Shown here piece by piece: positions 1-64,000 of a DNA stretch of 64,000 nucleotides (positions are counted from its first letter, which is position 1; the number at the start of each line of letters is the position of its first letter). The position numbers and the translations under genes are program-made. Source of the DNA: an uncultured bacterium (GTDB taxonomy: Bacteria; Dictyoglomota; Dictyoglomia; Dictyoglomales; Dictyoglomaceae); contig CALHLF010000011.1 in NCBI GenBank assembly GCA_938034905.1, forward strand, positions 1-64,000. Direction: 5' to 3'. The notes beneath the pieces were generated by a model. That model had not been told where the DNA came from and searched no databases. It was given only the letters and a program-made list of their open reading frames with translations.

Positions 1-171
1 GAAAAATATGGAGCTAAACCTACCCATCCTGGAGCAGATGATATAATCTATAAGTTTAAAGATGATATGGATAAATATTCAGAAGAGGTAAGAAGAGTTT
101 TAAATCCCATTTGGATAGAGGATTTTGGTGGTAAGCCCCCTATAGAAGAGAAAAAAGAAGTAAAAGTATGA
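1..171 (+). CDS. 3' end of an unrecognised gene (56 codons visible)
   Basis: An open frame enters the window at base 1 and ends at TGA 169-171. The visible tail is charged and proline-containing (for example PTHPGADD and NPIWIEDFGGKPP) and ends in a lysine/glutamate-rich stretch. I do not recognise the family. It lies only 10 bases upstream of the AraM-type gene, so the two are probably co-transcribed and may share a pathway, but the tail alone does not support a function. Confidence 0.6.
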   Translation, partial: EKYGAKPTHPGADDIIYKFKDDMDKYSEEVRRVLNPIWIEDFGGKPPIEEKKEVKV

Positions 172-181
172 GTCTAGGCAA

Positions 182-1399
182 ATGTTGGAATGGGATGAGA
201 ATTTTGAAGGTTTAATTTCTTTTTTAAAGGATCAAAAGGAAATTCCTTTTCTCCTTTGTGATGAAAATACTTATAAAGTTTGTGGCGAATACATCTCAAA
301 GGAGTTAGAAAAATCAAGAATAAGTTATGATTTATTAATTCTTCCTCCTGATGCCCATTCTGACGAAAAGAATATATGTAAAGTCCTTTTAAATACAAAG
401 GAAAATTCGTTAATTGTATCTATAGGTTCAGGAAGTATAACTGATACTGCAAGGTTTATTGCATATAAGCAAAGGCTTAGATTTGTATCAGTTCCTACAG
501 CCCCATCAATGGATGGATATGCCTCACCAGTTTCTGCACTTACTATTAATGGTCTAAAAACAACAGTTTCAGCAAAACCTCCTGAAAAAATTTTTGCAAA
601 TCTTAATATTATCAAAAACTCTCCTAATATATTGAAGAAAGCTGGTTTTGGGGATCTGATGGGTAAATTTACAGCTCTTGCCGATTGGAGACTTTCTAAT
701 ATTTTAATAGGGGAAAATATTAGTTTAAGTGTAGTTGAGGAAATGTATAAAGCTTGTGAGGATACTTTAAAAAATATAGAGAAAGACAATTTTGAGAAAT
801 TACTTCTTGAAGGGCTTATAAAATCTGGAGAATTAATGACAATAGTAGGAAATTCCCGGCCAGCTTCTGGTTCAGAACATCATGTGGCTCATTATTTAGA
901 ATTTTTAGGATATAATCTCTTTCATGGAATAAAAGTAGGACTTTCTACTCTATATATAATTCGATTATACAAAACTTTTCTTAAAATCGATTTAGATAAT
1001 CTTAAATATGAAAATAATATTACAAAATCCTTTGAAGAATGGAAAGAAGAGATAAGAAGAAATTTTCCTAAAATTTATGATGAGATAATAAAAGAAAATA
1101 TCGAAAGGATAAAAAAATTTAACAATTTAAGCTTTAGAAGGGAAATAATTGAAAAAATTAAGATAAATAAGAGAAAGATTTACTCAATTGTTGAAGAATT
1201 GGTAGAAAAGGAAGAAAAAATTTTAGAGGGCTACAAAAAGATAAACTTTTCAACTAATTTAGAAGACTGGAAAATTGAAAAAGAGGATTTGAAAAGAGCA
1301 TTGATCTATTCTATATATATTCGTGATCGTTTCTCAATTCTTACCTTGTATCAGATCTTGGGAATATTAGAAGGGGAAGTAGAAAAGATTATCTTATAA
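182..1399 (+). CDS. araM: Glycerol-1-phosphate dehydrogenase, AraM/EgsA family
   Basis: Family role: NAD(P)H-dependent reduction of dihydroxyacetone phosphate to sn-glycerol-1-phosphate in the cytoplasm. The 405-residue protein has the nucleotide-binding loop GSGSITDTAR near residues 82-91. The family-diagnostic stretch PTAPSMDGYAS is at about 105-115. Candidate metal ligands are the Asp of FGDLMGK (about 158), a His cluster in SEHHVAH (about 231-237) and the His of FHGIKVGL (about 248). The length is normal for the family. The ATG at 182 is the first one after the preceding stop; its ribosome site is weak, so translational coupling to the upstream gene is plausible. Metal-dependent alcohol and glycerol dehydrogenases are relatives, but the PTAPSMDGYAS signature favours G1P dehydrogenase. 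In Bacillus, AraM makes G1P for archaeal-like ether lipids. Confidence 0.85.
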   Translation: MLEWDENFEGLISFLKDQKEIPFLLCDENTYKVCGEYISKELEKSRISYDLLILPPDAHSDEKNICKVLLNTKENSLIVSIGSGSITDTARFIAYKQRLRFVSVPTAPSMDGYASPVSALTINGLKTTVSAKPPEKIFANLNIIKNSPNILKKAGFGDLMGKFTALADWRLSNILIGENISLSVVEEMYKACEDTLKNIEKDNFEKLLLEGLIKSGELMTIVGNSRPASGSEHHVAHYLEFLGYNLFHGIKVGLSTLYIIRLYKTFLKIDLDNLKYENNITKSFEEWKEEIRRNFPKIYDEIIKENIERIKKFNNLSFRREIIEKIKINKRKIYSIVEELVEKEEKILEGYKKINFSTNLEDWKIEKEDLKRALIYSIYIRDRFSILTLYQILGILEGEVEKIIL

Positions 1400-1435
1400 T
1401 ATATTTTTTTAAATAGATAGAAGGGAGGCGTTTTA

Positions 1436-2593
1436 ATGAATAATTTTGTCTATTACAATCCAACTAAAATCATTTTTGGTGTTGATACTACGAATAAGGT
1501 GGGGAAAGAAGCTAAAAATTATGGGAAGAGAGTTTTAATGATTTTAGGACAAGGAAGTATTAAAAAAATTGGGCTTTATGATAAAGTGATAAATATCCTA
1601 AAAGAGGAAGGATTAGAAATTTTTGAATTGGAAGGAGTAAAACCCAATCCAAGAGTTGATTTAGTTAGAAAAGGGATAAAAATTGTTAAAGAAAATAATA
1701 TTGACTTACTTCTTGCCGTAGGTGGAGGAAGTGTGATAGATACTGCGAAGGCTATCGCAGCAGGACTTTCTTATGATGGAGATGTTTGGGATCTATTTAA
1801 GTATAGAAAACCAATAAAACCTACTATTCCCATTGGTGTAATTCTAACCCTTGCTGCTACAGGCTCAGAGATGAATGGAAATGCAGTTATTTCCAATTTA
1901 GAAACTCAAGAGAAACTTGCAATATCAAGTTCGTATTTATATCCAAAATTCTCTATTCTTGATCCTAAAAATACAATAACAGTCCCCTTAAATCACACCC
2001 TCTATGGCATTGTAGACATACTCTCACATGTATTTGAGCAATATTTTGACAAAACTGATGGAGCAGTACTTCAAGATAGATTTGCAGAGGCAATAGTGAA
2101 AACTGTAATAGAGACAACACCAAAGTTAATTGAAAATCCAGAAGATATTAATGCAAGATCTATTATTCTTTGGTGTGGAACTAATGCTCTAAATGGAATA
2201 ATAGGGGTGGGGAAAGAACATGACTGGGCAAGCCATGCTATAGAACATGCCATCTCTGCTATCTATGATATTTCTCATGGCTTAGGACTTGCTATTATAT
2301 TTCCTCACTGGATGAAATATGTTATTGATGCAATACCTCACAAATTTGCTCAATTTGCAAGAAATGTTTGGAATATTGAAGGAAAGGAAAATTTCGAATT
2401 AGGATTAAAGGGAATAGATAGATTAATAGAGTTTTATGAGAGTATAGGAGTTCCAACAAAACTCTCAAAGATAGGAATAGGGGAAGAAAAATTAGAAGAG
2501 ATGGCAGAAAAAGCAACGATTTTTGGTCCTATAGGAACTGTCAAAAAACTTGATAAAAATGATGTGTTAAATATTCTAAAAATGAGTTTGTAG
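1436..2593 (+). CDS. Iron/zinc-containing alcohol (aldehyde) dehydrogenase, YqhD/butanol dehydrogenase type
   Basis: Group III metal-dependent alcohol dehydrogenase, 385 residues, probably an NADPH-dependent aldehyde reductase or butanol dehydrogenase. Seen in the sequence: the cofactor loop GGGSVIDTAKA at about 96-106 and metal ligands D194, H198, H267 and H281. These positions coincide exactly with the known ligands of E. coli YqhD. An AATGSEMNG motif is near 140-148. A good Shine-Dalgarno (aagggaggcg) precedes the ATG at 1436. It follows the AraM-type gene by 36 bases on the same strand. The physiological aldehyde is unknown; disposal of fermentation aldehydes is an inference. Confidence 0.88.
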   Translation: MNNFVYYNPTKIIFGVDTTNKVGKEAKNYGKRVLMILGQGSIKKIGLYDKVINILKEEGLEIFELEGVKPNPRVDLVRKGIKIVKENNIDLLLAVGGGSVIDTAKAIAAGLSYDGDVWDLFKYRKPIKPTIPIGVILTLAATGSEMNGNAVISNLETQEKLAISSSYLYPKFSILDPKNTITVPLNHTLYGIVDILSHVFEQYFDKTDGAVLQDRFAEAIVKTVIETTPKLIENPEDINARSIILWCGTNALNGIIGVGKEHDWASHAIEHAISAIYDISHGLGLAIIFPHWMKYVIDAIPHKFAQFARNVWNIEGKENFELGLKGIDRLIEFYESIGVPTKLSKIGIGEEKLEEMAEKATIFGPIGTVKKLDKNDVLNILKMSL

Positions 2594-2599
2594 AAATTC

Positions 2600-2629
2600 T
2601 TGACATTAAGCTTTTTTCATTGTTAGGAT
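2600..2629 (+). promoter_or_regulatory. Probable promoter for ilvD
   Basis: A consensus -35 TTGACA (2600-2605) lies 18 bases upstream of a -10-like TAGGAT (2624-2629) in the 63-base gap between the alcohol dehydrogenase and ilvD. A start near 2637 would leave a short leader containing the Shine-Dalgarno ggaggga. Confidence 0.5.
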
Positions 2630-2656
2630 TAATAAAATTTTTTCTGGAGGGAGAGA

Positions 2657-4339
2657 ATGTATAGAAGTGATCAAGTAAAAAAGGGAATTGAAAGGGCACC
2701 CCATAGATCACTTTTTTATGCTATGGGGTATACCCTTGATGAGTTGGAAAAGCCCATTATTGGGGTGGTAAATTCAGGAAATGAAATGATTCCTGGGCAC
2801 ATTCATCTTGATATTATAGTTCAGTCAGTAAAAATGGGTATTTTAGAAGCTGGTGGTACTCCTATGGAATTTAGAGTTATTGGAATATGTGATGGAATTG
2901 CTATGGGGCACAAAGGCATGAAATATTCCTTAGCTAGTCGAGAACTTATAGCAGATTCCATAGAAGCTATGGTAGAGGCTTATCAGCTTGACGGAATGGT
3001 ATTAATTACTAACTGTGATAAAATCGTTCCTGGAATGCTTATGGCATCGGCAAGATTAAATCTTCCCTCTATTATACTCAGTGGTGGCCCTATGATTGCG
3101 GGTAAATGGAAGGGAAGGGATGTAGATCTAATTAGTGTATTTGAGGGAATAGGTCAAGTAAAAGCTGGAAAAATGAAGCCTGAAGAATTATATGAATTGG
3201 AAAAATATGCATGTCCAGGATGTGGATCTTGTTCAGGAATGTTCACTGCTAACACTATGAATTGTTTATCAGAAGCCTTGGGTTTAGCTCTTCCTTATAA
3301 TGGAACTTTACCCGCGGCTTATGATGGGATGAGAAAAAGATTGTCAAAGGATGCTGGAAAAAGAATTGTACAATTAGTAAAAGATGGGATAAAATCAAGG
3401 GATATCTTAACAAGAACAGCTTTTGAGAATGCAATTGCTGTGGATATGGCTCTTGGAGGATCCACTAATACAGTACTTCATCTTCTTGCCATAGCAAGAG
3501 AAGCAAAGGTGGAACTTCCCCTTGATACTTTTCAAAAGATAAGTGAAAGAACCCCAAATATTTGTAAGCTAAGTCCTGCCTCTTCACAGCATATTCAAGA
3601 TCTCCACGAAGCAGGTGGAATTCCAGGAGTTATGAAGGAACTTTTAGAGGGAAATCTTATAGATCCTTCTGCATTAACAGTTTCTGGAAAAACCATAGGA
3701 GAGATAGCACAAGATGCAGTTATAAGAGATAGAAATGTAATTAGACCTCTTGAGGATCCTTATGCTCCTGATGGAGGTATTGCTATACTTTATGGAAACT
3801 TAGCACCTGAAGGTGCGGTGGTAAAAAAGTCAGCAGTAAGTCCTAAAATGCTGAGACACGTGGGACCAGCACGGGTTTTTAATAGTGAGGAGGAGGCAAT
3901 AGAAGAAATTTATGCAGGAAAGATAAGAAGGAAAGATGTGGTAGTAATAAGATATGAAGGACCAAAAGGAGGACCAGGAATGAGAGAGATGTTAGGACCA
4001 ACATCTGCTCTTTCTGGTATGGGACTTGATGAAGATGTAGCATTAATAACTGATGGAAGGTTTTCAGGGGGAAGTAGGGGTGCAGCTATAGGTCATATAT
4101 CTCCAGAAGCAGCAGAAGGGGGTCCCATTGCTCTTATCAGAGATGGAGATATTATTGAAATAGATATTCCAAATAGGAAATTAAATGTGAAATTAGATGA
4201 AAATGAATTAGAGAATAGAAAGAGAGAATGGATTCCCAAAAAGAGAGAAATTGAATTTAATTATTTAAGAAGATATTCTGCATTGGTAACCTCTGCAAGT
4301 TATGGCGCAGTATTAAGAGATTTATACGAAGATTTATAA
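2657..4339 (+). CDS. ilvD: Dihydroxy-acid dehydratase
   Basis: Converts 2,3-dihydroxy-isovalerate and its methylvalerate analogue to the 2-keto acids in valine, isoleucine and leucine synthesis. The 560-residue length is typical. The N-terminus begins [17 protein letters not shown], followed by [15 protein letters not shown]-like motifs near 78-92. NCDK with C120 and the CPGCGSCSG cluster (C186, C189, C192) are the expected Fe-S region. The C-terminal half has GRFSGGSRG and [12 protein letters not shown]. Sugar-acid dehydratases are homologous, but these motifs and the length match true IlvD. No other branched-chain gene is nearby, so it is detached from an ilv operon. A clear ribosome site (ggagggaga) supports the ATG at 2657. 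Confidence 0.93.
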
Positions 4340-4355
4340 ATAGGGAGGTTAAGAA

Positions 4356-5333
4356 ATGATAATTACAGTGGTAGATCATTATCCTAAGATTCCCAATCCT
4401 CCAAGGGAACCTAAATTAAGAAGAGCAATTCATGCTTACGATCAAGGGAAGATAACTAAGGAAGATTTAGATAGAGTATTTGATGAGGTAACAAAAGAGG
4501 TAATAGAAGAACAGATCAGTGCGGGGATAGAATTAATAACTGATGGTCAAATAAGATGGGAAGATGGCCAAAGCTATATAGGGAAAAAGTTAGATGGAAT
4601 AGAGATAGGAGGTCTCTTTAGATATTTTGATAATAACACTTACTATAGACAGCCAATTGTAATAGGAGAAATAAGATGGAAGGAGCCTATAATACTAGAA
4701 GACTGGAAAAAAGCTCAAGAATGGGCAAAGGATAAACCAGTAAAGGCAGTTTTGACAGGACCATATACCTTAGCACGATTAAGTAGAGATGAGTATTATA
4801 AAGATTTAGAAAAATTATCTAAAGCATACACAAAGGCTCTTGTGGAAGAGGTAAAGTTACTTGAAGAAAGTAAGGTAAATTATCTTCAGCTTAATGAACC
4901 TTCTATTCAATATTATCCAGAAGATTTTGATTTGTTCTTGGAATTATATAAAGAATTCAGAAAAATTTTTTCAGGTAAGCTGGCTATATATACATATTTT
5001 CACAGTCTTATCCCATTGAAAAATAGATTAAAAGAACTTCCTATAGATATATTAGGTATAGACTTTGTATCTAAAAAAGAAAATTTTGAATTATTGAAAG
5101 AATTTCCTAAAAATCTATCTCTTGGTTATGGTATTGTCGATGCAAGAAATACAAAATTAGAAACCCCAGAACAGATTGCTGATTTAATAAAAAGGGCCTT
5201 AAATTATATTTCGGAAGATAATTTATATATAAATCCCAGTTGTGGACTTGAATATCTTCCAAGGGAAAGGGCTTATGAAAAACTATTAAATCTTTCTTTG
5301 GGAGTAAAACTAGTAAGAGGTGATAAAAAATGA
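4356..5333 (+). CDS. MetE-like protein (methionine synthase N-domain-like paralogue) with a degenerate zinc site
   Basis: A 325-residue protein of the cobalamin-independent methionine synthase (UROD/MetE-like barrel) family, homologous to the next gene. It keeps GPYTLARLS (about 135-143), LNEPS (about 179-183) and NPSCGLEYLPRERA (about 293-306). Aligned by eye with the downstream protein, the ligand His and Cys are replaced by Thr and Phe in the IYTYFHS region, the Glu becomes Asp, and only the last Cys (about 296) remains. It therefore looks like the substrate-shaping N-terminal half of classical MetE rather than the zinc-bearing half. The Shine-Dalgarno is gggaggt. It overlaps the next gene by 4 bases, which suggests coupled translation and perhaps a complex. 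Confidence 0.8.
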   Translation: MIITVVDHYPKIPNPPREPKLRRAIHAYDQGKITKEDLDRVFDEVTKEVIEEQISAGIELITDGQIRWEDGQSYIGKKLDGIEIGGLFRYFDNNTYYRQPIVIGEIRWKEPIILEDWKKAQEWAKDKPVKAVLTGPYTLARLSRDEYYKDLEKLSKAYTKALVEEVKLLEESKVNYLQLNEPSIQYYPEDFDLFLELYKEFRKIFSGKLAIYTYFHSLIPLKNRLKELPIDILGIDFVSKKENFELLKEFPKNLSLGYGIVDARNTKLETPEQIADLIKRALNYISEDNLYINPSCGLEYLPRERAYEKLLNLSLGVKLVRGDKK

Positions 5334-6358
5334 GAGAGATAAAATTGCCTATACTACCCACAACAAGTGTTGGAAGTTTTCCAAAACCAGATTATCTTTT
5401 AAAGGCAAGAAATCAATATGCAAAGGGATTAATATCCTATTCTACCCTTTATGAATTAGAATTGAAAGCTACAGAAGAAGTGATAAAAATGCAGGAAGAG
5501 ATTGGAGTAGATATTCTTGTTCATGGTGAGATGGAAAGGGGAGATATGGCTACTTATTTTGCAGAGAATTTAGAGGGATTTACTATAAGTGGATTAGTTC
5601 GATCCTACGGGAATAGATATTATAAAAAGCCAATAGTAATTGGAAAAATAAGAAGAACAAAGCCAATAACAGTAGATATGTTTAAATTTGCCCAAAGTCT
5701 TACTAAAAAGCCTATAAAGGGAATGCTTACAGGACCTTATACTATAGCAGATTGGTCCTTTAATGAATATTATGAAAATAAAAGGGATTTAGTACTTGAG
5801 CTTGCAGAGATAATTAATCAGGAGGCTTTAGATTTAGAAAAGGCTGGAGCATTATTTATACAAATAGATGAACCTGCAGTTCCAACTCATCCTGAAGAGA
5901 TTAATATTGCAAAAGAGGGATTTAAAATATCCACAAAAAATTTAAAAAGTTTTTTAATTACCCATATATGTTATGGGGATTTTAGGCCTATATGGAATGA
6001 AGTAATAAATTTCCCAGTTCATCAATTTGATTTAGAATTTACTAATAATGCCGATAAACTTTATCCCCTTATTGAGAAATATGGTTTTCCAAAGGATAAA
6101 TATATAGCGGTAGGGGTTATTGATGTACACTCCCATAGAATAGAAAGTGTAGAAGAGATAAAGGCAAGAATAAAGGAAGCATTAAAGTATTTTAAACCCG
6201 ATCAAATATTTGTAGATCCTGACTGTGGACTTAAGACAAGAACTTGGGAGGAGGCAAAGGCCAAAATGGAGAACATGGTAAAAGCAGTTAATGAGGTGAG
6301 GGAAGAGCTGATAAAAGAAGGATATTCATCGGAAATAAAAATAAAAATGGAGGCTTAA
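5330..6358 (+). CDS. metE: Core-type cobalamin-independent methionine synthase (MetE catalytic domain only)
   Basis: A 342-residue protein corresponding to the catalytic C-terminal half of MetE. It transfers a methyl group to homocysteine. Visible motifs: SVGSFPKP at the N-terminus, HGEMERGDM (65-73), GPYTIADWSF (135-144), QIDEPA (178-183), THICYGDF (211-218) and DPDCGLKTR (296-304). Candidate zinc ligands H212, C214, E236 and C299 follow the E. coli MetE pattern. The absence of an N-terminal half resembles archaeal and 'core' MetE enzymes, for which corrinoid-bound methyl donors have been proposed or shown. The ATG overlaps the stop of the preceding paralogue. The methyl donor in this organism is unknown. 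Confidence 0.87.
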   Translation: MREIKLPILPTTSVGSFPKPDYLLKARNQYAKGLISYSTLYELELKATEEVIKMQEEIGVDILVHGEMERGDMATYFAENLEGFTISGLVRSYGNRYYKKPIVIGKIRRTKPITVDMFKFAQSLTKKPIKGMLTGPYTIADWSFNEYYENKRDLVLELAEIINQEALDLEKAGALFIQIDEPAVPTHPEEINIAKEGFKISTKNLKSFLITHICYGDFRPIWNEVINFPVHQFDLEFTNNADKLYPLIEKYGFPKDKYIAVGVIDVHSHRIESVEEIKARIKEALKYFKPDQIFVDPDCGLKTRTWEEAKAKMENMVKAVNEVREELIKEGYSSEIKIKMEA

Positions 6359-6366
6359 AAATAAAC

Positions 6367-9300
6367 ATGTATGAAGAATATATATTAAAACAATGGAATT
6401 TTTGGTTAGAGGAACTTTATTCATACACTATATTACTTAGAGAAGAAATTTCTCCATGGTATTTCACAAATAGGGAGGAACTATCTAAAAAACCCATTGA
6501 AGGATGGCAAGAGATAAAAATAGGAGAAATATGGCCATCTCAAATCTTTCCTGTTTGGTTTTTCCATACCTTAAGTCTTCCCAAGGATTTATATAGTCAA
6601 CCTGTATATTTATCACTAAACTTTGGAGGAGAAGCTCTACTTTATATAAATGGAAAACCTTTCTCTGGATTAAATAATTATCATCAAGATGTTTTGCTAA
6701 CAAAACATCCCAATTGTGAAAAATTTGAAATCTTAGTTGAAGCAGTTCCAAAGGGTTTATTTGGACAACATCAGTATGAACCAAGACTTTCTAAATCAGA
6801 GATTTTTCAAAGGGATGAAGAACTTTATTCTGCATTCTTAGATTTTTATACTTTATGGGAAGTAAGTAATGCTATAGAAGATAAAAATTTAAGAAGCTCT
6901 TTATTAGATATTTTAGAATCTACCTTAGGAGAGATAAAGCTTCCCACATCTTTTGAAATTTTTAGTTCTCGAGTAAAAGAAACCTATATAACATCAAAGG
7001 AATTAAAAAATTTATGGAAAATGCCGGATTTAAGAGGAATAAAAACCCCACTTCCTCAGGATATAAAAAGGGATATATTGGAAAAAGCAAGAGATTTAAG
7101 AGAAAAACTAAATGAGTTAAGGAAAAGATATCCTTCTTTAGGAAAAGCTTATGCTATTGGGCATTCTCATTTAGATTATGCATGGCTTTGGCCAAGAAAA
7201 GAGACTATAAGAAAGGCTCAGAGAACCTTCTCCACTATGTTGAGACTTATGGATGAATTTAAAGATTTTAAGTTTCTACATAGTACAGCTCAAATATATA
7301 AAGATATAAAGGAGAGTAATTCGTATTTATATGAGGAAATAAAAAAGAAAGTAGAAGATGGAAAGTGGATACCTGAGGGGGGTATGTGGGTAGAAAGTGA
7401 TTGTAATTTAGCTTCCGGAGAATCCTTAGTAAGACAAATTCTTTATGCTCAAAAATTTTTTGAAAGGGAATTTGGTAAAAAATGTAAAATTGCATGGCTT
7501 CCTGACACTTTTGGATTTAATGCCAATCTTCCTCAGATTCTAAAAAAGGCAGGTATAGAGTATTTTGCTACTACAAAACTGACCTGGAATGAAACAAACA
7601 GATTCCCCTATGATTTATTCCTCTGGAAGGGTATTGATGGAACAAAAATTGTATCTCATATATTTTGTAAAAAAAGTGGCTATAATGCAGAAATGCTCCC
7701 AAAGGAATTATTAGATAATTGGAAAGATTATGACCAAAAGAATATTTATCCTGCTATGATTTACAGTTTTGGATATGGAGATGGAGGGGGTGGTCCCACA
7801 AGGGAAATGTTAGAAAGATGGAATAAATTAAGGAACTTTCCAGGGCTTCCTGAAGTTATAATTGAATCTCCATTAAAGTTCTTTGAAGAAATTCCAGAAA
7901 GTTTACCCACCTATTTTGGAGATCTATATTTAGAACTTCACAGAGGAACATATACAACTCAAGGGAGAATAAAAAGATTAAATAGAAAAGCTGAAAATCA
8001 TTTATTCATTCTGGAATCTTTAAATACGATTTCATACTTAAAAACGGGAAAATATAGTGAGGAACTTCCAAAGCTTTGGGAAAAATTATTAAGAAATCAA
8101 TTTCATGATATACTTCCCGGATCTTCCATTAGAGAAGTTTATGAGGATACAGAGAAGGAGCTTAGTGAAATTTTAGATGAAAAGCCTGATATCAATTGGA
8201 TTTTGGGAGACAAAAAGTGTGTCTTTGTTTTTAATCCTACGTCATTTCCTCAACCCTTAAAGATAGAATTAGCTTTATCCCCAAATGAAGCTTTATATAC
8301 TTCTTCGGGAGAAATTTTGCCTTATCAAGAAGGCGAAAAAACTCTAATTTATGATCCTTCTTTTCTCATCCCTCCTTTGACTTATATAACTTTACCTGTT
8401 AAGGAGAGAAAGGAGAAGAGTTTTGAAAGTGATATTAAGATTAGAGATAATGTTGTGGAAAATAAATTCTTCATTTTAAGAATAAATGAAGATGGAACCA
8501 TGCAAATTTATGATAAAGAGAGAAAAAGAGAAGTATTTAGAGAAAGAGGTAATCAACTTTGGGCCTTTTATGACAGACCAAGGAACTGGGAAGCATGGGA
8601 TATTTCATTAAATTATGAAAAATTTGGGATGGAAATAAAGGAGATAGAAAGTATAAAATTTTTGGAAAGGGGTCCTTTAAGGGTAAAAATTGAAATAATA
8701 AAAAAATTTGGAGAGTCAAAAATAAAACAAATTTATTATATTTACTCACACTCTCCAAGAATAGATGTGGAAAATGAAATTGTTTGGAAAGAAAAAAGAA
8801 TTCTTTTAAAAGCATTTTTCCCATTAAATATAAATTCTCCTCTCGCTTTTTATGAAATTCCTTATGGAATTTATTTTAAAACAACTCATGAAAATACCAG
8901 CTGGGATAAAGCTAAATTTGAATTCCCTGTCCAAAGATTCATTAATCTTTCTCAAGGAGATTTTGGAGTAAGTATTTTGAACAATGGCAAATATGGTCAC
9001 AGTATAAAGGAAAATATGATAGGAATAACCTTATTAAGATCACCAGCGTTACCAGATTTTTATGCGGATTTAGGTAAGCATGAATTTGTCTATTCCATAT
9101 TGGTTCATGGTGAGGATTGGAAATATGTAACTATAAGAGAAGCAGAAGAATTAAATAAACCTTTATTTGTAAAAGAAATAATAAAGGGAGAAATATTAGA
9201 AGAATCAATTATAAAATGGGATTCAGAGAATATATTAATTGGAGCTCTAAAAAAGGGTGAAGATGAAAAAAGTATAATTTTAAGATTTGCAGATTATTTT

Positions 9301-9462
9301 GGATGGGAAAGGGAGATAAAATTTAACTTTAATTTTCCTATAAAAGAAGTATACGAAACAAATCTTTTAGAAGAAAACATTTCAAAATTAGAGGTAAAGG
9401 AAAAAGGAGTAAAAATTAAAGTAAAACCTTACGAGTTGAAGACCTTAAAAATAATTTTATAA
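6367..9462 (+). CDS. Alpha-mannosidase, glycoside hydrolase family 38
   Basis: A 1031-residue GH38 retaining alpha-mannosidase, probably cytoplasmic because no signal peptide is visible. The first ~255 residues form the N-terminal beta-domain. The catalytic domain opens with GHSHLDYAWLWPRKE (265-279), which supplies the zinc-binding His and Asp. WLPDTFGFN carries the nucleophile D380. The helical middle domain has FHDILPGSSIREVYEDTE near 580. The C-terminal beta-sandwich is complete. It starts 8 bases after the metE-like gene and is the last gene before a strong terminator. The likely substrates are short alpha-mannosides imported as oligosaccharides (inference). The link to the amino acid genes upstream is probably only positional. 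Confidence 0.92.
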   Translation: MYEEYILKQWNFWLEELYSYTILLREEISPWYFTNREELSKKPIEGWQEIKIGEIWPSQIFPVWFFHTLSLPKDLYSQPVYLSLNFGGEALLYINGKPFSGLNNYHQDVLLTKHPNCEKFEILVEAVPKGLFGQHQYEPRLSKSEIFQRDEELYSAFLDFYTLWEVSNAIEDKNLRSSLLDILESTLGEIKLPTSFEIFSSRVKETYITSKELKNLWKMPDLRGIKTPLPQDIKRDILEKARDLREKLNELRKRYPSLGKAYAIGHSHLDYAWLWPRKETIRKAQRTFSTMLRLMDEFKDFKFLHSTAQIYKDIKESNSYLYEEIKKKVEDGKWIPEGGMWVESDCNLASGESLVRQILYAQKFFEREFGKKCKIAWLPDTFGFNANLPQILKKAGIEYFATTKLTWNETNRFPYDLFLWKGIDGTKIVSHIFCKKSGYNAEMLPKELLDNWKDYDQKNIYPAMIYSFGYGDGGGGPTREMLERWNKLRNFPGLPEVIIESPLKFFEEIPESLPTYFGDLYLELHRGTYTTQGRIKRLNRKAENHLFILESLNTISYLKTGKYSEELPKLWEKLLRNQFHDILPGSSIREVYEDTEKELSEILDEKPDINWILGDKKCVFVFNPTSFPQPLKIELALSPNEALYTSSGEILPYQEGEKTLIYDPSFLIPPLTYITLPVKERKEKSFESDIKIRDNVVENKFFILRINEDGTMQIYDKERKREVFRERGNQLWAFYDRPRNWEAWDISLNYEKFGMEIKEIESIKFLERGPLRVKIEIIKKFGESKIKQIYYIYSHSPRIDVENEIVWKEKRILLKAFFPLNINSPLAFYEIPYGIYFKTTHENTSWDKAKFEFPVQRFINLSQGDFGVSILNNGKYGHSIKENMIGITLLRSPALPDFYADLGKHEFVYSILVHGEDWKYVTIREAEELNKPLFVKEIIKGEILEESIIKWDSENILIGALKKGEDEKSIILRFADYFGWEREIKFNFNFPIKEVYETNLLEENISKLEVKEKGVKIKVKPYELKTLKIIL

Positions 9463-9464
9463 TG

Positions 9465-9485
9465 GGAAGGGGAAAACCCCCTTCC
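9465..9485. terminator. Bidirectional terminator between the mannosidase and the Gfo/Idh gene
   Basis: An 8-bp GC-rich stem GGAAGGGG (9465-9472) / CCCCTTCC (9478-9485) with a 5-base loop. It is flanked by A/T-rich sequence and lies in the 27-base gap between two convergent genes. Confidence 0.8.
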
Positions 9486-9489
9486 TTAA

Positions 9490-10527
9490 TTAGATCTCTA
9501 TAGGAACTCCTTTTTCAGAAGATTCATATATAGCCATAAGCATTTTCATTACCATTAACCCTTGTTCTCCTGTTATAATAGGTTCTCTATTTTCCTTAAT
9601 ACACTCAATAAAATGCTCTATTTCACCCTCTCCCCATTCAAAGGATCTTTCAAGAATTTCGATATTTGAGGATAGATTTTCAAGATCTTTAAAAATTTTA
9701 GGGGGATTTAACTGTGCACCTCCCAAAGTTCCTAAAATAAGATAATTTCCTTCATCTTTTTCAATATGAGATGCCCAGCTGGTTTCTATTGTTAAAGTAG
9801 AGCCATTTTCAAACTTTATAAGCCCCACTGCAAAATCTTCTACATCAAAAATTGGCTTTCCTTTAGCTCCTTTGTTCCATCCTCCCTCTCCTAAACCCCT
9901 TGGGCCAAAATTTGCATAAACATTCCCAAGAACATAATTAGGTTTTGGCATACCCATAAGCCACCAAACAAGATCCAATATATGCACTCCAATATCTAAA
10001 AGGCATCCTCCTCCTGACATTTCTTTTGTAGTAAACCACGTGCCAATTCCTGGAATTCCTTTTCTTCTTAAATAACTTCCCCGAGCATAATAGATCTTGC
10101 CAAGTTCTCCCTTTTCTATCAACTTTTTTAACATTGAATTAAAAGGTCTAAATCTTTGATTTTGTCCTATCATAAGAATTTTTCCAGATTTTTTACTTGC
10201 TTCCACCATTTCCTCTGCTTCTTTCACAGAAGTTGCCATAGGCTTTTCACATAATACATGAATTCCCCTATTTAAGGCAGAAATACTAACAGGTGCATGA
10301 AGGAAGTTTGGAGTACATACACTTATTGCAGTAAGATCTTCTTTTTCAAACATTTCTTCGAAATTATGATAGATCCTTGGAATGTTAAAATCCTTGGCTA
10401 AAATTTTTGCTCTTTCCTCATCACTATCTGTGATAGCTACAACTTCTACTTCTGGGATTTTTTTGTATCCAGGAATATGAAGATATCTTGCAATTCCACC
10501 AGCACCCACAATACCTATTTTGATCAT
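9490..10527 (-). CDS. Gfo/Idh/MocA-family NAD(P)-dependent sugar oxidoreductase
   Basis: A 345-residue cytoplasmic dehydrogenase. The N-terminal Rossmann fold begins IKIGIVGAGGIARYLHIPGY (about 2-21). The family signature CEKPMA is near residue 93 and supplies the catalytic Lys. The C-terminal alpha/beta domain includes GGGCLLDIGVHILDLVWWLMG near 170-190, with a candidate catalytic His. Substrates in this family range over sugars, inositols and sugar acids and cannot be read from the sequence. The gene has its own Shine-Dalgarno (gggaggt) and is bounded by terminators on both sides, so it is probably a single-gene unit. It is convergent with the mannosidase, which fits carbohydrate metabolism loosely. 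Confidence 0.85.
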   Translation of the reverse strand: MIKIGIVGAGGIARYLHIPGYKKIPEVEVVAITDSDEERAKILAKDFNIPRIYHNFEEMFEKEDLTAISVCTPNFLHAPVSISALNRGIHVLCEKPMATSVKEAEEMVEASKKSGKILMIGQNQRFRPFNSMLKKLIEKGELGKIYYARGSYLRRKGIPGIGTWFTTKEMSGGGCLLDIGVHILDLVWWLMGMPKPNYVLGNVYANFGPRGLGEGGWNKGAKGKPIFDVEDFAVGLIKFENGSTLTIETSWASHIEKDEGNYLILGTLGGAQLNPPKIFKDLENLSSNIEILERSFEWGEGEIEHFIECIKENREPIITGEQGLMVMKMLMAIYESSEKGVPIEI

Positions 10528-10590
10528 ATAAACCTCCCAAGTTTATTTTAAGAGATATTTTAAAACCAAAAAGGATTATATAAAATAAAA

Positions 10591-10618
10591 AAGCCCTAAG
10601 TCAAAAGACTTAGGGCTT
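10591..10618 (-). terminator. Rho-independent terminator of the RRM gene
   Basis: A perfect 12-bp stem AAGCCCTAAGTC (10591-10602) / GACTTAGGGCTT (10607-10618) around an AAAA loop. Read on the minus strand it is followed by a run of T. It lies 29 bases downstream of the RRM gene stop and also insulates the Gfo/Idh gene. Confidence 0.92.
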
Positions 10619-10647
10619 TTCATATAAAAGTGGATTTTTTTTAATTT

Positions 10648-10929
10648 TTAAAATCTTCGAAAACCACTTCTTGTAGGTCGATCTTTTTTAGGTTTTGCTT
10701 CTGAGACTACAATTTTTCTTCCATCAAGCTCGGTTCCATTAAAGGTATTAATAAGTTTTTGGGCTGTCTCTTCAGATGTTTCTACGAAAGCAAAACCCTT
10801 TGATCGTCCTGTGTTTCGGTCTGTTATTAACCTTACGCTCTCAACTGTTCCCTCCTTGCTAAATAATTTTTGCAGATCCTCTTCGGTGGTCTGCCATGAA
10901 AGATTCCCTACATATAGTGTCTTAGACAA
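10648..10929 (-). CDS. Single-RRM RNA-binding protein
   Basis: A 93-residue protein made almost entirely of one RNA recognition motif. RNP2 is LYVGNL (5-10) and RNP1 is KGFAFVE (44-50). A short basic tail (RPTRSGFRRF) follows. Bacterial RRM proteins of this size are common in cyanobacteria and scattered elsewhere; several are cold- or stress-associated RNA chaperones, but the role here is not known. The start is TTG at 10929, supported by the minus-strand Shine-Dalgarno ggaggt. An ATG near this point is absent. The gene has its own promoter and terminator, so it is monocistronic, which suits a highly expressed small RNA-binding protein. Confidence 0.9.
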   Translation of the reverse strand: MSKTLYVGNLSWQTTEEDLQKLFSKEGTVESVRLITDRNTGRSKGFAFVETSEETAQKLINTFNGTELDGRKIVVSEAKPKKDRPTRSGFRRF

Positions 10930-10979
10930 TTTCTTATACCTCCGACTTTTAAATTTTTCTTAGAAACCTAAGACTTTTT

Positions 10980-11007
10980 AGTCTATCATAAAAATTTTAT
11001 TTGTCAA
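10980..11007 (-). promoter_or_regulatory. Promoter of the RRM gene
   Basis: On the minus strand, TTGACA (11007-11002) is followed 16 bases later by TAGACT (10985-10980). The predicted leader is about 45 bases and contains a strong ggaggt ribosome site. Confidence 0.6.
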
Positions 11008-11095
11008 AATTTTTTGTTTTTAATCTCTTCTTTTAAAATTCCTAGGAAAATGATATAAAGAGTTTAAAAGAAGAAAAAGAATAAGAGGTGATTAA

Positions 11096-12040
11096 ATGGT
11101 TAAAGTGGGTGTATTAATAGGAATAAAATCTTCTGAAAGTGAGATAGCAAAAAAGACTGCTTTTAATGTTTCTTCAGCACTGAGATTGAAGGGTTATGAG
11201 GTTGTAGAAATTCCTATTGACGAAAATCTAGTAGAAAATTTAAAAAGAGAAAAAATTAATATAGCCTTTATTTCAGCCCATGGGATTTTTGGGGAGGATG
11301 GAACTGTTCAAGGACTTTTAGAGTTACTAGGAATCCCATATATAGGCTCTCGAGTATTGGCAAGTGCCTTAGCCTTAAATAAAATTATGGCAAAAAAGAT
11401 ATTTACTTATGAAGGGATACCTACTCCAAGATGGATAACTTTAAATAAAAAGGATATGGAAGAAAAAGATATAAACGAAATTCTGAAAATTTTAGAATCT
11501 TTTAAATTTCCATTAGCAGTAAAACCAAGTTCCCAAGGATCTACAATAGGCTTTTCTCAGGTTCAAAGTAAAAATAATATTTTAAGCTCTTTAGAGAATG
11601 CCTTTAAATATGATTATGAAGTGATAATAGAGGAATTTATAAAAGGAAAAGAAATAACTGCAAGTATATTTGAATATGAGGAAATAATATGTTTTCCATT
11701 AATTGAAATAATATCAAAATCTAAATCAGGAATCTACGATTACCATGCTAAATATACTCCTGGAATGAGTGACCATATCATTCCTGCTCGTCTATCGCCT
11801 GAAACCTATAAAAGGGCACAGGAGTTGGGAATAAGAGCTCATAAAGCCTTAGGATGTAGACATTTTTCTCGTGTTGATATGATAGTAGAAGATGAAACAG
11901 AGAAAATATATGTTTTAGAAGTAAATACTATTCCTGGTATGACATCTACAAGTCTCTATCCTGAGGCGTGTAAGGCTTATGGAATAGATTTTCCAGAACT
12001 GCTTCATCTATTAATAGAGAAAGTATTAAGGGAAGGATAA
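11096..12040 (+). CDS. ddl: D-alanine--D-alanine ligase
   Basis: An ATP-grasp ligase that makes the D-Ala-D-Ala dipeptide for peptidoglycan precursors in the cytoplasm. It has 314 residues, a usual Ddl length. The N-terminal domain contains the family motif HGIFGEDGTVQGLLELLGIP (62-81) and the following YIGS. The ATP-grasp core shows KPSSQGSTIGF near 142-152. The C-terminal metal-binding region reads LEVNTIPGMTSTSLYP. The ATG at 11096 is preceded by agaggtga. It stands alone, followed by a tRNA pair with its own promoter. Confidence 0.93.
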   Translation: MVKVGVLIGIKSSESEIAKKTAFNVSSALRLKGYEVVEIPIDENLVENLKREKINIAFISAHGIFGEDGTVQGLLELLGIPYIGSRVLASALALNKIMAKKIFTYEGIPTPRWITLNKKDMEEKDINEILKILESFKFPLAVKPSSQGSTIGFSQVQSKNNILSSLENAFKYDYEVIIEEFIKGKEITASIFEYEEIICFPLIEIISKSKSGIYDYHAKYTPGMSDHIIPARLSPETYKRAQELGIRAHKALGCRHFSRVDMIVEDETEKIYVLEVNTIPGMTSTSLYPEACKAYGIDFPELLHLLIEKVLREG

Positions 12041-12081
12041 TTTTTAGAGATTTTTGAAATACTTTAATAGGCTATTTCCTC

Positions 12082-12110
12082 TTGTCATATAAGATAAAAT
12101 ATTTTATAAT
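12082..12110 (+). promoter_or_regulatory. Promoter of the tRNA-Met/tRNA-Val pair
   Basis: TTGTCA (12082-12087), a 17-base spacer, then a perfect TATAAT (12105-12110). The first tRNA begins 14 bases after the -10 box. Confidence 0.8.
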
Positions 12111-12124
12111 TATTACAAAAAGAT

Positions 12125-12199
12125 GGGCCCGTAGCTCAACGGCAGAGCAGCCGGCTCATAACCGGTTGGTTCTAGGTTCGAATCCTGGCGGGCCCACCA
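12125..12199 (+). tRNA. tRNA with CAU anticodon (elongator Met, or Ile2 if lysidine-modified)
   Basis: A complete cloverleaf with encoded CCA. The acceptor GGGCCCG pairs with CGGGCCC, the anticodon loop is CTCATAA, and the T-arm contains GGTTCGAATCC. G1-C72 pairs and the three G-C pairs of an initiator anticodon stem are missing, so it is not the initiator. Elongator Met and Ile2 cannot be separated by eye. Confidence 0.93.
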
Positions 12200-12221
12200 T
12201 TTTTTATTTAGAAAATATAAA

Positions 12222-12297
12222 GGGCGGATGGCTCAGTGGTTAGAGTGCCTGCTTCACACGCAGGAGGTCGCAGGTTCAAATCCTGCTCCGCCCACCA
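12222..12297 (+). tRNA. tRNA-Val (CAC)
   Basis: Acceptor GGGCGGA pairs with TCCGCCC, the anticodon loop is TTCACAC, and the T-arm contains GGTTCAAATCC. The 3' CCA is encoded. It lies 22 bases after the CAU tRNA and is probably co-transcribed with it. Confidence 0.95.
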
Positions 12298-12315
12298 AGA
12301 TGATGGAAAGTCAGA

Positions 12316-13131
12316 TTAGTAATTGGTTTTTCTTGTTAGAGCCCCATTTCTTCTTGCAATTTTTTCAGAGATTAAAAAAGTTGCTATTCCTATTGTTATA
12401 GTCAATAAGCTTGTTAGAAGACTATAATAAACTAATCTTTCCGAAGAAATCTCTTTTATAAAGAAAGAGGAAAGTCCTAAAGATCTTCTTCCTCCTTCTA
12501 TAAGATATAAAAAGGGATTAATAAAGGCAATTTTCTGTAAAAAGGTGGGAAGAAGTTGAGGGGTAAAGGAAACACCTGATATTAATTGAAGAGCAGAGAT
12601 TGTTCCCTCAATAAGATAACCTGCCCCCTCTCCCATAAATAGGGAAAAAGAGGCAAGAATCAATCCAAAACCTATTCCTGTTAAAAGAAAAAGTAGAACA
12701 TAATAAAAAAAGGAAGGCTTTATAGAATAATTTGCACCTAATAAAAAAGCAAGAAAAAGTATAAAGAATGAGGTAAAAATTCCCGTTACTCCGACCCCAA
12801 GGGATCTTCCTATGATCTTTTCCAAAAAACTTCCTGGAGAAATATATATAGGAATTAATGTTTCATAAAAATTTCTATCATCAAATATAGTCCAGACCAT
12901 TCCTGTACTTGTTCCTGAAAGAATTTGAAATAGTGCATTTCCAGCTAAAATCCAGAAAAAGAGATTCATTGCCTTATTGCCTTGGGCAAAATAAATCACC
13001 ATATAAAAAATTGCAACTCCAAAAATTGGCCTTATTAATAGATACCCAAAAAAAATCCACCATTGTGCCCATTCACTCCATATTTTCCAACCAAGGACAA
13101 AGGAATAATAAAGTCTTTTTATTATTGCCAT
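12316..13131 (-). CDS. ABC-2 type transporter permease (second subunit)
   Basis: A 271-residue integral membrane protein with about six hydrophobic helices and the layout of ABC-2 export permeases (an N-terminal SFVLGWKIWSEWAQWW amphipathic entry helix, then paired helices). It overlaps the preceding permease by 10 bases. The two permeases plus the ATPase form a three-gene exporter. Related systems export drugs, lipids or polysaccharide, and the cargo cannot be read here. The ATG at 13131 lacks a strong Shine-Dalgarno, in keeping with coupled translation. Confidence 0.8.
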   Translation of the reverse strand: MAIIKRLYYSFVLGWKIWSEWAQWWIFFGYLLIRPIFGVAIFYMVIYFAQGNKAMNLFFWILAGNALFQILSGTSTGMVWTIFDDRNFYETLIPIYISPGSFLEKIIGRSLGVGVTGIFTSFFILFLAFLLGANYSIKPSFFYYVLLFLLTGIGFGLILASFSLFMGEGAGYLIEGTISALQLISGVSFTPQLLPTFLQKIAFINPFLYLIEGGRRSLGLSSFFIKEISSERLVYYSLLTSLLTITIGIATFLISEKIARRNGALTRKTNY

Positions 13132-13940
13132 CTTGTTATTAATCTTCCTTCTCTTCGAGCAATTTTTTCAATTTTTTTTACTAAAATAAAGGACATGTAA
13201 ATATAAATTATAGATAGAATACAAAGAATAGTTATCTCTATCTCAAATGATAGAAAGGCAAAAGGCTTACTTTCTGGTATCAAGCTTTGTCTAAGAGAAT
13301 CTAATCCCAAAGATGCAGGAATTAAAGAAGCAAGAGAAGCTACCCAAAATCCTAAGGTTTTTATGGGAAAGAAAAATCCTGAAAAAAGATAAATAGGCTC
13401 TTGAAGAAGATTAGAAAGATGCCAAGCCTCTCTTCCTGATAAAAGAAAAATACTACTTAACATCATTCCAAGCCCGTAAAGAGATATAAGAGTAAGTAAA
13501 AAGGCTAAAATTGCTTGAGGAAGTCCCTGCCAGTATATAGGAATTTTGAAAAAAATTATTCCTAAAAGAATGATAGATAAAGCTCTGACAGAAGTTGCAT
13601 AAATTCCACCAACTGCCATCCCAATAAGAATACTATTTATAGAACATGGAGCAATAAAAAATAATGGAAGATTTCCTGTCATTCTCTCCCAATATAATTG
13701 AGAGGCCATAGACCACAATATATTCAGCCAATAAGATATCATGGATCCTCCTAAGATCACAAAGGTATAGGTAATAGGAGGCATTTTTAGTGATTTATAT
13801 ATAAATATAAAAGTAGAAACTCCTAAAAGTGGCAGTAATACATCAAATGGAATCCAATAAAGATCTCTTTTTAGTCCAATAAACCTTACTTGAGCCCTTC
13901 CAAGGCATGCTCTAATATTAAGTATTAAATTTTTAATCAT
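13122..13940 (-). CDS. ABC-2 type transporter permease (first subunit)
   Basis: A 272-residue membrane protein with about six hydrophobic segments, including a long stretch near residues 160-200 (LFSGFFFPIKTLGFWVASLA) typical of ABC-2 permeases. It overlaps the ATPase gene by 8 bases (stop within start). With the second permease it would form a heterodimeric channel driven by the ATPase. The substrate is unknown. Confidence 0.8.
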   Translation of the reverse strand: MIKNLILNIRACLGRAQVRFIGLKRDLYWIPFDVLLPLLGVSTFIFIYKSLKMPPITYTFVILGGSMISYWLNILWSMASQLYWERMTGNLPLFFIAPCSINSILIGMAVGGIYATSVRALSIILLGIIFFKIPIYWQGLPQAILAFLLTLISLYGLGMMLSSIFLLSGREAWHLSNLLQEPIYLFSGFFFPIKTLGFWVASLASLIPASLGLDSLRQSLIPESKPFAFLSFEIEITILCILSIIYIYMSFILVKKIEKIARREGRLITRWQ

Positions 13941-14895
13941 CCTCTATTGATCTACCTACTATATTAATAAAGGCATCTTCTAAAGATGTTTCTTTTTTTC
14001 TAAGATAAATTATATTTGATCCAAGTTCAGAAATCTTATTAATAACATTACTTATTAAACTCTCATTTTCTAAAGATATTTTAAAAGAGACCTTTCCATC
14101 TAAATATTTATCTTGAATAATGGACACGCCTCTTATATTTTTTAAAAACTCTAAAGAAAGAGGAGTTGTTTCAATTTCATAAAGAATTTCTTTACTCCCC
14201 ATAGCTTTTAATCGGGAAGGAGTATCCAAAGCAAGGATTCTTCCTGAATCTATTATGGCAATAAGATTACATAACTCCTCTGCTTCTGCTAAATAGTGGG
14301 TTGTAAGAATAATACTCTTTCCTGTCTCTTCTATCCATTTTTTTATAAATTGCCTTATAAATCTTGAGGATTCTACATCTAATCCTACAGTTGGTTCGTC
14401 TAAAAAGAGAATTTCTGGATCATTTAATAATCCTCTAATAAGTTGCATTCTTTGTTTTTCTCCTGTGGAAAGAGTATTTACTAAATTATATGCCCTTTCT
14501 TCTAAGCCAAATTCCTTAATATATTTATTGATCTTTTCTTTTGCTAATTTTCTTGGAATTCCATATAATTGAGAAAAGAAAAACAAATTTTCCTTTATAT
14601 TTAATACTCCATATCCTGGATTTTCTCCTCCAGATACAAGATTTATATATGGTCTTATTTTGTAGTATTCATTTTCTACATTATATCCTAAAACATAAGC
14701 AGAACCAGATGTAGGCAATAATAGGGTTGTAAGAATTCTAATTAAGGTGGTTTTCCCCGCGCCGTTTCTTCCTAAAATACCAAATATTTGTCCTCCTTGA
14801 ATTTGTAGAGAAACATTCTTTAGAGCCTCTATTCTTTTTTTAGTTTTTTTGTTTATAAAGATTCTACTAAGATTAATAGTTTCAATAACTAACAT
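13933..14895 (-). CDS. ABC transporter ATP-binding subunit (ABC-2/DrrA-like)
   Basis: About 320 residues. Walker A is GRNGAGKTT, the ABC signature is LSTGEKQRMQ, and Walker B is ILFLDEPTVGLD followed by the H-loop TTHYLAEAEELC. A ~90-residue C-terminal extension follows, as in DrrA/CcmA-type exporters. An in-frame GTG at 14913 would add six residues. I prefer the ATG at 14895 because a TATACT -10 box (14909-14904) sits only 8 bases upstream, leaving no room for a Shine-Dalgarno if that promoter is used. The gene is first in the operon with the two permeases. Confidence 0.87.
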   Translation of the reverse strand: MLVIETINLSRIFINKKTKKRIEALKNVSLQIQGGQIFGILGRNGAGKTTLIRILTTLLLPTSGSAYVLGYNVENEYYKIRPYINLVSGGENPGYGVLNIKENLFFFSQLYGIPRKLAKEKINKYIKEFGLEERAYNLVNTLSTGEKQRMQLIRGLLNDPEILFLDEPTVGLDVESSRFIRQFIKKWIEETGKSIILTTHYLAEAEELCNLIAIIDSGRILALDTPSRLKAMGSKEILYEIETTPLSLEFLKNIRGVSIIQDKYLDGKVSFKISLENESLISNVINKISELGSNIIYLRKKETSLEDAFINIVGRSIEDD

Positions 14896-14903
14896 AACTT
14901 TCA

Positions 14904-14933
14904 AGTATATCACATATATAAAGCTGTTGCCAA
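14904..14933 (-). promoter_or_regulatory. Probable promoter of the ABC exporter, possibly leaderless
   Basis: On the minus strand, TTGGCA (14933-14928), an 18-base spacer, then TATACT (14909-14904). The ATG begins 8 bases after the -10 box, so the transcript may begin at or next to the start codon. The -35 overlaps the -35 of the divergent tRNA-Ser promoter. Confidence 0.5.
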
Positions 14934-14955
14934 CTATTACCTATAATGATATAAT
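14927..14955 (+). promoter_or_regulatory. Promoter of tRNA-Ser
   Basis: TTGCCA (14927-14932), exactly 17 bases, then TATAAT (14950-14955). The tRNA starts 10 bases after the -10 box. Confidence 0.85.
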
Positions 14956-14965
14956 CTTCTTCGAG

Positions 14966-15060
<95 letters not shown>

Positions 15061-15077
15061 ATTTTCTTATGGGTTCC

Positions 15078-16475
15078 TTAGAAAATTTTAGTTATTAGAT
15101 CCCTATATATTTGAAATCTTTCTTGATAAGATTGGGATCTTGAAGAAGGATATATTTCTTTAAATTCATTATTCAAAAAATTCTTCTGAATTTCATAGGG
15201 GTATATATTTTTTGCTACCAAATACGCAGAACCTTTGCTTGTTAATTCTCTCTCTTTTGAAATTGATAAGGGTATATTTAAAATATCACTTTTTAATTCC
15301 AACAAATTTTTATATCTTGTCATGCCTCCACTTACAATAATCCTTTCAATAGAAAAACCCAAATTCTTGAATTCTTCGATAATAACCTTGGTTTCATAAA
15401 ACATTCCTTCCCAAATAGCTTTTTTTAGATCTAAAATACTAGTATTTATGTCTATTCCATAGAATATTCCTTTTACATTGGGGTTAGGAGAAGGTATATT
15501 TCTTCCTAAGATATAGGGAAAAAAATAAATATTTGTGGGCTCATTAAAACTCTTAGGAATACACCATTTTAATTTTTCCTTTATCCATTTTCTTACACCT
15601 CCAGAGAAATATATCCCTGCAATTATATAGTATTTTTCTTCAAAAAAATATCCTATAGAAAAACCCTTTCTCCCGATTTCTCTATCTAATAAAGGATAAG
15701 AAGTGGATAAAAGAAAAGCCTCGGCAGTTCCCCAGGAATCTAAAAGAATCCTATCAGATAAAGATAAAGAAAGGCTTCCTATAGGATGATCATGCCCTCC
15801 TAAAATTATAGGAATTTGTGGAAGAGAATATTTTTCTTGCCAATATGGCAATAAATCTCCTATTATACTACCTGCAGAATTAATCTTAGGAAGAAGAGAG
15901 ATTTCTAAATCACATAAATCAAGAATCTCTTCTGCCCAATTTCTCTTTTTTATATCGAATAAAAGCATTCTGTTAGCAAGGGTATAATCTGTTATAATTT
16001 TCCCTGTTAGTAGATAGTTTAAATAATCGACCGCATTTAACCATTTATATCTTTTTTTCCAGAGGTCCTTTAGATTTTCTCTAACCCATAGAATTTTTGC
16101 TAAAGAGTATTTTGGAGAAATTTTTAGCCCTGTTATTTCAAACACCCTATCTTTACCTATTTCCTCCAAAATTTTTATTTCTTTTTCTCCTCGAGTATCC
16201 AACCATGAGAATATATTTGTTAAGGGTTTTCCTGTGGAATCAATTAAAAGACCTGCTTCTCCCATTCCTGAAATGGATATTCCTATAACTTTTTTCCCCA
16301 TTTTCCCTAAAACTTCAAAGGTATTCTCTAAATAATTTTTAAGTAAAAAGGGAGAAATAGAATAATCTTTATCTAAAGGGGTTGGAAGGAATTTTTTAAA
16401 AATAATTTTCCCCTCTTTATTCCAAAGAAAAACTTTGAAATTTGTTGTTCCTAAATCTATAGTTAAGATATACAT
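15078..16475 (-). CDS. FGGY-family carbohydrate kinase
   Basis: A 465-residue sugar kinase of the xylulokinase/gluconokinase superfamily. The N-terminal phosphate-1 motif is LTIDLGTTNFKVF, and GGHDHPIGSL near the middle carries the candidate catalytic Asp. A C-terminal VSGGMTRYKN phosphate-2/adenosine motif is present. The sugar cannot be assigned. The longer TTG start at 16493 adds six residues, but that codon lies against a TATAAT box, so the ATG at 16475 is preferred. There is no Shine-Dalgarno before it and the -10 box ends 9 bases upstream, so this may be a leaderless gene. It is not in an evident sugar operon. Confidence 0.85.
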   Translation of the reverse strand: MYILTIDLGTTNFKVFLWNKEGKIIFKKFLPTPLDKDYSISPFLLKNYLENTFEVLGKMGKKVIGISISGMGEAGLLIDSTGKPLTNIFSWLDTRGEKEIKILEEIGKDRVFEITGLKISPKYSLAKILWVRENLKDLWKKRYKWLNAVDYLNYLLTGKIITDYTLANRMLLFDIKKRNWAEEILDLCDLEISLLPKINSAGSIIGDLLPYWQEKYSLPQIPIILGGHDHPIGSLSLSLSDRILLDSWGTAEAFLLSTSYPLLDREIGRKGFSIGYFFEEKYYIIAGIYFSGGVRKWIKEKLKWCIPKSFNEPTNIYFFPYILGRNIPSPNPNVKGIFYGIDINTSILDLKKAIWEGMFYETKVIIEEFKNLGFSIERIIVSGGMTRYKNLLELKSDILNIPLSISKERELTSKGSAYLVAKNIYPYEIQKNFLNNEFKEIYPSSRSQSYQERFQIYRDLITKIF

Positions 16476-16484
16476 AGCTATTAA

Positions 16485-16490
16485 ATTATA
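16485..16490 (-). promoter_or_regulatory. -10 box of the FGGY kinase, possibly leaderless
   Basis: A perfect TATAAT on the minus strand ends 9 bases before the ATG at 16475. No convincing -35 hexamer is seen at 16-18 bases. Confidence 0.4.
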
Positions 16491-16508
16491 CAATAAGATT
16501 CTTTTATT

Positions 16509-16811
16509 TTAATTGTGCCTTAAAACTCGGCACTTGGTATGGACATAGGTACCACCCTTAAGAAATAAAGATAAGTTCTTAGTGACTAAGCCATAATAGG
16601 TAAGGAGATCCTCCATAAGTATAACAGGAAAATCATTCTAAGGCTTGGTTTTGGTAAAATTCCATGTATCTTGCCATCTTTGTGCTTTCTCTAAAAAAAC
16701 CTCTTTTCTTTCTATCTTTTTATTCTTATCTTTTTCTATTTCTCTATAAAATCTATCTTCTTTATTATACTGGTACCTATCTACTTTTGCCTTTAAACTC
16801 AAAATTGACAT
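16509..16811 (-). pseudogene. Degenerate C-terminal fragment of an integrase-core transposase
   Basis: Read on the minus strand, an ATG at 16811 opens a 57-codon frame rich in Lys/Glu that ends at TAG (16640-16638). The same frame continues for 42 more sense codons to TAA (16511-16509). Before the stop it reads VDRYQYN...RFYREIE...AQRWQDTWNFTKTKP; after it, MEDLLTYYGLVTKN. This resembles the 'RW..TWNF.RPH.G.GM...TPYEKL' tail of rve/IS481-like transposases with substitutions and an internal stop. No catalytic DDE region, terminal repeats or target duplication was found. The family call is recognition by eye. A live 57-residue protein is possible but less likely. Confidence 0.5.
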
Positions 16812-16833
16812 AGCAAATTTTTCTTCTTATACT
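16805..16833 (+). promoter_or_regulatory. Promoter of the purine operon
   Basis: TTGACA (16805-16810), exactly 17 bases, then TATACT (16828-16833). Transcription would begin near 16840, immediately before the guanine aptamer. The -35 overlaps the first codons of the minus-strand transposase remnant. Confidence 0.85.
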
Positions 16834-16841
16834 ATTACTGT

Positions 16842-16908
16842 CTCGTATAATCCCAAGGATAAGGCTTGGGAGTTTCTACCAGGCAACCGTAAATTGCCTG
16901 ACTACGAG
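16842..16908 (+). promoter_or_regulatory. Guanine (purine-class) riboswitch aptamer
   Basis: P1 is CTCGTA (16842-16847) with TACGAG (16903-16908). P2 is CCCAAG/CTTGGG capped by a GATAAGG loop. The junction GTTTCTACC is followed by P3 CAGGCAA/TTGCCTG with the loop CCGTAAA. These are the conserved core elements of the purine riboswitch. The specificity base in GACTA is C16902; C at this position (C74 in the xpt numbering) pairs with guanine or hypoxanthine, whereas adenine aptamers carry U. It sits at the 5' end of the purine operon leader, so it is expected to repress when guanine is abundant. Confidence 0.95.
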
Positions 16909-17016
16909 CGGAAGAGTCCCTTAGGGCTCTAAATAGAGTCCAAGCGGGACTGGCAAGACATAGAAAGTCTTGCTACACCGAAGGGATAAAAACCCAGGCG
17001 GGTAGGTTCCCTCGTA
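16903..17016 (+). promoter_or_regulatory. PRPP riboswitch aptamer (ykkC subtype 2b), in tandem with the guanine aptamer
   Basis: Conserved ykkC-class elements are visible: the stem AGTCCC (16915-16920)/GGGACT (16946-16951) enclosing GGGCTCT/AGAGTCC, then the stem GCAAGAC (16953-16959)/GTCTTGC (16967-16973). The core follows: ACACCGAAGGGATAAAA and CCCAGGCGGGTAGG. The ...CAGGCGGGTAGG ending is that of the PRPP subtype rather than the guanidine subtype. The closing helix is TACGAG, bulged C, GGAA (16903-16913) with TTCC-CTCGTA (17007-17016). The left strand of that helix is the same TACGAG used for P1 of the guanine aptamer. Tandem guanine-PRPP switches ahead of purine genes are a described arrangement. 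Confidence 0.85.
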
Positions 17017-17038
17017 TGATCCTACCTTCCTGGGTTTT
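16988..17038 (+). terminator. Regulated terminator shared by the two aptamers
   Basis: The long hairpin pairs AAAACCCAGG with CCTGGGTTTT (17029-17038) outside, and GGTAGG (17001-17006) with CCTACC (17021-17026) inside, followed by an A/T-rich stretch. Both left strands are core elements of the PRPP aptamer, so PRPP binding should exclude the terminator. The T tract is short, so termination strength is uncertain. Confidence 0.75.
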
Positions 17039-17059
17039 AAAATTTATAAGGAGTGAAAA

Positions 17060-18352
17060 ATGTTAGATAGATATTGTAGAAGAGAATTAAAAGAAATTTG
17101 GTCTGATGAAAATAGATATAATTTGTGGTTAAAAGTAGAATTAGCATTTTTGAAAGCTAGATCCTTTTATGGTGAGATTCCACTGGAGATTGTAGATGAG
17201 ATAGAAAAAAAAGCGAAATTTTCTATAGAAGAAATAAGAAGAATAGAAAAAGAAACGAATCATGAGATGATAGCTTTTTTGAGTAATGTATCTCAAAATA
17301 TAGGAAAAGGTTCTGAATATATTCATCAAGGATTAACCTCTTCTGATGTTATGGATACTGCTTTTTCTTTACAGATTCTTTCAGCCTTGAATTATATTGA
17401 ACAGGATCTTTTAATGCTCTTAGAAGTCCTAAGAGAAAAAGCATTGGAATATAAGTATCTTCCTATGATGGGAAGAACTCATGGTATGCACGCAGAACCT
17501 ATAACCTTAGGATTTAAATTTTTAGGTTGGTGGTCTGAACTAAGAAGGGATCTGGAAAGGCTTCAGAGGGCAAAGGAGAATATAAAATTTGGAAAATTTT
17601 CAGGAGTTGTGGGAACCTTAGCTCATATAGATCCAAAAGTAGAGGAGAAAGCCTGTGAAATATTAGGCCTTAATCCAGAACCTGTGGCAACTCAAATTAT
17701 TCCACGAGATAGACATGCAGAAGTTATGTATAGCTTATCTATAATTGCCACCTCCTTAGAGAGGATTGCTCAAGAAATAAGAGATTTACAAAGAACAGAA
17801 GTTGGAGAATTAGAAGAACCCTTCAGAGAAAAACAGAAAGGCTCTTCTGCTATGCCTCATAAGAGAAATCCAATTTTATCAGAAAGAATATGTGGTTTGG
17901 CAAGAGTAATAAGAAGTTATTTAATAACAGCATTGGAAAATATTCCCCTTTGGCATGAAAGAGATATCAGCCATTCTTCTGCAGAAAGGATTATTTTCCC
18001 AGATGCTACTTCTCTATTAGATTATCTACTAAATCTTTTAGCAGATATTATAAAAAATCTAAAGATTAATAAGGAGAAGATTTTAAAGAATTTAGAGATA
18101 AATCAAGGTGTATTTTATTCTCAAAATCTTCTTATTGCATTAACTGAGAAAGGAGTTTTAAGAGATATTGCATATTCTTGGATTCAAGAAGATTCATTTA
18201 AATCTATAAATGAGAATATATCTTTTAAAGAAGTGATATTGAAAGATGAAAGAATTAAAGAGAAATTATCTCAAGAGGAAATTGAGGGGTGTTTTTCTCT
18301 AGAGTTTTTCTTAAAGAATATAGATAAGATCTACGAAAGAGTAGGAATATAG
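17060..18352 (+). CDS. purB: Adenylosuccinate lyase
   Basis: Cleaves SAICAR to AICAR and adenylosuccinate to AMP, releasing fumarate each time. The 430-residue protein has the superfamily signature GSSAMPHKRNPI near 262-273. The catalytic-region motifs are QGLTSSDVMDTA (about 90-101) and GRTHGMHAEP (about 140-149). The Shine-Dalgarno aaggag sits 6 bases before the ATG. First gene of the purine operon, directly downstream of the tandem riboswitch. Confidence 0.95.
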   Translation: MLDRYCRRELKEIWSDENRYNLWLKVELAFLKARSFYGEIPLEIVDEIEKKAKFSIEEIRRIEKETNHEMIAFLSNVSQNIGKGSEYIHQGLTSSDVMDTAFSLQILSALNYIEQDLLMLLEVLREKALEYKYLPMMGRTHGMHAEPITLGFKFLGWWSELRRDLERLQRAKENIKFGKFSGVVGTLAHIDPKVEEKACEILGLNPEPVATQIIPRDRHAEVMYSLSIIATSLERIAQEIRDLQRTEVGELEEPFREKQKGSSAMPHKRNPILSERICGLARVIRSYLITALENIPLWHERDISHSSAERIIFPDATSLLDYLLNLLADIIKNLKINKEKILKNLEINQGVFYSQNLLIALTEKGVLRDIAYSWIQEDSFKSINENISFKEVILKDERIKEKLSQEEIEGCFSLEFFLKNIDKIYERVGI

Positions 18353-18372
18353 AAGATGGGAGGAAATTATCA

Positions 18373-18633
18373 GTGAGTAAATGGTGGGTTAAGTTAGAGA
18401 TATTCTTGAAAGATGGAATTCTTGATCCCCAGGGAAAAGCTATTAATTCTGCTCTCCATTCTCTAGGATTTGAAGAAGTAGAAGAAGTTCGTATGGGGAA
18501 AATTTTGAGATTAAAAATTGAAGGGGAAACAGAAGAAGATATTAGAGATAAAGTGAGAAAAATGAGTGAAATATTTTTAGCAAATCCTGTCACTGAAAAT
18601 TTTGAAATAAGGGTAGAGAAAATATGCGAATAG
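18373..18633 (+). CDS. purS: Phosphoribosylformylglycinamidine synthase subunit PurS
   Basis: The small structural subunit of the three-part FGAM synthase, 86 residues, bridging PurL and PurQ. The sequence shows the typical [18 protein letters not shown] segment (about 16-33) and the C-terminal [11 protein letters not shown]. It starts at GTG (18373) after a gggagg site and overlaps purQ by 10 bases, so the two are probably translationally coupled. Confidence 0.93.
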
Positions 18634-19301
18634 GTATTGTTGTTTTTCCGGGAACAAATTGTGATTATGATACCTTTTGGGCATTGAAATTAGTAGGGTT
18701 AGATCCAGTTTTTCTGTGGCATAAAGATACTAATCTTATAAATGTTTCTGCAGTAATTCTTCCTGGTGGATTTTCCTACGGAGATTATCTTAGAGCAGGT
18801 GCTATTGCAAGATTTTCCCCTTTAATTGATAAGATCTTTGACTTTGCTGAAAAAGGTGGCTTAGTGTTGGGGATTTGTAATGGTTTTCAGATATTATTGG
18901 AGATGGGACTTCTTCCAGGAGCCATGCTTCCCAATAATACAAATACATTTATTTGTAAGCAGGTCTATTTAAAAGTGGAGAATAATGATACACCCTTTTT
19001 AAGAAAATATTCTATAGGGGAAATATTGAAGATGCCCATTGCTCATAAAGAAGGAAGATATTATGTTTCAGATTCAGAGCTTGTTAAATTAGAGAATAAA
19101 AAACAGGTGGTTTTAAGATATGTAGGGCCAAACGGAGAGATAGATTCAAAATTTAATCCCAATGGCTCGGTAAACAATATTGCAGGAGTAGTAAATGAGA
19201 AAAGAAATGTTATGGGATTAATGCCTCATCCCGAAAGAGCGGTAGAGAAGCTATTAGGAAGTGATTCGGGAATAAGATTATTCTTATCCTTTTTGAATTA
19301 G
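18624..19301 (+). CDS. purQ: Phosphoribosylformylglycinamidine synthase subunit PurQ (glutaminase)
   Basis: A class I glutamine amidotransferase that supplies ammonia to PurL. 225 residues. The nucleophile is C85 in GICNGFQIL. The His and Glu of the triad lie in LMPHPERA near the C-terminus. The N-terminal [10 protein letters not shown] is typical of PurQ. The small PurQ fits with separate PurS and small PurL subunits. Confidence 0.95.
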
Positions 19302-19312
19302 GGGGTATATAA

Positions 19313-21448
19313 ATGGGAATATATGGCTTAAAAGATGAAGAAATTAATCACGTAAGAAGATTGTTAGAAAGAGAACCTAATGACGTAGAATGGTCAGTAA
19401 TTTCAGTGATTTGGTCAGAACATTGTAGTTATAAGCATTCAAGAAAATATTTAAAAAATTTTTTGACAAAAGCTAAATGGGTAGAACAAGGACCAGGAGA
19501 AAATGCAGGGGTAATAGAATTAGGAAATGGATATAAATTGGTCTTTAAAGTAGAAAGTCATAATCATCCTTCTGCTGTTGAGCCCTTTCAAGGATCAGCA
19601 ACAGGAGTGGGAGGTATTGTCAGAGATATATTAGCCTTAGGAGCACGACCCATTGCATTATTAGATTCATTAAGATTTGGTCCTCAAGATAATTTAAAAA
19701 ATAGATATCTATTTAATGGAGTTGTATCTGGAATAAGTTTTTATGGTAACTGTATAGGAGTTCCTGTAGTTGGTGGAGAAATCATCTTTGAAGACTGTTA
19801 TAGTTCTAACCCATTAGTAAATGTAATGTGTGTAGGAATAGTTCCTCCTGGAGGAAAAATATATAAGGGTAGAGCAGAAGGAAAAGGGAACTTAATATTG
19901 TTAGTAGGAGCAAGAACAGGTAGAGATGGGATTCATGGAGCAAGTTTTGCTTCGGAAAAGTTGGAAGAAGATATCCATTCCCAAAGACCATCAGTCCAAG
20001 TGGGAGATCCCTTTATGGGAAAACTTCTTATTGAAGCATGTTTAGAAGCAGGATCCTTAGAAGGAGTTATTGGAATTCAAGATTTAGGGGCAGCAGGGCT
20101 TGTGAGTGCTTTATCAGAATCTGCAAGTAGAGGGGGTTCAGGAGTAGTAGTTTATTTAGATAAAGTTCCCCAAAGAGAAGAAAATATGACTTCTGAAGAG
20201 ATTTTAATCTCTGAATCTCAAGAAAGAATGATTCTCATAGTAGAACCAGAGAAGATAGATAGAATAAAAAATGTTTTTAAAAAATGGGATTTAGAAGCAG
20301 AAGTTATTGGAGAGGTTATAGATGAAGAAAAATTCATTGCCTATTTTAAGGGAGAGAAAGTTGTTGATTTACCTATAAAATTATTAACAAAAGACTCTTT
20401 AGAATTTGACCCTCCATTTAAAATTCGAGAAAGGATTCCAATGCCTATTCTTTCAAAGAATGAAGAGAAAATAGAAGGATTTATCAAAAAATTAATAGAG
20501 GATATAAAAATTAAAGAATATATTTATCAGCAATATGATTATTCAGTTCAAACTAACACTGTTCTTCCTCCAGGAAGAGGAGATTCTGCAGTTTTAAGGA
20601 TTAAAGATACAAAAATGGCTATAGCTCTCACTATTGATGGAAATGGAAGATATTGCTTTTTGGATCCTAAAATGGGAGCTATGAATGCAGTTTCTGAAGC
20701 ATGTAGAAATATCTTATGTGTTGGGGGAAGGCCTTTAGCAATAACTGATGGTCTTAACTTTGGAGATCCTGATGAACCTGAAGTCTTCTATCAATTTCGA
20801 GAGGTAGTCTCTGGAATTAATATTTCCTCAAGAGTTTTAGAGATTCCAGTAGTTAGTGGAAATGTAAGTTTTTATAACGGACAAGGCGATAATAGGATAT
20901 TTCCTACCCCAATTATTGGAATGGTGGGAATATTAGAAAACATAGATTATTTAATTACTCCTGATTTTAAGGAAGAAGAGAATTTAATCTATCTTTTAGG
21001 AGATTTAGATTGGTTATCTATAGAAGGAAGCGAGTATATTAAATATTCCTACAATATTATTGCAGGTAATCCTCCTTATGTAAATCTTCTCTGGGAAAAA
21101 AGGCTCAAAAGTTTTATGGAGGACATAAGAAAGGAGAAAATTATTTTGTCTGCCCATGATATAAGTGATGGTGGACTTTTGAATTCACTTTTGGAAATGA
21201 GTTTTTGGGGAGAAAAGGGAATAGATATTACTCTTCCAGAAGTAGAAGACTATGAAAGACTTCTTTTTGGAGAAGGCTCAGGTTTGATAATTGTTGAGAT
21301 TTCTGAGAAGAATAAAGAGTATTTTGTCAAAAAAGTTGAGGAATATAAATTGAAGGCCTTTTTATTAGGAAAAGTTGTAAGAGGGAATTTCAAGATTAAA
21401 CCTTATATTGATTATCCCCTTAAGAAAATAATAGAAAGAGGGGATTAA
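19313..21448 (+). CDS. purL: Phosphoribosylformylglycinamidine synthase subunit PurL (small form)
   Basis: The synthetase subunit converting FGAR to FGAM with ATP and ammonia. At 711 residues it is the small bacterial PurL that needs PurS and PurQ. Visible motifs: WSEHCSYKHSRKYLK near 36-50, ESHNHPSAVEPFQGSATGVG near 83-102, and GARPIALLDSLRFG. The second half repeats the fold (PGRGDSAVLRIK, VSGNVSFYNG). Starts at ATG 19313 after gggggta and is followed by purF after one base. Confidence 0.96.
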   Translation: MGIYGLKDEEINHVRRLLEREPNDVEWSVISVIWSEHCSYKHSRKYLKNFLTKAKWVEQGPGENAGVIELGNGYKLVFKVESHNHPSAVEPFQGSATGVGGIVRDILALGARPIALLDSLRFGPQDNLKNRYLFNGVVSGISFYGNCIGVPVVGGEIIFEDCYSSNPLVNVMCVGIVPPGGKIYKGRAEGKGNLILLVGARTGRDGIHGASFASEKLEEDIHSQRPSVQVGDPFMGKLLIEACLEAGSLEGVIGIQDLGAAGLVSALSESASRGGSGVVVYLDKVPQREENMTSEEILISESQERMILIVEPEKIDRIKNVFKKWDLEAEVIGEVIDEEKFIAYFKGEKVVDLPIKLLTKDSLEFDPPFKIRERIPMPILSKNEEKIEGFIKKLIEDIKIKEYIYQQYDYSVQTNTVLPPGRGDSAVLRIKDTKMAIALTIDGNGRYCFLDPKMGAMNAVSEACRNILCVGGRPLAITDGLNFGDPDEPEVFYQFREVVSGINISSRVLEIPVVSGNVSFYNGQGDNRIFPTPIIGMVGILENIDYLITPDFKEEENLIYLLGDLDWLSIEGSEYIKYSYNIIAGNPPYVNLLWEKRLKSFMEDIRKEKIILSAHDISDGGLLNSLLEMSFWGEKGIDITLPEVEDYERLLFGEGSGLIIVEISEKNKEYFVKKVEEYKLKAFLLGKVVRGNFKIKPYIDYPLKKIIERGD

Positions 21449-21449
21449 A

Positions 21450-22844
21450 ATGAAGGATAAATTAAAAGAAGAATGTGGAATCGTAGGGGTTATAAACTCA
21501 ACAAAAAATAATTATGCAAGTTTTTTAGTATATCAAGGACTATTCAATTTACAGCATAGGGGGCAGGAAGGTGCTGGAATTGTGAGTTTTAAAGGATCAG
21601 AAATCGTTTATCATAAAGATTTTGGTCTGGTAAATAATATATTTAATATGGAAATTTTAAAGAAATTAAAAGGAAGAATTGCACTGGGACATGTTAGATA
21701 TTCTACATCTGGCAAAGAAAATCCTAACAATATTCAACCCTTAATTGTAAATCTTCCTAAATTTGGGTTTTTAGCTTTAGCCCATAATGGACATATATCT
21801 AATGCTAATTCTCTAAGAAGAAAACTTGAAAATGAGGGAGCTATCTTCCAAAGTACTTCAGATAGTGAAATATTTCTTCATCTCATTGCCCGTTCCCCTA
21901 AGGATACCTTAGAGGAAAGACTTGAAGATGCCTTAGATAGAATAAATGGGAGCTATTCTTTAATAATTGGAAATAGTAAAGGGCTTTGGGCAATAAGAGA
22001 TCCTCATGGTTTTAGGCCTCTCTTCATGGCAAAAATTAAAGATGGAACAATAATGTTTGCTTCAGAAACCTGTGCTTTTAAGCATCTTCAGGTAATAGAA
22101 ATTAGGGAACTGGATAGAGGAGAATTATTATTTGTTGATTTGGAAGGAAATATAAGAGAAAAGGTTTATAAAAAAGAAAAATCGAGGTTTTGTCTCTTTG
22201 AATTTATTTATTTTTCAAGACCTGATAGTCTATACAATAACAAGACAGTTTATAATTATAGAAAGGATATGGGAAGAATTTTAGCAAAGGAATCCTATGT
22301 TTCTGCTGATTTAATTGTTCCTGTTCCAGATTCGGGAATACCTGCAGCTATTGGATTTAGCGAATATAGCGGAATCCCTTTAGAAATGGCATTGATAAGA
22401 AGTCATTATATAGGAAGAACCTTTATTCAACCTCACCAAAAGGAAAGAGAAGGAGCAGTAAGAATGAAACTTCTTTTAATAGGAGATTTAATCAAAAATA
22501 AAAGAGTGATAATAGTTGATGATTCGTTAGTTAGAGGTACCACTGCAAAAAGGTTAGCAGAAATGTTTAGAAAAGAGGGAGCTTTAGAGGTTCATCTTAG
22601 ATTGTCTTCTCCCCCATTGATCGCTCCTTGTCATTATGGTGTAGATATACCAAACTCAAAGGAGTTAGTAAGCTATCACTATACTCCAGAAGAAATAGCA
22701 AAACTCTTAGGATTTGATTCTGTAGCTTTTTTAAGTCTTGGAGGATTGGTGAGTATCTTACCAGATAAGGGTTATTGTGGAGAGTGTTTTGGAAAACAAG
22801 TGGTGGAGAGAGAAATATGCATAAAAGAATTACGTATAGTTTAG
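21450..22844 (+). CDS. purF: Amidophosphoribosyltransferase
   Basis: The first committed enzyme of purine synthesis: PRPP plus glutamine to phosphoribosylamine. The 464-residue precursor has an 8-residue propeptide before the catalytic Cys9 (KEECGIVGV), so it should self-process. The PRPP-binding loop is IIVDDSLVRGTTAKR. Cysteines in RFCLFEF, APCHYG and GYCGECFG match the [4Fe-4S] pattern of the Bacillus-type enzyme, suggesting oxygen-sensitive stability. Its substrate is the ligand of the upstream PRPP aptamer. Its end overlaps the start of purM. Confidence 0.96.
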   Translation: MKDKLKEECGIVGVINSTKNNYASFLVYQGLFNLQHRGQEGAGIVSFKGSEIVYHKDFGLVNNIFNMEILKKLKGRIALGHVRYSTSGKENPNNIQPLIVNLPKFGFLALAHNGHISNANSLRRKLENEGAIFQSTSDSEIFLHLIARSPKDTLEERLEDALDRINGSYSLIIGNSKGLWAIRDPHGFRPLFMAKIKDGTIMFASETCAFKHLQVIEIRELDRGELLFVDLEGNIREKVYKKEKSRFCLFEFIYFSRPDSLYNNKTVYNYRKDMGRILAKESYVSADLIVPVPDSGIPAAIGFSEYSGIPLEMALIRSHYIGRTFIQPHQKEREGAVRMKLLLIGDLIKNKRVIIVDDSLVRGTTAKRLAEMFRKEGALEVHLRLSSPPLIAPCHYGVDIPNSKELVSYHYTPEEIAKLLGFDSVAFLSLGGLVSILPDKGYCGECFGKQVVEREICIKELRIV

Positions 22845-23845
22845 CAGGAGTACACATAAGTAAGGTAGACAAGAGTCTTTCTCTTTTGAGACCCTATTTC
22901 GAATCTACTTATACATCTAATATTATTCCCTTTTGGAACGGCTTTTCGTCAATTTTGAAAATTGATTGGAAAAGTTATGAAAATCCTCTTATTCTTTTAA
23001 CCACAGATGGGGTTGGAACAAAGCTAAAAATTGCCCTTCAAAGGAAAAAATATGAGATTATAGGACAAGATTTAGTCGCTATGAATACAAATGATCTTTT
23101 AACTTGTGGGGCAAAACCTCTTGCTTTTTTAGATTATTTTGCTACTGGAAAGTTTGATGAGGAAATTTACCAAAATATTTTAATAAGTATTTCAAAGGCA
23201 TGTAAATTAGTAGAATGTAGCTTTGTGGGAGGAGAAACTGCAGAATTGCCTGGTATATATAAAGGAAAAGATATAGATCTTGCTGGATTTGCCTTGGGAG
23301 TTGTGGAAGAGAAGCACTTACTACCTAAATTAGCTGATATAAATGAAGATTGTGAGTTAATTGGAATATCATCTTCTGGATTACACAGTAATGGATATTC
23401 CCTTTTAAGATATATTATGAAAAAGAAAAGAATATCATGGAGAACTAAAATAGAAGAAAATACATTAGAGGAAGAAGTTTTAAAACCAACAAAACTTTAT
23501 TCCCCACTTATTCTTTCCCTTTTAGAAGAATTTAGAGATTCTATCAAAGGTATAGCTCATATTACTGGAGGAGGAATTCCAGGAAATCTTCCAAGAATTC
23601 TTCCTGAAGGATATGGTGCTTTAATTGATGTTTCCTCCTGGGAAATTCCTCCAATTTTTTCATGGATTATTAATAAAGGCAATTTATCTAAAAAGGAAGC
23701 TTTTAAGGTTTTTAACATGGGAATTGGCCTTATATTGGTTGTAAAAAGCAAAGGAAAGGAAATCATAAGATATTTAAAAAATAAAGGGGAAGACGCATTT
23801 TTAATAGGAAAAGTTGAGAGGGGGAAAGGGGTTAAGATTATTTGA
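22817..23845 (+). CDS. purM: Phosphoribosylaminoimidazole synthetase (AIR synthase)
   Basis: ATP-dependent ring closure of FGAM to AIR. About 342 residues from the chosen ATG at 22817, which places YSLAGVHISKVD at the usual N-terminal position. An upstream in-frame ATG at 22775 would add 14 residues copied from the purF frame and is unlikely. Motifs: TDGVGTKLKIA, VGGETAELPG, and HITGGGIPGNLPR near the C-terminal part. Overlaps purF by 28 bases and purN by 4. Confidence 0.93.
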   Translation: MHKRITYSLAGVHISKVDKSLSLLRPYFESTYTSNIIPFWNGFSSILKIDWKSYENPLILLTTDGVGTKLKIALQRKKYEIIGQDLVAMNTNDLLTCGAKPLAFLDYFATGKFDEEIYQNILISISKACKLVECSFVGGETAELPGIYKGKDIDLAGFALGVVEEKHLLPKLADINEDCELIGISSSGLHSNGYSLLRYIMKKKRISWRTKIEENTLEEEVLKPTKLYSPLILSLLEEFRDSIKGIAHITGGGIPGNLPRILPEGYGALIDVSSWEIPPIFSWIINKGNLSKKEAFKVFNMGIGLILVVKSKGKEIIRYLKNKGEDAFLIGKVERGKGVKII

Positions 23846-24471
23846 AAAAAAGATTAGGAGTTCTTGTTTCAGGAAGAGGAACAAATCTTCAGGCTCTAAT
23901 AAATGCAGGAAAAAAGAAGGATTACCCTGCGGAAGTAGTAGTAGTTATTAGTGATAATCCAAATGCTTATGCTATAACTCGTGCTCAAAAAGCTAATATT
24001 CCTGTTTATGTTATTCAAAGGGAAGATTATAAAACTAAAAAGGAATATGAGGAAAAAATTAAAGAAGTTCTTATGTCATATAAAGTAGATCTTGTTGTTC
24101 TTGCAGGATATATGAGGATTGTAGGTAAAACACTTCTTTCAGCTTTTCCTATGAAAATAATTAACATTCATCCTTCTCTCCTTCCTTCTTTTCCTGGACT
24201 TAATGCTCAAAAACAGGCATGGGAGCATGGAGTAAAATTTTCAGGATGTACTGTACATTTTGTAGATGAAGGGGTAGATACAGGACCGATAATTGGACAA
24301 AAAGTTGTTCCTGTATATGATCACGATACTCCTGAGTCCTTAGCAGAAAAAATATTGAAAAAAGAACATAAACTTTTAGTGGAGGTTGTAAAAAAATTAT
24401 TTACTGAGAATTATAGATTAGAAGGAAGAAGGGTGATTTTTCTCAAAGATAAGGAGGATGAGAGAAGATGA
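23842..24471 (+). CDS. purN: Phosphoribosylglycinamide formyltransferase (folate-dependent)
   Basis: Transfers formyl from 10-formyl-THF to GAR. 209 residues. Seen: VSGRGTNLQALI at the N-terminus; the catalytic Asn and His in NIHPSLLPSFPG; HFVDEGVDTGPIIGQ with the catalytic Asp. It starts with TTG at 23842, overlapping the purM stop, which indicates coupled translation. Overlaps purD by 4 bases. Confidence 0.94.
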   Translation: MKKRLGVLVSGRGTNLQALINAGKKKDYPAEVVVVISDNPNAYAITRAQKANIPVYVIQREDYKTKKEYEEKIKEVLMSYKVDLVVLAGYMRIVGKTLLSAFPMKIINIHPSLLPSFPGLNAQKQAWEHGVKFSGCTVHFVDEGVDTGPIIGQKVVPVYDHDTPESLAEKILKKEHKLLVEVVKKLFTENYRLEGRRVIFLKDKEDERR

Positions 24472-25706
24472 GAGTTCTTGTAATAGGTAATGGTGCAAGG
24501 GAACATGCCATAGTATGGAAATTGAGCCAAGATAAGAATATTAGTGAGATTTTTGCTATTCCCGGAAATGCAGGTATTGCTCAAATTGCAAAATGTATCG
24601 AAGAAAAAATGGATAATATTCAAGGAATTATAGATATTGCCAAGGAGTATAAGATTGACTGGACTATAGTAGGGCCAGAACTTCCTCTTTCTCTTGGTAT
24701 AGTTGATATTTTTGAGAAAGAGGGATTAAAAATTTGGGGACCAAATAAAGAAGGGGCTAAATTAGAGTATAGTAAAGCCTTTGCTAAGGAGATAATGAAG
24801 ACCTCAAAAATTCCAACTGCTGAATTCAAAATATTTGATTCTTTTTCTTCAGCTGTAGAATTTGTTAAAAAAACATCTTATCCTTTAGTAATTAAAGCAG
24901 ATGGACTTTGTGGAGGAAAGGGAGTAAAAATTGCTGAATCCTACGAATCTGCTGTTCAAATTTTACACGAATATATGATTAATAAAATTTTTGGTCCTTC
25001 AGGAGAAAAGGTGGTCATTGAGGAATATCTTGAAGGAAAGGAATTTTCACTTATTGCAATAATTAAAAATGGAGATTTTTACTTTTTGCCATCAGCACAG
25101 GATTACAAAAGGGTAGGGGAGGGAAATACAGGAGAAAATACAGGAGGAATGGGATCTTTTTCCCCTGTTCCTTGGATTAATGAGGAAATATTAAAAAAAT
25201 GTGAAAAAAATATATTTCGGCCATTATTAGATGAACTAACTAAAAGAAATATAAACTATCAAGGTTTTTTATATGGTGGTTTAATCTTAGTAAGGAATGA
25301 GCCATACGTATTAGAATTTAATGTCCGTTTAGGAGATCCAGAAGCACAAGTAATTTTACCCCTTTTGAATTTTAATTTTACTGATATCCTTTATAGAACT
25401 AATTTTCCTTGGCTTTCAGATAAAAAGGCATTATGTGTAGTATTAGCATCTAAAGGCTATCCTGGGAACTATGAGACAGGAAAAGAAATAATATTTAAGA
25501 ATATAAATTTTCAAAATTTATATATATTTCATGCTGGAACCGTTAAAAGAAATGGGAAAATTCTAACCTCAGGAGGAAGAGTTCTTTCTGTTACTTCATG
25601 GGGAGAGAATTTTAAAGAAATTAGGGAAAGAGTATATAATGCTATTGATGAAATATATTTTGAAAATAAATATTATAGAAAGGATATAGGAATAGAACTT
25701 ATTTAG
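24468..25706 (+). CDS. purD: Phosphoribosylamine--glycine ligase (GAR synthetase)
   Basis: An ATP-grasp enzyme joining phosphoribosylamine and glycine. 412 residues. Motifs: VIGNGAREHAIVWKL at the N-terminus, KADGLCGGKGVKIAES (about 143-158), ENTGGMGSFSPVP, and the metal-binding EFNVRLGDPEAQVILPLL. Last gene of the operon; its end overlaps the convergent transporter gene by 8 bases. purC, purE and purH are absent from this operon and must lie elsewhere. Confidence 0.95.
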   Translation: MRVLVIGNGAREHAIVWKLSQDKNISEIFAIPGNAGIAQIAKCIEEKMDNIQGIIDIAKEYKIDWTIVGPELPLSLGIVDIFEKEGLKIWGPNKEGAKLEYSKAFAKEIMKTSKIPTAEFKIFDSFSSAVEFVKKTSYPLVIKADGLCGGKGVKIAESYESAVQILHEYMINKIFGPSGEKVVIEEYLEGKEFSLIAIIKNGDFYFLPSAQDYKRVGEGNTGENTGGMGSFSPVPWINEEILKKCEKNIFRPLLDELTKRNINYQGFLYGGLILVRNEPYVLEFNVRLGDPEAQVILPLLNFNFTDILYRTNFPWLSDKKALCVVLASKGYPGNYETGKEIIFKNINFQNLYIFHAGTVKRNGKILTSGGRVLSVTSWGENFKEIRERVYNAIDEIYFENKYYRKDIGIELI

Positions 25707-26829
25707 AATTTAGAGTTAGTGCTAATAATCCTGAAGAGAAAATGAAGAGAGATATAAGGATGAAGCTTAGTAAATAAGTTCCAGAAATATCTTTAGCATA
25801 CCCTATAATATATGGACCTAATAATGTTCCTAAATTAATTAATGAGCTTAATACAGAATATCCAATTCCAAATCTATTAGTAAATTTTGGTAGTAAATAG
25901 AATACAGAGGGGGGAAGTAAAGCAGAAAAGAGGCCTGCTACTATTATAAAAATCAGAGGGATTCTTGAAAAATACATTGAAATAAGAAAGATAGAGAGAA
26001 AGAATGCTCCTATAAAAATGAAAAATTGAGGTTTAGAAGTTTTATCTAAAAAGTATCCTATTATTGGAGAAAAGAAAGCTCCTATCATATATAAACTGCT
26101 CATTGATGAGGAAAAACTATAGGAAAATCCTTTTGAGATAAAGTAATCTGGAGCAAAGGTTAAAAAGGATAGAGAACCCATGTTAAATAAAAGCCATATA
26201 ATACCTAAAATCCACACATTTTTAGAAAGATTTTTAATAGAAGAAAGAAAATTTTCTGTATTATCTTTTTTTGTCGTTTCCTCTTTGAAAGTAAAGATAA
26301 ATAAAATAATAAAGATAAAGGTAAAGATAAATAAGACAATCATTGGTGTTTTCCAAGAATAAATTTTTGTAGTATAACTTAATAGGTTAAAGGAAATTAA
26401 AGTCGCAAGAGGCATTGCAGTACTATTTAATCCCATAAATTTTCCAAAATCTTTTCCTTGAAACTTTTCTGCAAGAAGTTTAAGACCCACAACTGCTAAG
26501 ACTATAGCTCCAATTCCAAGGATTAATCTTGAGACAAGAAGAAGTGTAAAACTTTTTGCTAAGATAAATATAAACTGCCCTATTAAATAAAAAACTAAAG
26601 AAATTATTGTAGGAATTTTAATTCCAAAATTATCTAAAATATATCCTCCTAATATACCAAAGATCAAAGGAGGAAGAGAAACAATACCCATTAGTAAACC
26701 TGCTTCTCCTCTTTGTATATTCCAATCTTTAATAATATGAGGAATTAGAGGAGGAAGAACCTGCATGTTAAGTGTAAGAACAAGAGATATTAGATATATG
26801 ATAGAGAAATAATAAACTTTTGTCTTCAT
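25699..26829 (-). CDS. Major facilitator superfamily transporter
   Basis: A 376-residue membrane protein with about 12 hydrophobic helices. The conserved loop after helix 2 reads GGYILDNFGIK, a form of the MFS signature. Helix 1 begins YYFSIIYLISLVLTLNM. Residues 180-200 form a charged central loop (TFKEETTKKDNTEN). CynX/nitrate-sugar-type MFS proteins look similar, but no substrate can be deduced. It is convergent with and overlaps purD. Purine transport would be a natural idea from position, but nothing in the sequence supports it. Confidence 0.8.
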   Translation of the reverse strand: MKTKVYYFSIIYLISLVLTLNMQVLPPLIPHIIKDWNIQRGEAGLLMGIVSLPPLIFGILGGYILDNFGIKIPTIISLVFYLIGQFIFILAKSFTLLLVSRLILGIGAIVLAVVGLKLLAEKFQGKDFGKFMGLNSTAMPLATLISFNLLSYTTKIYSWKTPMIVLFIFTFIFIILFIFTFKEETTKKDNTENFLSSIKNLSKNVWILGIIWLLFNMGSLSFLTFAPDYFISKGFSYSFSSSMSSLYMIGAFFSPIIGYFLDKTSKPQFFIFIGAFFLSIFLISMYFSRIPLIFIIVAGLFSALLPPSVFYLLPKFTNRFGIGYSVLSSLINLGTLLGPYIIGYAKDISGTYLLSFILISLFIFSSGLLALTLNSK

Positions 26830-26915
26830 TTTTTCTACTATAAGTTTAGCATTGGTTAGTGATTAAAGCAAGAAAAATTTAGGAATATATATTAGTCTTA
26901 AAATTACTAAATTAA

Positions 26916-26980
26916 GGGGTCAGGTCTTGCAATATAACATATTATTTGATGCAAAAAGCTATAATGCAAGACTTGACCCC
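26916..26980. repeat. 65-bp inverted-repeat element (MITE- or REP-like relic)
   Basis: GGGGTCAGGTCTTGCA (26916-26931) and TGCAAGACTTGACCCC (26965-26980) form near-perfect 16-base terminal inverted repeats (one A/G change that still allows G-U pairing in RNA). The AT-rich interior continues the pairing partly. No coding capacity and no clear target duplication. GGGGTCAAGTCTTGCA-like ends recall those of small non-autonomous elements in other genomes (recollection, not searched). It is in the 269-base gap between the MFS gene and speD, whose remaining part holds the speD promoter. Confidence 0.7.
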
Positions 26981-27027
26981 AATTTTTAATATGTCCATAC
27001 CTATCTACTATCAGTTCAAGAAAATCA

Positions 27028-27056
27028 TTGACAGGAAGGGGGGTTTGGTATATATT
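27028..27056 (+). promoter_or_regulatory. Promoter of the speD-minE gene run
   Basis: TTGACA (27028-27033), a 17-base spacer, then TATATT (27051-27056). A start near 27063 leaves a ~36-base leader with the Shine-Dalgarno aaaggaga. Confidence 0.75.
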
Positions 27057-27098
27057 TAGTTTTGAATTTTTTAAGGAAAGGAGATTAAAGAAAAAGAG

Positions 27099-27500
27099 AT
27101 GTTGGGACCGCATGTTGTTTTAGACTTCTATGGATGTCCCAAAGAGTTATTAGAAGATATTAATTATATTTACGAAATTTTAGATAAGCTTCCTGAAGGA
27201 ATAGGTATGCATAAAATTATGCCACCTTATGTAATGAAATATCTTCCAAAGGATGACCCAATGGATTGGGGAATATCTGGGGTTGTTTTAATTGCAGAGA
27301 GTCATATAACTATTCATACTTGGCCAGAATTGAAATATGCAAGTATAGATATTTTCTCTTGCAAAGCCTTTGATATTGAAAAAGCAAAGAAATTTTTAGA
27401 GGGAAAATTTAAACCAGAGAAAACAGAATGGGAGGTATTGATTAGAGGGAAGGAGTTTCCATCTCACCTTTTAAAAAGAGGAAGAAATGGAACAGATTAA
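27099..27500 (+). CDS. speD: S-adenosylmethionine decarboxylase proenzyme (bacterial class)
   Basis: Makes decarboxylated SAM, the aminopropyl donor for spermidine and longer polyamines. 133 residues. Self-cleavage is expected between E67 and S68 in IAESHITIHTWPE, generating the pyruvoyl group; H73 and C88 are the expected processing and catalytic residues. It heads a long co-directional gene run and overlaps speB by 14 bases. The aminopropyltransferase is not nearby. Confidence 0.95.
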   Translation: MLGPHVVLDFYGCPKELLEDINYIYEILDKLPEGIGMHKIMPPYVMKYLPKDDPMDWGISGVVLIAESHITIHTWPELKYASIDIFSCKAFDIEKAKKFLEGKFKPEKTEWEVLIRGKEFPSHLLKRGRNGTD

Positions 27501-28365
27501 ATCAACCCCTTCTTTTGCAGGTTTACCAAATTGTTCCTTTGAAGAGGCAAAGGTAGTTATTGTTCCAATATCATATGAGGTTACCACTTCCTATAGGAAG
27601 GGTACAAAAGAAGGTCCTATAGCAGTACTTAATTCCTCATATAATTTGGAACTGTATGATGAGGAATTGGATACAACTCCTGCAGAGATAGGAATCTATA
27701 CCTATCCTGAGCCTATTCTTCCCATTGGAGATTTAAAACTTCCTTTAAAATATATTAAGGAAATTGCCAATAAAATAATTGAGTCGAAAAAATTTCCCAT
27801 ATTTTTAGGTGGAGAGCATACAATAACCATAGGAATTCTCTCTGCATACATCGAGAAGTTTTATAGTAATATAAGTGTTTTGCATTTAGATGCTCATTGT
27901 GACTTAAGAAAGGAATATGAAGGAACATCTTATCATCATGCTTGTGCCTTGAGAATTGCAGGAGAGAAAATTCCGTTAGTTCAAGTTGGAATTAGAAGTC
28001 TCTCTAAGGAAGAGAAAGAATTTATAAAGGGAAGGGAAAATATAAAAATATTTTGGAATTGGGTTATTAAAGAGAAGAATAATTGGATTGACGATGTAAT
28101 CTTATCTTTGAAGGATGAGGTTTACATAACATTAGATTTGGATGTTCTTGATCCTTCAATTATGCCTTCGGTAGGGACACCAGAGCCCGGAGGTTTGGAT
28201 TGGTGGGATATTTTGAAATTATTAAAGAGGGTTTTTGGAAAAAAGAAGGTTTTGGGAATGGATATTGTTGAGCTTTCTCCCATCCCTGGGTTGGTTTTTC
28301 CCGATTATCTAGTCTCAAGATTGATTTATAAAATAATAGGTTATTACAAAGTCTTTCAAACATGA
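27487..28365 (+). CDS. speB: Agmatinase-family ureohydrolase
   Basis: A manganese ureohydrolase of 292 residues. Metal-binding motifs: GGEHTITIG, LDAHCDLR and DLDVLDPSIMPSVGTPEPGG. Agmatinase makes putrescine and urea. In thermophiles such as Thermus the close homologue acts on N1-aminopropylagmatine instead, and sequence reading cannot separate the two. The overlap with speD supports a polyamine role. No arginine decarboxylase is present in the window. Confidence 0.9.
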   Translation: MEQIKSTPSFAGLPNCSFEEAKVVIVPISYEVTTSYRKGTKEGPIAVLNSSYNLELYDEELDTTPAEIGIYTYPEPILPIGDLKLPLKYIKEIANKIIESKKFPIFLGGEHTITIGILSAYIEKFYSNISVLHLDAHCDLRKEYEGTSYHHACALRIAGEKIPLVQVGIRSLSKEEKEFIKGRENIKIFWNWVIKEKNNWIDDVILSLKDEVYITLDLDVLDPSIMPSVGTPEPGGLDWWDILKLLKRVFGKKKVLGMDIVELSPIPGLVFPDYLVSRLIYKIIGYYKVFQT

Positions 28366-29513
28366 AAATAAAAATAGCCTTAGTTTTTGGAACAAGACCT
28401 GAGGCCATTAAGATGGCCCCTGTAGCTTATGCCCTTAAAAACTCACAATGCTTTGATACTCAAATTATCCTAACAGCTCAGCATAGAGAATTATTAGATC
28501 AAGTTATGGAATTATTTAATCTTTCTTCAAATTATGATTTAAATATTATGGAAGAAGGGCAATCCTTAACAGATATAACCATAAGGGTATTAACTGGACT
28601 TGATAAAATTTGGAAAAAGGACAGGCCCAGTATGGTTTTAGTTCATGGAGATACCACCACAACTTTTTCAGCAAGTTTATCTGCTTTTTATAATAAAATT
28701 CCTATTGCCCATGTGGAAGCAGGACTTAGAACATATAATAAATATCAGCCTTATCCTGAAGAGATAAATAGACATCTTACAGGAGTTTTAGCTGATCTTC
28801 ATTTTGCTCCTACAAGGACGGCAAAAGAAAATTTATTAAAGGAAAACGTCCCTGAAGAGAATATTTTTATAACAGGAAATACAGTAATTGATGCACTTTT
28901 ATATACTTATAATAATTTAGGGGTTTTTAAACCAAAGGAAATTAATCTTTTAGATGGAAAAATGATTTTAGTTACTGCTCATAGAAGAGAAAATTGGGGA
29001 GAACCCTTAAGAAATGTTGCTTTAGCGTTAAAGGAAATTTTAGAAAGATTTTCTGATGTATATATAGTTTTTCCAATGCATCCTAATCCAATTGTAAGAA
29101 GAGAATTCTTACCTATTTTGGGTGATAACAAAAGGGCAATTTTGATTTCTCCTGTTGATTATAGAACTATGGTTTATTTAATTGCTAACTCATATATTAT
29201 TCTTTCTGATTCGGGAGGTATTCAAGAAGAAGCACCCTCTCTTGGAAAACCTGTCTTAGTATTAAGGGAAGTAACAGAAAGGCCAGAAGCAGTAAGAGCA
29301 GGAACTGTAAAATTAGTAGGGACGGATAAAGAAAGAATTGTAAAAGAATTATCGGAACTTCTAGAAAATGAAGAATCTTATATAAAAATGTCCTCTGCAA
29401 TAAACCCTTATGGTGATGGTAAAGCAAGTTTAAGAATCTTAGAAATCTTAAAGTATTATTTTAAAATCTCATCAAATCTTCCTGAAGAGTTTAAAGGTGA
29501 ATATTCTTTATAA
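28362..29513 (+). CDS. wecB: UDP-N-acetylglucosamine 2-epimerase (non-hydrolysing)
   Basis: Interconverts UDP-GlcNAc and UDP-ManNAc for envelope polysaccharide. 383 residues. Motifs: FGTRPEAIKMAPV at the N-terminus, VHGDTTTTFSASL (about 93-105), VEAGLRTYNKYQPYPEEINR, TAHRRENWG, and SDSGGIQEEAPSLGKP near 285-300. Overlaps speB by 4 bases and comF by 17. UDP-ManNAc would suit the TagA-like transferase encoded about 6 kb downstream in the same run. Confidence 0.93.
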   Translation: MKIKIALVFGTRPEAIKMAPVAYALKNSQCFDTQIILTAQHRELLDQVMELFNLSSNYDLNIMEEGQSLTDITIRVLTGLDKIWKKDRPSMVLVHGDTTTTFSASLSAFYNKIPIAHVEAGLRTYNKYQPYPEEINRHLTGVLADLHFAPTRTAKENLLKENVPEENIFITGNTVIDALLYTYNNLGVFKPKEINLLDGKMILVTAHRRENWGEPLRNVALALKEILERFSDVYIVFPMHPNPIVRREFLPILGDNKRAILISPVDYRTMVYLIANSYIILSDSGGIQEEAPSLGKPVLVLREVTERPEAVRAGTVKLVGTDKERIVKELSELLENEESYIKMSSAINPYGDGKASLRILEILKYYFKISSNLPEEFKGEYSL

Positions 29514-30198
29514 CTTAAAGGAGATATTATTAGAAATTCTATTTCCATCAAGATGCATATTCTGTGGGACTTATTTGGAAGGATATATTTGTCCAAAATG
29601 TATTAAAAAATTGGATTTTGCAAAGAATTACTGTATTTTTTGTGGAACGCCCCTTACATCTTCAGAAAATATTTGTTATAATTGTAAAAAAGAAGAAAGG
29701 ATAGTTGATGGATTAGAATTATTAGGATATTATAAAGAAAGTTGGGAAACTCTGGTTTTTAAATTCAAATTTGAAAATAAACCTTATTTAGCAAAAATCC
29801 TTGCCCATTTGGGAAAAGAGAAAATTAGAGGTAGAGATTGGAAAATTGATTTTATTACTTATGTTCCTATGGTGCGAGAAAGGGAGTTAAAAAGGGGATA
29901 TAATCAAGCAGAGATTCTCGCTAAATTTTTAGGAAAGGAATTAAATATTGAAATTATAAATGCATTGGTTTTAAAAAGGCCTATCTTAGAGCAAAAAGCC
30001 CTTAAATATGAGGAGAGAATTGAAAATGTAAAGAATGCTTATGTGGTAAATCCTAAGGTTGATATTACTGGAAAAAATATTCTATTGGTAGATGACGTCT
30101 ATACTACTGGAGCAACATTAAAAGAATGTGCTAAAGAGCTTAAAAGGGGAAGAGCTGGAAAAGTTTTTTCTTTTGTAATATGTAAAACTTTGATTTAA
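29497..30198 (+). CDS. comF: ComF-family phosphoribosyltransferase-like protein
   Basis: A 233-residue ComF/GntX-type protein. The N-terminus has a zinc-ribbon with CIFCGTYLEGYICPKC and CIFCGTP...CYNC cysteine pairs (about residues 16-65). The C-terminal type I phosphoribosyltransferase domain ends with the PRPP loop ILLVDDVYTTGATLKECA. In competent bacteria ComF is needed for DNA uptake; elsewhere the role is uncertain. Start GTG 29497 lies within the wecB end. Confidence 0.88.
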   Translation: MNILYNLKEILLEILFPSRCIFCGTYLEGYICPKCIKKLDFAKNYCIFCGTPLTSSENICYNCKKEERIVDGLELLGYYKESWETLVFKFKFENKPYLAKILAHLGKEKIRGRDWKIDFITYVPMVRERELKRGYNQAEILAKFLGKELNIEIINALVLKRPILEQKALKYEERIENVKNAYVVNPKVDITGKNILLVDDVYTTGATLKECAKELKRGRAGKVFSFVICKTLI

Positions 30199-30213
30199 TA
30201 GGGAGGTTTTGTT

Positions 30214-30750
30214 ATGCAAATTAATATAACAGGGAAAAATGTGACTATTTCTCAAACAATGCAAGATTATGTGGAAAAAAAATTATCAAAATTGTCAAGA
30301 TTTTTTGATCAGATTTCTAATGCAGAGGTAGTATTTAAAGGAGAAGATAGAAAAGATTCTGGAAAAAGCCATATAGTTGAGGTCACTTTAGATGTCAATG
30401 GTACTATTATTAAGGCTTCTGAGGAAAATCGAGACTTTAGAACATGTATTGATTTGGTAGTTGATAAATTAGAAAGTCAGTTAAAAAGGTATAAAGAAAA
30501 ATTAATTGAAAGGAGAAGAAGGGAGCCTAGTATTCGAGAGATTTTATCTTCAGAAGAGGAGCCTAAACCAAAAGTTGTAAAGGTAAAAAGATTTGGACTT
30601 AAACCTATGAATATTGAAGAAGCGATTTTACAGATGGAAATGTTAGGACATGACTTTTTCTTATACTTAGATTCTGAAAGCGATAAAATATCTTTATTAT
30701 ATAAAAGAAAAGATGGGAATTATGGTCTAATAATTACTGAGGAGGAATAA
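30214..30750 (+). CDS. hpf: Ribosome hibernation promoting factor, long form
   Basis: Binds the 30S subunit and dimerises ribosomes in resting cells. 178 residues: the N-terminal S30AE domain (about 1-100, [20 protein letters not shown]) followed by a linker and the C-terminal dimerisation domain beginning [20 protein letters not shown]. The C-terminal domain marks the long HPF. Shine-Dalgarno gggaggt. It ends within the start of secA; hpf-secA-prfB is a common bacterial gene order. Confidence 0.94.
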
Positions 30751-33212
30751 TGAGTTTTTTCTCAAGAATTTTTGATTCTAATGCCAAGGTTCTAAAAAGA
30801 TTAGAAGAATATGTAAAAAGAATAAACGCCTTAGAACCAGAAATTTCTAAGCTATCTGATGAGGAATTAAAAAATAAAACAGTAGAATTTAAAAATAGAT
30901 TAGAGAGAGGAGCAACCCTAAATGATTTATTGATAGAAGCCTTTGCAGTAGTAAGAGAGACTGCAAAGAGAAAGGTAGGGATGAGACCTTTTGACGTTCA
31001 ATTAATGGGAGGAATTGTTCTTCATCAGGGAAAGATTGCAGAAATGCAAACAGGGGAAGGCAAAACTTTAGTTGCCACGATGCCTGCTTATCTTAATGCT
31101 TTAGAAGGAAAGGGAGTTCATATTGTGACTGTAAATGATTATTTGGCAAAAAGGGATAGGTATTGGATGGGACCTATATATGAATCCTTAGGTTTAAGCG
31201 TGGGATTATTACAGCATGATACACCTGTTCTTGAAAGGCAAAAAGCATATAATGCAGATATCACTTATGGGACAAATAATGAATTTGGATTTGATTATTT
31301 AAGAGATAATATTGCTCTTTCCCCAGATCACTTGGTTCAAAGGCCATTAAATTATGCTATAGTTGATGAGGTAGATAGTATTTTGATTGATGAGGCAAGA
31401 ACACCTTTAATAATTTCTGGCCCATCTCAGGGCAATAGTCAAATTTATAAACTTGCAATAAGAGCTGCAAGATATCTTGAAAAAGACAAAGATTATTTAG
31501 TTGATGAAAAATCAAAAACAGTATCCTTAACTGATGAAGGACTAAGAAAAGCTGAAAAATTTTTGGGAATAAAGGATCTATATGATTTTGAGCATATGAA
31601 TTTAGCTCATGCTCTTCTTCAATGTTTAAAAGCTCTTAATTTTTTTATGAAAGATAGAGATTATATTGTTAAAGATGGAGAAGTAATAATAGTTGATGAA
31701 TTTACCGGAAGATTAATGTTTGGAAGAAGATATAGTGATGGTCTTCATCAAGCTATCGAAGCAAAGGAAGGAGTAAGAATTAAAGATGAAAATATTACAT
31801 TAGCAACAATTTCTATTCAAAACTATTTTAGAATGTACAAGAAACTTGCAGGAATGACAGGAACTGCTGCAACAGAAGAGGAAGAATTTGTAAAAATTTA
31901 TGGATTAGAAGTTGTGGTTATTCCTCCTAATAGACCTTTAATAAGGACTAATTATCCTGATGTGATATATAAAACTGAAAAAGAAAAATTTGAGGCAGTA
32001 GTGAAGGAAATAGAAGAATTATATAAAATTGGAAGACCAGTCCTTGTTGGTACCACATCTATAGAAAAATCAGAAAGATTAAGTCAAATGCTAAAAAGAA
32101 GAGGGATTCCCCATCAGGTTTTAAATGCTAAATATCATGAAAAAGAAGCATATATTGTGGCTCAGGCTGGAAGATATAAAGCTGTTACTATTGCAACAAA
32201 TATGGCAGGAAGAGGAACCGATATACTTCTTGGAGGAAATCCAGAAATGCTTGCAAAACAGGAGGTAGATCCTGAAAAAGATAAAGAGAAATACTTAAAA
32301 AAACTTGAGGAATACAAAAAGATATGCGAAGAAGAGAGAAAAAAGGTTGTAGAATTAGGGGGACTTCATGTAATAGGAACAGAAAGACATGAGAGTAGAA
32401 GGATTGATAACCAACTAAGAGGAAGAGCAGGAAGACAGGGTGATCCTGGATCCTCTCGTTTTTATTTATCTTTAGAAGATGATCTCCTAAGGCTTTTTGG
32501 AGGAGATCAAATTAAGAACATAATGTCAAGATTAGGAATGGAGGATGGACAACCTATAGAATCTAGTCTCCTTACAAGAATTATTGAGAACAGCCAAGCT
32601 AAAGTTGAAAAGATGAATTTTGAAATTAGAAAACAGCTTTTGGAATATGATGATGTATTAAATAAACAAAGAGAGATAGTCTATGGGGAAAGAAGAAAAA
32701 TTTTATTGAATGATAACTTAGATGAACTTGTGAAAAGTATTTTAGACAGAGTAATGGAAAGATTCTTTAATGAATTAAAGCAAGAAGATAAAAATTCGTG
32801 GGATAGATTATTTTTAAATCTCTATGGATTTTTGCCAAAGGATTGGAAGGAAATTATTAGTAAAAATGAAGAGGAAGAAATATTCGAAGAATTAAAGAGA
32901 AAAATATGGGAAAGATTTGAAGAAAGAAAAAGGGAATTTGGAGAGGATTTATGGTATCAGATCCAAAAATTAGTTTTACTTTATATAATAGATAAACTTT
33001 GGATTGAACATTTGAATGATATGGATGCATTAAAAGAAGGAATTGGATTAAGAGCAATAGCTCATCATGATCCTTTAGTAGAATATAAAAAGGAAGCTTA
33101 TGAGATGTTCCAAAATATGGTATATACTTTTGAATGGGAAAGTATAAGATACTTATTTAATATTCATGTTACTCAAGAAAAGACGCCTAAGTCCACAAGT
33201 AGGAGGTATTAG
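30750..33212 (+). CDS. secA: Preprotein translocase ATPase SecA
   Basis: Motor of the Sec pathway at the inner membrane. 820 residues. Walker A GEGKTLVA near 102-110, [19 protein letters not shown] near 207-225, then [11 protein letters not shown] and the Walker-like [21 protein letters not shown]. The wing and scaffold domains follow. The protein ends [16 protein letters not shown], without the usual C-terminal Cys-rich zinc-binding tail used for SecB and lipid contact. The ATG overlaps the hpf stop. Confidence 0.96.
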
Positions 33213-33214
33213 AG

Positions 33215-34334
33215 ATGGTAATGTTTTCAGTAGATTTAGAGAGTATGTATCAAGAGGTAATTAATAAATTTAAACAATTGAGAGGATATCTTTGACATAA
33301 ATAAAGAAGAAAAAGAATTGAAAATATTAGAAGATAAAATCTCTAAAGAAAACTGGCAAGATCAAGAAAAGATTAGAGATTTAATCACAAAATATAAAAG
33401 ATTAAAAGATAGATTAGAAAAATGGTATTTTTTGGAAAAAGAAGTAAAGGATCTTTCTGAGTGGAAGGAACTTATAGAAGAGGGAGAGGAATTTAGACAA
33501 GAATTTTTTGAGAGATTAAAAAATTTTGAGAAATTGTTAAAGGATTTTGAATTGGATTCTATACTTCAGGGTCCTCACGATAAAGAAAATGCAATTTTAG
33601 CTCTTCATGCAGGAACAGGAGGTACTGATGCAAGAGATTGGACTGAGATTCTTTTAAGAATGTATATAAGATGGGCAGAAAAGAAAAACTTTAAAGTAAA
33701 AATAATTGATATATCTCATGGGGAGGAGGCAGGAATAAAAAGCGCAACATTGCTAATTGAGGGAGAAAATGCATATGGTTATTTAAAGGGTGAAAAGGGA
33801 GTACATAGATTGGTAAGAATTTCTCCTTTTGATGCAAACCATAGAAGACATACTTCTTTTGCTTTAGTAGAAGTAATACCCGAACTTCCAGATAGTAAAA
33901 TTGAGATTAGACCTGAAGATTTAAAAATAGAAACATTTAGAGCAGGGGGAGCAGGAGGACAGCATGTTAATAAAGTAGAGTCTGCAGTGAGAATTACCCA
34001 CATTCCAACAGGAATAGTTGTTCAATGCCAAAATGAAAGATCTCAATATGCTAATAAAGAAATAGCGTTAAGGATTTTAAAAGCAAGATTGGAAGAATTA
34101 GAGGAAAAAAAGAGAAGGGAACAAATACAAACATTAAAGGGGGAAGTTCAAGAGATAAGTTGGGGAAATCAAATAAGATCATATATATTTCATCCTTATA
34201 CTTTAGTAAAGGATCATAGAACAGGATTGGAAATTGGTAATATTCAAGGAGTAATTGATGGAGATTTGGATCCATTTATTGAAGCATATCTTTACAAAGA
34301 ATGGCAAAAATCAAAAAGCTCTCCGAATAAATGA
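33215..34334 (+). CDS. prfB: Peptide chain release factor 2, with programmed +1 frameshift
   Basis: Recognises UGA and UAA stops. The first frame runs from ATG 33215 for 26 codons to an in-frame TGA at 33293-33295. Reading then shifts +1 at CTT-TGA-C so that GAC (33294) continues to 34334. An SD-like agagga lies just upstream of the slippery CTT. This is the classic prfB autoregulation site. The continuation holds GGTDARDW, the RF2 tripeptide SPF ([14 protein letters not shown]) and [13 protein letters not shown] with the catalytic GGQ. About 372 residues in total. Annotations starting at the downstream TTG 33318 are truncated. Confidence 0.95.
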
Positions 34335-35338
34335 AAAAAAATATCTTACTTTTTGGATATTATGGAGAGGGAAATTTTGGGGATGAATTAATATTAGAAA
34401 ATCTTAAAAATTACCTTTCAAAAAGATTTAATTTAGGGATTCTTACCTCAAATAAAAATTATTATAAAGATCTAATTTCCTTTCATAAGTTTAATCCCTT
34501 TGAGATATTAAAGGGATTAAATTGGGCAGATATTGTAATAGGTGGTGGGGGAGGAATTTTTCAAGATAAGACAAGTTTTAGGTCTTTCCTTTATTATATT
34601 TTAATTCTTTGGATTTCCTTTTTAAAAAGGAAAAAGATATATCTTATTGGTCAAAGTTTTTCCCCCTTTAGATATTTTATAAGCAGATTTTTAATAAAAT
34701 TTTCTCTCCTATTATGTGAAGAGATATATCTAAGAGATAATTTTTCCCTTAACTTTCTAAATAGCATAGGTATACCTAAGGAGAAACTTTCTATAATTCC
34801 TGATATAGCGTTTTTGACGGAATTAGTAAGACCTAAGATAGAAAGAGGCTATGTAGGTGTAAATTTTAGATCCTGGAAGGGAATTAATATAAATAGTTTA
34901 GAGGATATTTTAGAAAATCTAAAAAAAAACGAAAAGGTAATCTTTTTTTCTTTTCAGGATTCTTCAGATTTGAGACTTTTTAATAATCTCTCCCAAAAGG
35001 CAAAAAATGGTATTGAGATTGTATCTTGTTATGATAAGAATTTCATAGAAAAGTTTTGTTCCTGTAAATATTTTGTTGGAATGCGCCTTCACTCCTTAAT
35101 TTTAGCTTCAATTTTAGGAATTCCTTTTTTAGGTTTATCCTATGATGAGAAAATAGAAGCATATTTAGAGGATTTAGGTTGGAGATTTTATTTGAAAATT
35201 GATGAGCTTGATCAATTTTTCCCCCTTTGGGTCCAATTAAAAGAGGAAGAGGGATTAGAGGTATATTTAAAATGTAAAGTAGATGAGAATAGAAATTTAG
35301 TGAGGGAAAAATTAGAAAGGATTATATCTGAAATATGA
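34331..35338 (+). CDS. csaB: CsaB-like polysaccharide pyruvyl transferase
   Basis: A 335-residue member of the pyruvyl transferase family that adds pyruvate ketals to secondary wall polysaccharide, the anchor for SLH proteins. It opens with [19 protein letters not shown], the family hallmark. [15 protein letters not shown] near 68-82 and [25 protein letters not shown] near the C-terminus are also typical. Followed with overlap by a TagA-like transferase, a pairing seen in wall polysaccharide clusters. The pyruvylated polymer is not known. Confidence 0.87.
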
Positions 35339-36057
35339 AAACTATTAAAATTTTGGAAATACCTTTTACCTTTTTTGACCATAAAAAGGAATTTGAGGAG
35401 AAGATTATTTCTTTTTTAAAAGAAGAAAAATTACATTCAATATTTACACCAAATGCAGAAATTATTTCAATTGCAGAAAGAAATAATAATTTAAAAAAAA
35501 TATTGATGAATTCTGACCTAAATCTTCCTGATGGAATTGGAGTTATTTTTCTTGCTAAAAAATTAGGGTATAAAAATCTAAAAAAACTTGCAGGTATAGA
35601 TGCTATGAAGTATATGCTTTCTTTAGCTGTAAAAGAAGACATATCTGTCTATTTCTTGGGTGCAAAAGAGGAGATTCTAAGAGATATGATAAAGAAAATT
35701 GAAGAGAATTATAAGGGATTATCAATTGCAGGGTATCACCATGGCTATTTTTTAAAGGATTACGAAGAAAAGATTATAGAGGATATAAATATGTCCGCTG
35801 CCAAAGTATTATTTGTTGCCCTCGGAGCTCCAAAACAGGAGTTTTGGATTGAGAAAAATAAAGATAAATTAAAAGTAAGAATAGCAATGGGTGTTGGAGG
35901 AAGTTTTGATGTCCTTTCAGAGAGAAAAAAAAGGGCTCCTAAGATTTTTATAAATCTTGGATTGGAGTGGTTATATAGAATTTTTCAAGATCCAATAAGA
36001 TTAATAAAAAGAGTTCCCAATCTTTTTTATTTTTTATATATTTATATTAGAGGCTGA
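35335..36057 (+). CDS. tagA: WecG/TagA/CpsF-family glycosyltransferase
   Basis: A 240-residue GT26 glycosyltransferase, which adds ManNAc or ManNAcA to an undecaprenyl-linked sugar. Seen: FTPNAEIISIAERN and LNLPDGIGVIFLAKK near 36-72, AGIDAMKYML, then GAPKQEFWI (about 163-171) and GVGGSFDVLSE. A wecB homologue in the same run could supply UDP-ManNAc. The protein lacks a membrane anchor but is probably peripheral at the inner face of the membrane. Confidence 0.88.
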   Translation: MKTIKILEIPFTFFDHKKEFEEKIISFLKEEKLHSIFTPNAEIISIAERNNNLKKILMNSDLNLPDGIGVIFLAKKLGYKNLKKLAGIDAMKYMLSLAVKEDISVYFLGAKEEILRDMIKKIEENYKGLSIAGYHHGYFLKDYEEKIIEDINMSAAKVLFVALGAPKQEFWIEKNKDKLKVRIAMGVGGSFDVLSERKKRAPKIFINLGLEWLYRIFQDPIRLIKRVPNLFYFLYIYIRG

Positions 36058-36062
36058 AATTT

Positions 36063-36902
36063 ATGTTTAAAAAATTCTTAGATTATTTAGGAATATTTTT
36101 AGGGGTTCTCTTAGTATCTATTAGTATTGTCATGTTTTTAGCTCCTAATAAATTGGTGGGAGGAGGAGTAAGTGGTATAGCTATTATTCTTTATCATACC
36201 TTTAAACTTCCTATTGGAATTGTTATGATTATTCTAAATATACCAATCTTTATTGCAGGTATTAAATTATTAGGATTACATTTTGGAATAAAGACCTTTT
36301 TAGGAACTTTATTACTTTCTATTACTATAGATCTTCTTGGATTTTTTCATCTTCCTTCAATAACTAATAATTTTTTAGCTACAGTTTATGGTGGCCTTAT
36401 TGGAGGTTTTGGTCTGGGAATTGTATTTAAATATGGAGGATCAACAGGTGGAACAGATATTCTCGCTCAAATTCTTTCTCATTATTCTGGTTTAAATTTG
36501 GGACAGGCGCTTTTATTTATAGATGGGATAATTGTTATTATTGCAGGTTTTATTTTCAATTTTGAATTGGCTCTTTATGCACTCTTGGTAATTCTTATTC
36601 AGGGATATGCTATTGATTTAGTTCAAGAGGGCCTTTCTTACACAAAAGCAGCATTAGTATTTTCAGAAAAACCAAGGGAGCTTGGAGAAAAAATACTCTA
36701 TGATTTAGGAAGAGGAGTTACTATTTTTTATGGGATGGGCCTTTATACTGGACAGGAAAGAGAAATTTTATATTGTGTCGTAAGTCAGGCGGAAGTTAGT
36801 AAGTTAAAAGAGATTATTCATAAGAATGATCCAAAAGCCTTTGTTGTAATCTCACCAGCCCATGAGGTCTTAGGGGAGGGATTTAAGTCTTTCAAAAAAT
36901 GA
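36063..36902 (+). CDS. YitT-family membrane protein (DUF161/DUF2179)
   Basis: A 279-residue protein with five to six hydrophobic helices over the first ~190 residues, including a GGSTGGTDILAQIL segment that is the family mark. A soluble C-terminal DUF2179 domain (about 195-275) follows, with TIFYGMGLYTGQEREILYCVV. The function of the family is not established; transport has been suggested. It sits between envelope sugar genes and maf. Confidence 0.85.
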   Translation: MFKKFLDYLGIFLGVLLVSISIVMFLAPNKLVGGGVSGIAIILYHTFKLPIGIVMIILNIPIFIAGIKLLGLHFGIKTFLGTLLLSITIDLLGFFHLPSITNNFLATVYGGLIGGFGLGIVFKYGGSTGGTDILAQILSHYSGLNLGQALLFIDGIIVIIAGFIFNFELALYALLVILIQGYAIDLVQEGLSYTKAALVFSEKPRELGEKILYDLGRGVTIFYGMGLYTGQEREILYCVVSQAEVSKLKEIIHKNDPKAFVVISPAHEVLGEGFKSFKK

Positions 36903-37477
36903 AAAAAATTGTTCTTGCATCCAATTCTCCAAGAAGAGAATATCTTTTAAAGTTAATTGGTTTAGATTTTATAGTTTATCCCAGTAATGTAGAAGAAGAT
37001 GAAGGTGAAGTTATTAAATCTCCAAAGGAGATTGTCCTAAAAAATGCATTAAATAAAGCAAGGGCTGTTTCTCGTTATTTTCCTTATGCTATCATTATCG
37101 GTGCTGATACCATTGTGGTTTTAAATGGCAAAATATTGGGAAAACCAAAGGATAAGAAATCTGCAATTGAAATGTTAAGCAAATTAAGGGGAAAGACTCA
37201 TCAGGTTTTTACAGGAATAGTTGTTTGGGAGACACCGGAAGATAGATATTATACGAGGGTTGTTAAAAGCTTAGTGAAAATGAGGGATTATTCTATGGAA
37301 GAGATTATAAATTATGTAGAAACAGGAGAACCTATGGATAAAGCAGGAGCCTATGGAATTCAGGGAAAAGGAGCAGTTTTAATTGAAAAAATAGAAGGTG
37401 ATTACTATAATATAGTTGGATTACCTTTAGCCCCTTTATATTTACTTTTGAAGAAGTTAGGGGTTAAAATCTTTTAA
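36899..37477 (+). CDS. maf: Maf-family nucleoside triphosphate pyrophosphatase
   Basis: A 192-residue house-cleaning pyrophosphatase hydrolysing dTTP, UTP and modified nucleotides. N-terminal ASNSPRREYLL (7-17), then GADTIVVLNGKILGKPKDK near 66-84, and the C-terminal GAYGIQGKGAVLIEKIEGDYYNIVG in two halves. Its position just ahead of mreBCD is widely conserved, and Maf has been linked to septum formation in Bacillus. Starts within the previous stop. Confidence 0.93.
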   Translation: MKKIVLASNSPRREYLLKLIGLDFIVYPSNVEEDEGEVIKSPKEIVLKNALNKARAVSRYFPYAIIIGADTIVVLNGKILGKPKDKKSAIEMLSKLRGKTHQVFTGIVVWETPEDRYYTRVVKSLVKMRDYSMEEIINYVETGEPMDKAGAYGIQGKGAVLIEKIEGDYYNIVGLPLAPLYLLLKKLGVKIF

Positions 37478-37504
37478 AATATACGAAAAGGAGAAGGAGG
37501 ATTT

Positions 37505-38551
37505 ATGGTTTTTAATTTTTTAACAAATATATTCTCAAAGGACTTAGGAATTGATCTTGGGACTGCAAATACAGTGGTTTATGTTAGAGGAAAGGGAATT
37601 GTTCTATTTGAACCCTCTATGGTTGCTATTAGGAGGGAAGATAAAAAGGTTATTGCAGTTGGTAACGAAGCAAAAAAGATGTTGGGAAGAACCCCCGAGG
37701 AAATTATTACCTTAAGACCCCTAAAGGATGGGGTGATTGCAGATTTTGAATCTGCGGAGAAGATGCTTAGATACTTTATTGAAAAGGTACATAATAGAAG
37801 GGATTTATTTGTGAGTCCTCGTATTGTTATAGGTATTCCTTCTGGAACCACTTCTGTAGAAAGAAAAGCGGTAGTTGATACCGCATATCAAGCAGGGGTA
37901 AGGGATGTTCTTTTAGTTACAGAACCTATGGCTGCAGCAATTGGAGCAAATATTCCTGTGTGGGAACCCTCAGGAAATATTATTGTGGATATTGGAGGAG
38001 GAACTACTGAAATTGCAGTTATTTCTCTTGGGGGAATTGTAGTAAGCAGTTCTATAAAAATTGCAGGAGATGAGATGGATGAAGCGATTATGCATTTTAT
38101 AAGGAAAAAATATAGTCTTTATATTGGGGAAAGGACTGCCGAAGAGATAAAAATAAAATTAGGAAATGTCTATTTTGGAGATGAAAATAAAGAATATATG
38201 GAAGTAAAAGGAAGGGATCTTATTACTGGTGTTCCAAGAAGTATAGAAATTTCTTCTACAGAAATAAGAGATGCATTAAGAGAAGTTGTAAATATAATCG
38301 TCAATACTATAAGAGATACATTGGAAAAGACTCCGCCTGAACTTGCTGCAGATATTATAGACAAAGGGATAGTTCTCACAGGTGGTGGAGCTCTACTTAG
38401 AGGTTTAGATGAATATATTTCTGAAGAATTAGGTGTTTATACCTTTGTTTCAGAGGAACCCCTATATTGTGTGGTAAAGGGGACAGGCAAAATTATAGAA
38501 GAGTATGAAAAATATAAGCAAATTCTTCCAAAGTTGAGCAGTAATTACTAA
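37505..38551 (+). CDS. mreB: Rod shape-determining protein MreB
   Basis: Actin-like protein that forms membrane-associated filaments and directs lateral wall synthesis. 348 residues, with the phosphate-1 loop [21 protein letters not shown] in two parts near 15-35, the phosphate-2 motif [20 protein letters not shown] near 159-178, and the adenosine motif [15 protein letters not shown] near the C-terminus. Shine-Dalgarno aaggagga. First of the mreBCD set. Confidence 0.96.
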
Positions 38552-39339
38552 TGAATAAGAGAAGAAGACTTAAGTTACGAATTTTGGCTTTAATTTTCTT
38601 AATAATATTTATCGCTTGGGAAGAAAAATCTATTCAGGAAAAAGTAGCTTATATTCAAGATTACTTTTTTCGATTTTTAAGAAGTATTAAAGAATTTAGA
38701 AAAAATTTATATGATTTTTTAACTATATATAAAACTTTAGAGGAAGAAAAAGATTATTGGCGTAAGGAAGCTGAAAATTTATATAAAGAAAATATTAACT
38801 TAAAATTATCTCTGGAAAACATGAAGAGACTTCAAGAATTTTCGTGGATTAAAAATTTTAAAATTGAAAATTACGAATTAATTCCTGCTTTAATAATTGG
38901 TAGGGATCCTATAAATTGGAATTTAAATTTTAGAATCAATAAAGGGAAAAAAGATGGAATAGAGGAAAATATGCCAGTAATTTATAAAGATCAATTAATC
39001 GGTGTAATTGAGTACGTAGGAAAGAATTATTCTGAAATAAAATCTATATTTAATCCCTCTTTCTCTATAGGGGTCATTATATATGAAACTAAGGATCAAG
39101 GAGTTATAAAAGGAGCATTAGATTATATGGAAATATCATATCTATTTTCAGATAACGAAATAAAAAAAGGGTATCATGTAATAACTTCTGGGATTGATGA
39201 TTCTATTCCTTATGGTTTAAAAGTAGGCTATATTGAAGAGGTAAATAAAAACCCAAGTTATTTTCTACCAAAATTAAAAATACTACCCTTCTTTGATTTT
39301 TCTAATTTAGAAGGGGTGGTAATTTGCAAAAAGTATTAA
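38551..39339 (+). CDS. mreC: Rod shape-determining protein MreC
   Basis: A bitopic membrane protein of 262 residues. One N-terminal helix (LRILALIFLIIFIAW, about 8-22), a coiled-coil (about 45-90, TLEEEKDYWRKEAENLYKEN) and a C-terminal beta domain exported to the periplasm. PALIIGRDPINWN and INKGKKDGIEENMPV are family-like. Overlaps mreB by one base and mreD by 16. Confidence 0.9.
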   Translation: MNKRRRLKLRILALIFLIIFIAWEEKSIQEKVAYIQDYFFRFLRSIKEFRKNLYDFLTIYKTLEEEKDYWRKEAENLYKENINLKLSLENMKRLQEFSWIKNFKIENYELIPALIIGRDPINWNLNFRINKGKKDGIEENMPVIYKDQLIGVIEYVGKNYSEIKSIFNPSFSIGVIIYETKDQGVIKGALDYMEISYLFSDNEIKKGYHVITSGIDDSIPYGLKVGYIEEVNKNPSYFLPKLKILPFFDFSNLEGVVICKKY

Positions 39340-39779
39340 TCTTTGTTTCTCCTCCCATCTTTTCTTTAATCCAAAGTTCATTAATTTTTGGTGATTTTAA
39401 ACCTTATTTTTTACTTATATTTTTTATCTTCTTAGTATTAAAGGGACTTTTTAAAAAAGAATTTCTTTTGTATTTTTCTTTTTCTGAATCCATCTTCTCT
39501 CATAGACCCTTTTATATGTTTTTAATATTTTGGTTAATTTTATATGTTATAATGAGTCTCTGGAAAAGAAGACTTTTTCTTGCTCATAAAAGTTTTTCCT
39601 TTATTTTAATAATTACTTTTAGCTTCTTGACTTTAGTCTTTTGGAATTTAGATTCTTTTTTTAACTTAAATCTTCTTAAAAAAACTTTATTTTTCTCTGC
39701 ATTCAATATAATTTTCTTTTTGCCCTTTTATTTATTTCTACCAAAATACTTAGAAAAAATTGGGTATGAAGAAACCTAA
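39324..39779 (+). CDS. mreD: MreD-like membrane protein
   Basis: 151 residues with about five hydrophobic helices and very high Phe/Leu content. The sequence is too divergent to recognise MreD motifs by eye. The call rests on size, topology and the position between mreC and the PBP2 gene. The TTG at 39324 is preceded by aaggggtgg. Confidence 0.7.
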   Translation: MQKVLIFVSPPIFSLIQSSLIFGDFKPYFLLIFFIFLVLKGLFKKEFLLYFSFSESIFSHRPFYMFLIFWLILYVIMSLWKRRLFLAHKSFSFILIITFSFLTLVFWNLDSFFNLNLLKKTLFFSAFNIIFFLPFYLFLPKYLEKIGYEET

Positions 39780-41514
39780 ATTTTTCTTATATATAGTTAA
39801 TTTTCTATTATTAACATTGGCTTTTAGACTTTTTTATATCCAAATAATAAATGGAGATTTTTATGAAGAACTTTCAAAAAGAAATTATCTTAAATTTATA
39901 ACCATTCCATCTCCACGAGGGTTAATTTTAGACAGGAATGGGAATATACTTGCTACAAATAATGTTAAATACTCAATATATCTTGTTCCTCCCTACGATT
40001 TTGATAAAAATAAATTTAAAAATTTATCAAAAATCCTTAATTTGCCCCCTGAAGAATTAGAAAAAAAAATTAAAGGAATTAAATCATATACACCAGCTAT
40101 TCTCTTAAAGAAAAATCTTAATTATAAAGAGATTTCTTTATTAGAGAGTAATCGAGAAAAATTACCCTCATTTATTATTAATATGGAGCTTGAGAGGGCT
40201 TATCCTTATGGTAATTTGGCATCTCATATCTTAGGACATATAGGAGAAGTAGGAAGGGAAGAACTTATTCATGGAGAAGATTTTGATTACTCACTTGGAG
40301 ACATAGTGGGAAAGTCAGGGGTAGAGAAAATATATGAAAAATATTTAAAGGGAAGAAAGGGATATAGAAGTATAGAGCTTTTTTCAAATAAAAAGAAATA
40401 CAAAATTCTTCCAAGTAAAGATCCTGAACCAGGATACAACTTAGTTCTTACTATTGATAAGGATTTACAAGAACTCTCTGAGAAGGTATTAGGAGAAAAT
40501 GTGGGAGTAATAATTATATCGGAACCATGGAGTGGAGAAATTTTAGCCTTAGTTAGTCATCCTGATTTTGATCCTAATAAGTTTGTTATGGGATTTTCGA
40601 AAAGCGAATGGGAAGAACTTGTAAATAATCCGAAAAATCCTTTGAATGATAGAGCAATTTCAAGTCTTTATCCTCCAGGTTCAATTTTTAAACTCATTGT
40701 ATCTTTATCTGCCTTAGAAAAAGGAAAAATTTCTTTAAAGGAAAAATTCTACTGTTCTGGAGGGATAAAAGTAGGGAAAAATTTTTTTGGTTGTTGGAAA
40801 GAGGGAGGACATGGCTATGTTGATTTTCTGGAGGGTATAGCTCAATCTTGTAATGTAGTATTTTATAATTTAGGATTAAGAGTTGGACCTGAAGATATAT
40901 CAAAGATGGCTAAGGATTTTGGATTAGGAGATAAAACAGGTATAGATCTACCAGGAGAATTAAATGGACTAATTCCCTCTCCAGAATGGAAAAAAAATAG
41001 ATTAAAGGAGTCTTGGTTTTTAGGAGATACTTTAAATATGTCTATAGGACAAGGATATATTTTAACTACCCCTATGGAGGTCCATCTTATGATAAGTATT
41101 ATTGCAACAGAGGGGATAGGATATAGACCTCACTTAGTTAAGAAAATTTTAAATTGTAATGGGGAAGATATTAAGATATTTGAACCTGAAATTGTGAGAA
41201 AAGTTTCTTTAAAGCCTGAAAGTTGGAAAATTCTTAAAGAAGGAATGAGATTAGTAGTAGAAAGGGGAACGGGAATAGCTGCGAAGGGTAAAATCTGGAG
41301 TATAGGAGGAAAAACAGGAACTGCACAAAATCCTCATGGGGAAAGTCATGCGTGGTTTGGAGCTTTTTTTCCATGGGAAAATCCCAAATATGTGATAACA
41401 ATTTTTGTGGAACATGGGAAAAGTGGGGGTGGAAAATGTGCTCCGATGGCAAGGGAGATTATTAAATATTTGGAGGAGAGAGAGGGAGAGAAAGTTGGGA
41501 AAGATATTTATTAA
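39766..41514 (+). CDS. mrdA: Penicillin-binding protein 2 (MrdA)
   Basis: Class B transpeptidase for cell elongation. About 582 residues with one N-terminal anchor helix. The dimerisation region RGLILDRNGNILATN is near 50. The catalytic motifs are SIFK in YPPGSIFKLIVSL, SCN in AQSCNVVFYNLG and KTG in GGKTGTAQNP. The ATG at 39766 is preferred over TTG 39760 because it aligns with the usual short cytoplasmic tail. Partners MreB, MreC and MreD are encoded immediately upstream. Confidence 0.94.
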   Translation: MKKPKFFLYIVNFLLLTLAFRLFYIQIINGDFYEELSKRNYLKFITIPSPRGLILDRNGNILATNNVKYSIYLVPPYDFDKNKFKNLSKILNLPPEELEKKIKGIKSYTPAILLKKNLNYKEISLLESNREKLPSFIINMELERAYPYGNLASHILGHIGEVGREELIHGEDFDYSLGDIVGKSGVEKIYEKYLKGRKGYRSIELFSNKKKYKILPSKDPEPGYNLVLTIDKDLQELSEKVLGENVGVIIISEPWSGEILALVSHPDFDPNKFVMGFSKSEWEELVNNPKNPLNDRAISSLYPPGSIFKLIVSLSALEKGKISLKEKFYCSGGIKVGKNFFGCWKEGGHGYVDFLEGIAQSCNVVFYNLGLRVGPEDISKMAKDFGLGDKTGIDLPGELNGLIPSPEWKKNRLKESWFLGDTLNMSIGQGYILTTPMEVHLMISIIATEGIGYRPHLVKKILNCNGEDIKIFEPEIVRKVSLKPESWKILKEGMRLVVERGTGIAAKGKIWSIGGKTGTAQNPHGESHAWFGAFFPWENPKYVITIFVEHGKSGGGKCAPMAREIIKYLEEREGEKVGKDIY

Positions 41515-42082
41515 AGGAGATATAAAAGAAGGATTAAAACTTATTGTTGATCCTTATTTAACATGGGAGGAAATTAAAGAACTTATATGGGAAGAATTAA
41601 GAGAAAAGAGGGACTTTTTGAGAGGGTCCTCTATAAATGTTGATTTAAAAGATAAAAAAGTAGATGAAGAAGATTGGATTAATTTTCAACAAAAAATTTT
41701 TAAAGAATTTGGTATAATGTTATATAAAGAAATTTTTGTATCAAAATTAGTAGATAAAAACATAGCTCAAATTCTTATAGGACCTATAAGAAACGGTCAA
41801 AGGGTGCACTCTAAATATAGCCTTTTAATTATAGGAGACGTTAATCCAGGAGCAGAAATTGTAAGTGAAAAAAGTATTTTTGTATTAGGGAAAATTAAGG
41901 GTTCAGTTTATGCAGGGATAGAAAAAAATAGGAAAGCTTTAATTTTTGGGTTAAGTTTAAGTCCAATACATATGCAAATTGCTGATGTAGTTTGGGTGGA
42001 AGAAAAGATATTAGATTCTTCCTTTGGATATTGGGTATATATTGAAGATAATAAATTAAAAATAAGTATTAACATTTTGTAG
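41495..42082 (+). CDS. minC: Septum site-determining protein MinC
   Basis: Inhibitor of FtsZ ring assembly, placed by MinD. About 195 residues from the TTG at 41495 (GKIFIKGDIKEGLKL), which has a gggagaga ribosome site. A longer frame from 41405 is read through mrdA sequence and is unlikely. The C-terminal beta-helix carries GPIRNGQRVHSKYSLLIIGD and NPGAEIVSEKSIFVLGKIKG, the classic MinC repeat. Its start overlaps the mrdA end by 20 bases. Confidence 0.91.
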   Translation: MGKIFIKGDIKEGLKLIVDPYLTWEEIKELIWEELREKRDFLRGSSINVDLKDKKVDEEDWINFQQKIFKEFGIMLYKEIFVSKLVDKNIAQILIGPIRNGQRVHSKYSLLIIGDVNPGAEIVSEKSIFVLGKIKGSVYAGIEKNRKALIFGLSLSPIHMQIADVVWVEEKILDSSFGYWVYIEDNKLKISINIL

Positions 42083-42093
42083 GAGGTATAAAA

Positions 42094-42888
42094 ATGGGTA
42101 AAGCCTTTGTGATAACTTCAGGAAAGGGAGGTGTTGGAAAAACTACAGCTGTAGCAAATATTGGAACTGGTTTAGCTATGAAAGGATACAGTGTAGCTTT
42201 AGTAGATACTGATATTGGATTAAGAAATTTAGATCTCCTCTTGGGATTAGAAAATAGAATAGTATACAATATAGTAGATGTTGCTGAAAAAAAATGCCAA
42301 TTAAAGCAGGCATTAATAAGAGATAAAAGATTAAATAACTTATATCTTCTTCCAGCTGCACAAACTCGAGAAAAGGATGCTATTAATAGGGATCAAATGA
42401 TTGAAATAATCGAGAACTTAAGACCATCCTTTGATTATATTCTAATTGATTGCCCCGCAGGAATAGAACAAGGTTTTAAAAATGCTATTGCTGGTGCGGA
42501 TTATGCGATAGTTATAACTACCCCTGAAGTTGCAGCAGTAAGGGATGCGGATAGGGTTATTGGATTATTAGAAGCAAATGGATTTAGAGATCCAGTTCTT
42601 ATCATAAATAGAGTAAGACCTGAGATGGTAAAAAAGGGAAATATGTTGGGTATAGAAGATGTATTAGAAATCCTGGCAATAAAGCTTTTAGGGATTGTTC
42701 CTGAAGATGAGGAAATAATTATAAGTATAAATAAAGGGGAGCCAATAATTTTTAATAATAATAAAAGTAAGGCAGGAATTGCCTTTAGCTTAATAGTTGA
42801 TAGTATTTTAGGGGAAAAGGTAGATTGGAATAATGTATTTACAGAACCCACCCTTATAGATAGATTGAGAAAATTTTTTAATTTTTAA
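42094..42888 (+). CDS. minD: Septum site-determining ATPase MinD
   Basis: ParA-like ATPase of 264 residues. The deviant Walker A SGKGGVGKTT starts at about residue 9. DTDIGLRNLDLLLGLENR, DCPAGIEQGF and a C-terminal amphipathic membrane-binding helix (LIDRLRKFFNF) follow. Recruits MinC to the membrane and responds to MinE. Shine-Dalgarno aggaggta. Confidence 0.96.
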   Translation: MGKAFVITSGKGGVGKTTAVANIGTGLAMKGYSVALVDTDIGLRNLDLLLGLENRIVYNIVDVAEKKCQLKQALIRDKRLNNLYLLPAAQTREKDAINRDQMIEIIENLRPSFDYILIDCPAGIEQGFKNAIAGADYAIVITTPEVAAVRDADRVIGLLEANGFRDPVLIINRVRPEMVKKGNMLGIEDVLEILAIKLLGIVPEDEEIIISINKGEPIIFNNNKSKAGIAFSLIVDSILGEKVDWNNVFTEPTLIDRLRKFFNF

Positions 42889-42900
42889 GAGGAGGAAAAA

Positions 42901-43140
42901 ATGCCCATTTTTGATTTTGGTGGAAGGCATAAGTCTCCAAGGGATATAGCAAAGGAGAGGCTTCAAGTTATGTTAGTCTACGATAGAGCTCATTTAGATC
43001 CTGGATTAGTGGATGCTTTAAAAGAGGATTTAGTTAGAACAGTATCTAAATATTCTAATTTTGATATTAACAATTTAACTATAGATTTTTCTCAAAAGGA
43101 TAATCAGGTAATCTTAAGAATAGACATACCTATTAAATAG
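42901..43140 (+). CDS. minE: Cell division topological specificity factor MinE
   Basis: 79 residues. The N-terminal amphipathic/MinD-interaction segment includes KSPRDIAKERLQVMLVYDRA (about 12-31). The C-terminal topological domain ends ILRIDIPIK. Shine-Dalgarno gaggagg. Presence of MinE implies pole-to-pole MinCD oscillation. Last gene of the 16-kb co-directional run. Confidence 0.94.
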   Translation: MPIFDFGGRHKSPRDIAKERLQVMLVYDRAHLDPGLVDALKEDLVRTVSKYSNFDINNLTIDFSQKDNQVILRIDIPIK

Positions 43141-43168
43141 GATTTTATATTTTCTTACCTCAAATAAA

Positions 43169-43197
43169 TTGACAATACATTAATTTTTTGATAAATT
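43169..43197 (+). promoter_or_regulatory. Probable promoter of the aromatic amino acid operon
   Basis: TTGACA (43169-43174), 17 bases, then a weak -10 TAAATT (43192-43197), in the 89-base gap between minE and aroE. Confidence 0.55.
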
Positions 43198-43229
43198 AAT
43201 CCAAAATTTACTTCAGGGAAAGGAATTTT

Positions 43230-44081
43230 ATGATTTCACAAGAGATGAAAATTTTAGGCTTAATAGGCTATCCTTTAAAGCATTCTATATCCTTCATATT
43301 GCATAATTTTGCCTTTAAACAATTAAAAATTCCTGCAATTTACTTAAATATTCCTATTCCGTTAGAAAATATTTATAAGGCCTTAGAAGGATTAAAATAT
43401 CTTCCCTTCTATGGATTAAACGTCACTATTCCCTATAAGGAATTAGTAACCTCATATGTTGATGAGATTTCTCCTTTAGCCCAAAAGGTTAAAGCAGTAA
43501 ATACAATAACTATTAAAGAGGGAAAATGGTATGGAGATAATACTGATGTTCCTGGTTTTATAAAGACTTTAGAGGATTTAGAACTTTCAAAGGATGTTTC
43601 TTATTTAGTATTAGGAGCGGGTGGTGCTGGTAGAGCTATAGGTTTTTCCTTAGCAGAATATGGAGCTCAAAAGATTTATATTACAAATAGAACAAAAGAA
43701 AAGGGAGAAAATTTAATAAAAGACTTAAAATATTATTATCCTCATCTAAAATTGGAATTTATTCCTTGGGAGGAAAAAGAAAATTTTTCTGAAGATTCTT
43801 TTGTAATTATAAATACTACATCCTTAGGATTAGATGGGAAGACTTCCCCTTTTAAGATAGATAAATTTTCAAAAAATAAAATATGTTTTGTCTATGATAT
43901 AATCTATAATCCCTATAAAACCCCATTAATAATTCAGGCTGAAAATCTAAAGATTCCTTGGAAAAATGGTTTAGATATGCTAATTTATCAGGGTATTTTT
44001 GCTTGGAAAAATTGGTTTGGTATTATGCCCCCCTTTGATCTTCTTAAAAAAGAAGGAGAGAAATATTTATGCGATTTTTAA
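43230..44081 (+). CDS. aroE: Shikimate 5-dehydrogenase
   Basis: NADPH-dependent reduction of 3-dehydroshikimate. 283 residues. Substrate-binding GYPLKHSIS (about 12-20) and LNVTIPYKE with the catalytic Lys, then AVNTI and DNTDVPGF. The Rossmann loop GAGGAGRAIGFSLAEYGA is near 130-147. ATG 43230 with aaaggaa. Overlaps aroC by 13 bases. Confidence 0.95.
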   Translation: MISQEMKILGLIGYPLKHSISFILHNFAFKQLKIPAIYLNIPIPLENIYKALEGLKYLPFYGLNVTIPYKELVTSYVDEISPLAQKVKAVNTITIKEGKWYGDNTDVPGFIKTLEDLELSKDVSYLVLGAGGAGRAIGFSLAEYGAQKIYITNRTKEKGENLIKDLKYYYPHLKLEFIPWEEKENFSEDSFVIINTTSLGLDGKTSPFKIDKFSKNKICFVYDIIYNPYKTPLIIQAENLKIPWKNGLDMLIYQGIFAWKNWFGIMPPFDLLKKEGEKYLCDF

Positions 44082-45235
44082 CTGCTGGAGAATCTCATGG
44101 TCCGTGTCTAACTGCAATAATTGAAGGATTTCCTGCAGGTATTAAAATTTCTATTGATGAAATAAATAAAGAATTGGAAAAAAGACAAAGGACTTATGGG
44201 AGAGGAGAAAGAATGAAGATTGAAAAAGATGAAGTAGAGATTCTTTCCGGAGTAAGAGGAGGATATACCTTAGGCTCTCCTATAACCTTAAGGATAATCA
44301 ATAAAGATTGGGAAAATTGGAAAAAGGTTATGGGTACTATAGAAGAAATTATTGCTGATCCTATTACCACACCTCGTCCTGGGCATGCGGATCTTGCTGG
44401 AGCTTTAAAATATTATTCTGAAGATATAAGAAATGTTTTGGAAAGAGCTAGTGCTAGAGAAACTGCAATTAGGGTTGCAGTTGGTGCTTTTGCCAAAATC
44501 CTACTGAAAGAATTTAATATAGAAACATTAAGCTATACAGAATCAATAGGGGGAATTGAAGATAAATTTGAAGATTTATCTTGGTATGAAATTAAGGAAA
44601 GAGTAGAAAGGTCCAGTTTAAGATGGGTAGATAAGAAGACCGAAAAAGAAGTAGAAATATTAATAAATAAAATAAGAGATGAAGGAGACACCATAGGAGG
44701 AACCTTTGTTGTTTTAGTTAGAAATGTACCACCAGGAATTGGAAGTTATGTTCATTGGGATAGAAGATTAGATGGATTATTAGCTCAAGCTATTATAAGT
44801 ATTCCATCGGTAAAGGGTGTAGAAATTGGAGAAGCATTTTTAATGTCAAGAAAGAAAGGATCTGAGGTTCTGGATTCCTTTATAGAAGAAAATGGAAAAA
44901 TTAGAAGAAAAACAAATTATATGGGGGGTATAGAGGGAGGAGTTTCTAATGGAGAAGATATATTTATAAGAGGAATAGTTAAACCTATTCCCACTTTAAG
45001 AAGACCTTTATTGTCCTTTGACCTTAAAGAGAAAAAAATAAAAGAAAGCTTTTATGAAAGAAGCGATATATGTGTTGTTCCTGCAATATGCATTATAGCA
45101 GAATCAATGGTATCTTGGATTATTGCCTCAGAATTTTTAAAAAAGTTTTCTGGGGATCATATCTATGAGATTAAAAGAAATTATGAGAATTATAAAAGAT
45201 ATCTTGAGGAGAGATTATGGAAGAAATCAGAGTAA
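44069..45235 (+). CDS. aroC: Chorismate synthase
   Basis: FMN-dependent conversion of EPSP to chorismate. 388 residues. N-terminal GESHGPCLTAIIEGFPAG, then RQRTYGRGERM, TPRPGHADLAGALKY and the basic active-site segment near 130 (RNVLERASARETA). C-terminal RRPLLSFDL. Overlaps aroE and aroB, so translation is probably coupled. Confidence 0.96.
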   Translation: MRFLTAGESHGPCLTAIIEGFPAGIKISIDEINKELEKRQRTYGRGERMKIEKDEVEILSGVRGGYTLGSPITLRIINKDWENWKKVMGTIEEIIADPITTPRPGHADLAGALKYYSEDIRNVLERASARETAIRVAVGAFAKILLKEFNIETLSYTESIGGIEDKFEDLSWYEIKERVERSSLRWVDKKTEKEVEILINKIRDEGDTIGGTFVVLVRNVPPGIGSYVHWDRRLDGLLAQAIISIPSVKGVEIGEAFLMSRKKGSEVLDSFIEENGKIRRKTNYMGGIEGGVSNGEDIFIRGIVKPIPTLRRPLLSFDLKEKKIKESFYERSDICVVPAICIIAESMVSWIIASEFLKKFSGDHIYEIKRNYENYKRYLEERLWKKSE

Positions 45236-46290
45236 ATATACCCCAAAATGAATATTCTATATATATTGGAAAAAATTATCTTTCCTCTCTTCCATTTCAT
45301 TTTCTTAATTATTCTTCTGTTTTTATAATTACTCATCCCTTCTTAGCTTGGCAATATGGTGAAGAAGTTAAAGAGGGTTTGGAAAAGAAAAATATAAAAC
45401 CAAATTTTATATTTGTCCCCTCAGGAGAGAAGAGTAAATCTTTTAAAGAATTTATTAGAATTCATCGAACTCTTGCTCAAGCTAATACAGATAGAAGGTC
45501 TGTAATAGTAGCCTTAGGGGGAGGAGTTATAGGAGACTTAGCAGGTTTTATCTCTGCAACCTATTTAAGAGGAGTAGATTATGTCCAAATTCCTACAACT
45601 TTACTTTCCCAAGTAGATAGTTCTATTGGAGGAAAGGTGGGAATAAATATCCCCGAGGGAAAGAATCTTGTGGGAGCTTTTTATCATCCTAAAGCAGTAT
45701 TTATTGACATAAAGACTTTAGATACTTTACCGGAGAGGGAATTTAAAAGTGGTTTAGCAGAAGTTATTAAATATGGAGTCATTCTAAATAAGGAATTATT
45801 TGAGTTCTTAGATAAAAATTATGAAAAAATCTTAAAAAGAGATGAAAAGTTTCTTACCTATATTATTAAAGAAAGTATCTTGTGTAAAAAATATGTAGTA
45901 GAAAAAGATGAAAAAGAGAGAAATTTAAGAATGATATTAAACTTTGGACATACCATAGGACATGCTATTGAGGCAAAGGGAAGATTTAATAAATTTTTAC
46001 ATGGAGAAGCGGTAGCTATAGGAATGTTATTAGCTACAAAGATATCCTATCTGCTTAACTATTGTTCTGAAGATACTTATCTTAGAGTAAAAAATCTTCT
46101 TTTAAAATTTGATTTTTCACTTGATTTTCCCTATAATTTTTCCTCTTTATTGCCCTATATTATGAGGGATAAGAAGGTTTTATCTAAAAAAATTAGATTT
46201 ATTCTTCCCTTAAGAATTGGAGAAGTTTTTATAAATGAAGAAGTACCTTTAGATTTGGTAAAAGAAGTTATAGATAAAAAGGAGGAGTGA
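45217..46290 (+). CDS. aroB: 3-dehydroquinate synthase
   Basis: Zinc/NAD-dependent cyclisation of DAHP. 357 residues. ALGGGVIGDLAGFISATYLRG (two halves, near 100-120), PTTLLSQVDSSIGGKVGIN, the zinc ligands in EVIKYG, NFGHTIGHAIE and HGEAVAIGM. No fused shikimate kinase domain, unlike the AroKB fusions of some thermophiles. ATG 45217 lies within the aroC end. Confidence 0.96.
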   Translation: MEEIRVNIPQNEYSIYIGKNYLSSLPFHFLNYSSVFIITHPFLAWQYGEEVKEGLEKKNIKPNFIFVPSGEKSKSFKEFIRIHRTLAQANTDRRSVIVALGGGVIGDLAGFISATYLRGVDYVQIPTTLLSQVDSSIGGKVGINIPEGKNLVGAFYHPKAVFIDIKTLDTLPEREFKSGLAEVIKYGVILNKELFEFLDKNYEKILKRDEKFLTYIIKESILCKKYVVEKDEKERNLRMILNFGHTIGHAIEAKGRFNKFLHGEAVAIGMLLATKISYLLNYCSEDTYLRVKNLLLKFDFSLDFPYNFSSLLPYIMRDKKVLSKKIRFILPLRIGEVFINEEVPLDLVKEVIDKKEE

Positions 46291-46294
46291 AGAA

Positions 46295-47320
46295 ATGATA
46301 ATAGTATTAAGACCTAATGCTACTGACGAAGATATTCAGAAGGTGATTGATAAATTAAAGGAGTTTAATTATGGGGCTCATATATCAAGGGGAGAAACAA
46401 GAACTGTAATTGGAGCTATTGGTGAAAAGAGAATGGAAGAAAAGATTTTAATAATGGAACAGATAGAAGTTTTTCCCTTTGTAGAAAAGGTCATTCCAAT
46501 TTTAACATCCTATAAGTTGACTCTAAGGGATTTAAAACCTGAGGGGACAAAAATTTATATTAATGATATAGAAATTGGAGGAAATACTGTAGTTATTATG
46601 GCTGGCCCCTGTGCTGTAGAAAGTAAAGAACAATTAAGGGAAACAGCAAAATTTGTAAAAGAAAAGGGAGCTAAAATACTAAGGGGAGGAGTTTTCAAAC
46701 CAAGAACATCTCCCTATAGTTTTCAAGGTTTAGGAATTGATGGGCTAAAAATTCTTTACGAAGTCAAAGAAGAATTTCAGATTCCAGTAATAACTGAAAT
46801 AATGGATCCAAGAGATTTGGAAAAGGCATTGGATTATATAGATATAGTACAAATAGGTGCAAGAAATATGCAAAATTTCACTCTATTGAAGGAAGTGGGA
46901 CAGATTAGAAAACCAGTACTTTTAAAAAGGGGACCTTCTGCTACTTTGGAAGAATTTCTTTTTGCTGCTGAATATATATTATTAGGAGGAAATAATGAGG
47001 TAATTCTTTGCGAAAGGGGAATAAGAAGTTTTTCCGATTTTTCAAGAAATACTTTAGATTTGGCTATTGTTCCTGCTTTAAAGGAAAAGACACATCTGCC
47101 CGTTTTTGTTGATCCCAGTCATGGAACAGGAAGCTATAAATTGGTACCTAGTATGTCAAAAGCAGCAGTTGCATGTGGAGCAGATGGACTAATTATAGAG
47201 GTTCATCCAAATCCTGAAAAAGCTTTATCTGATGGACCTCAGTCCTTAAACTTTCCTGCCTTTGAGAGTCTTATGAAGGATCTTATAAATATTTCGAAAG
47301 CGATTGGTAAGAATATATGA
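46295..47320 (+). CDS. aroF: 3-deoxy-7-phosphoheptulonate synthase (AroF type, with N-terminal regulatory domain)
   Basis: Condenses PEP and erythrose 4-phosphate, the entry step. 341 residues. An N-terminal ferredoxin-like domain (about 1-70, VLRPNATDEDIQKVIDKLKE) is the regulatory module seen in Thermotoga DAHP synthase, where Tyr binds. The barrel has GPCAVES, GGVFKPRTSPYSFQGLG, GARNMQNF, LKRG and DPSHGTGS. Feedback inhibition by an aromatic amino acid is expected from the family. Confidence 0.95.
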   Translation: MIIVLRPNATDEDIQKVIDKLKEFNYGAHISRGETRTVIGAIGEKRMEEKILIMEQIEVFPFVEKVIPILTSYKLTLRDLKPEGTKIYINDIEIGGNTVVIMAGPCAVESKEQLRETAKFVKEKGAKILRGGVFKPRTSPYSFQGLGIDGLKILYEVKEEFQIPVITEIMDPRDLEKALDYIDIVQIGARNMQNFTLLKEVGQIRKPVLLKRGPSATLEEFLFAAEYILLGGNNEVILCERGIRSFSDFSRNTLDLAIVPALKEKTHLPVFVDPSHGTGSYKLVPSMSKAAVACGADGLIIEVHPNPEKALSDGPQSLNFPAFESLMKDLINISKAIGKNI

Positions 47321-48150
47321 AAATTGGAATTATTGGCTTAGGACTTATTGGCACCTCCTTAGCCCTTGCTTTTAAAAGAGAAAAATTTAATATATGGGGA
47401 ATGGATAAAGAAGAATCTGCAGTAGAATATCTCTTAAAAGAGGGAGTAATAAATAATGGAGATACGGATTTAGATAAATTATCAATGGAGATAAAAGAAA
47501 GCGAAGTAATCTTTCTTTCAGTATATCCATCAAGAATTATAGATATTATTAGGAAATTAAAAGGCTATTTAAATAAAGATCATATTTTAACAGATACTGC
47601 AAGTGTAAAAGAAAAAATTATTAATTATGTAGAAGAAGATGATTTACTAAAAAGAATATTTATTGGAGGACACCCCCTTGCAGGAAAAGAAAAATCGGGT
47701 TATAAAGAGGGAGAAGCTGATCTTTTTAAGGATAAAATATATTTTTTAACTCCAACCTCTAAAACTTCTCAAGAAAAACTTCAAAAAATTAAAAGCTTAA
47801 TTGAATTAATCAATGCAAAACCATTTGTTATATCTTCTAAGGAGCATGATAAAATTTTATCCTTCACAAGCCACTTACCTCAAATTATTTCATATATTAT
47901 CTCTCTAAGTGTCCCCCAGGAATATTTGGAATTTACTGGAAAAGGATTTAAAGACACTACAAGATTGGCTATGAGTCCAGCAGATTTATGGATTGATATT
48001 TTAAAGGAAAATAAAAAAAATATTTTAGAAACTCTTGAAAGTTTTCAGGGAATTTTCAAAATTATTTATGAAAAGATTGAGGGTGAGGATTGGGAAAAAT
48101 TAAAGGATTTTTTTGAGGAATCAAAAAGGAGAAGAATAAAATTGAGGTGA
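47317..48150 (+). CDS. tyrA: Prephenate dehydrogenase
   Basis: NAD(P)-dependent oxidation of prephenate (or arogenate) toward tyrosine. 277 residues. Rossmann loop GLGLIGTSLALAFKR (7-21), DTASVKEKI, the active-site GGHPLAGKEKSGY, and SFTSHLPQIISYIIS. No ACT domain or chorismate mutase domain. Overlaps aroF by 4 bases. Confidence 0.92.
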   Translation: MKIGIIGLGLIGTSLALAFKREKFNIWGMDKEESAVEYLLKEGVINNGDTDLDKLSMEIKESEVIFLSVYPSRIIDIIRKLKGYLNKDHILTDTASVKEKIINYVEEDDLLKRIFIGGHPLAGKEKSGYKEGEADLFKDKIYFLTPTSKTSQEKLQKIKSLIELINAKPFVISSKEHDKILSFTSHLPQIISYIISLSVPQEYLEFTGKGFKDTTRLAMSPADLWIDILKENKKNILETLESFQGIFKIIYEKIEGEDWEKLKDFFEESKRRRIKLR

Positions 48151-48154
48151 GACA

Positions 48155-49456
48155 ATGAAAAAGTTAGTAGTTAGAAAAAGTAAAGGATTAAATGGAGAAA
48201 TAGAAGTTCCAGGAGATAAATCTATTTCCCATAGAGCTCTTATTTTTTCTTCCTTAGCTAATGGAAATTCTAAAATTGTAAACTTTTTATTTGGACAAGA
48301 CTGTCTATCTACTATGAATTGTTTAAAAAAATTGGGGGTAAAAATAGAAGTTAGTAATAGTATTGTTTATGTAGAGGGTAGGGGATTAAGGGGATTTTTA
48401 GAGCCTGATGATCTTTTAGATGCTGGAAATTCTGGGACAACAGTAAGAATTCTTTTAGGAGTTTTAGCGGGACAAGAAGGGTTATTTTCCGTTATCACAG
48501 GGGATAATTCTTTAAAGAAAAGACCAATGAAAAGAGTAGTTTATCCCCTGTCTCAAATGGGAGCTACTATTTTAGGTAGAAAAGAGGGAGATTTTCTTCC
48601 CATTGCAATAAAAGGTAAAAAATTAAAGGGAATAAGTTATGAAATGCCTGTTGCTAGTGCTCAAGTAAAATCATGCCTTCTTATTGCTGGTTTATTAGCA
48701 GAGGGAGAGACTAAAATAATAGAACCTTCATTATCCCGGAATCATACAGAGTTAATTTTTGAATATCTTAATTTACCTTTAAAAAGAAATGGATTAGAGT
48801 TAATAACCCATGGAATAGAGGGTTTTCCTTCTAAAGATTTTTATATTCCGGGAGACTTCTCTTCTGCAAGCTTTATTATAGCAGGAGCATTATTAATTCC
48901 TAATTCAAGGGTAATCTTAAAAAATGTTGGGTTAAATTTAACAAGAATAGGGATGCTGGAAATATTAAGAAAATGTGGTGCAAAAATTCAAATATTAAAG
49001 GAGGAATATTGGGGGAAAGAAAAGGTTGGAGATATATTAGTTGAAACCTCAGAATTAACAGAATTTATTGTTGAAGGAGACATAGTTCCACGCTTAATTG
49101 ATGAAATTCCTATATTATCAATAATTGCAACACAGGCAAAGGGAAGAAGCTATTTTAGAAATGTCGAAGAACTGAGGGTAAAGGAGTCTGATAGAATACG
49201 TGGAATTTTAGAAAATATTAGAAAGATGGGGGGTAAAGGAGAAGAAACAAAGGATGGGTTTTATATCGAAGGACCAACACCTTTAAAGGGAGCAGAAATT
49301 GAGACTTTTTTTGATCATCGGTTAGCTATGTCTTTTATTATTGCAGGACTTATATCCGAGGGGGATACTATTGTAGAAAGAGAAAGTATTGATATTTCCT
49401 TCCCCAATTTCTTAGAGATTCTTAAAAATATTGGGGGTGAATTATTTGAGTTATGA
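48155..49456 (+). CDS. aroA: 3-phosphoshikimate 1-carboxyvinyltransferase (EPSP synthase)
   Basis: Adds enolpyruvyl from PEP to shikimate 3-phosphate. 433 residues. EVPGDKSISHRALIFSSLA near 17-35, LDAGNSGTTVRILLGVLAG near 89-107, ASAQVKSCLL, GDFSSASF, and the catalytic DEIPILSIIA and RVKESDR. The motif at 89-107 reads DAGNSGTTVRI, with Thr following Gly-Thr where many class I enzymes have the G96 region; class II sensitivity features are not judged here. Overlaps the YerC-like gene. Confidence 0.96.
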   Translation: MKKLVVRKSKGLNGEIEVPGDKSISHRALIFSSLANGNSKIVNFLFGQDCLSTMNCLKKLGVKIEVSNSIVYVEGRGLRGFLEPDDLLDAGNSGTTVRILLGVLAGQEGLFSVITGDNSLKKRPMKRVVYPLSQMGATILGRKEGDFLPIAIKGKKLKGISYEMPVASAQVKSCLLIAGLLAEGETKIIEPSLSRNHTELIFEYLNLPLKRNGLELITHGIEGFPSKDFYIPGDFSSASFIIAGALLIPNSRVILKNVGLNLTRIGMLEILRKCGAKIQILKEEYWGKEKVGDILVETSELTEFIVEGDIVPRLIDEIPILSIIATQAKGRSYFRNVEELRVKESDRIRGILENIRKMGGKGEETKDGFYIEGPTPLKGAEIETFFDHRLAMSFIIAGLISEGDTIVERESIDISFPNFLEILKNIGGELFEL

Positions 49457-49757
49457 ACCAAGATGGATAGACGATAGTATAAAGGAATTGGCTCGTGCTA
49501 TTTTAGTTTTAGAAACAGAAGAAGAAGTTTTAAGATTTTTAGAGGATATTTGTACTATAAATGAAATTAAAGAATTAGCTCAGAGATTATTAGTAGCAAA
49601 AATGTTGGATGAAGGGAAATCCTATGAGGAGATTGAAAGAGTTACAGGGACAAGTTCAGCAACTATAAGTAGGGTTAAGAAGTTTTTATATTATGGTGCC
49701 GATGGATATAAAATTGTTTTGGAAAGACTAAGAAGGTTTAAAAAGGGAGAGACTTAA
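49446..49757 (+). CDS. YerC/YecD-type TrpR-superfamily regulator
   Basis: About 103 residues. The TrpR-fold helices include EVLRFLEDICTINEIKELAQRL (in two runs) and a helix-turn-helix SYEEIERVTGTSSATISRVK near 63-82, the hallmark of YerC proteins. The preferred start is TTG 49446 with gggggtga 5 bases upstream; an upstream TTG at 49431 would add five residues. It follows aroA in the aromatic operon. The regulated target and ligand are not known; autoregulation of the aro operon by an aromatic amino acid is an inference. Confidence 0.85.
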   Translation: MSYEPRWIDDSIKELARAILVLETEEEVLRFLEDICTINEIKELAQRLLVAKMLDEGKSYEEIERVTGTSSATISRVKKFLYYGADGYKIVLERLRRFKKGET

Positions 49758-49768
49758 TCTCTCCCTTT
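49742..49768. terminator. Bidirectional terminator between the aro operon and the Opp operon
   Basis: An 11-bp stem AAAGGGAGAGA (49742-49752) / TCTCTCCCTTT (49758-49768), loop CTTAA. It overlaps the last codons of the YerC-like gene and the stop codon of the convergent oppF. Confidence 0.88.
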
Positions 49769-50747
49769 ATTTATTAAATAACCAACATTTTACCCAATGC
49801 TTAGATTGTACTTCTATTTCTTGAGGTTCTGTATTGCATATTTCCATTGCATATTGACATCTGGGAGCAAATCTACATCCTGGAGGGGGATTTATTAAGT
49901 TTGGAGGTTCTCCTGGTGGGACCTCTCTTAATTTCTTTCTATTTTCAGGATCTGGGTCTGGAATTGCAGAAAGGAGGGCCTTTGTATATGGATGAAGAGG
50001 ATTATTCAAGAGTTCATTGGTTAATGCTCTTTCTACAAGATTTCCTGCATACATTATGAATATCCAATTGGAAAACATTCTTACAGTTGCTAAATCATGG
50101 GTTATATATATAAGACTCATATGAAATTTATCTTGTAATTCTTTAAGAAGATCTAAAATTTCAATTCTAACAGATGCATCAAGCATAGACACAGGTTCAT
50201 CTGCAATTATAAGTTTTGGCCTCATAATTAAAGATCTTGCAATAACAACCCTTTGCATCTGCCCCCCAGAAAGCATATGGGGATATTTAGAGGAAAAATC
50301 TTCAACAGGTGTTAACTTTACATCTTCTAAAGCTTTAAATATTCTTTTTCTTCTCTCCTCTACTGTTCCTATCTTATGAATAAGTAGAGGTTCTTCAAGA
50401 ATTCTGTAAACTGTAAAATGAGATGGTAATGCTCCAAAAGGATCTTGCTGTATAAGTCCTGTTTCCTTTCTATACCACTTTAAATCTTTAGAGTTTAAAT
50501 TAGTTATATCTATTCCATCAAAATAAATTTTTCCAGAAGTAGGTTCATATAATCTTATAATTGTTTTGCCAAGGGTAGTCTTACCACTGCCACTTTCTCC
50601 CACAAGAGAAATAGACTCTCCCTTTTTTAGTTCAAAATTTATTCCATCCACTGCTCTTACATAAAGGGGTTGGGATAGCATTCTCTTCCTAATCTCAAAC
50701 CATACTCTTAAATTTTCAATCTTTAATAAGACCTCATTGTTATTCAT
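49767..50747 (-). CDS. oppF: Oligopeptide/oligosaccharide ABC transporter ATPase OppF
   Basis: About 326 residues. Walker A GESGSGKTTLGKT, signature MLSGGQMQRVVIARSL, Walker B LIIADEPVSMLD. The C-terminal oligo_HPY domain has GCRFAPRCQYAMEIC and a later WVKCW, a cysteine set that binds an Fe-S cluster in some Dpp/Opp ATPases. ATG 50747 has aggtga at good spacing, better than GTG 50756. Overlaps oppD. Works with OppD as the ATPase pair. Confidence 0.9.
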   Translation of the reverse strand: MNNNEVLLKIENLRVWFEIRKRMLSQPLYVRAVDGINFELKKGESISLVGESGSGKTTLGKTIIRLYEPTSGKIYFDGIDITNLNSKDLKWYRKETGLIQQDPFGALPSHFTVYRILEEPLLIHKIGTVEERRKRIFKALEDVKLTPVEDFSSKYPHMLSGGQMQRVVIARSLIMRPKLIIADEPVSMLDASVRIEILDLLKELQDKFHMSLIYITHDLATVRMFSNWIFIMYAGNLVERALTNELLNNPLHPYTKALLSAIPDPDPENRKKLREVPPGEPPNLINPPPGCRFAPRCQYAMEICNTEPQEIEVQSKHWVKCWLFNK

Positions 50748-51708
50748 GGCTCTCACCTATATAACATTTTGCAAAATGTTCTTCATCTTTCTTAAACATT
50801 GGTGGTTCCTTAATCTTACATATATCCATTACAAATTGACATCGAGGATGAAATCTACATGCCTTTGGAGGGGAGATAAGACTTGGAGGGGTTCCTGGTA
50901 TGGATCTTAATTTTTTGTCTATTTTTAAAGTGGGAACACTATTAAGGAGCATCATAGTATAACCATGAGCTGGCTTATAGTAGAAAGATTCTGCAGGACT
51001 TATTTCTACAATCTCTCCTGCATACATTACTGCTACTCTATCCGCAAGTTCGCTTGCTGTTGCTATATCATGAGTTATAAAAATATAGCTTAAATTAAAC
51101 TCTTTTTTAAGAAGCTTAAGAAGGTTCATGATATTAGCTTGGGTTATAATATCTAATGCAGAAGTTGGTTCATCGAGTATGACAATTTGAGGGTTAGTTA
51201 TTAAAGCCATTGCAATGACAACTCTTTGTTTCATACCACCAGAAAGTTCAAAGGGATATCTTTCTGAAAAGGATTCTGAAATTCCAACTAAACTTAGTAT
51301 TTCCTTCGCCTTTTTAAATGCAGTTTCCTTATCTATCTTCATATGGACCATTAATGGTTCAGCTACTTGATATACTACTTTCAATACAGGATTTAGAGAG
51401 TTCATTGCCCCTTGAAATACCATTGATATTTTACTCCATCGAATATTTTTTCTATAACTTTCTTCATCTAAAGATAAAATCTCTTCTCCATTTAGATAAA
51501 TTTCACCAGAAACTTTTTCTAAATTTCTTGGAAAAAGACGCATTATTCCTCTTGCTAATGAACTTTTTCCACAACCTGATTCTCCAACAATTGCTAAAGT
51601 TTCTCCCTTTTTTAACTCAAAATCTGCATTTTTTACTGCTTCTAAAATTCCCTTTCTTGTTTTATAGGAAAGACTGAAATTTTTAAGTTTTAAAATTACT
51701 TCATTCAT
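50740..51708 (-). CDS. oppD: Oligopeptide/oligosaccharide ABC transporter ATPase OppD
   Basis: 322 residues. Walker A GESGCGKSSLARG, signature ELSGGMKQRVVIAMAL, Walker B IVILDEPTSALD. The C-terminal oligo_HPY region has CRFHPRCQFVMDIC and a terminal AKCY. ATG 51708 follows gagtgga. Energises the permease pair encoded next to it. Confidence 0.9.
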   Translation of the reverse strand: MNEVILKLKNFSLSYKTRKGILEAVKNADFELKKGETLAIVGESGCGKSSLARGIMRLFPRNLEKVSGEIYLNGEEILSLDEESYRKNIRWSKISMVFQGAMNSLNPVLKVVYQVAEPLMVHMKIDKETAFKKAKEILSLVGISESFSERYPFELSGGMKQRVVIAMALITNPQIVILDEPTSALDIITQANIMNLLKLLKKEFNLSYIFITHDIATASELADRVAVMYAGEIVEISPAESFYYKPAHGYTMMLLNSVPTLKIDKKLRSIPGTPPSLISPPKACRFHPRCQFVMDICKIKEPPMFKKDEEHFAKCYIGESHE

Positions 51709-51720
51709 CTTTTTCCACTC

Positions 51721-53103
51721 CTATATTTCCTTTAATCTTGGATTTACGATTCTATCTATCACAAAACCTAATAAAGCAAAAGATACTGCTGTTAATATTA
51801 GTAGAAATGAAGGCTCTAAGACCCAATAGTAATATCCTTTATATAAAGCTCCATTTTGGAAGGCATCTTCTATAATTCTTCCCCATGTAGGTTGGGTAGG
51901 ATCAAGAACTCCAAAAATGGAAAGAATTGCTTCTAAGAATACATATGCTGGTATTGATATTATAAGATTGGGAATTACAGGAGGAAGAATTTTGGGAATA
52001 ATATATAGAAAGACAATTCGCCAATTGCTGGCACCATATGCCTTTGCAGCCTCAATATATGGTAAGGTCTTCACCTGAAGAACTAAAGCTCTCTGTGTTT
52101 TTACCCCACTACCAAACAAACTTAAGAATATAAGGACAAAAAGAAGCTTCCAAATGGTAAGCTTATAGAATAAAGATATCATAATCATAAGAGGAAGAAA
52201 TGGAAGTACCATGTATATTTCTGTTAATCTTTGTATTAATGAATCTACCTTTCCTCCAAACCAACCACTGATGGTTGCCAAAATGAGATGTAGGAGGGTT
52301 ATACTTATAGCTGCTCCTAATCCAAAAGAAAGGTCAATAGGGGTTCCCCAAAGAAGTGCTAATTCTAAAGGTCTTCTTAAATGGTCAGTACCTGCTATGC
52401 CGTGTACTTTCCCATATATTATGGGTTCTGCAGTTATGGTATCATCTTTATCCTTTAATTCTACCTCAATATGTAATTTGTATTCTCCCTTTTCAATATT
52501 TAAATTGCCAGATGTATCCACAAAAAGTCCCCTCACCACAGTGACAGAATAGGGAGGATAATACTCTAATTTAGACTTTAGATATTCTATGAGTTTATCT
52601 TCTATAGAAGTTTCATTTCCTAAATATAAGGTGCTTTCTTCACTCCTTAATTGGTGCTCCAACAAGAATATCTTATCTTTATTAGGCTTTTCCCAAAATA
52701 TTCTTAAAATTGGAGGCTCATTTTTATATTGGCTCTTGAAAAATATATTAAATTCAGTAGGAAAATCGTCATAATTATAATTAAAAGAATAAATTAATTC
52801 TATTTTTTTTGGATTTTGAGAAATTAGATTCAAGGAACCTTTATTAGAAAGGTTGATGTTTTTGGGGAGATTTTTCCCAGTGAAAAATCCCCACCAGACA
52901 GGAATTGCATTTCTTGGATATTTTAACCACGCTTGACTATCATTCCATAAAGAAATTGTTTTATCATAAGGAATTGCGATAATAGTATAGATTATCAAAA
53001 CAATAAAAAAGGCAAAAATAATAAGAGAAAATACACCTATTTTGTATCTTAAAATTTCTTTAAAAATACCCTTTAAGCTGTATATAGAGAGTTCTTCATT
53101 CAT
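51721..53103 (-). CDS. oppC: OppC-type permease with a large extracytoplasmic insertion
   Basis: About 460 residues, against ~300 for usual OppC. The first helix (about 24-46) is followed by ~215 mostly hydrophilic residues before the conserved GTDHLRRPLELALLWGTPIDL region and the remaining helices. The ATPase-contact EAA loop is EAAKAYGASNWRIVFLYIIP. The insertion (about 48-255) has beta-rich character and should face outward. ATG 53103 is favoured by the gaggtga site; GTG 53112 is possible. Confidence 0.87.
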   Translation of the reverse strand: MNEELSIYSLKGIFKEILRYKIGVFSLIIFAFFIVLIIYTIIAIPYDKTISLWNDSQAWLKYPRNAIPVWWGFFTGKNLPKNINLSNKGSLNLISQNPKKIELIYSFNYNYDDFPTEFNIFFKSQYKNEPPILRIFWEKPNKDKIFLLEHQLRSEESTLYLGNETSIEDKLIEYLKSKLEYYPPYSVTVVRGLFVDTSGNLNIEKGEYKLHIEVELKDKDDTITAEPIIYGKVHGIAGTDHLRRPLELALLWGTPIDLSFGLGAAISITLLHLILATISGWFGGKVDSLIQRLTEIYMVLPFLPLMIMISLFYKLTIWKLLFVLIFLSLFGSGVKTQRALVLQVKTLPYIEAAKAYGASNWRIVFLYIIPKILPPVIPNLIISIPAYVFLEAILSIFGVLDPTQPTWGRIIEDAFQNGALYKGYYYWVLEPSFLLILTAVSFALLGFVIDRIVNPRLKEI

Positions 53104-53113
53104 TCTTCTCACC

Positions 53114-54163
53114 TCATATTCTTACTCTTGGATCAATAATAGCATAAATAAAATCTAATAATAAAACTGTTCCGGCTAAGAGATAAGCATATATTACTGT
53201 TACTCCTATGATTACGGGAGCATCAAACATCCCGATGGCCTGAGAAAGGACCATTCCTAATCCTGGCCAACTGAAAATACGCTCTGTTATTATAGCGCCC
53301 ATCCAAGAGGAAATTACTGATAAAGCAAAACTTGTAATTATAGGGGGAAGGGCTGGACGAAGGATATATTTTCTCTCAACATCCTTAGGAGGAAGCCCCT
53401 TTGCCCTTGCCACTTCAACATAGTCTTCCGTAGAATAAATTAAGAAAAAGTTCCTCTCACTATATGTTCCTACAAAAATTGAGGATATAAGCCAAGCTAA
53501 TAAGGGTAAAATCATATGTCTAATTACACTTAAAATTTTCTCAAAAAGTGTAGGAGGTGGTGGAAAATCCATAAATCCTCCATGGGGAAGTATATGAAGC
53601 CAGGAATAAAATATTAAAAGTAGAAAAATTCCATAAAACCAACCTGGAATTACGGATAACGGAGAAAGATAAACAATTAACTTATCTAAAAAGGATCCAT
53701 ATTTTTGAGAAAGTTTAAGTCCAAGCGTTAAGTTTATGAAAAATATTAGAACTGTAGCTGTGGTAAAGAGAAGTATTGTAAGAGGAAGCCTTTCGAGAAT
53801 AATATTCTTAACCTTCATTGATCCGCTATCACTGGTCATCCACATTGCAGTTCCTAAATCTAAGGTGAGAGCATTTTTTAAGTGATATATGCTTCTTATC
53901 AAAAAAGGCTTATCTAAACCTTTAGTTTTTAATTGAGTTTTTACAATTGACTCCATAAGTTTCAATTTTTGTTCCTCAGTATATCCTTGAAGGGTAGGAT
54001 TTTCCTTTATACTCATAGCTACATTCATTCTAATTTCTGTCTCTATAAGCTTATCTATATATCCTCCTGCATTTGCAATTACAATAGTAAGATAAACAGC
54101 AATTGCTACAGTGATAAATAAAACTGCAATTCTTCTTAAAAAATACCTTAAAATTTTTATCAA
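53114..54163 (-). CDS. oppB: OppB-type permease
   Basis: 349 residues. First helix YFLRRIAVLFITVAIAVYLT, then an outward loop of about 80 residues, and five further helices. The EAA loop reads EVARAKGLPPKDVERKYILRPA. The start is uncertain: TTG 54163 sits too close to aggtga, and a second gggaggt lies farther upstream where only ATA or ATT codons are in frame. It follows the binding-protein gene after a terminator. Confidence 0.86.
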   Translation of the reverse strand: MIKILRYFLRRIAVLFITVAIAVYLTIVIANAGGYIDKLIETEIRMNVAMSIKENPTLQGYTEEQKLKLMESIVKTQLKTKGLDKPFLIRSIYHLKNALTLDLGTAMWMTSDSGSMKVKNIILERLPLTILLFTTATVLIFFINLTLGLKLSQKYGSFLDKLIVYLSPLSVIPGWFYGIFLLLIFYSWLHILPHGGFMDFPPPPTLFEKILSVIRHMILPLLAWLISSIFVGTYSERNFFLIYSTEDYVEVARAKGLPPKDVERKYILRPALPPIITSFALSVISSWMGAIITERIFSWPGLGMVLSQAIGMFDAPVIIGVTVIYAYLLAGTVLLLDFIYAIIDPRVRI

Positions 54164-54220
54164 TTCACCTATAGAAATCTACCTCCCTTTTAAAAATATT
54201 TCATAAACTTAATTTTACCA

Positions 54221-54253
54221 AAAAAAACCCCAGGGAGGAAACCCCCCTGGGGA
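54221..54253 (-). terminator. Terminator between the binding-protein gene and oppB
   Basis: Stem CCCCAGGG (54229-54236) / CCCTGGGG (54246-54253). Read on the minus strand it is followed by eight T (54228-54221). It lies between the oppA stop and oppB, so permease expression needs read-through or another promoter. Confidence 0.9.
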
Positions 54254-54267
54254 AAATTAAATTCTTT

Positions 54268-56382
54268 TTATTTCAAAAATTTTGAGTTCTTTAAGAGAAC
54301 AGTATGGGCAGTAAGATCTGCTTTTTCTAAGTAGTATGGGCCATTACTTACCCATAGATGTCCATATTTATCAAACCATTTCTTCAAAGATACATATCTT
54401 TCCTTTGCTAAGCTCTCTGATACATATTTTCCAACAAAGTTCTTAAATGGAATATATGCATCCTTTTCAGATTTTTCAAGCATATCCTTTAATACAGCTA
54501 AGCTTGGCCCACCAATATAGTTCATCCATTCTATCTTCTTTTCTTGAGCTTTACTTTGTGAGAATGCAAGTTTTCCTTCTTCTTCTGCTCTAATTCCAAT
54601 AGCATGAGCATGCCATGGGAATAATACAGAGGTTGTTGGCCATAATGCAGTAAGCTCTGCATCAAGTTCTGCATAATTTGTATAATATTCTACTACCAAT
54701 GGATTTTCTTTAACTATTTTCCATGCAACAAATTGCTCTCTCCAAGAGTTGAAATAATCAACATAGGATTCGTCATAAAGTTTACTATCTTTACTTGCCC
54801 TTTCAAATCCTATAATGAAATCTACTAAATAATCTGCAATGCTTTGAACAGTGCCATCATGATACTTCTTCTTTCCTATAACATCTCCATAGTTTATCAC
54901 AACTTTTACTTTTGATTCCTTCACTCCTGCTTCTTTTGCAGTAACCATAGTTTGTTTCTTTACATCCCACCCATACCATGCATCAGAAGGAACAGAAACT
55001 GTCTTGACTTTTCTAAATTTTAGCCAATTCTCTGATCCTTTATTTTGGAATGTAGGAACTTCTGCATTTACAGTAAGATCAGCACTTTCAATCCCTAAGA
55101 GAATTGGAAGTCCAGTATATGGATGATAGATCCAATTTCTACCAAAGGTTGGTTCCCATAATACAGTATCATACATCCAGTTGGATCCTGCCACTATATT
55201 CCATGCGTCAATGATTACTTCTGCCATTGCTACCTTAACATTTCCTCCCTCTCTTCCTGCAATTCTTAAAGTATATGGCCATATCCTTGCAGGATTTCCA
55301 CCTGCATAGTCAACTGCAGTATCAATATTCTTTCTTCTTGCCCATGCTGATTTTTGATCTACTAAGAAAACCCTTACAGAATCTTTGAGGCAAAGCTCTA
55401 ATGCTTTTCTCATAAGCATGTTTCTTTCTGCAATACTCTTGAAGTTTTTCTGTGCAAGTTTATTTGCAATATCTCTAAACTCTTTATCAGGTTTATAGGC
55501 TCTCCAAAGAGGAGAATAGGACATGGGTGAATCAGGAAGATAGAAGAATTGGAAGTTATCTGACATATCTCTTGCAAGAACCGTTGTTATCCATCCACCT
55601 GTATAAAGATCCCATTGTCCTTCCTCGGGATTTCCTCTGATCCAAAGGGGAGATGCCTCTCGAGAGGTCTTATACATTCTCTCAACAGTAAATCCTAATT
55701 TCTCAAGTTGAGAAGAAACATAATCTCCTATTATCTTTCTTCTATCCTCTACTCTTATAATAAATTTTACAACCACTGGATTTCCCTTATAATACCATTT
55801 TCCAGCTCTAAGCTCTGCTCCCATCTTCTTTAGTTCTGTAGTGATTATGCTCTTTCCCTTTTCAAAGTTATATTTATAAAGATCTTCTAATTTTGTGATA
55901 GTAGCTTTATATCTCTCATATTCTGGGAAACCTTTATTGAGAGGTAAAAGTTTCACTTCTGCGAGTCCTCCCATAATTTCATCCACAATGTATCTTCTAT
56001 CAACTACAAAATTCATTGCTTCTCTAATCTTTGCATTGCTAAAAGGATTAAATCTTCCATCTTTATAAGTTGGTCCTACAGGGTTAAAGGTTAATTCATA
56101 ATATAATCCAAAAGATGTTCCATAAATTAGATTAGGATCTTCTTTAATCCTTCTGAAGAGTTGAGGATCATCAAACTCGTTAAAGTATATATCTATATCT
56201 CCTTTTATTAACATTTCTAAAGCCTTTGCTTTATCCTTTTCGGGAATAAATGCTACTTGATCAAGCCATCCATTGGGATTTATATTTACTGGTTGAGCCG
56301 ATGATGGGAAAATAAGAATAGATAGAATAATTAAGAGGAGGAATAAGAGAGACATCTTGGGAGACTTAAAAATTCTCCACAT
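54268..56382 (-). CDS. oppA: Extracellular solute-binding protein, family 5 (OppA-like)
   Basis: 704 residues with an N-terminal signal peptide (FLLLIILSILIFPSSAQP, about 14-31) and no lipobox Cys, so it is probably periplasmic or wall-associated. The SBP_bac_5 fold is shown by NAKIREAMNFVVDRRYIVDEI and YYELTFNP near 90-130. It is longer than E. coli OppA. In thermophiles such proteins often bind oligosaccharides, so sugar and peptide are both possible ligands. ATG 56382 has the strong site ggaggtga. Confidence 0.9.
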   Translation of the reverse strand: MWRIFKSPKMSLLFLLLIILSILIFPSSAQPVNINPNGWLDQVAFIPEKDKAKALEMLIKGDIDIYFNEFDDPQLFRRIKEDPNLIYGTSFGLYYELTFNPVGPTYKDGRFNPFSNAKIREAMNFVVDRRYIVDEIMGGLAEVKLLPLNKGFPEYERYKATITKLEDLYKYNFEKGKSIITTELKKMGAELRAGKWYYKGNPVVVKFIIRVEDRRKIIGDYVSSQLEKLGFTVERMYKTSREASPLWIRGNPEEGQWDLYTGGWITTVLARDMSDNFQFFYLPDSPMSYSPLWRAYKPDKEFRDIANKLAQKNFKSIAERNMLMRKALELCLKDSVRVFLVDQKSAWARRKNIDTAVDYAGGNPARIWPYTLRIAGREGGNVKVAMAEVIIDAWNIVAGSNWMYDTVLWEPTFGRNWIYHPYTGLPILLGIESADLTVNAEVPTFQNKGSENWLKFRKVKTVSVPSDAWYGWDVKKQTMVTAKEAGVKESKVKVVINYGDVIGKKKYHDGTVQSIADYLVDFIIGFERASKDSKLYDESYVDYFNSWREQFVAWKIVKENPLVVEYYTNYAELDAELTALWPTTSVLFPWHAHAIGIRAEEEGKLAFSQSKAQEKKIEWMNYIGGPSLAVLKDMLEKSEKDAYIPFKNFVGKYVSESLAKERYVSLKKWFDKYGHLWVSNGPYYLEKADLTAHTVLLKNSKFLK

Positions 56383-56414
56383 AAACTAATCACCTCCAAT
56401 AAGATTTTAATTGT

Positions 56415-56443
56415 AATATAATAACTATTTTTTTATTTGTCAA
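56415..56443 (-). promoter_or_regulatory. Promoter of oppA
   Basis: On the minus strand, TTGACA (56443-56438), exactly 17 bases, then TATATT (56420-56415). The leader to the ATG is short. Confidence 0.75.
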
Positions 56444-56503
56444 TCTTTTAAAAAAATATTATTAGATGGGTTTATTAATAAAAAGTTTTAAAATCTTCTA
56501 TTC

Positions 56504-56532
56504 TTGACAAAAATTAAAAAAGATTCTATTCT
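56504..56532 (+). promoter_or_regulatory. Promoter of the tRNA-Gly/Cys/Ala cluster
   Basis: TTGACA (56504-56509), 17 bases, then TATTCT (56527-56532). The first tRNA starts 22 bases after the -10 box. Confidence 0.65.
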
Positions 56533-56554
56533 AACTACAGAAAATTTATAGAAA

Positions 56555-56629
56555 GCGGGTGTAGCTCAGAGGTAGAGCATCGGCTTCCCAAGCCGAGGGT
56601 CGCGGGTTCAAATCCCGTCACCCGCTCCA
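56555..56629 (+). tRNA. tRNA-Gly (CCC)
   Basis: Acceptor GCGGGTG pairs with CACCCGC, the anticodon loop is TTCCCAA, and the T-arm has GGTTCAAATCC. CCA is encoded. Confidence 0.95.
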
Positions 56630-56636
56630 TGAGAGA

Positions 56637-56712
56637 GGCGGCATCGCCAAGCGGCTAAGGCAGGAGATTGCAAATCTCCCATTCCCCGGTTCGAGTCCGG
56701 GTGCCGCCTCCA
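56637..56712 (+). tRNA. tRNA-Cys (GCA)
   Basis: Acceptor GGCGGCA pairs with TGCCGCC, the anticodon loop is TTGCAAA, discriminator T as usual for Cys, and CCA is encoded. Confidence 0.95.
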
Positions 56713-56718
56713 AAAAGT

Positions 56719-56793
56719 GGGGCTGTGGCGCAGAGGGAGCGCGCTTCCATGGCACGGAAGAGGTCGGGGGTTCAAGTCCCCCCAGCTCCACCA
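56719..56793 (+). tRNA. tRNA-Ala (GGC)
   Basis: Acceptor GGGGCTG pairs with CAGCTCC, giving the G3-U70 wobble that identifies alanine tRNA. The anticodon loop is ATGGCAC (anticodon GGC) and CCA is encoded. Confidence 0.95.
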
Positions 56794-56818
56794 GGTTTAG
56801 AAATTTAGGAGGGATTTA

Positions 56819-57511
56819 ATGAAATTCCTCTTTTTTTTATTAATTTTTTTCTGTGCGATAAACTTCTCTTTAGCAATTAATAATGAAGATATAAATACTT
56901 TATTGAAAATTGCTAAGGAACAAGAGAGTATTTTTTGGCAGAATCCGGAAAAAAATTATATACCTTGGAATATAGCAGTAGATTATTACACAAAGTTATT
57001 TCAGGTTTATAATAATTTACAATTTCAAGAAAAGCTTATAAAACTTCATATGGAAGGATATATTATAAATGCTAAAAACCCAAATTTCTTTAACTTTCAT
57101 TATGCTTATAGTTTAAGTTATCCACTAAAAGTTATATTCTTAAATTTGAGAAATTATCCAAGATTTGACTCACCAATATTCGAAAAGGTTTTACCTTTAT
57201 TTATAACAATTCAAAATCATGGAGAGAAAAATTTGGATCTAAGTAAAATGAAACTTTATCTCGAAAATGTTGGAAATTTTCGTGAATCTTTATTAAATAA
57301 TGATCAAATTTATAGTAATATTCTAAAGGGAAGTCTGGATCCTTTTCCTATAAATAGAATATTAAAACCAAAGGAGAGTTTTTCATTTATTCTTCTCTTT
57401 TCGTATAATAGACCACCAAAAATATTAAAAATGGAAATTGAAAATATCCAACTTAATCTCATATTCTTTGAGAATATTTTATTAACAGAACCTTCAACAT
57501 TAAGAACTTAA
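56819..57511 (+). CDS. Exported protein of unknown function
   Basis: 230 residues, not recognised. The N-terminus is a clear signal peptide (FLFFLLIFFCAINFSLA, about 3-19) followed by a helical, aromatic-rich region and then a beta-type C-terminal half with PLFITIQNHGEKNLDL and RILKPKESFSFILLFSYNRP. The latter phrases resemble a small immunoglobulin-like domain as found in exported proteins (weak). Shine-Dalgarno ggaggga. It lies 25 bases after tRNA-Ala and 20 bases before the NfnA gene, so it may share a transcript with either. Confidence 0.75.
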   Translation: MKFLFFLLIFFCAINFSLAINNEDINTLLKIAKEQESIFWQNPEKNYIPWNIAVDYYTKLFQVYNNLQFQEKLIKLHMEGYIINAKNPNFFNFHYAYSLSYPLKVIFLNLRNYPRFDSPIFEKVLPLFITIQNHGEKNLDLSKMKLYLENVGNFRESLLNNDQIYSNILKGSLDPFPINRILKPKESFSFILLFSYNRPPKILKMEIENIQLNLIFFENILLTEPSTLRT

Positions 57512-57531
57512 TTTTAAGGAGGGAAATAGGC

Positions 57532-59755
<2,224 letters not shown>

Positions 59756-59757
59756 TC

Positions 59758-59786
59758 TTGCATACATTTATTTATTTCTTTATAAT
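59758..59786 (+). promoter_or_regulatory. Promoter of tRNA-Arg
   Basis: TTGCAT (59758-59763), exactly 17 bases, then TATAAT (59781-59786). The tRNA starts 13 bases later. Confidence 0.8.
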
Positions 59787-59798
59787 GTTTAATAAGGG

Positions 59799-59875
59799 GC
59801 GCCCGTAGCTCAATAGGATAGAGCGGCGGACTACGAATCCGTAGGTTAGAGGTTCAAGTCCTCTCGGGCGCACCA
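59799..59875 (+). tRNA. tRNA-Arg (ACG)
   Basis: Acceptor GCGCCCG pairs with CGGGCGC, the anticodon loop is CTACGAA, and CCA is encoded. A34 is expected to be deaminated to inosine. Confidence 0.95.
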
Positions 59876-59894
59876 TTTAAGGGAGGTTTTACCT

Positions 59895-60461
59895 ATGAAA
59901 TGGTTCTTAATAATTTTTTTGATGCTTTCACTATTAGTTAATCTTTCCTTTGGAGAATCCTCTTGGAGTTTTTCATTACAGGAAAAATCTTATTATTTTT
60001 CTAATTATTTAGATTTAGGATTATTTCTCTCACCTTTAACTCCTTATGGAATGTTAGTATTTTCTCCCGAGAAAAATCTTAGATTTTGGTTTGGTTCCGC
60101 CTTAAATGAATTTCCAATAATAGGGGGTGGTATAAAACTTTATCCAAATCTTGTTTTAAATTTGGAATATAGGGAGAATGGAGAATATTTAGAGATACTA
60201 ATTCCATTTATTTTAGAAAAACTTTCTGGGGGATTTCAAATAAATATTGGTATTTTGGGAAATACTAATTTTAATATAGAATCTGCCTTTTCATATCCTA
60301 TAAATAAATCAGTATCTTTTGGAGCATATATCTATTTTCCCTTTACTCAAGCGGGTAAAGTATATGTATTTGTAAGATACTATTGGAAAAATTACTTTTG
60401 GTCCTTAGCTTTTAATGGAGAAAGGTTATTATTTAGTATCTTAAAATATCTAAAATTTTAA
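59895..60461 (+). CDS. Exported, probably beta-barrel, protein of unknown function
   Basis: 188 residues, not recognised. Signal peptide (FLIIFLMLSLLVNLSFG, about 4-20) followed by alternating hydrophobic/polar strands such as LRFWFGSALNEF and KVYVFVRYYWKNYFWSLAF. It ends in Phe, as many outer-membrane proteins do. The pattern suggests a small outer-membrane barrel, which would fit an organism with an outer envelope; this is inference. Shine-Dalgarno gggaggt follows tRNA-Arg directly. Confidence 0.72.
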   Translation: MKWFLIIFLMLSLLVNLSFGESSWSFSLQEKSYYFSNYLDLGLFLSPLTPYGMLVFSPEKNLRFWFGSALNEFPIIGGGIKLYPNLVLNLEYRENGEYLEILIPFILEKLSGGFQINIGILGNTNFNIESAFSYPINKSVSFGAYIYFPFTQAGKVYVFVRYYWKNYFWSLAFNGERLLFSILKYLKF

Positions 60462-60477
60462 AAAGGAGAGATAAAAA

Positions 60478-61296
60478 TTGCCACTAACTGGTAATTTAAG
60501 AGAATTTGATCTTGCCTCCCTAATTCAGTTTATGAGTGGAAAATCAGAAACAGGAGTATTAGTTATTCAAAGAAGTTATAGGAGTGGAAATATATATTTT
60601 AGAAATGGAAGGGTAATTCATGCCCAAGCAAGAAATTTGATGGGAATGGATGCCTTTTTTGATCTTTTTACCTGGAATGAAGGAAATTTTGAGTTTAAAT
60701 CAGAAAGTTTACCTAATATTCCTATAACTATAGATCTTTCTTCCGAAGCTTTAATATTGGAAGCTGCAAGAGTTATCGATGAATGGCAATCAAAAAGGCA
60801 ACAACTTAAATCTTTAACCTGTGTACCCTACTTTGTAAGTCCTGAGTTTGCTATTCCTTCTGCAGTTCAGGTTTTACTTCTAAGAAAAAAACCAGAAACA
60901 ATGACTTATGAGGAAAAAGAAAGGTTAGTTTTAGCTAATATAGATGGAAGAAGAGATTTTGCAACAATTGCTCGAATGAGTGGTGTAGTCACCTTAATGG
61001 CCATAAGTGTTGTTTTAGAAAATATTTCCTTAGGAAGGTTAGCTATCAGAGATTTAGTTGATTTACAAGAGATAGTTCCAGAGCTTTCAGGTAGTGTAAC
61101 TTCTCCCTTTACACCTGTTCAGAAAATGATAAAAGCTATAGATGGAAATAGAAATCTTGAGGAAATTCTCTTGGAAATTGAAGAAGAAAGAGGTAAAATT
61201 ATTCCAGAATTTGTAAATCTTGTTAAAGCAAGGAGAATAAGGTTAAAAAAAGGAAGTGAATATCTTAGTAGATTAGAACAGGAGAGGTTATATTAA
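60478..61296 (+). CDS. DUF4388 (PATAN-like) domain protein
   Basis: 272 residues. The N-terminal ~100 residues (LTGNLREFDLASLIQFMSGK, then GVLVIQR, GNIYFRNGRVIHAQ and DLFTWNEGNFEF) match the DUF4388 pattern found in response-regulator adaptors and gliding or polysaccharide regulators. The remaining 170 residues are alpha-helical with no motif I recognise, containing two segments like IDGRRDFATIARMSG and IDGNRNLEEILLEIE that look like a repeated helical module. Starts at TTG 60478 after aaaaggagag. Role unknown; a signalling or scaffolding part is the family expectation. Confidence 0.75.
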   Translation: MPLTGNLREFDLASLIQFMSGKSETGVLVIQRSYRSGNIYFRNGRVIHAQARNLMGMDAFFDLFTWNEGNFEFKSESLPNIPITIDLSSEALILEAARVIDEWQSKRQQLKSLTCVPYFVSPEFAIPSAVQVLLLRKKPETMTYEEKERLVLANIDGRRDFATIARMSGVVTLMAISVVLENISLGRLAIRDLVDLQEIVPELSGSVTSPFTPVQKMIKAIDGNRNLEEILLEIEEERGKIIPEFVNLVKARRIRLKKGSEYLSRLEQERLY

Positions 61297-61301
61297 TAAA
61301 A

Positions 61302-62705
61302 ATGAGATATGATGTAATTATTATAGGTGGAGGACCGGCAGGTATTTTTAGTGCTTTGACATTAGTAAATTCCCAAAGGTCTTTGAAGATTTTGTTAATA
61401 GAAAAAGGGGACATAACAAACAAAAGAGTTTGTCCTGCTCAGATAGATCATAAAACTTGTATTTTATGTCCTCGATGCTCATTAGTATCAGGGTGGGGCG
61501 GAGCAGGAGCTTTTAGTGATGGAAAGCTTACTTTTTCCACAGAAGTTGGAGGTTGGCTTAAGGAGTATATAGGAGAAAAGAAACTTTTGGATCTTATGAA
61601 CTTAGTAGATAAAATATATATAAACTTTGGTGCAAATCAACCCCTCATAAAGCCAGATCCAGAAATTTTTGAGAAATTCCAGAAAAGGGCAATCTCAGCA
61701 GATTTAAGGCTTGTCTATTTTGCTATTAGACATTTAGGAACGGAAAATTGTGCCCCCATTCTTCTAAACATGTATGAATATCTTAAGGATAAAATTGATA
61801 TTATTTTAAATAAGCAAGTAGCTAAATTATTAGTAGACAGTGGAAAGATATATGGTGTTGAGTTAGAGAATGGAGATATTTATTTTAGCGACTTTGTTAT
61901 TGTTGCACCCGGAAGAGAAGGTGCAAAATGGCTAAGTGAAGAAGGGAAGAGAATTGGTCTTTCTTGGAGTATTAATCCTGTAGATATTGGGGTTAGGGTA
62001 GAGATTCCTGCAATAGTTATGAAGGAATTAACTGATCATCTCTACGAAGCGAAATTTATATATTATACAAAAACCTTTGATGATAAAGTGAGAACTTTTT
62101 GTATGAACCCATACGGAGAGGTTGTTATGGAGCAAAATGAGGGGATAATATCTGTTAATGGTCATAGTTTTGCAGAGAAGAAAACAGAAAATACAAATTT
62201 TGCAATTCTAGTCTCAAAGAGTTTTACAGAGCCCTTTAAAGATCCGATTTCTTATGGAAGGGCAATTGGAAGTTTAGCAAATCTTTTAAGTAATGGAATA
62301 ATTCTTCAAAGATTGGGAGATTTATTAGCAGGAAGAAGATCTACTTGGGATAGACTACAAAAGGGAATGGTAGTTCCAACTTTAAAAGAAGCAATTCCTG
62401 GAGATCTAAGTTTAGTTTTACCTTATAGATATTTGGTAAATATTATTGAGATGCTTCAGGCTTTAGATAAAGTAACTCCTGGGGTTTATTCTCGACATAC
62501 TTTATTATATGGAGTAGAAGTAAAATTTTATTCTGCAAGGGTAAAACTTTCTTCCTCTTTGGAGACAGAAGTAAAAAATCTTTTTGCAATTGGAGATGGT
62601 GCAGGAATTACAAGGGGTTTAACTCAAGCTTCCTGTTCTGGAATATTGGTAGGGCAAGAGATATTAAGAAGATTATCTCTTCCTCTTCCATCATTTAGAT
62701 TTTAA
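61302..62705 (+). CDS. FAD-dependent dehydrogenase (COG2509-like)
   Basis: 467 residues. N-terminal Rossmann loop IIGGGPAGIFSALTLVN (7-23), a Cys-rich segment VCPAQIDHKTCILCPRCSLV near 43-62, then GWGGAGAFSDGKLTFS, the family hallmark. A second FAD motif is at LFAIGDGAGITRGLTQAS near the C-terminus. The family is widespread and poorly characterised. The substrate cannot be deduced. The cysteines may hold a metal or redox centre. Confidence 0.85.
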   Translation: MRYDVIIIGGGPAGIFSALTLVNSQRSLKILLIEKGDITNKRVCPAQIDHKTCILCPRCSLVSGWGGAGAFSDGKLTFSTEVGGWLKEYIGEKKLLDLMNLVDKIYINFGANQPLIKPDPEIFEKFQKRAISADLRLVYFAIRHLGTENCAPILLNMYEYLKDKIDIILNKQVAKLLVDSGKIYGVELENGDIYFSDFVIVAPGREGAKWLSEEGKRIGLSWSINPVDIGVRVEIPAIVMKELTDHLYEAKFIYYTKTFDDKVRTFCMNPYGEVVMEQNEGIISVNGHSFAEKKTENTNFAILVSKSFTEPFKDPISYGRAIGSLANLLSNGIILQRLGDLLAGRRSTWDRLQKGMVVPTLKEAIPGDLSLVLPYRYLVNIIEMLQALDKVTPGVYSRHTLLYGVEVKFYSARVKLSSSLETEVKNLFAIGDGAGITRGLTQASCSGILVGQEILRRLSLPLPSFRF

Positions 62706-64000
62706 TATCTTCTTTTTTATAAACCAATTTTCCCCTTGAGATAGTTGCAATTACCTCAAGAGATGAATAAAAGTCCTTTGGATTTACTGAAAGGGGATCT
62801 TTATTGAGGAATACAATATCGGCAATTTTCCCAGAACTCAAAGAACCTTTCTTCTTTTCAAGAAATGCTAAATAAGCTCCGTTATATGTAAAAATCTTCA
62901 ATGCCTCTCCTATACTTAAACTTTCCTTAGGATTTGGATGGTTTATAGCGGAGTGAATTCCCAGTAAAGGATCTAAAGGAGTAATTGAACTATCAGAACC
63001 ACCTCCAATAGTTATACCTGAATCCAAAAGTTCCCTTAGTGGAATTATCCTTTTTGCTCTTTCCTTTCCTAAATAATTTTCATAGAGTTTCCCTTCCCCT
63101 CCCCAAAAATGAAGAAAACTTGGCTGAACTGAAATATTTAATCCTAAATCTCGTGCAAGCTCTATATGTTCTATTTTTGGATATTCAAAATGCTCAATTC
63201 TATGCCTATGATCTTCTTTAGGGTAATTTTTTAAAATCTTTTTATAGGTTTTAAGAAGAAGATCAATACCTCTATCTCCTACTGCATGAAAGGCTATTTG
63301 AAGCCCATCATTATGAGCAGATTTTATAAAATTCTCTAAGGTATTTGATTCCCAATATAATATTCCATAATTATTTTCATCTCCATAATATGGTTCAAAA
63401 AAAGCTGCAGTTTTACTACTTACAGACCCATCTATAAGGAGACATCCACCAATTCTTGGAAGATTTATTGATTTTACCTTAGAGATTGATGTGGTTTGAT
63501 AGTAAATTACTAATTGTAGAGGGAGATAATGTTCAATTCCCAATAAAAGGTTTGGAGTATTAGGTGGAGAGGTGTACCCCCCTTCTAAAGCATGAATAGT
63601 AGTTATTCCCTTCTCTATAGCTTTTCTTGCAACTTTTATTATTCCTTTAATCAATAGAGATGGATCAATTTTTTGATAAACCTTTCCTATAGCTATTTGA
63701 TGAGCCTTTGCTTTTAAAATATTATCTTCCTTTCCCTCTATAAAGGGAATATCTAAAAATTCCTCTGCTAAGGTATTAATTATACTGGAATGGGAATCTT
63801 TCCTAATAATAAAAACAGGGTGATAGGGGAAATATCTATCTAATTCTTCCCTTTTTATATCTCTTTTCTCTTCAACATTTTGAGGATCAAATTCTTTTGC
63901 GACAATCCACTCTCTCTTTGGAATATTATCCCTTATAGCTTCTAATGTCTTAATTATATCCTTTATCGAAGTAAACTTACTAAGATCTAAAAAAATCTCA
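62695..64000 (-). CDS. YtcJ-type amidohydrolase (5' part outside the window)
   Basis: A metal-dependent hydrolase of the amidohydrolase_3 family, open in frame from the window edge to the stop at 62695 (434 residues visible). The upstream part reads KDSHSSIINTLAEEF, the downstream part FHAVGDRGIDLLLK, HRIEHFEYPKIEHI and GGGSDSSITPLDPL, giving metal-binding His and Asp. The apparent start at 63654 is internal. These enzymes cleave formamides or related bonds, but individual substrates are rarely known. Convergent with the FAD gene, overlapping by 11 bases. Confidence 0.88.
   Translation of the reverse strand, partial: EIFLDLSKFTSIKDIIKTLEAIRDNIPKREWIVAKEFDPQNVEEKRDIKREELDRYFPYHPVFIIRKDSHSSIINTLAEEFLDIPFIEGKEDNILKAKAHQIAIGKVYQKIDPSLLIKGIIKVARKAIEKGITTIHALEGGYTSPPNTPNLLLGIEHYLPLQLVIYYQTTSISKVKSINLPRIGGCLLIDGSVSSKTAAFFEPYYGDENNYGILYWESNTLENFIKSAHNDGLQIAFHAVGDRGIDLLLKTYKKILKNYPKEDHRHRIEHFEYPKIEHIELARDLGLNISVQPSFLHFWGGEGKLYENYLGKERAKRIIPLRELLDSGITIGGGSDSSITPLDPLLGIHSAINHPNPKESLSIGEALKIFTYNGAYLAFLEKKKGSLSSGKIADIVFLNKDPLSVNPKDFYSSLEVIATISRGKLVYKKEDIKI

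Follow-up and report, generated by a model that had tools for sequence, protein, structure and literature searches.

In the 64000-nucleotide stretch of Dictyoglomota DNA that we analyzed (hereafter the window), a purine operon is preceded by a leader containing two aptamers, and the question raised by this locus is which ligands the leader senses and how it combines their signals. The operon, purB-S-Q-L-F-M-N-D, runs from 17060 to 25706 on a single strand with short gaps or overlaps between its genes. It opens with purB, encoding adenylosuccinate lyase (17060 to 18352, TIGR00928, 513.7 bits), and continues with purS at 18373, purQ at 18624, purL at 19313, purF at 21450-22844, purM at about 22817, purN at 23842 and purD at 24468-25706, all on the plus strand and all assigned by equivalog-level NCBIfam models above their curated cut-offs. 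AICAR transformylase/IMP cyclohydrolase (PF01808, C57) and SAICAR synthetase (PF01259, C30) are encoded elsewhere in the genome. Because the pathway ends at IMP, the operon serves adenine and guanine nucleotides alike; the first-pass annotation of this DNA, which had the operon making precursors of guanine nucleotides, was thus right about the purine pathway but passed over the adenine nucleotides that IMP also feeds. The same annotation had the leader controlling purF, which does lie within the operon according to its NCBIfam assignment but is its fifth gene, purB being the first. We consider it very likely that a guanine-PRPP tandem riboswitch controls this operon through transcription termination, PRPP being the sugar from which purine synthesis sets out.

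Identity of the two aptamers

The leader (16840-17059, plus strand) lies upstream of purB and begins directly after a sigma-70-type promoter, TTGACA-17-TATACT (16805 to 16833, plus strand), which would start the transcript just 5' of the first aptamer. This promoter agrees with consensus at 11 of 12 positions, a weak match on its own given that shuffled sequences yield 1.0 such site on average, and identical hexamers with identical spacing stand 5' of the aptamer in a related genome (G002). The first 70 nucleotides of the leader are a guanine aptamer (16842 to 16908, plus strand) with P1 at 16842-16847/16903-16908, P2 at 16852-16857/16865-16870 and P3 at 16880-16886/16894-16900. The Rfam purine model RF00167 matches it at 16823-16924 with 88.3 bits (gathering score 37), and a search of the genome with this model found no other purine riboswitch. 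Purine aptamers carry C at position 74 when they are of the guanine type and U when they are of the adenine type. The ligand-pairing position 74 is here C16902, within GAC(16902)UAC, and we take this residue, C74 in xpt numbering, to be the one that specifies guanine.

The second aptamer (16910 to 17010, plus strand) has the ykkC scaffold, with P0 at 16910-16913/17007-17010, P1 at 16915-16920/16946-16951, P2 at 16953-16959/16967-16973 and P3 at 16983-16985/16993-16995. Scanned with Rfam 15, the leader gave no match to a family specific to PRPP aptamers, and the Guanidine-I model RF00442 scores this aptamer at 40.8 bits, under its gathering score of 63. Such a score is normal for the PRPP subtype, since merely 2 of 12 PRPP aptamers in the Bacillota tandem loci that we scanned pass the RF00442 cut-off. 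Automatic annotation is therefore likely to overlook PRPP aptamers, as Rfam 15 gave no family for them and the Guanidine-I cut-off misses most.

We built a covariance model, R1, from 13 aligned Bacillota PRPP aptamers, with no Dictyoglomota sequence included. Its training sequences came from an exact tandem-pattern scan of GTDB species genomes, which is too strict to serve as a survey and returned 13 stretches, all from Bacillota/Firmicutes, two of them PRPP singlets. In the resulting alignment 95.8% of cells pair and 12 pairs are changed on both sides; no shuffle reached its covariation score, and slid versions fell to 50% or less. The search pattern demanded the 3' core with G96, and we designed it knowing the window sequence, so that conservation of these columns in R1 arises partly by construction, whereas the covariation in P1, P2 and P0 does not. 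R1 matches the window at 16907-17013 with 75.9 bits (E 2e-16), 35 bits ahead of RF00442, and three Dictyoglomota relatives score 74.6-76.3 bits. For comparison, R1 gives 39.6 bits to the guanidine-I element of genome G058, which RF00442 scores at 84.2 bits, and 62.8 bits to a ppGpp-type element (L030). The latter, at G082 C1 368034-368151, is of the ykkC kind, has A at position 96 and lies 5' of a glutamate synthase-like gene, as would be expected for a ppGpp riboswitch.

The crystal structure of the Thermoanaerobacter mathranii PRPP aptamer (6CK5, PMC6031431) names A5, G6, G48, C49, C75, C77, G96, A/G101, A103, G104 and G105. We fixed the residue numbering at both ends by the primer sequences of that study and placed G96 via its G96A primer. 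All of the residues that can be mapped are kept in the window, namely A5 (16913), G6 (16914), G48 (16944), C49 (16945), C75 (16976), C77 (16978), G96 (16997), G101 (17002), A103 (17004), G104 (17005) and G105 (17006), those other than position 101 being the same in T. mathranii, and the P0 helix (GGAA/UUCC) is present alongside the contact residues A5, G6, C77, G104 and G105. Relative to T. mathranii, Dictyoglomota have A at position 95 and C at position 98, and their four tandems share an additional nucleotide between P1 and the (U/C)AGGG motif (UAGGG in the T. mathranii comparison) and one bulged nucleotide in P0. Within ykkC RNAs, a pyrimidine at position 49 excludes guanidine-I aptamers, which have A there, and G96 excludes ppGpp aptamers (PMC6031431). 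With C at position 49 and G at position 96, the second aptamer is, by these published sequence criteria, of the PRPP type, subtype 2b. Its P1 differs on both strands between the two Dictyoglomota genera with pairing kept (AGUCCC/GGGACU versus CGCUCC/GGAGCG).

A shared terminator-like hairpin and a proposed toggle strand

The PRPP core is followed by an intrinsic-terminator-like hairpin (16989 to 17038, plus strand) of -29.5 kcal/mol (z -6.2), as good as which none of 200 shuffles folded; a short U-tract comes after it. The two aptamers lie too close together for a terminator to fit between them, and they share this single hairpin. It takes up the 3' strand of PRPP P3 together with the PRPP-contacting G104 and G105, so that the hairpin and the ligand-bound PRPP fold are mutually exclusive, and it is retained in four Dictyoglomota. 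The first-pass annotation had read this region as a complete guanine aptamer, a PRPP aptamer and a shared terminator that reuses the PRPP core; its coordinates and its guanine aptamer agree with RF00167, the tandem identity with RF00167, R1 and the residue map, the covariance search that it proposed scores the second aptamer as PRPP, and its terminator corresponds to the hairpin described here. An A-tract and a U-tract flank the hairpin, the latter being short and interrupted (UUUUAAAAUUU), which leaves the strength of termination uncertain; the tails in Dictyoglomus (CUUUUGUUUUU and CUUUCAUUUU) are more terminator-like. The hairpin was not picked up in a scan for consensus terminators, partly because that scan accepts no loops outside 3-8 nt. 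Matches to mir-1255 and MIR6288 on the terminator were set aside as chance matches to a long hairpin.

The two aptamers are further connected by a shared strand, UACGAG (16903 to 16908, plus strand), which can serve either as the 3' strand of guanine P1 or as the 5' strand of an extended PRPP P0. Its partner in the second arrangement is the complementary toggle strand CUCGUA (17011 to 17016, plus strand), which sits in the terminator loop just 3' of the PRPP core. Six contiguous pairs are possible with 16842-16847 or with 17011-17016; the latter pairing extends P0 to 10 pairs with one bulge, compared with the 6 pairs of guanine P1. Exclusive pairing of guanine P1 and PRPP P0 is the model proposed for T. 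mathranii (Knappenberger et al. 2018, PMC6031431), whose tandem has the same alternative helices and the same 3' tail, CUCGUA, and the window's sequence fits this model, with all six bases of the shared strand taking part in the exclusive pairing. The matching duplex has a mean of -4.7 kcal/mol over 24 tandems, compared with -2.0 kcal/mol when the tails are shuffled (0 of 2000) and -4.0 kcal/mol when they are exchanged among species (12 of 5000), counts that are not strict probabilities given that the tandem sequences are related. The P1 stems of the two aptamers are 6 nt apart (16909-16914), inside the range of 5-7 nt in published tandems (PMC5912903).

Folding models that stop before the 3' terminator arm place the guanine P1 and extended P0 folds at -70.8 and -70.1 kcal/mol at 37 C and, by rough extrapolation, at -19.4 and -18.7 kcal/mol at 75 C, all energies here being nearest-neighbour estimates that leave out ligands and tertiary contacts. 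The two folds are 0.7 kcal/mol apart, so a ligand could decide between them. In the unconstrained model at 75 C, before the second terminator arm, the UACGAG:CUCGUA pairing is preferred. By contrast, in the full-length RNA without ligand the fold with guanine P1 and terminator leads by 16 kcal/mol (-89.6 versus -73.3 kcal/mol). Since equilibrium so strongly favours the terminator in the full RNA, the gate must act co-transcriptionally.

Probable gate logic and alternative readings

These pairings suggest how the leader would operate. Without PRPP, the strand 16989-17006 would be free and the terminator hairpin would form, an outcome that guanine would favour by locking 16903-16908 into guanine P1. 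PRPP binding would stabilise P3 and the extended P0, with 16903-16908 leaving guanine P1 to pair with 17011-17016; these changes would deprive the terminator of its 5' arm and undo the guanine aptamer, and RNA polymerase would read on. Ligand binding, termination and the precedence of PRPP over guanine are expected here by analogy with relatives, the closest being the B. megaterium codA tandem (PMC5912903), which has the same guanine-then-PRPP order and a single shared terminator overlapping PRPP P3 and likewise governs a purine-related gene; the window's host differs in being a thermophilic member of Dictyoglomota. In B. megaterium, guanine yields to PRPP both in vitro and in vivo, which makes the tandem an IMPLY gate (Sherlock 2018, PMC5912903), and with both ligands high the terminated product nears zero (PMC5912903). 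A 2022 review notes that the arrangement resembles NOT-A-AND-B but is IMPLY (PMC9481103). The first-pass annotation had guanine vetoing PRPP, the reverse of the logic measured in B. megaterium and a reading that the review warns against; judged by these relatives, it most likely has the gate the wrong way round.

The same two aptamers could nonetheless act with guanine dominant (NOT guanine AND PRPP) if a guanine-locked P1 blocked P0 despite PRPP. Guanine P1 is transcribed first and would be locked while the PRPP half is still to be made, and the IMPLY outcome has been proposed to hinge on how stable P0 is compared with P1 and could vary by lineage (PMC6031431). Set against this are the measured PRPP override in B. 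megaterium, both in vitro and in vivo (PMC5912903), and a toggle helix that spans the whole 3' strand of P1 as part of a P0 longer than P1, features favouring PRPP, and we regard guanine dominance as unlikely. It is distinctly improbable that translation or RNA stability, and not termination, is what the aptamers affect. The short, interrupted U-tract and the closeness of the hairpin to the ribosome-binding region would suit such a mode, but the purB Shine-Dalgarno sequence AAGGAG, read from the sequence at 17048 to 17053 (plus strand), lies outside both the hairpin and the modelled aptamer folds, a search by eye found no pairing between it and the freed terminator arm, an A-tract and a U-tract flank the hairpin, and the Dictyoglomus tails look more like those of a terminator.

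That the second aptamer belongs to another ykkC subtype, whether ppGpp, guanidine-I or a different subtype 2, seems very improbable to us. The scaffold is common to all of them and RF00442 does find the element; yet the sub-gathering score, the pyrimidine at position 49 and the P0 helix set it apart from the Guanidine-I riboswitch, over which the PRPP model has the 35-bit lead given above. The ppGpp riboswitch (ykkC 2a) resembles it in the pyrimidine at position 49 and in the extended conserved 5' and 3' ends but differs in lacking G at position 96 and in gene context, whereas a tandem with a guanine aptamer ahead of a purine operon is a PRPP context. A decayed, non-functional remnant is scarcely credible: a congeneric genome (G001) has no such leader, but in the window every mapped ligand-contact residue is kept, and PRPP P1 changes on both strands between genera while staying paired. 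We accordingly retain the reading of a guanine-PRPP tandem that acts on termination.

Distribution and origin in Dictyoglomota

The window's genome belongs to the sister genus of Dictyoglomus and has six relatives in its family; beyond these, none is closer than domain. The tandem lies 5' of purB in four of the seven Dictyoglomota genomes (G000, G002, G003 and G004), so it is not a chance occurrence, and both genera are represented. Besides aptamer identities, exclusive pairings and operon content, the analysis thus shows that the tandem is conserved at one site in both genera. Two genomes are uninformative, as purB is cut at a contig start in G006 and no full purB is present in the assembly of G005. 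In the remaining one, G001 (99% complete, of the window's genus), purB is present and its leader has no aptamers, which is most simply a loss. The purB leader region of G001 (L037) contains a palindrome, ATTATG-TTA-CATAAT (C1, around 372096-372108), perhaps the binding site of a protein repressor that took over from RNA control; its half-site pattern showed no genome-wide enrichment, with 2 sites compared to 6 for the reversed control.

All 257 PRPP riboswitches of Sherlock et al. 2018 were distributed in Firmicutes (PMC5912903), and the suspicion of the first-pass annotation that this organism lies outside the group in which tandems were first found proved correct. We found no literature report of a PRPP riboswitch in Dictyoglomus, although the supplementary alignments of the 2018 survey, of 257 PRPP and 127 tandem sequences, could list one. 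Over a spread of 386 genomes, R1 found one PRPP tandem outside Dictyoglomota, that of G058, whose phylum is presumably Bacillota, given that 225 of the 399 members of that phylum carry matches. The remaining R1 matches were one ppGpp-type element and weak guanidine-I-type elements, and no other PRPP aptamer was found outside Bacillota and Dictyoglomota in this spread, with the proviso that the stricter filters applied to sets of this size can miss weak matches. A second RF00442 match in the window's genome (C27, 15.5 bits) was dismissed as chance. In several Bacillota (L021 3235-5079, L022 3144-5981, L023 756-2565 and L017 2276-6647), two purine aptamers lie no more than a few kb apart, one belonging to a guanine-PRPP tandem, and it seems that some of the purine genes there are controlled by the tandem and others by the single aptamer.

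To place the operon, a quick PurL tree was made with members chosen as top matches by similarity, in which Dictyoglomota form one long, fully supported branch apart from the sampled Bacillota. Because this branch is separate, the tree lends no support to the operon having recently come from Bacillota that carry the tandem; an earlier acquisition of just the riboswitch, or its inheritance, may each be compatible with the tree. As a tentative proposal that we hold to be possible and rather less than probable, the Dictyoglomota gate would be an old and not a recent loan that predates the split of the two genera, has a complete six-base toggle, works near 75 C and constitutes the first documented PRPP riboswitch outside Firmicutes, with a logic that could differ from IMPLY.

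The tandem, its target pathway and the proposed mechanism have been published, and what the window holds is this known device, apparently intact, in a phylum new to the published main texts. The step by which the two aptamers exclude each other was called unresolved by both the 2018 discovery paper (PMC5912903) and the 2022 review (PMC9481103), and the Dictyoglomota leaders offer thermostable RNAs for the study of this mutual exclusion. With their presence ahead of purB, the sole RNA IMPLY gate found in nature would reach a second phylum, one of thermophiles.
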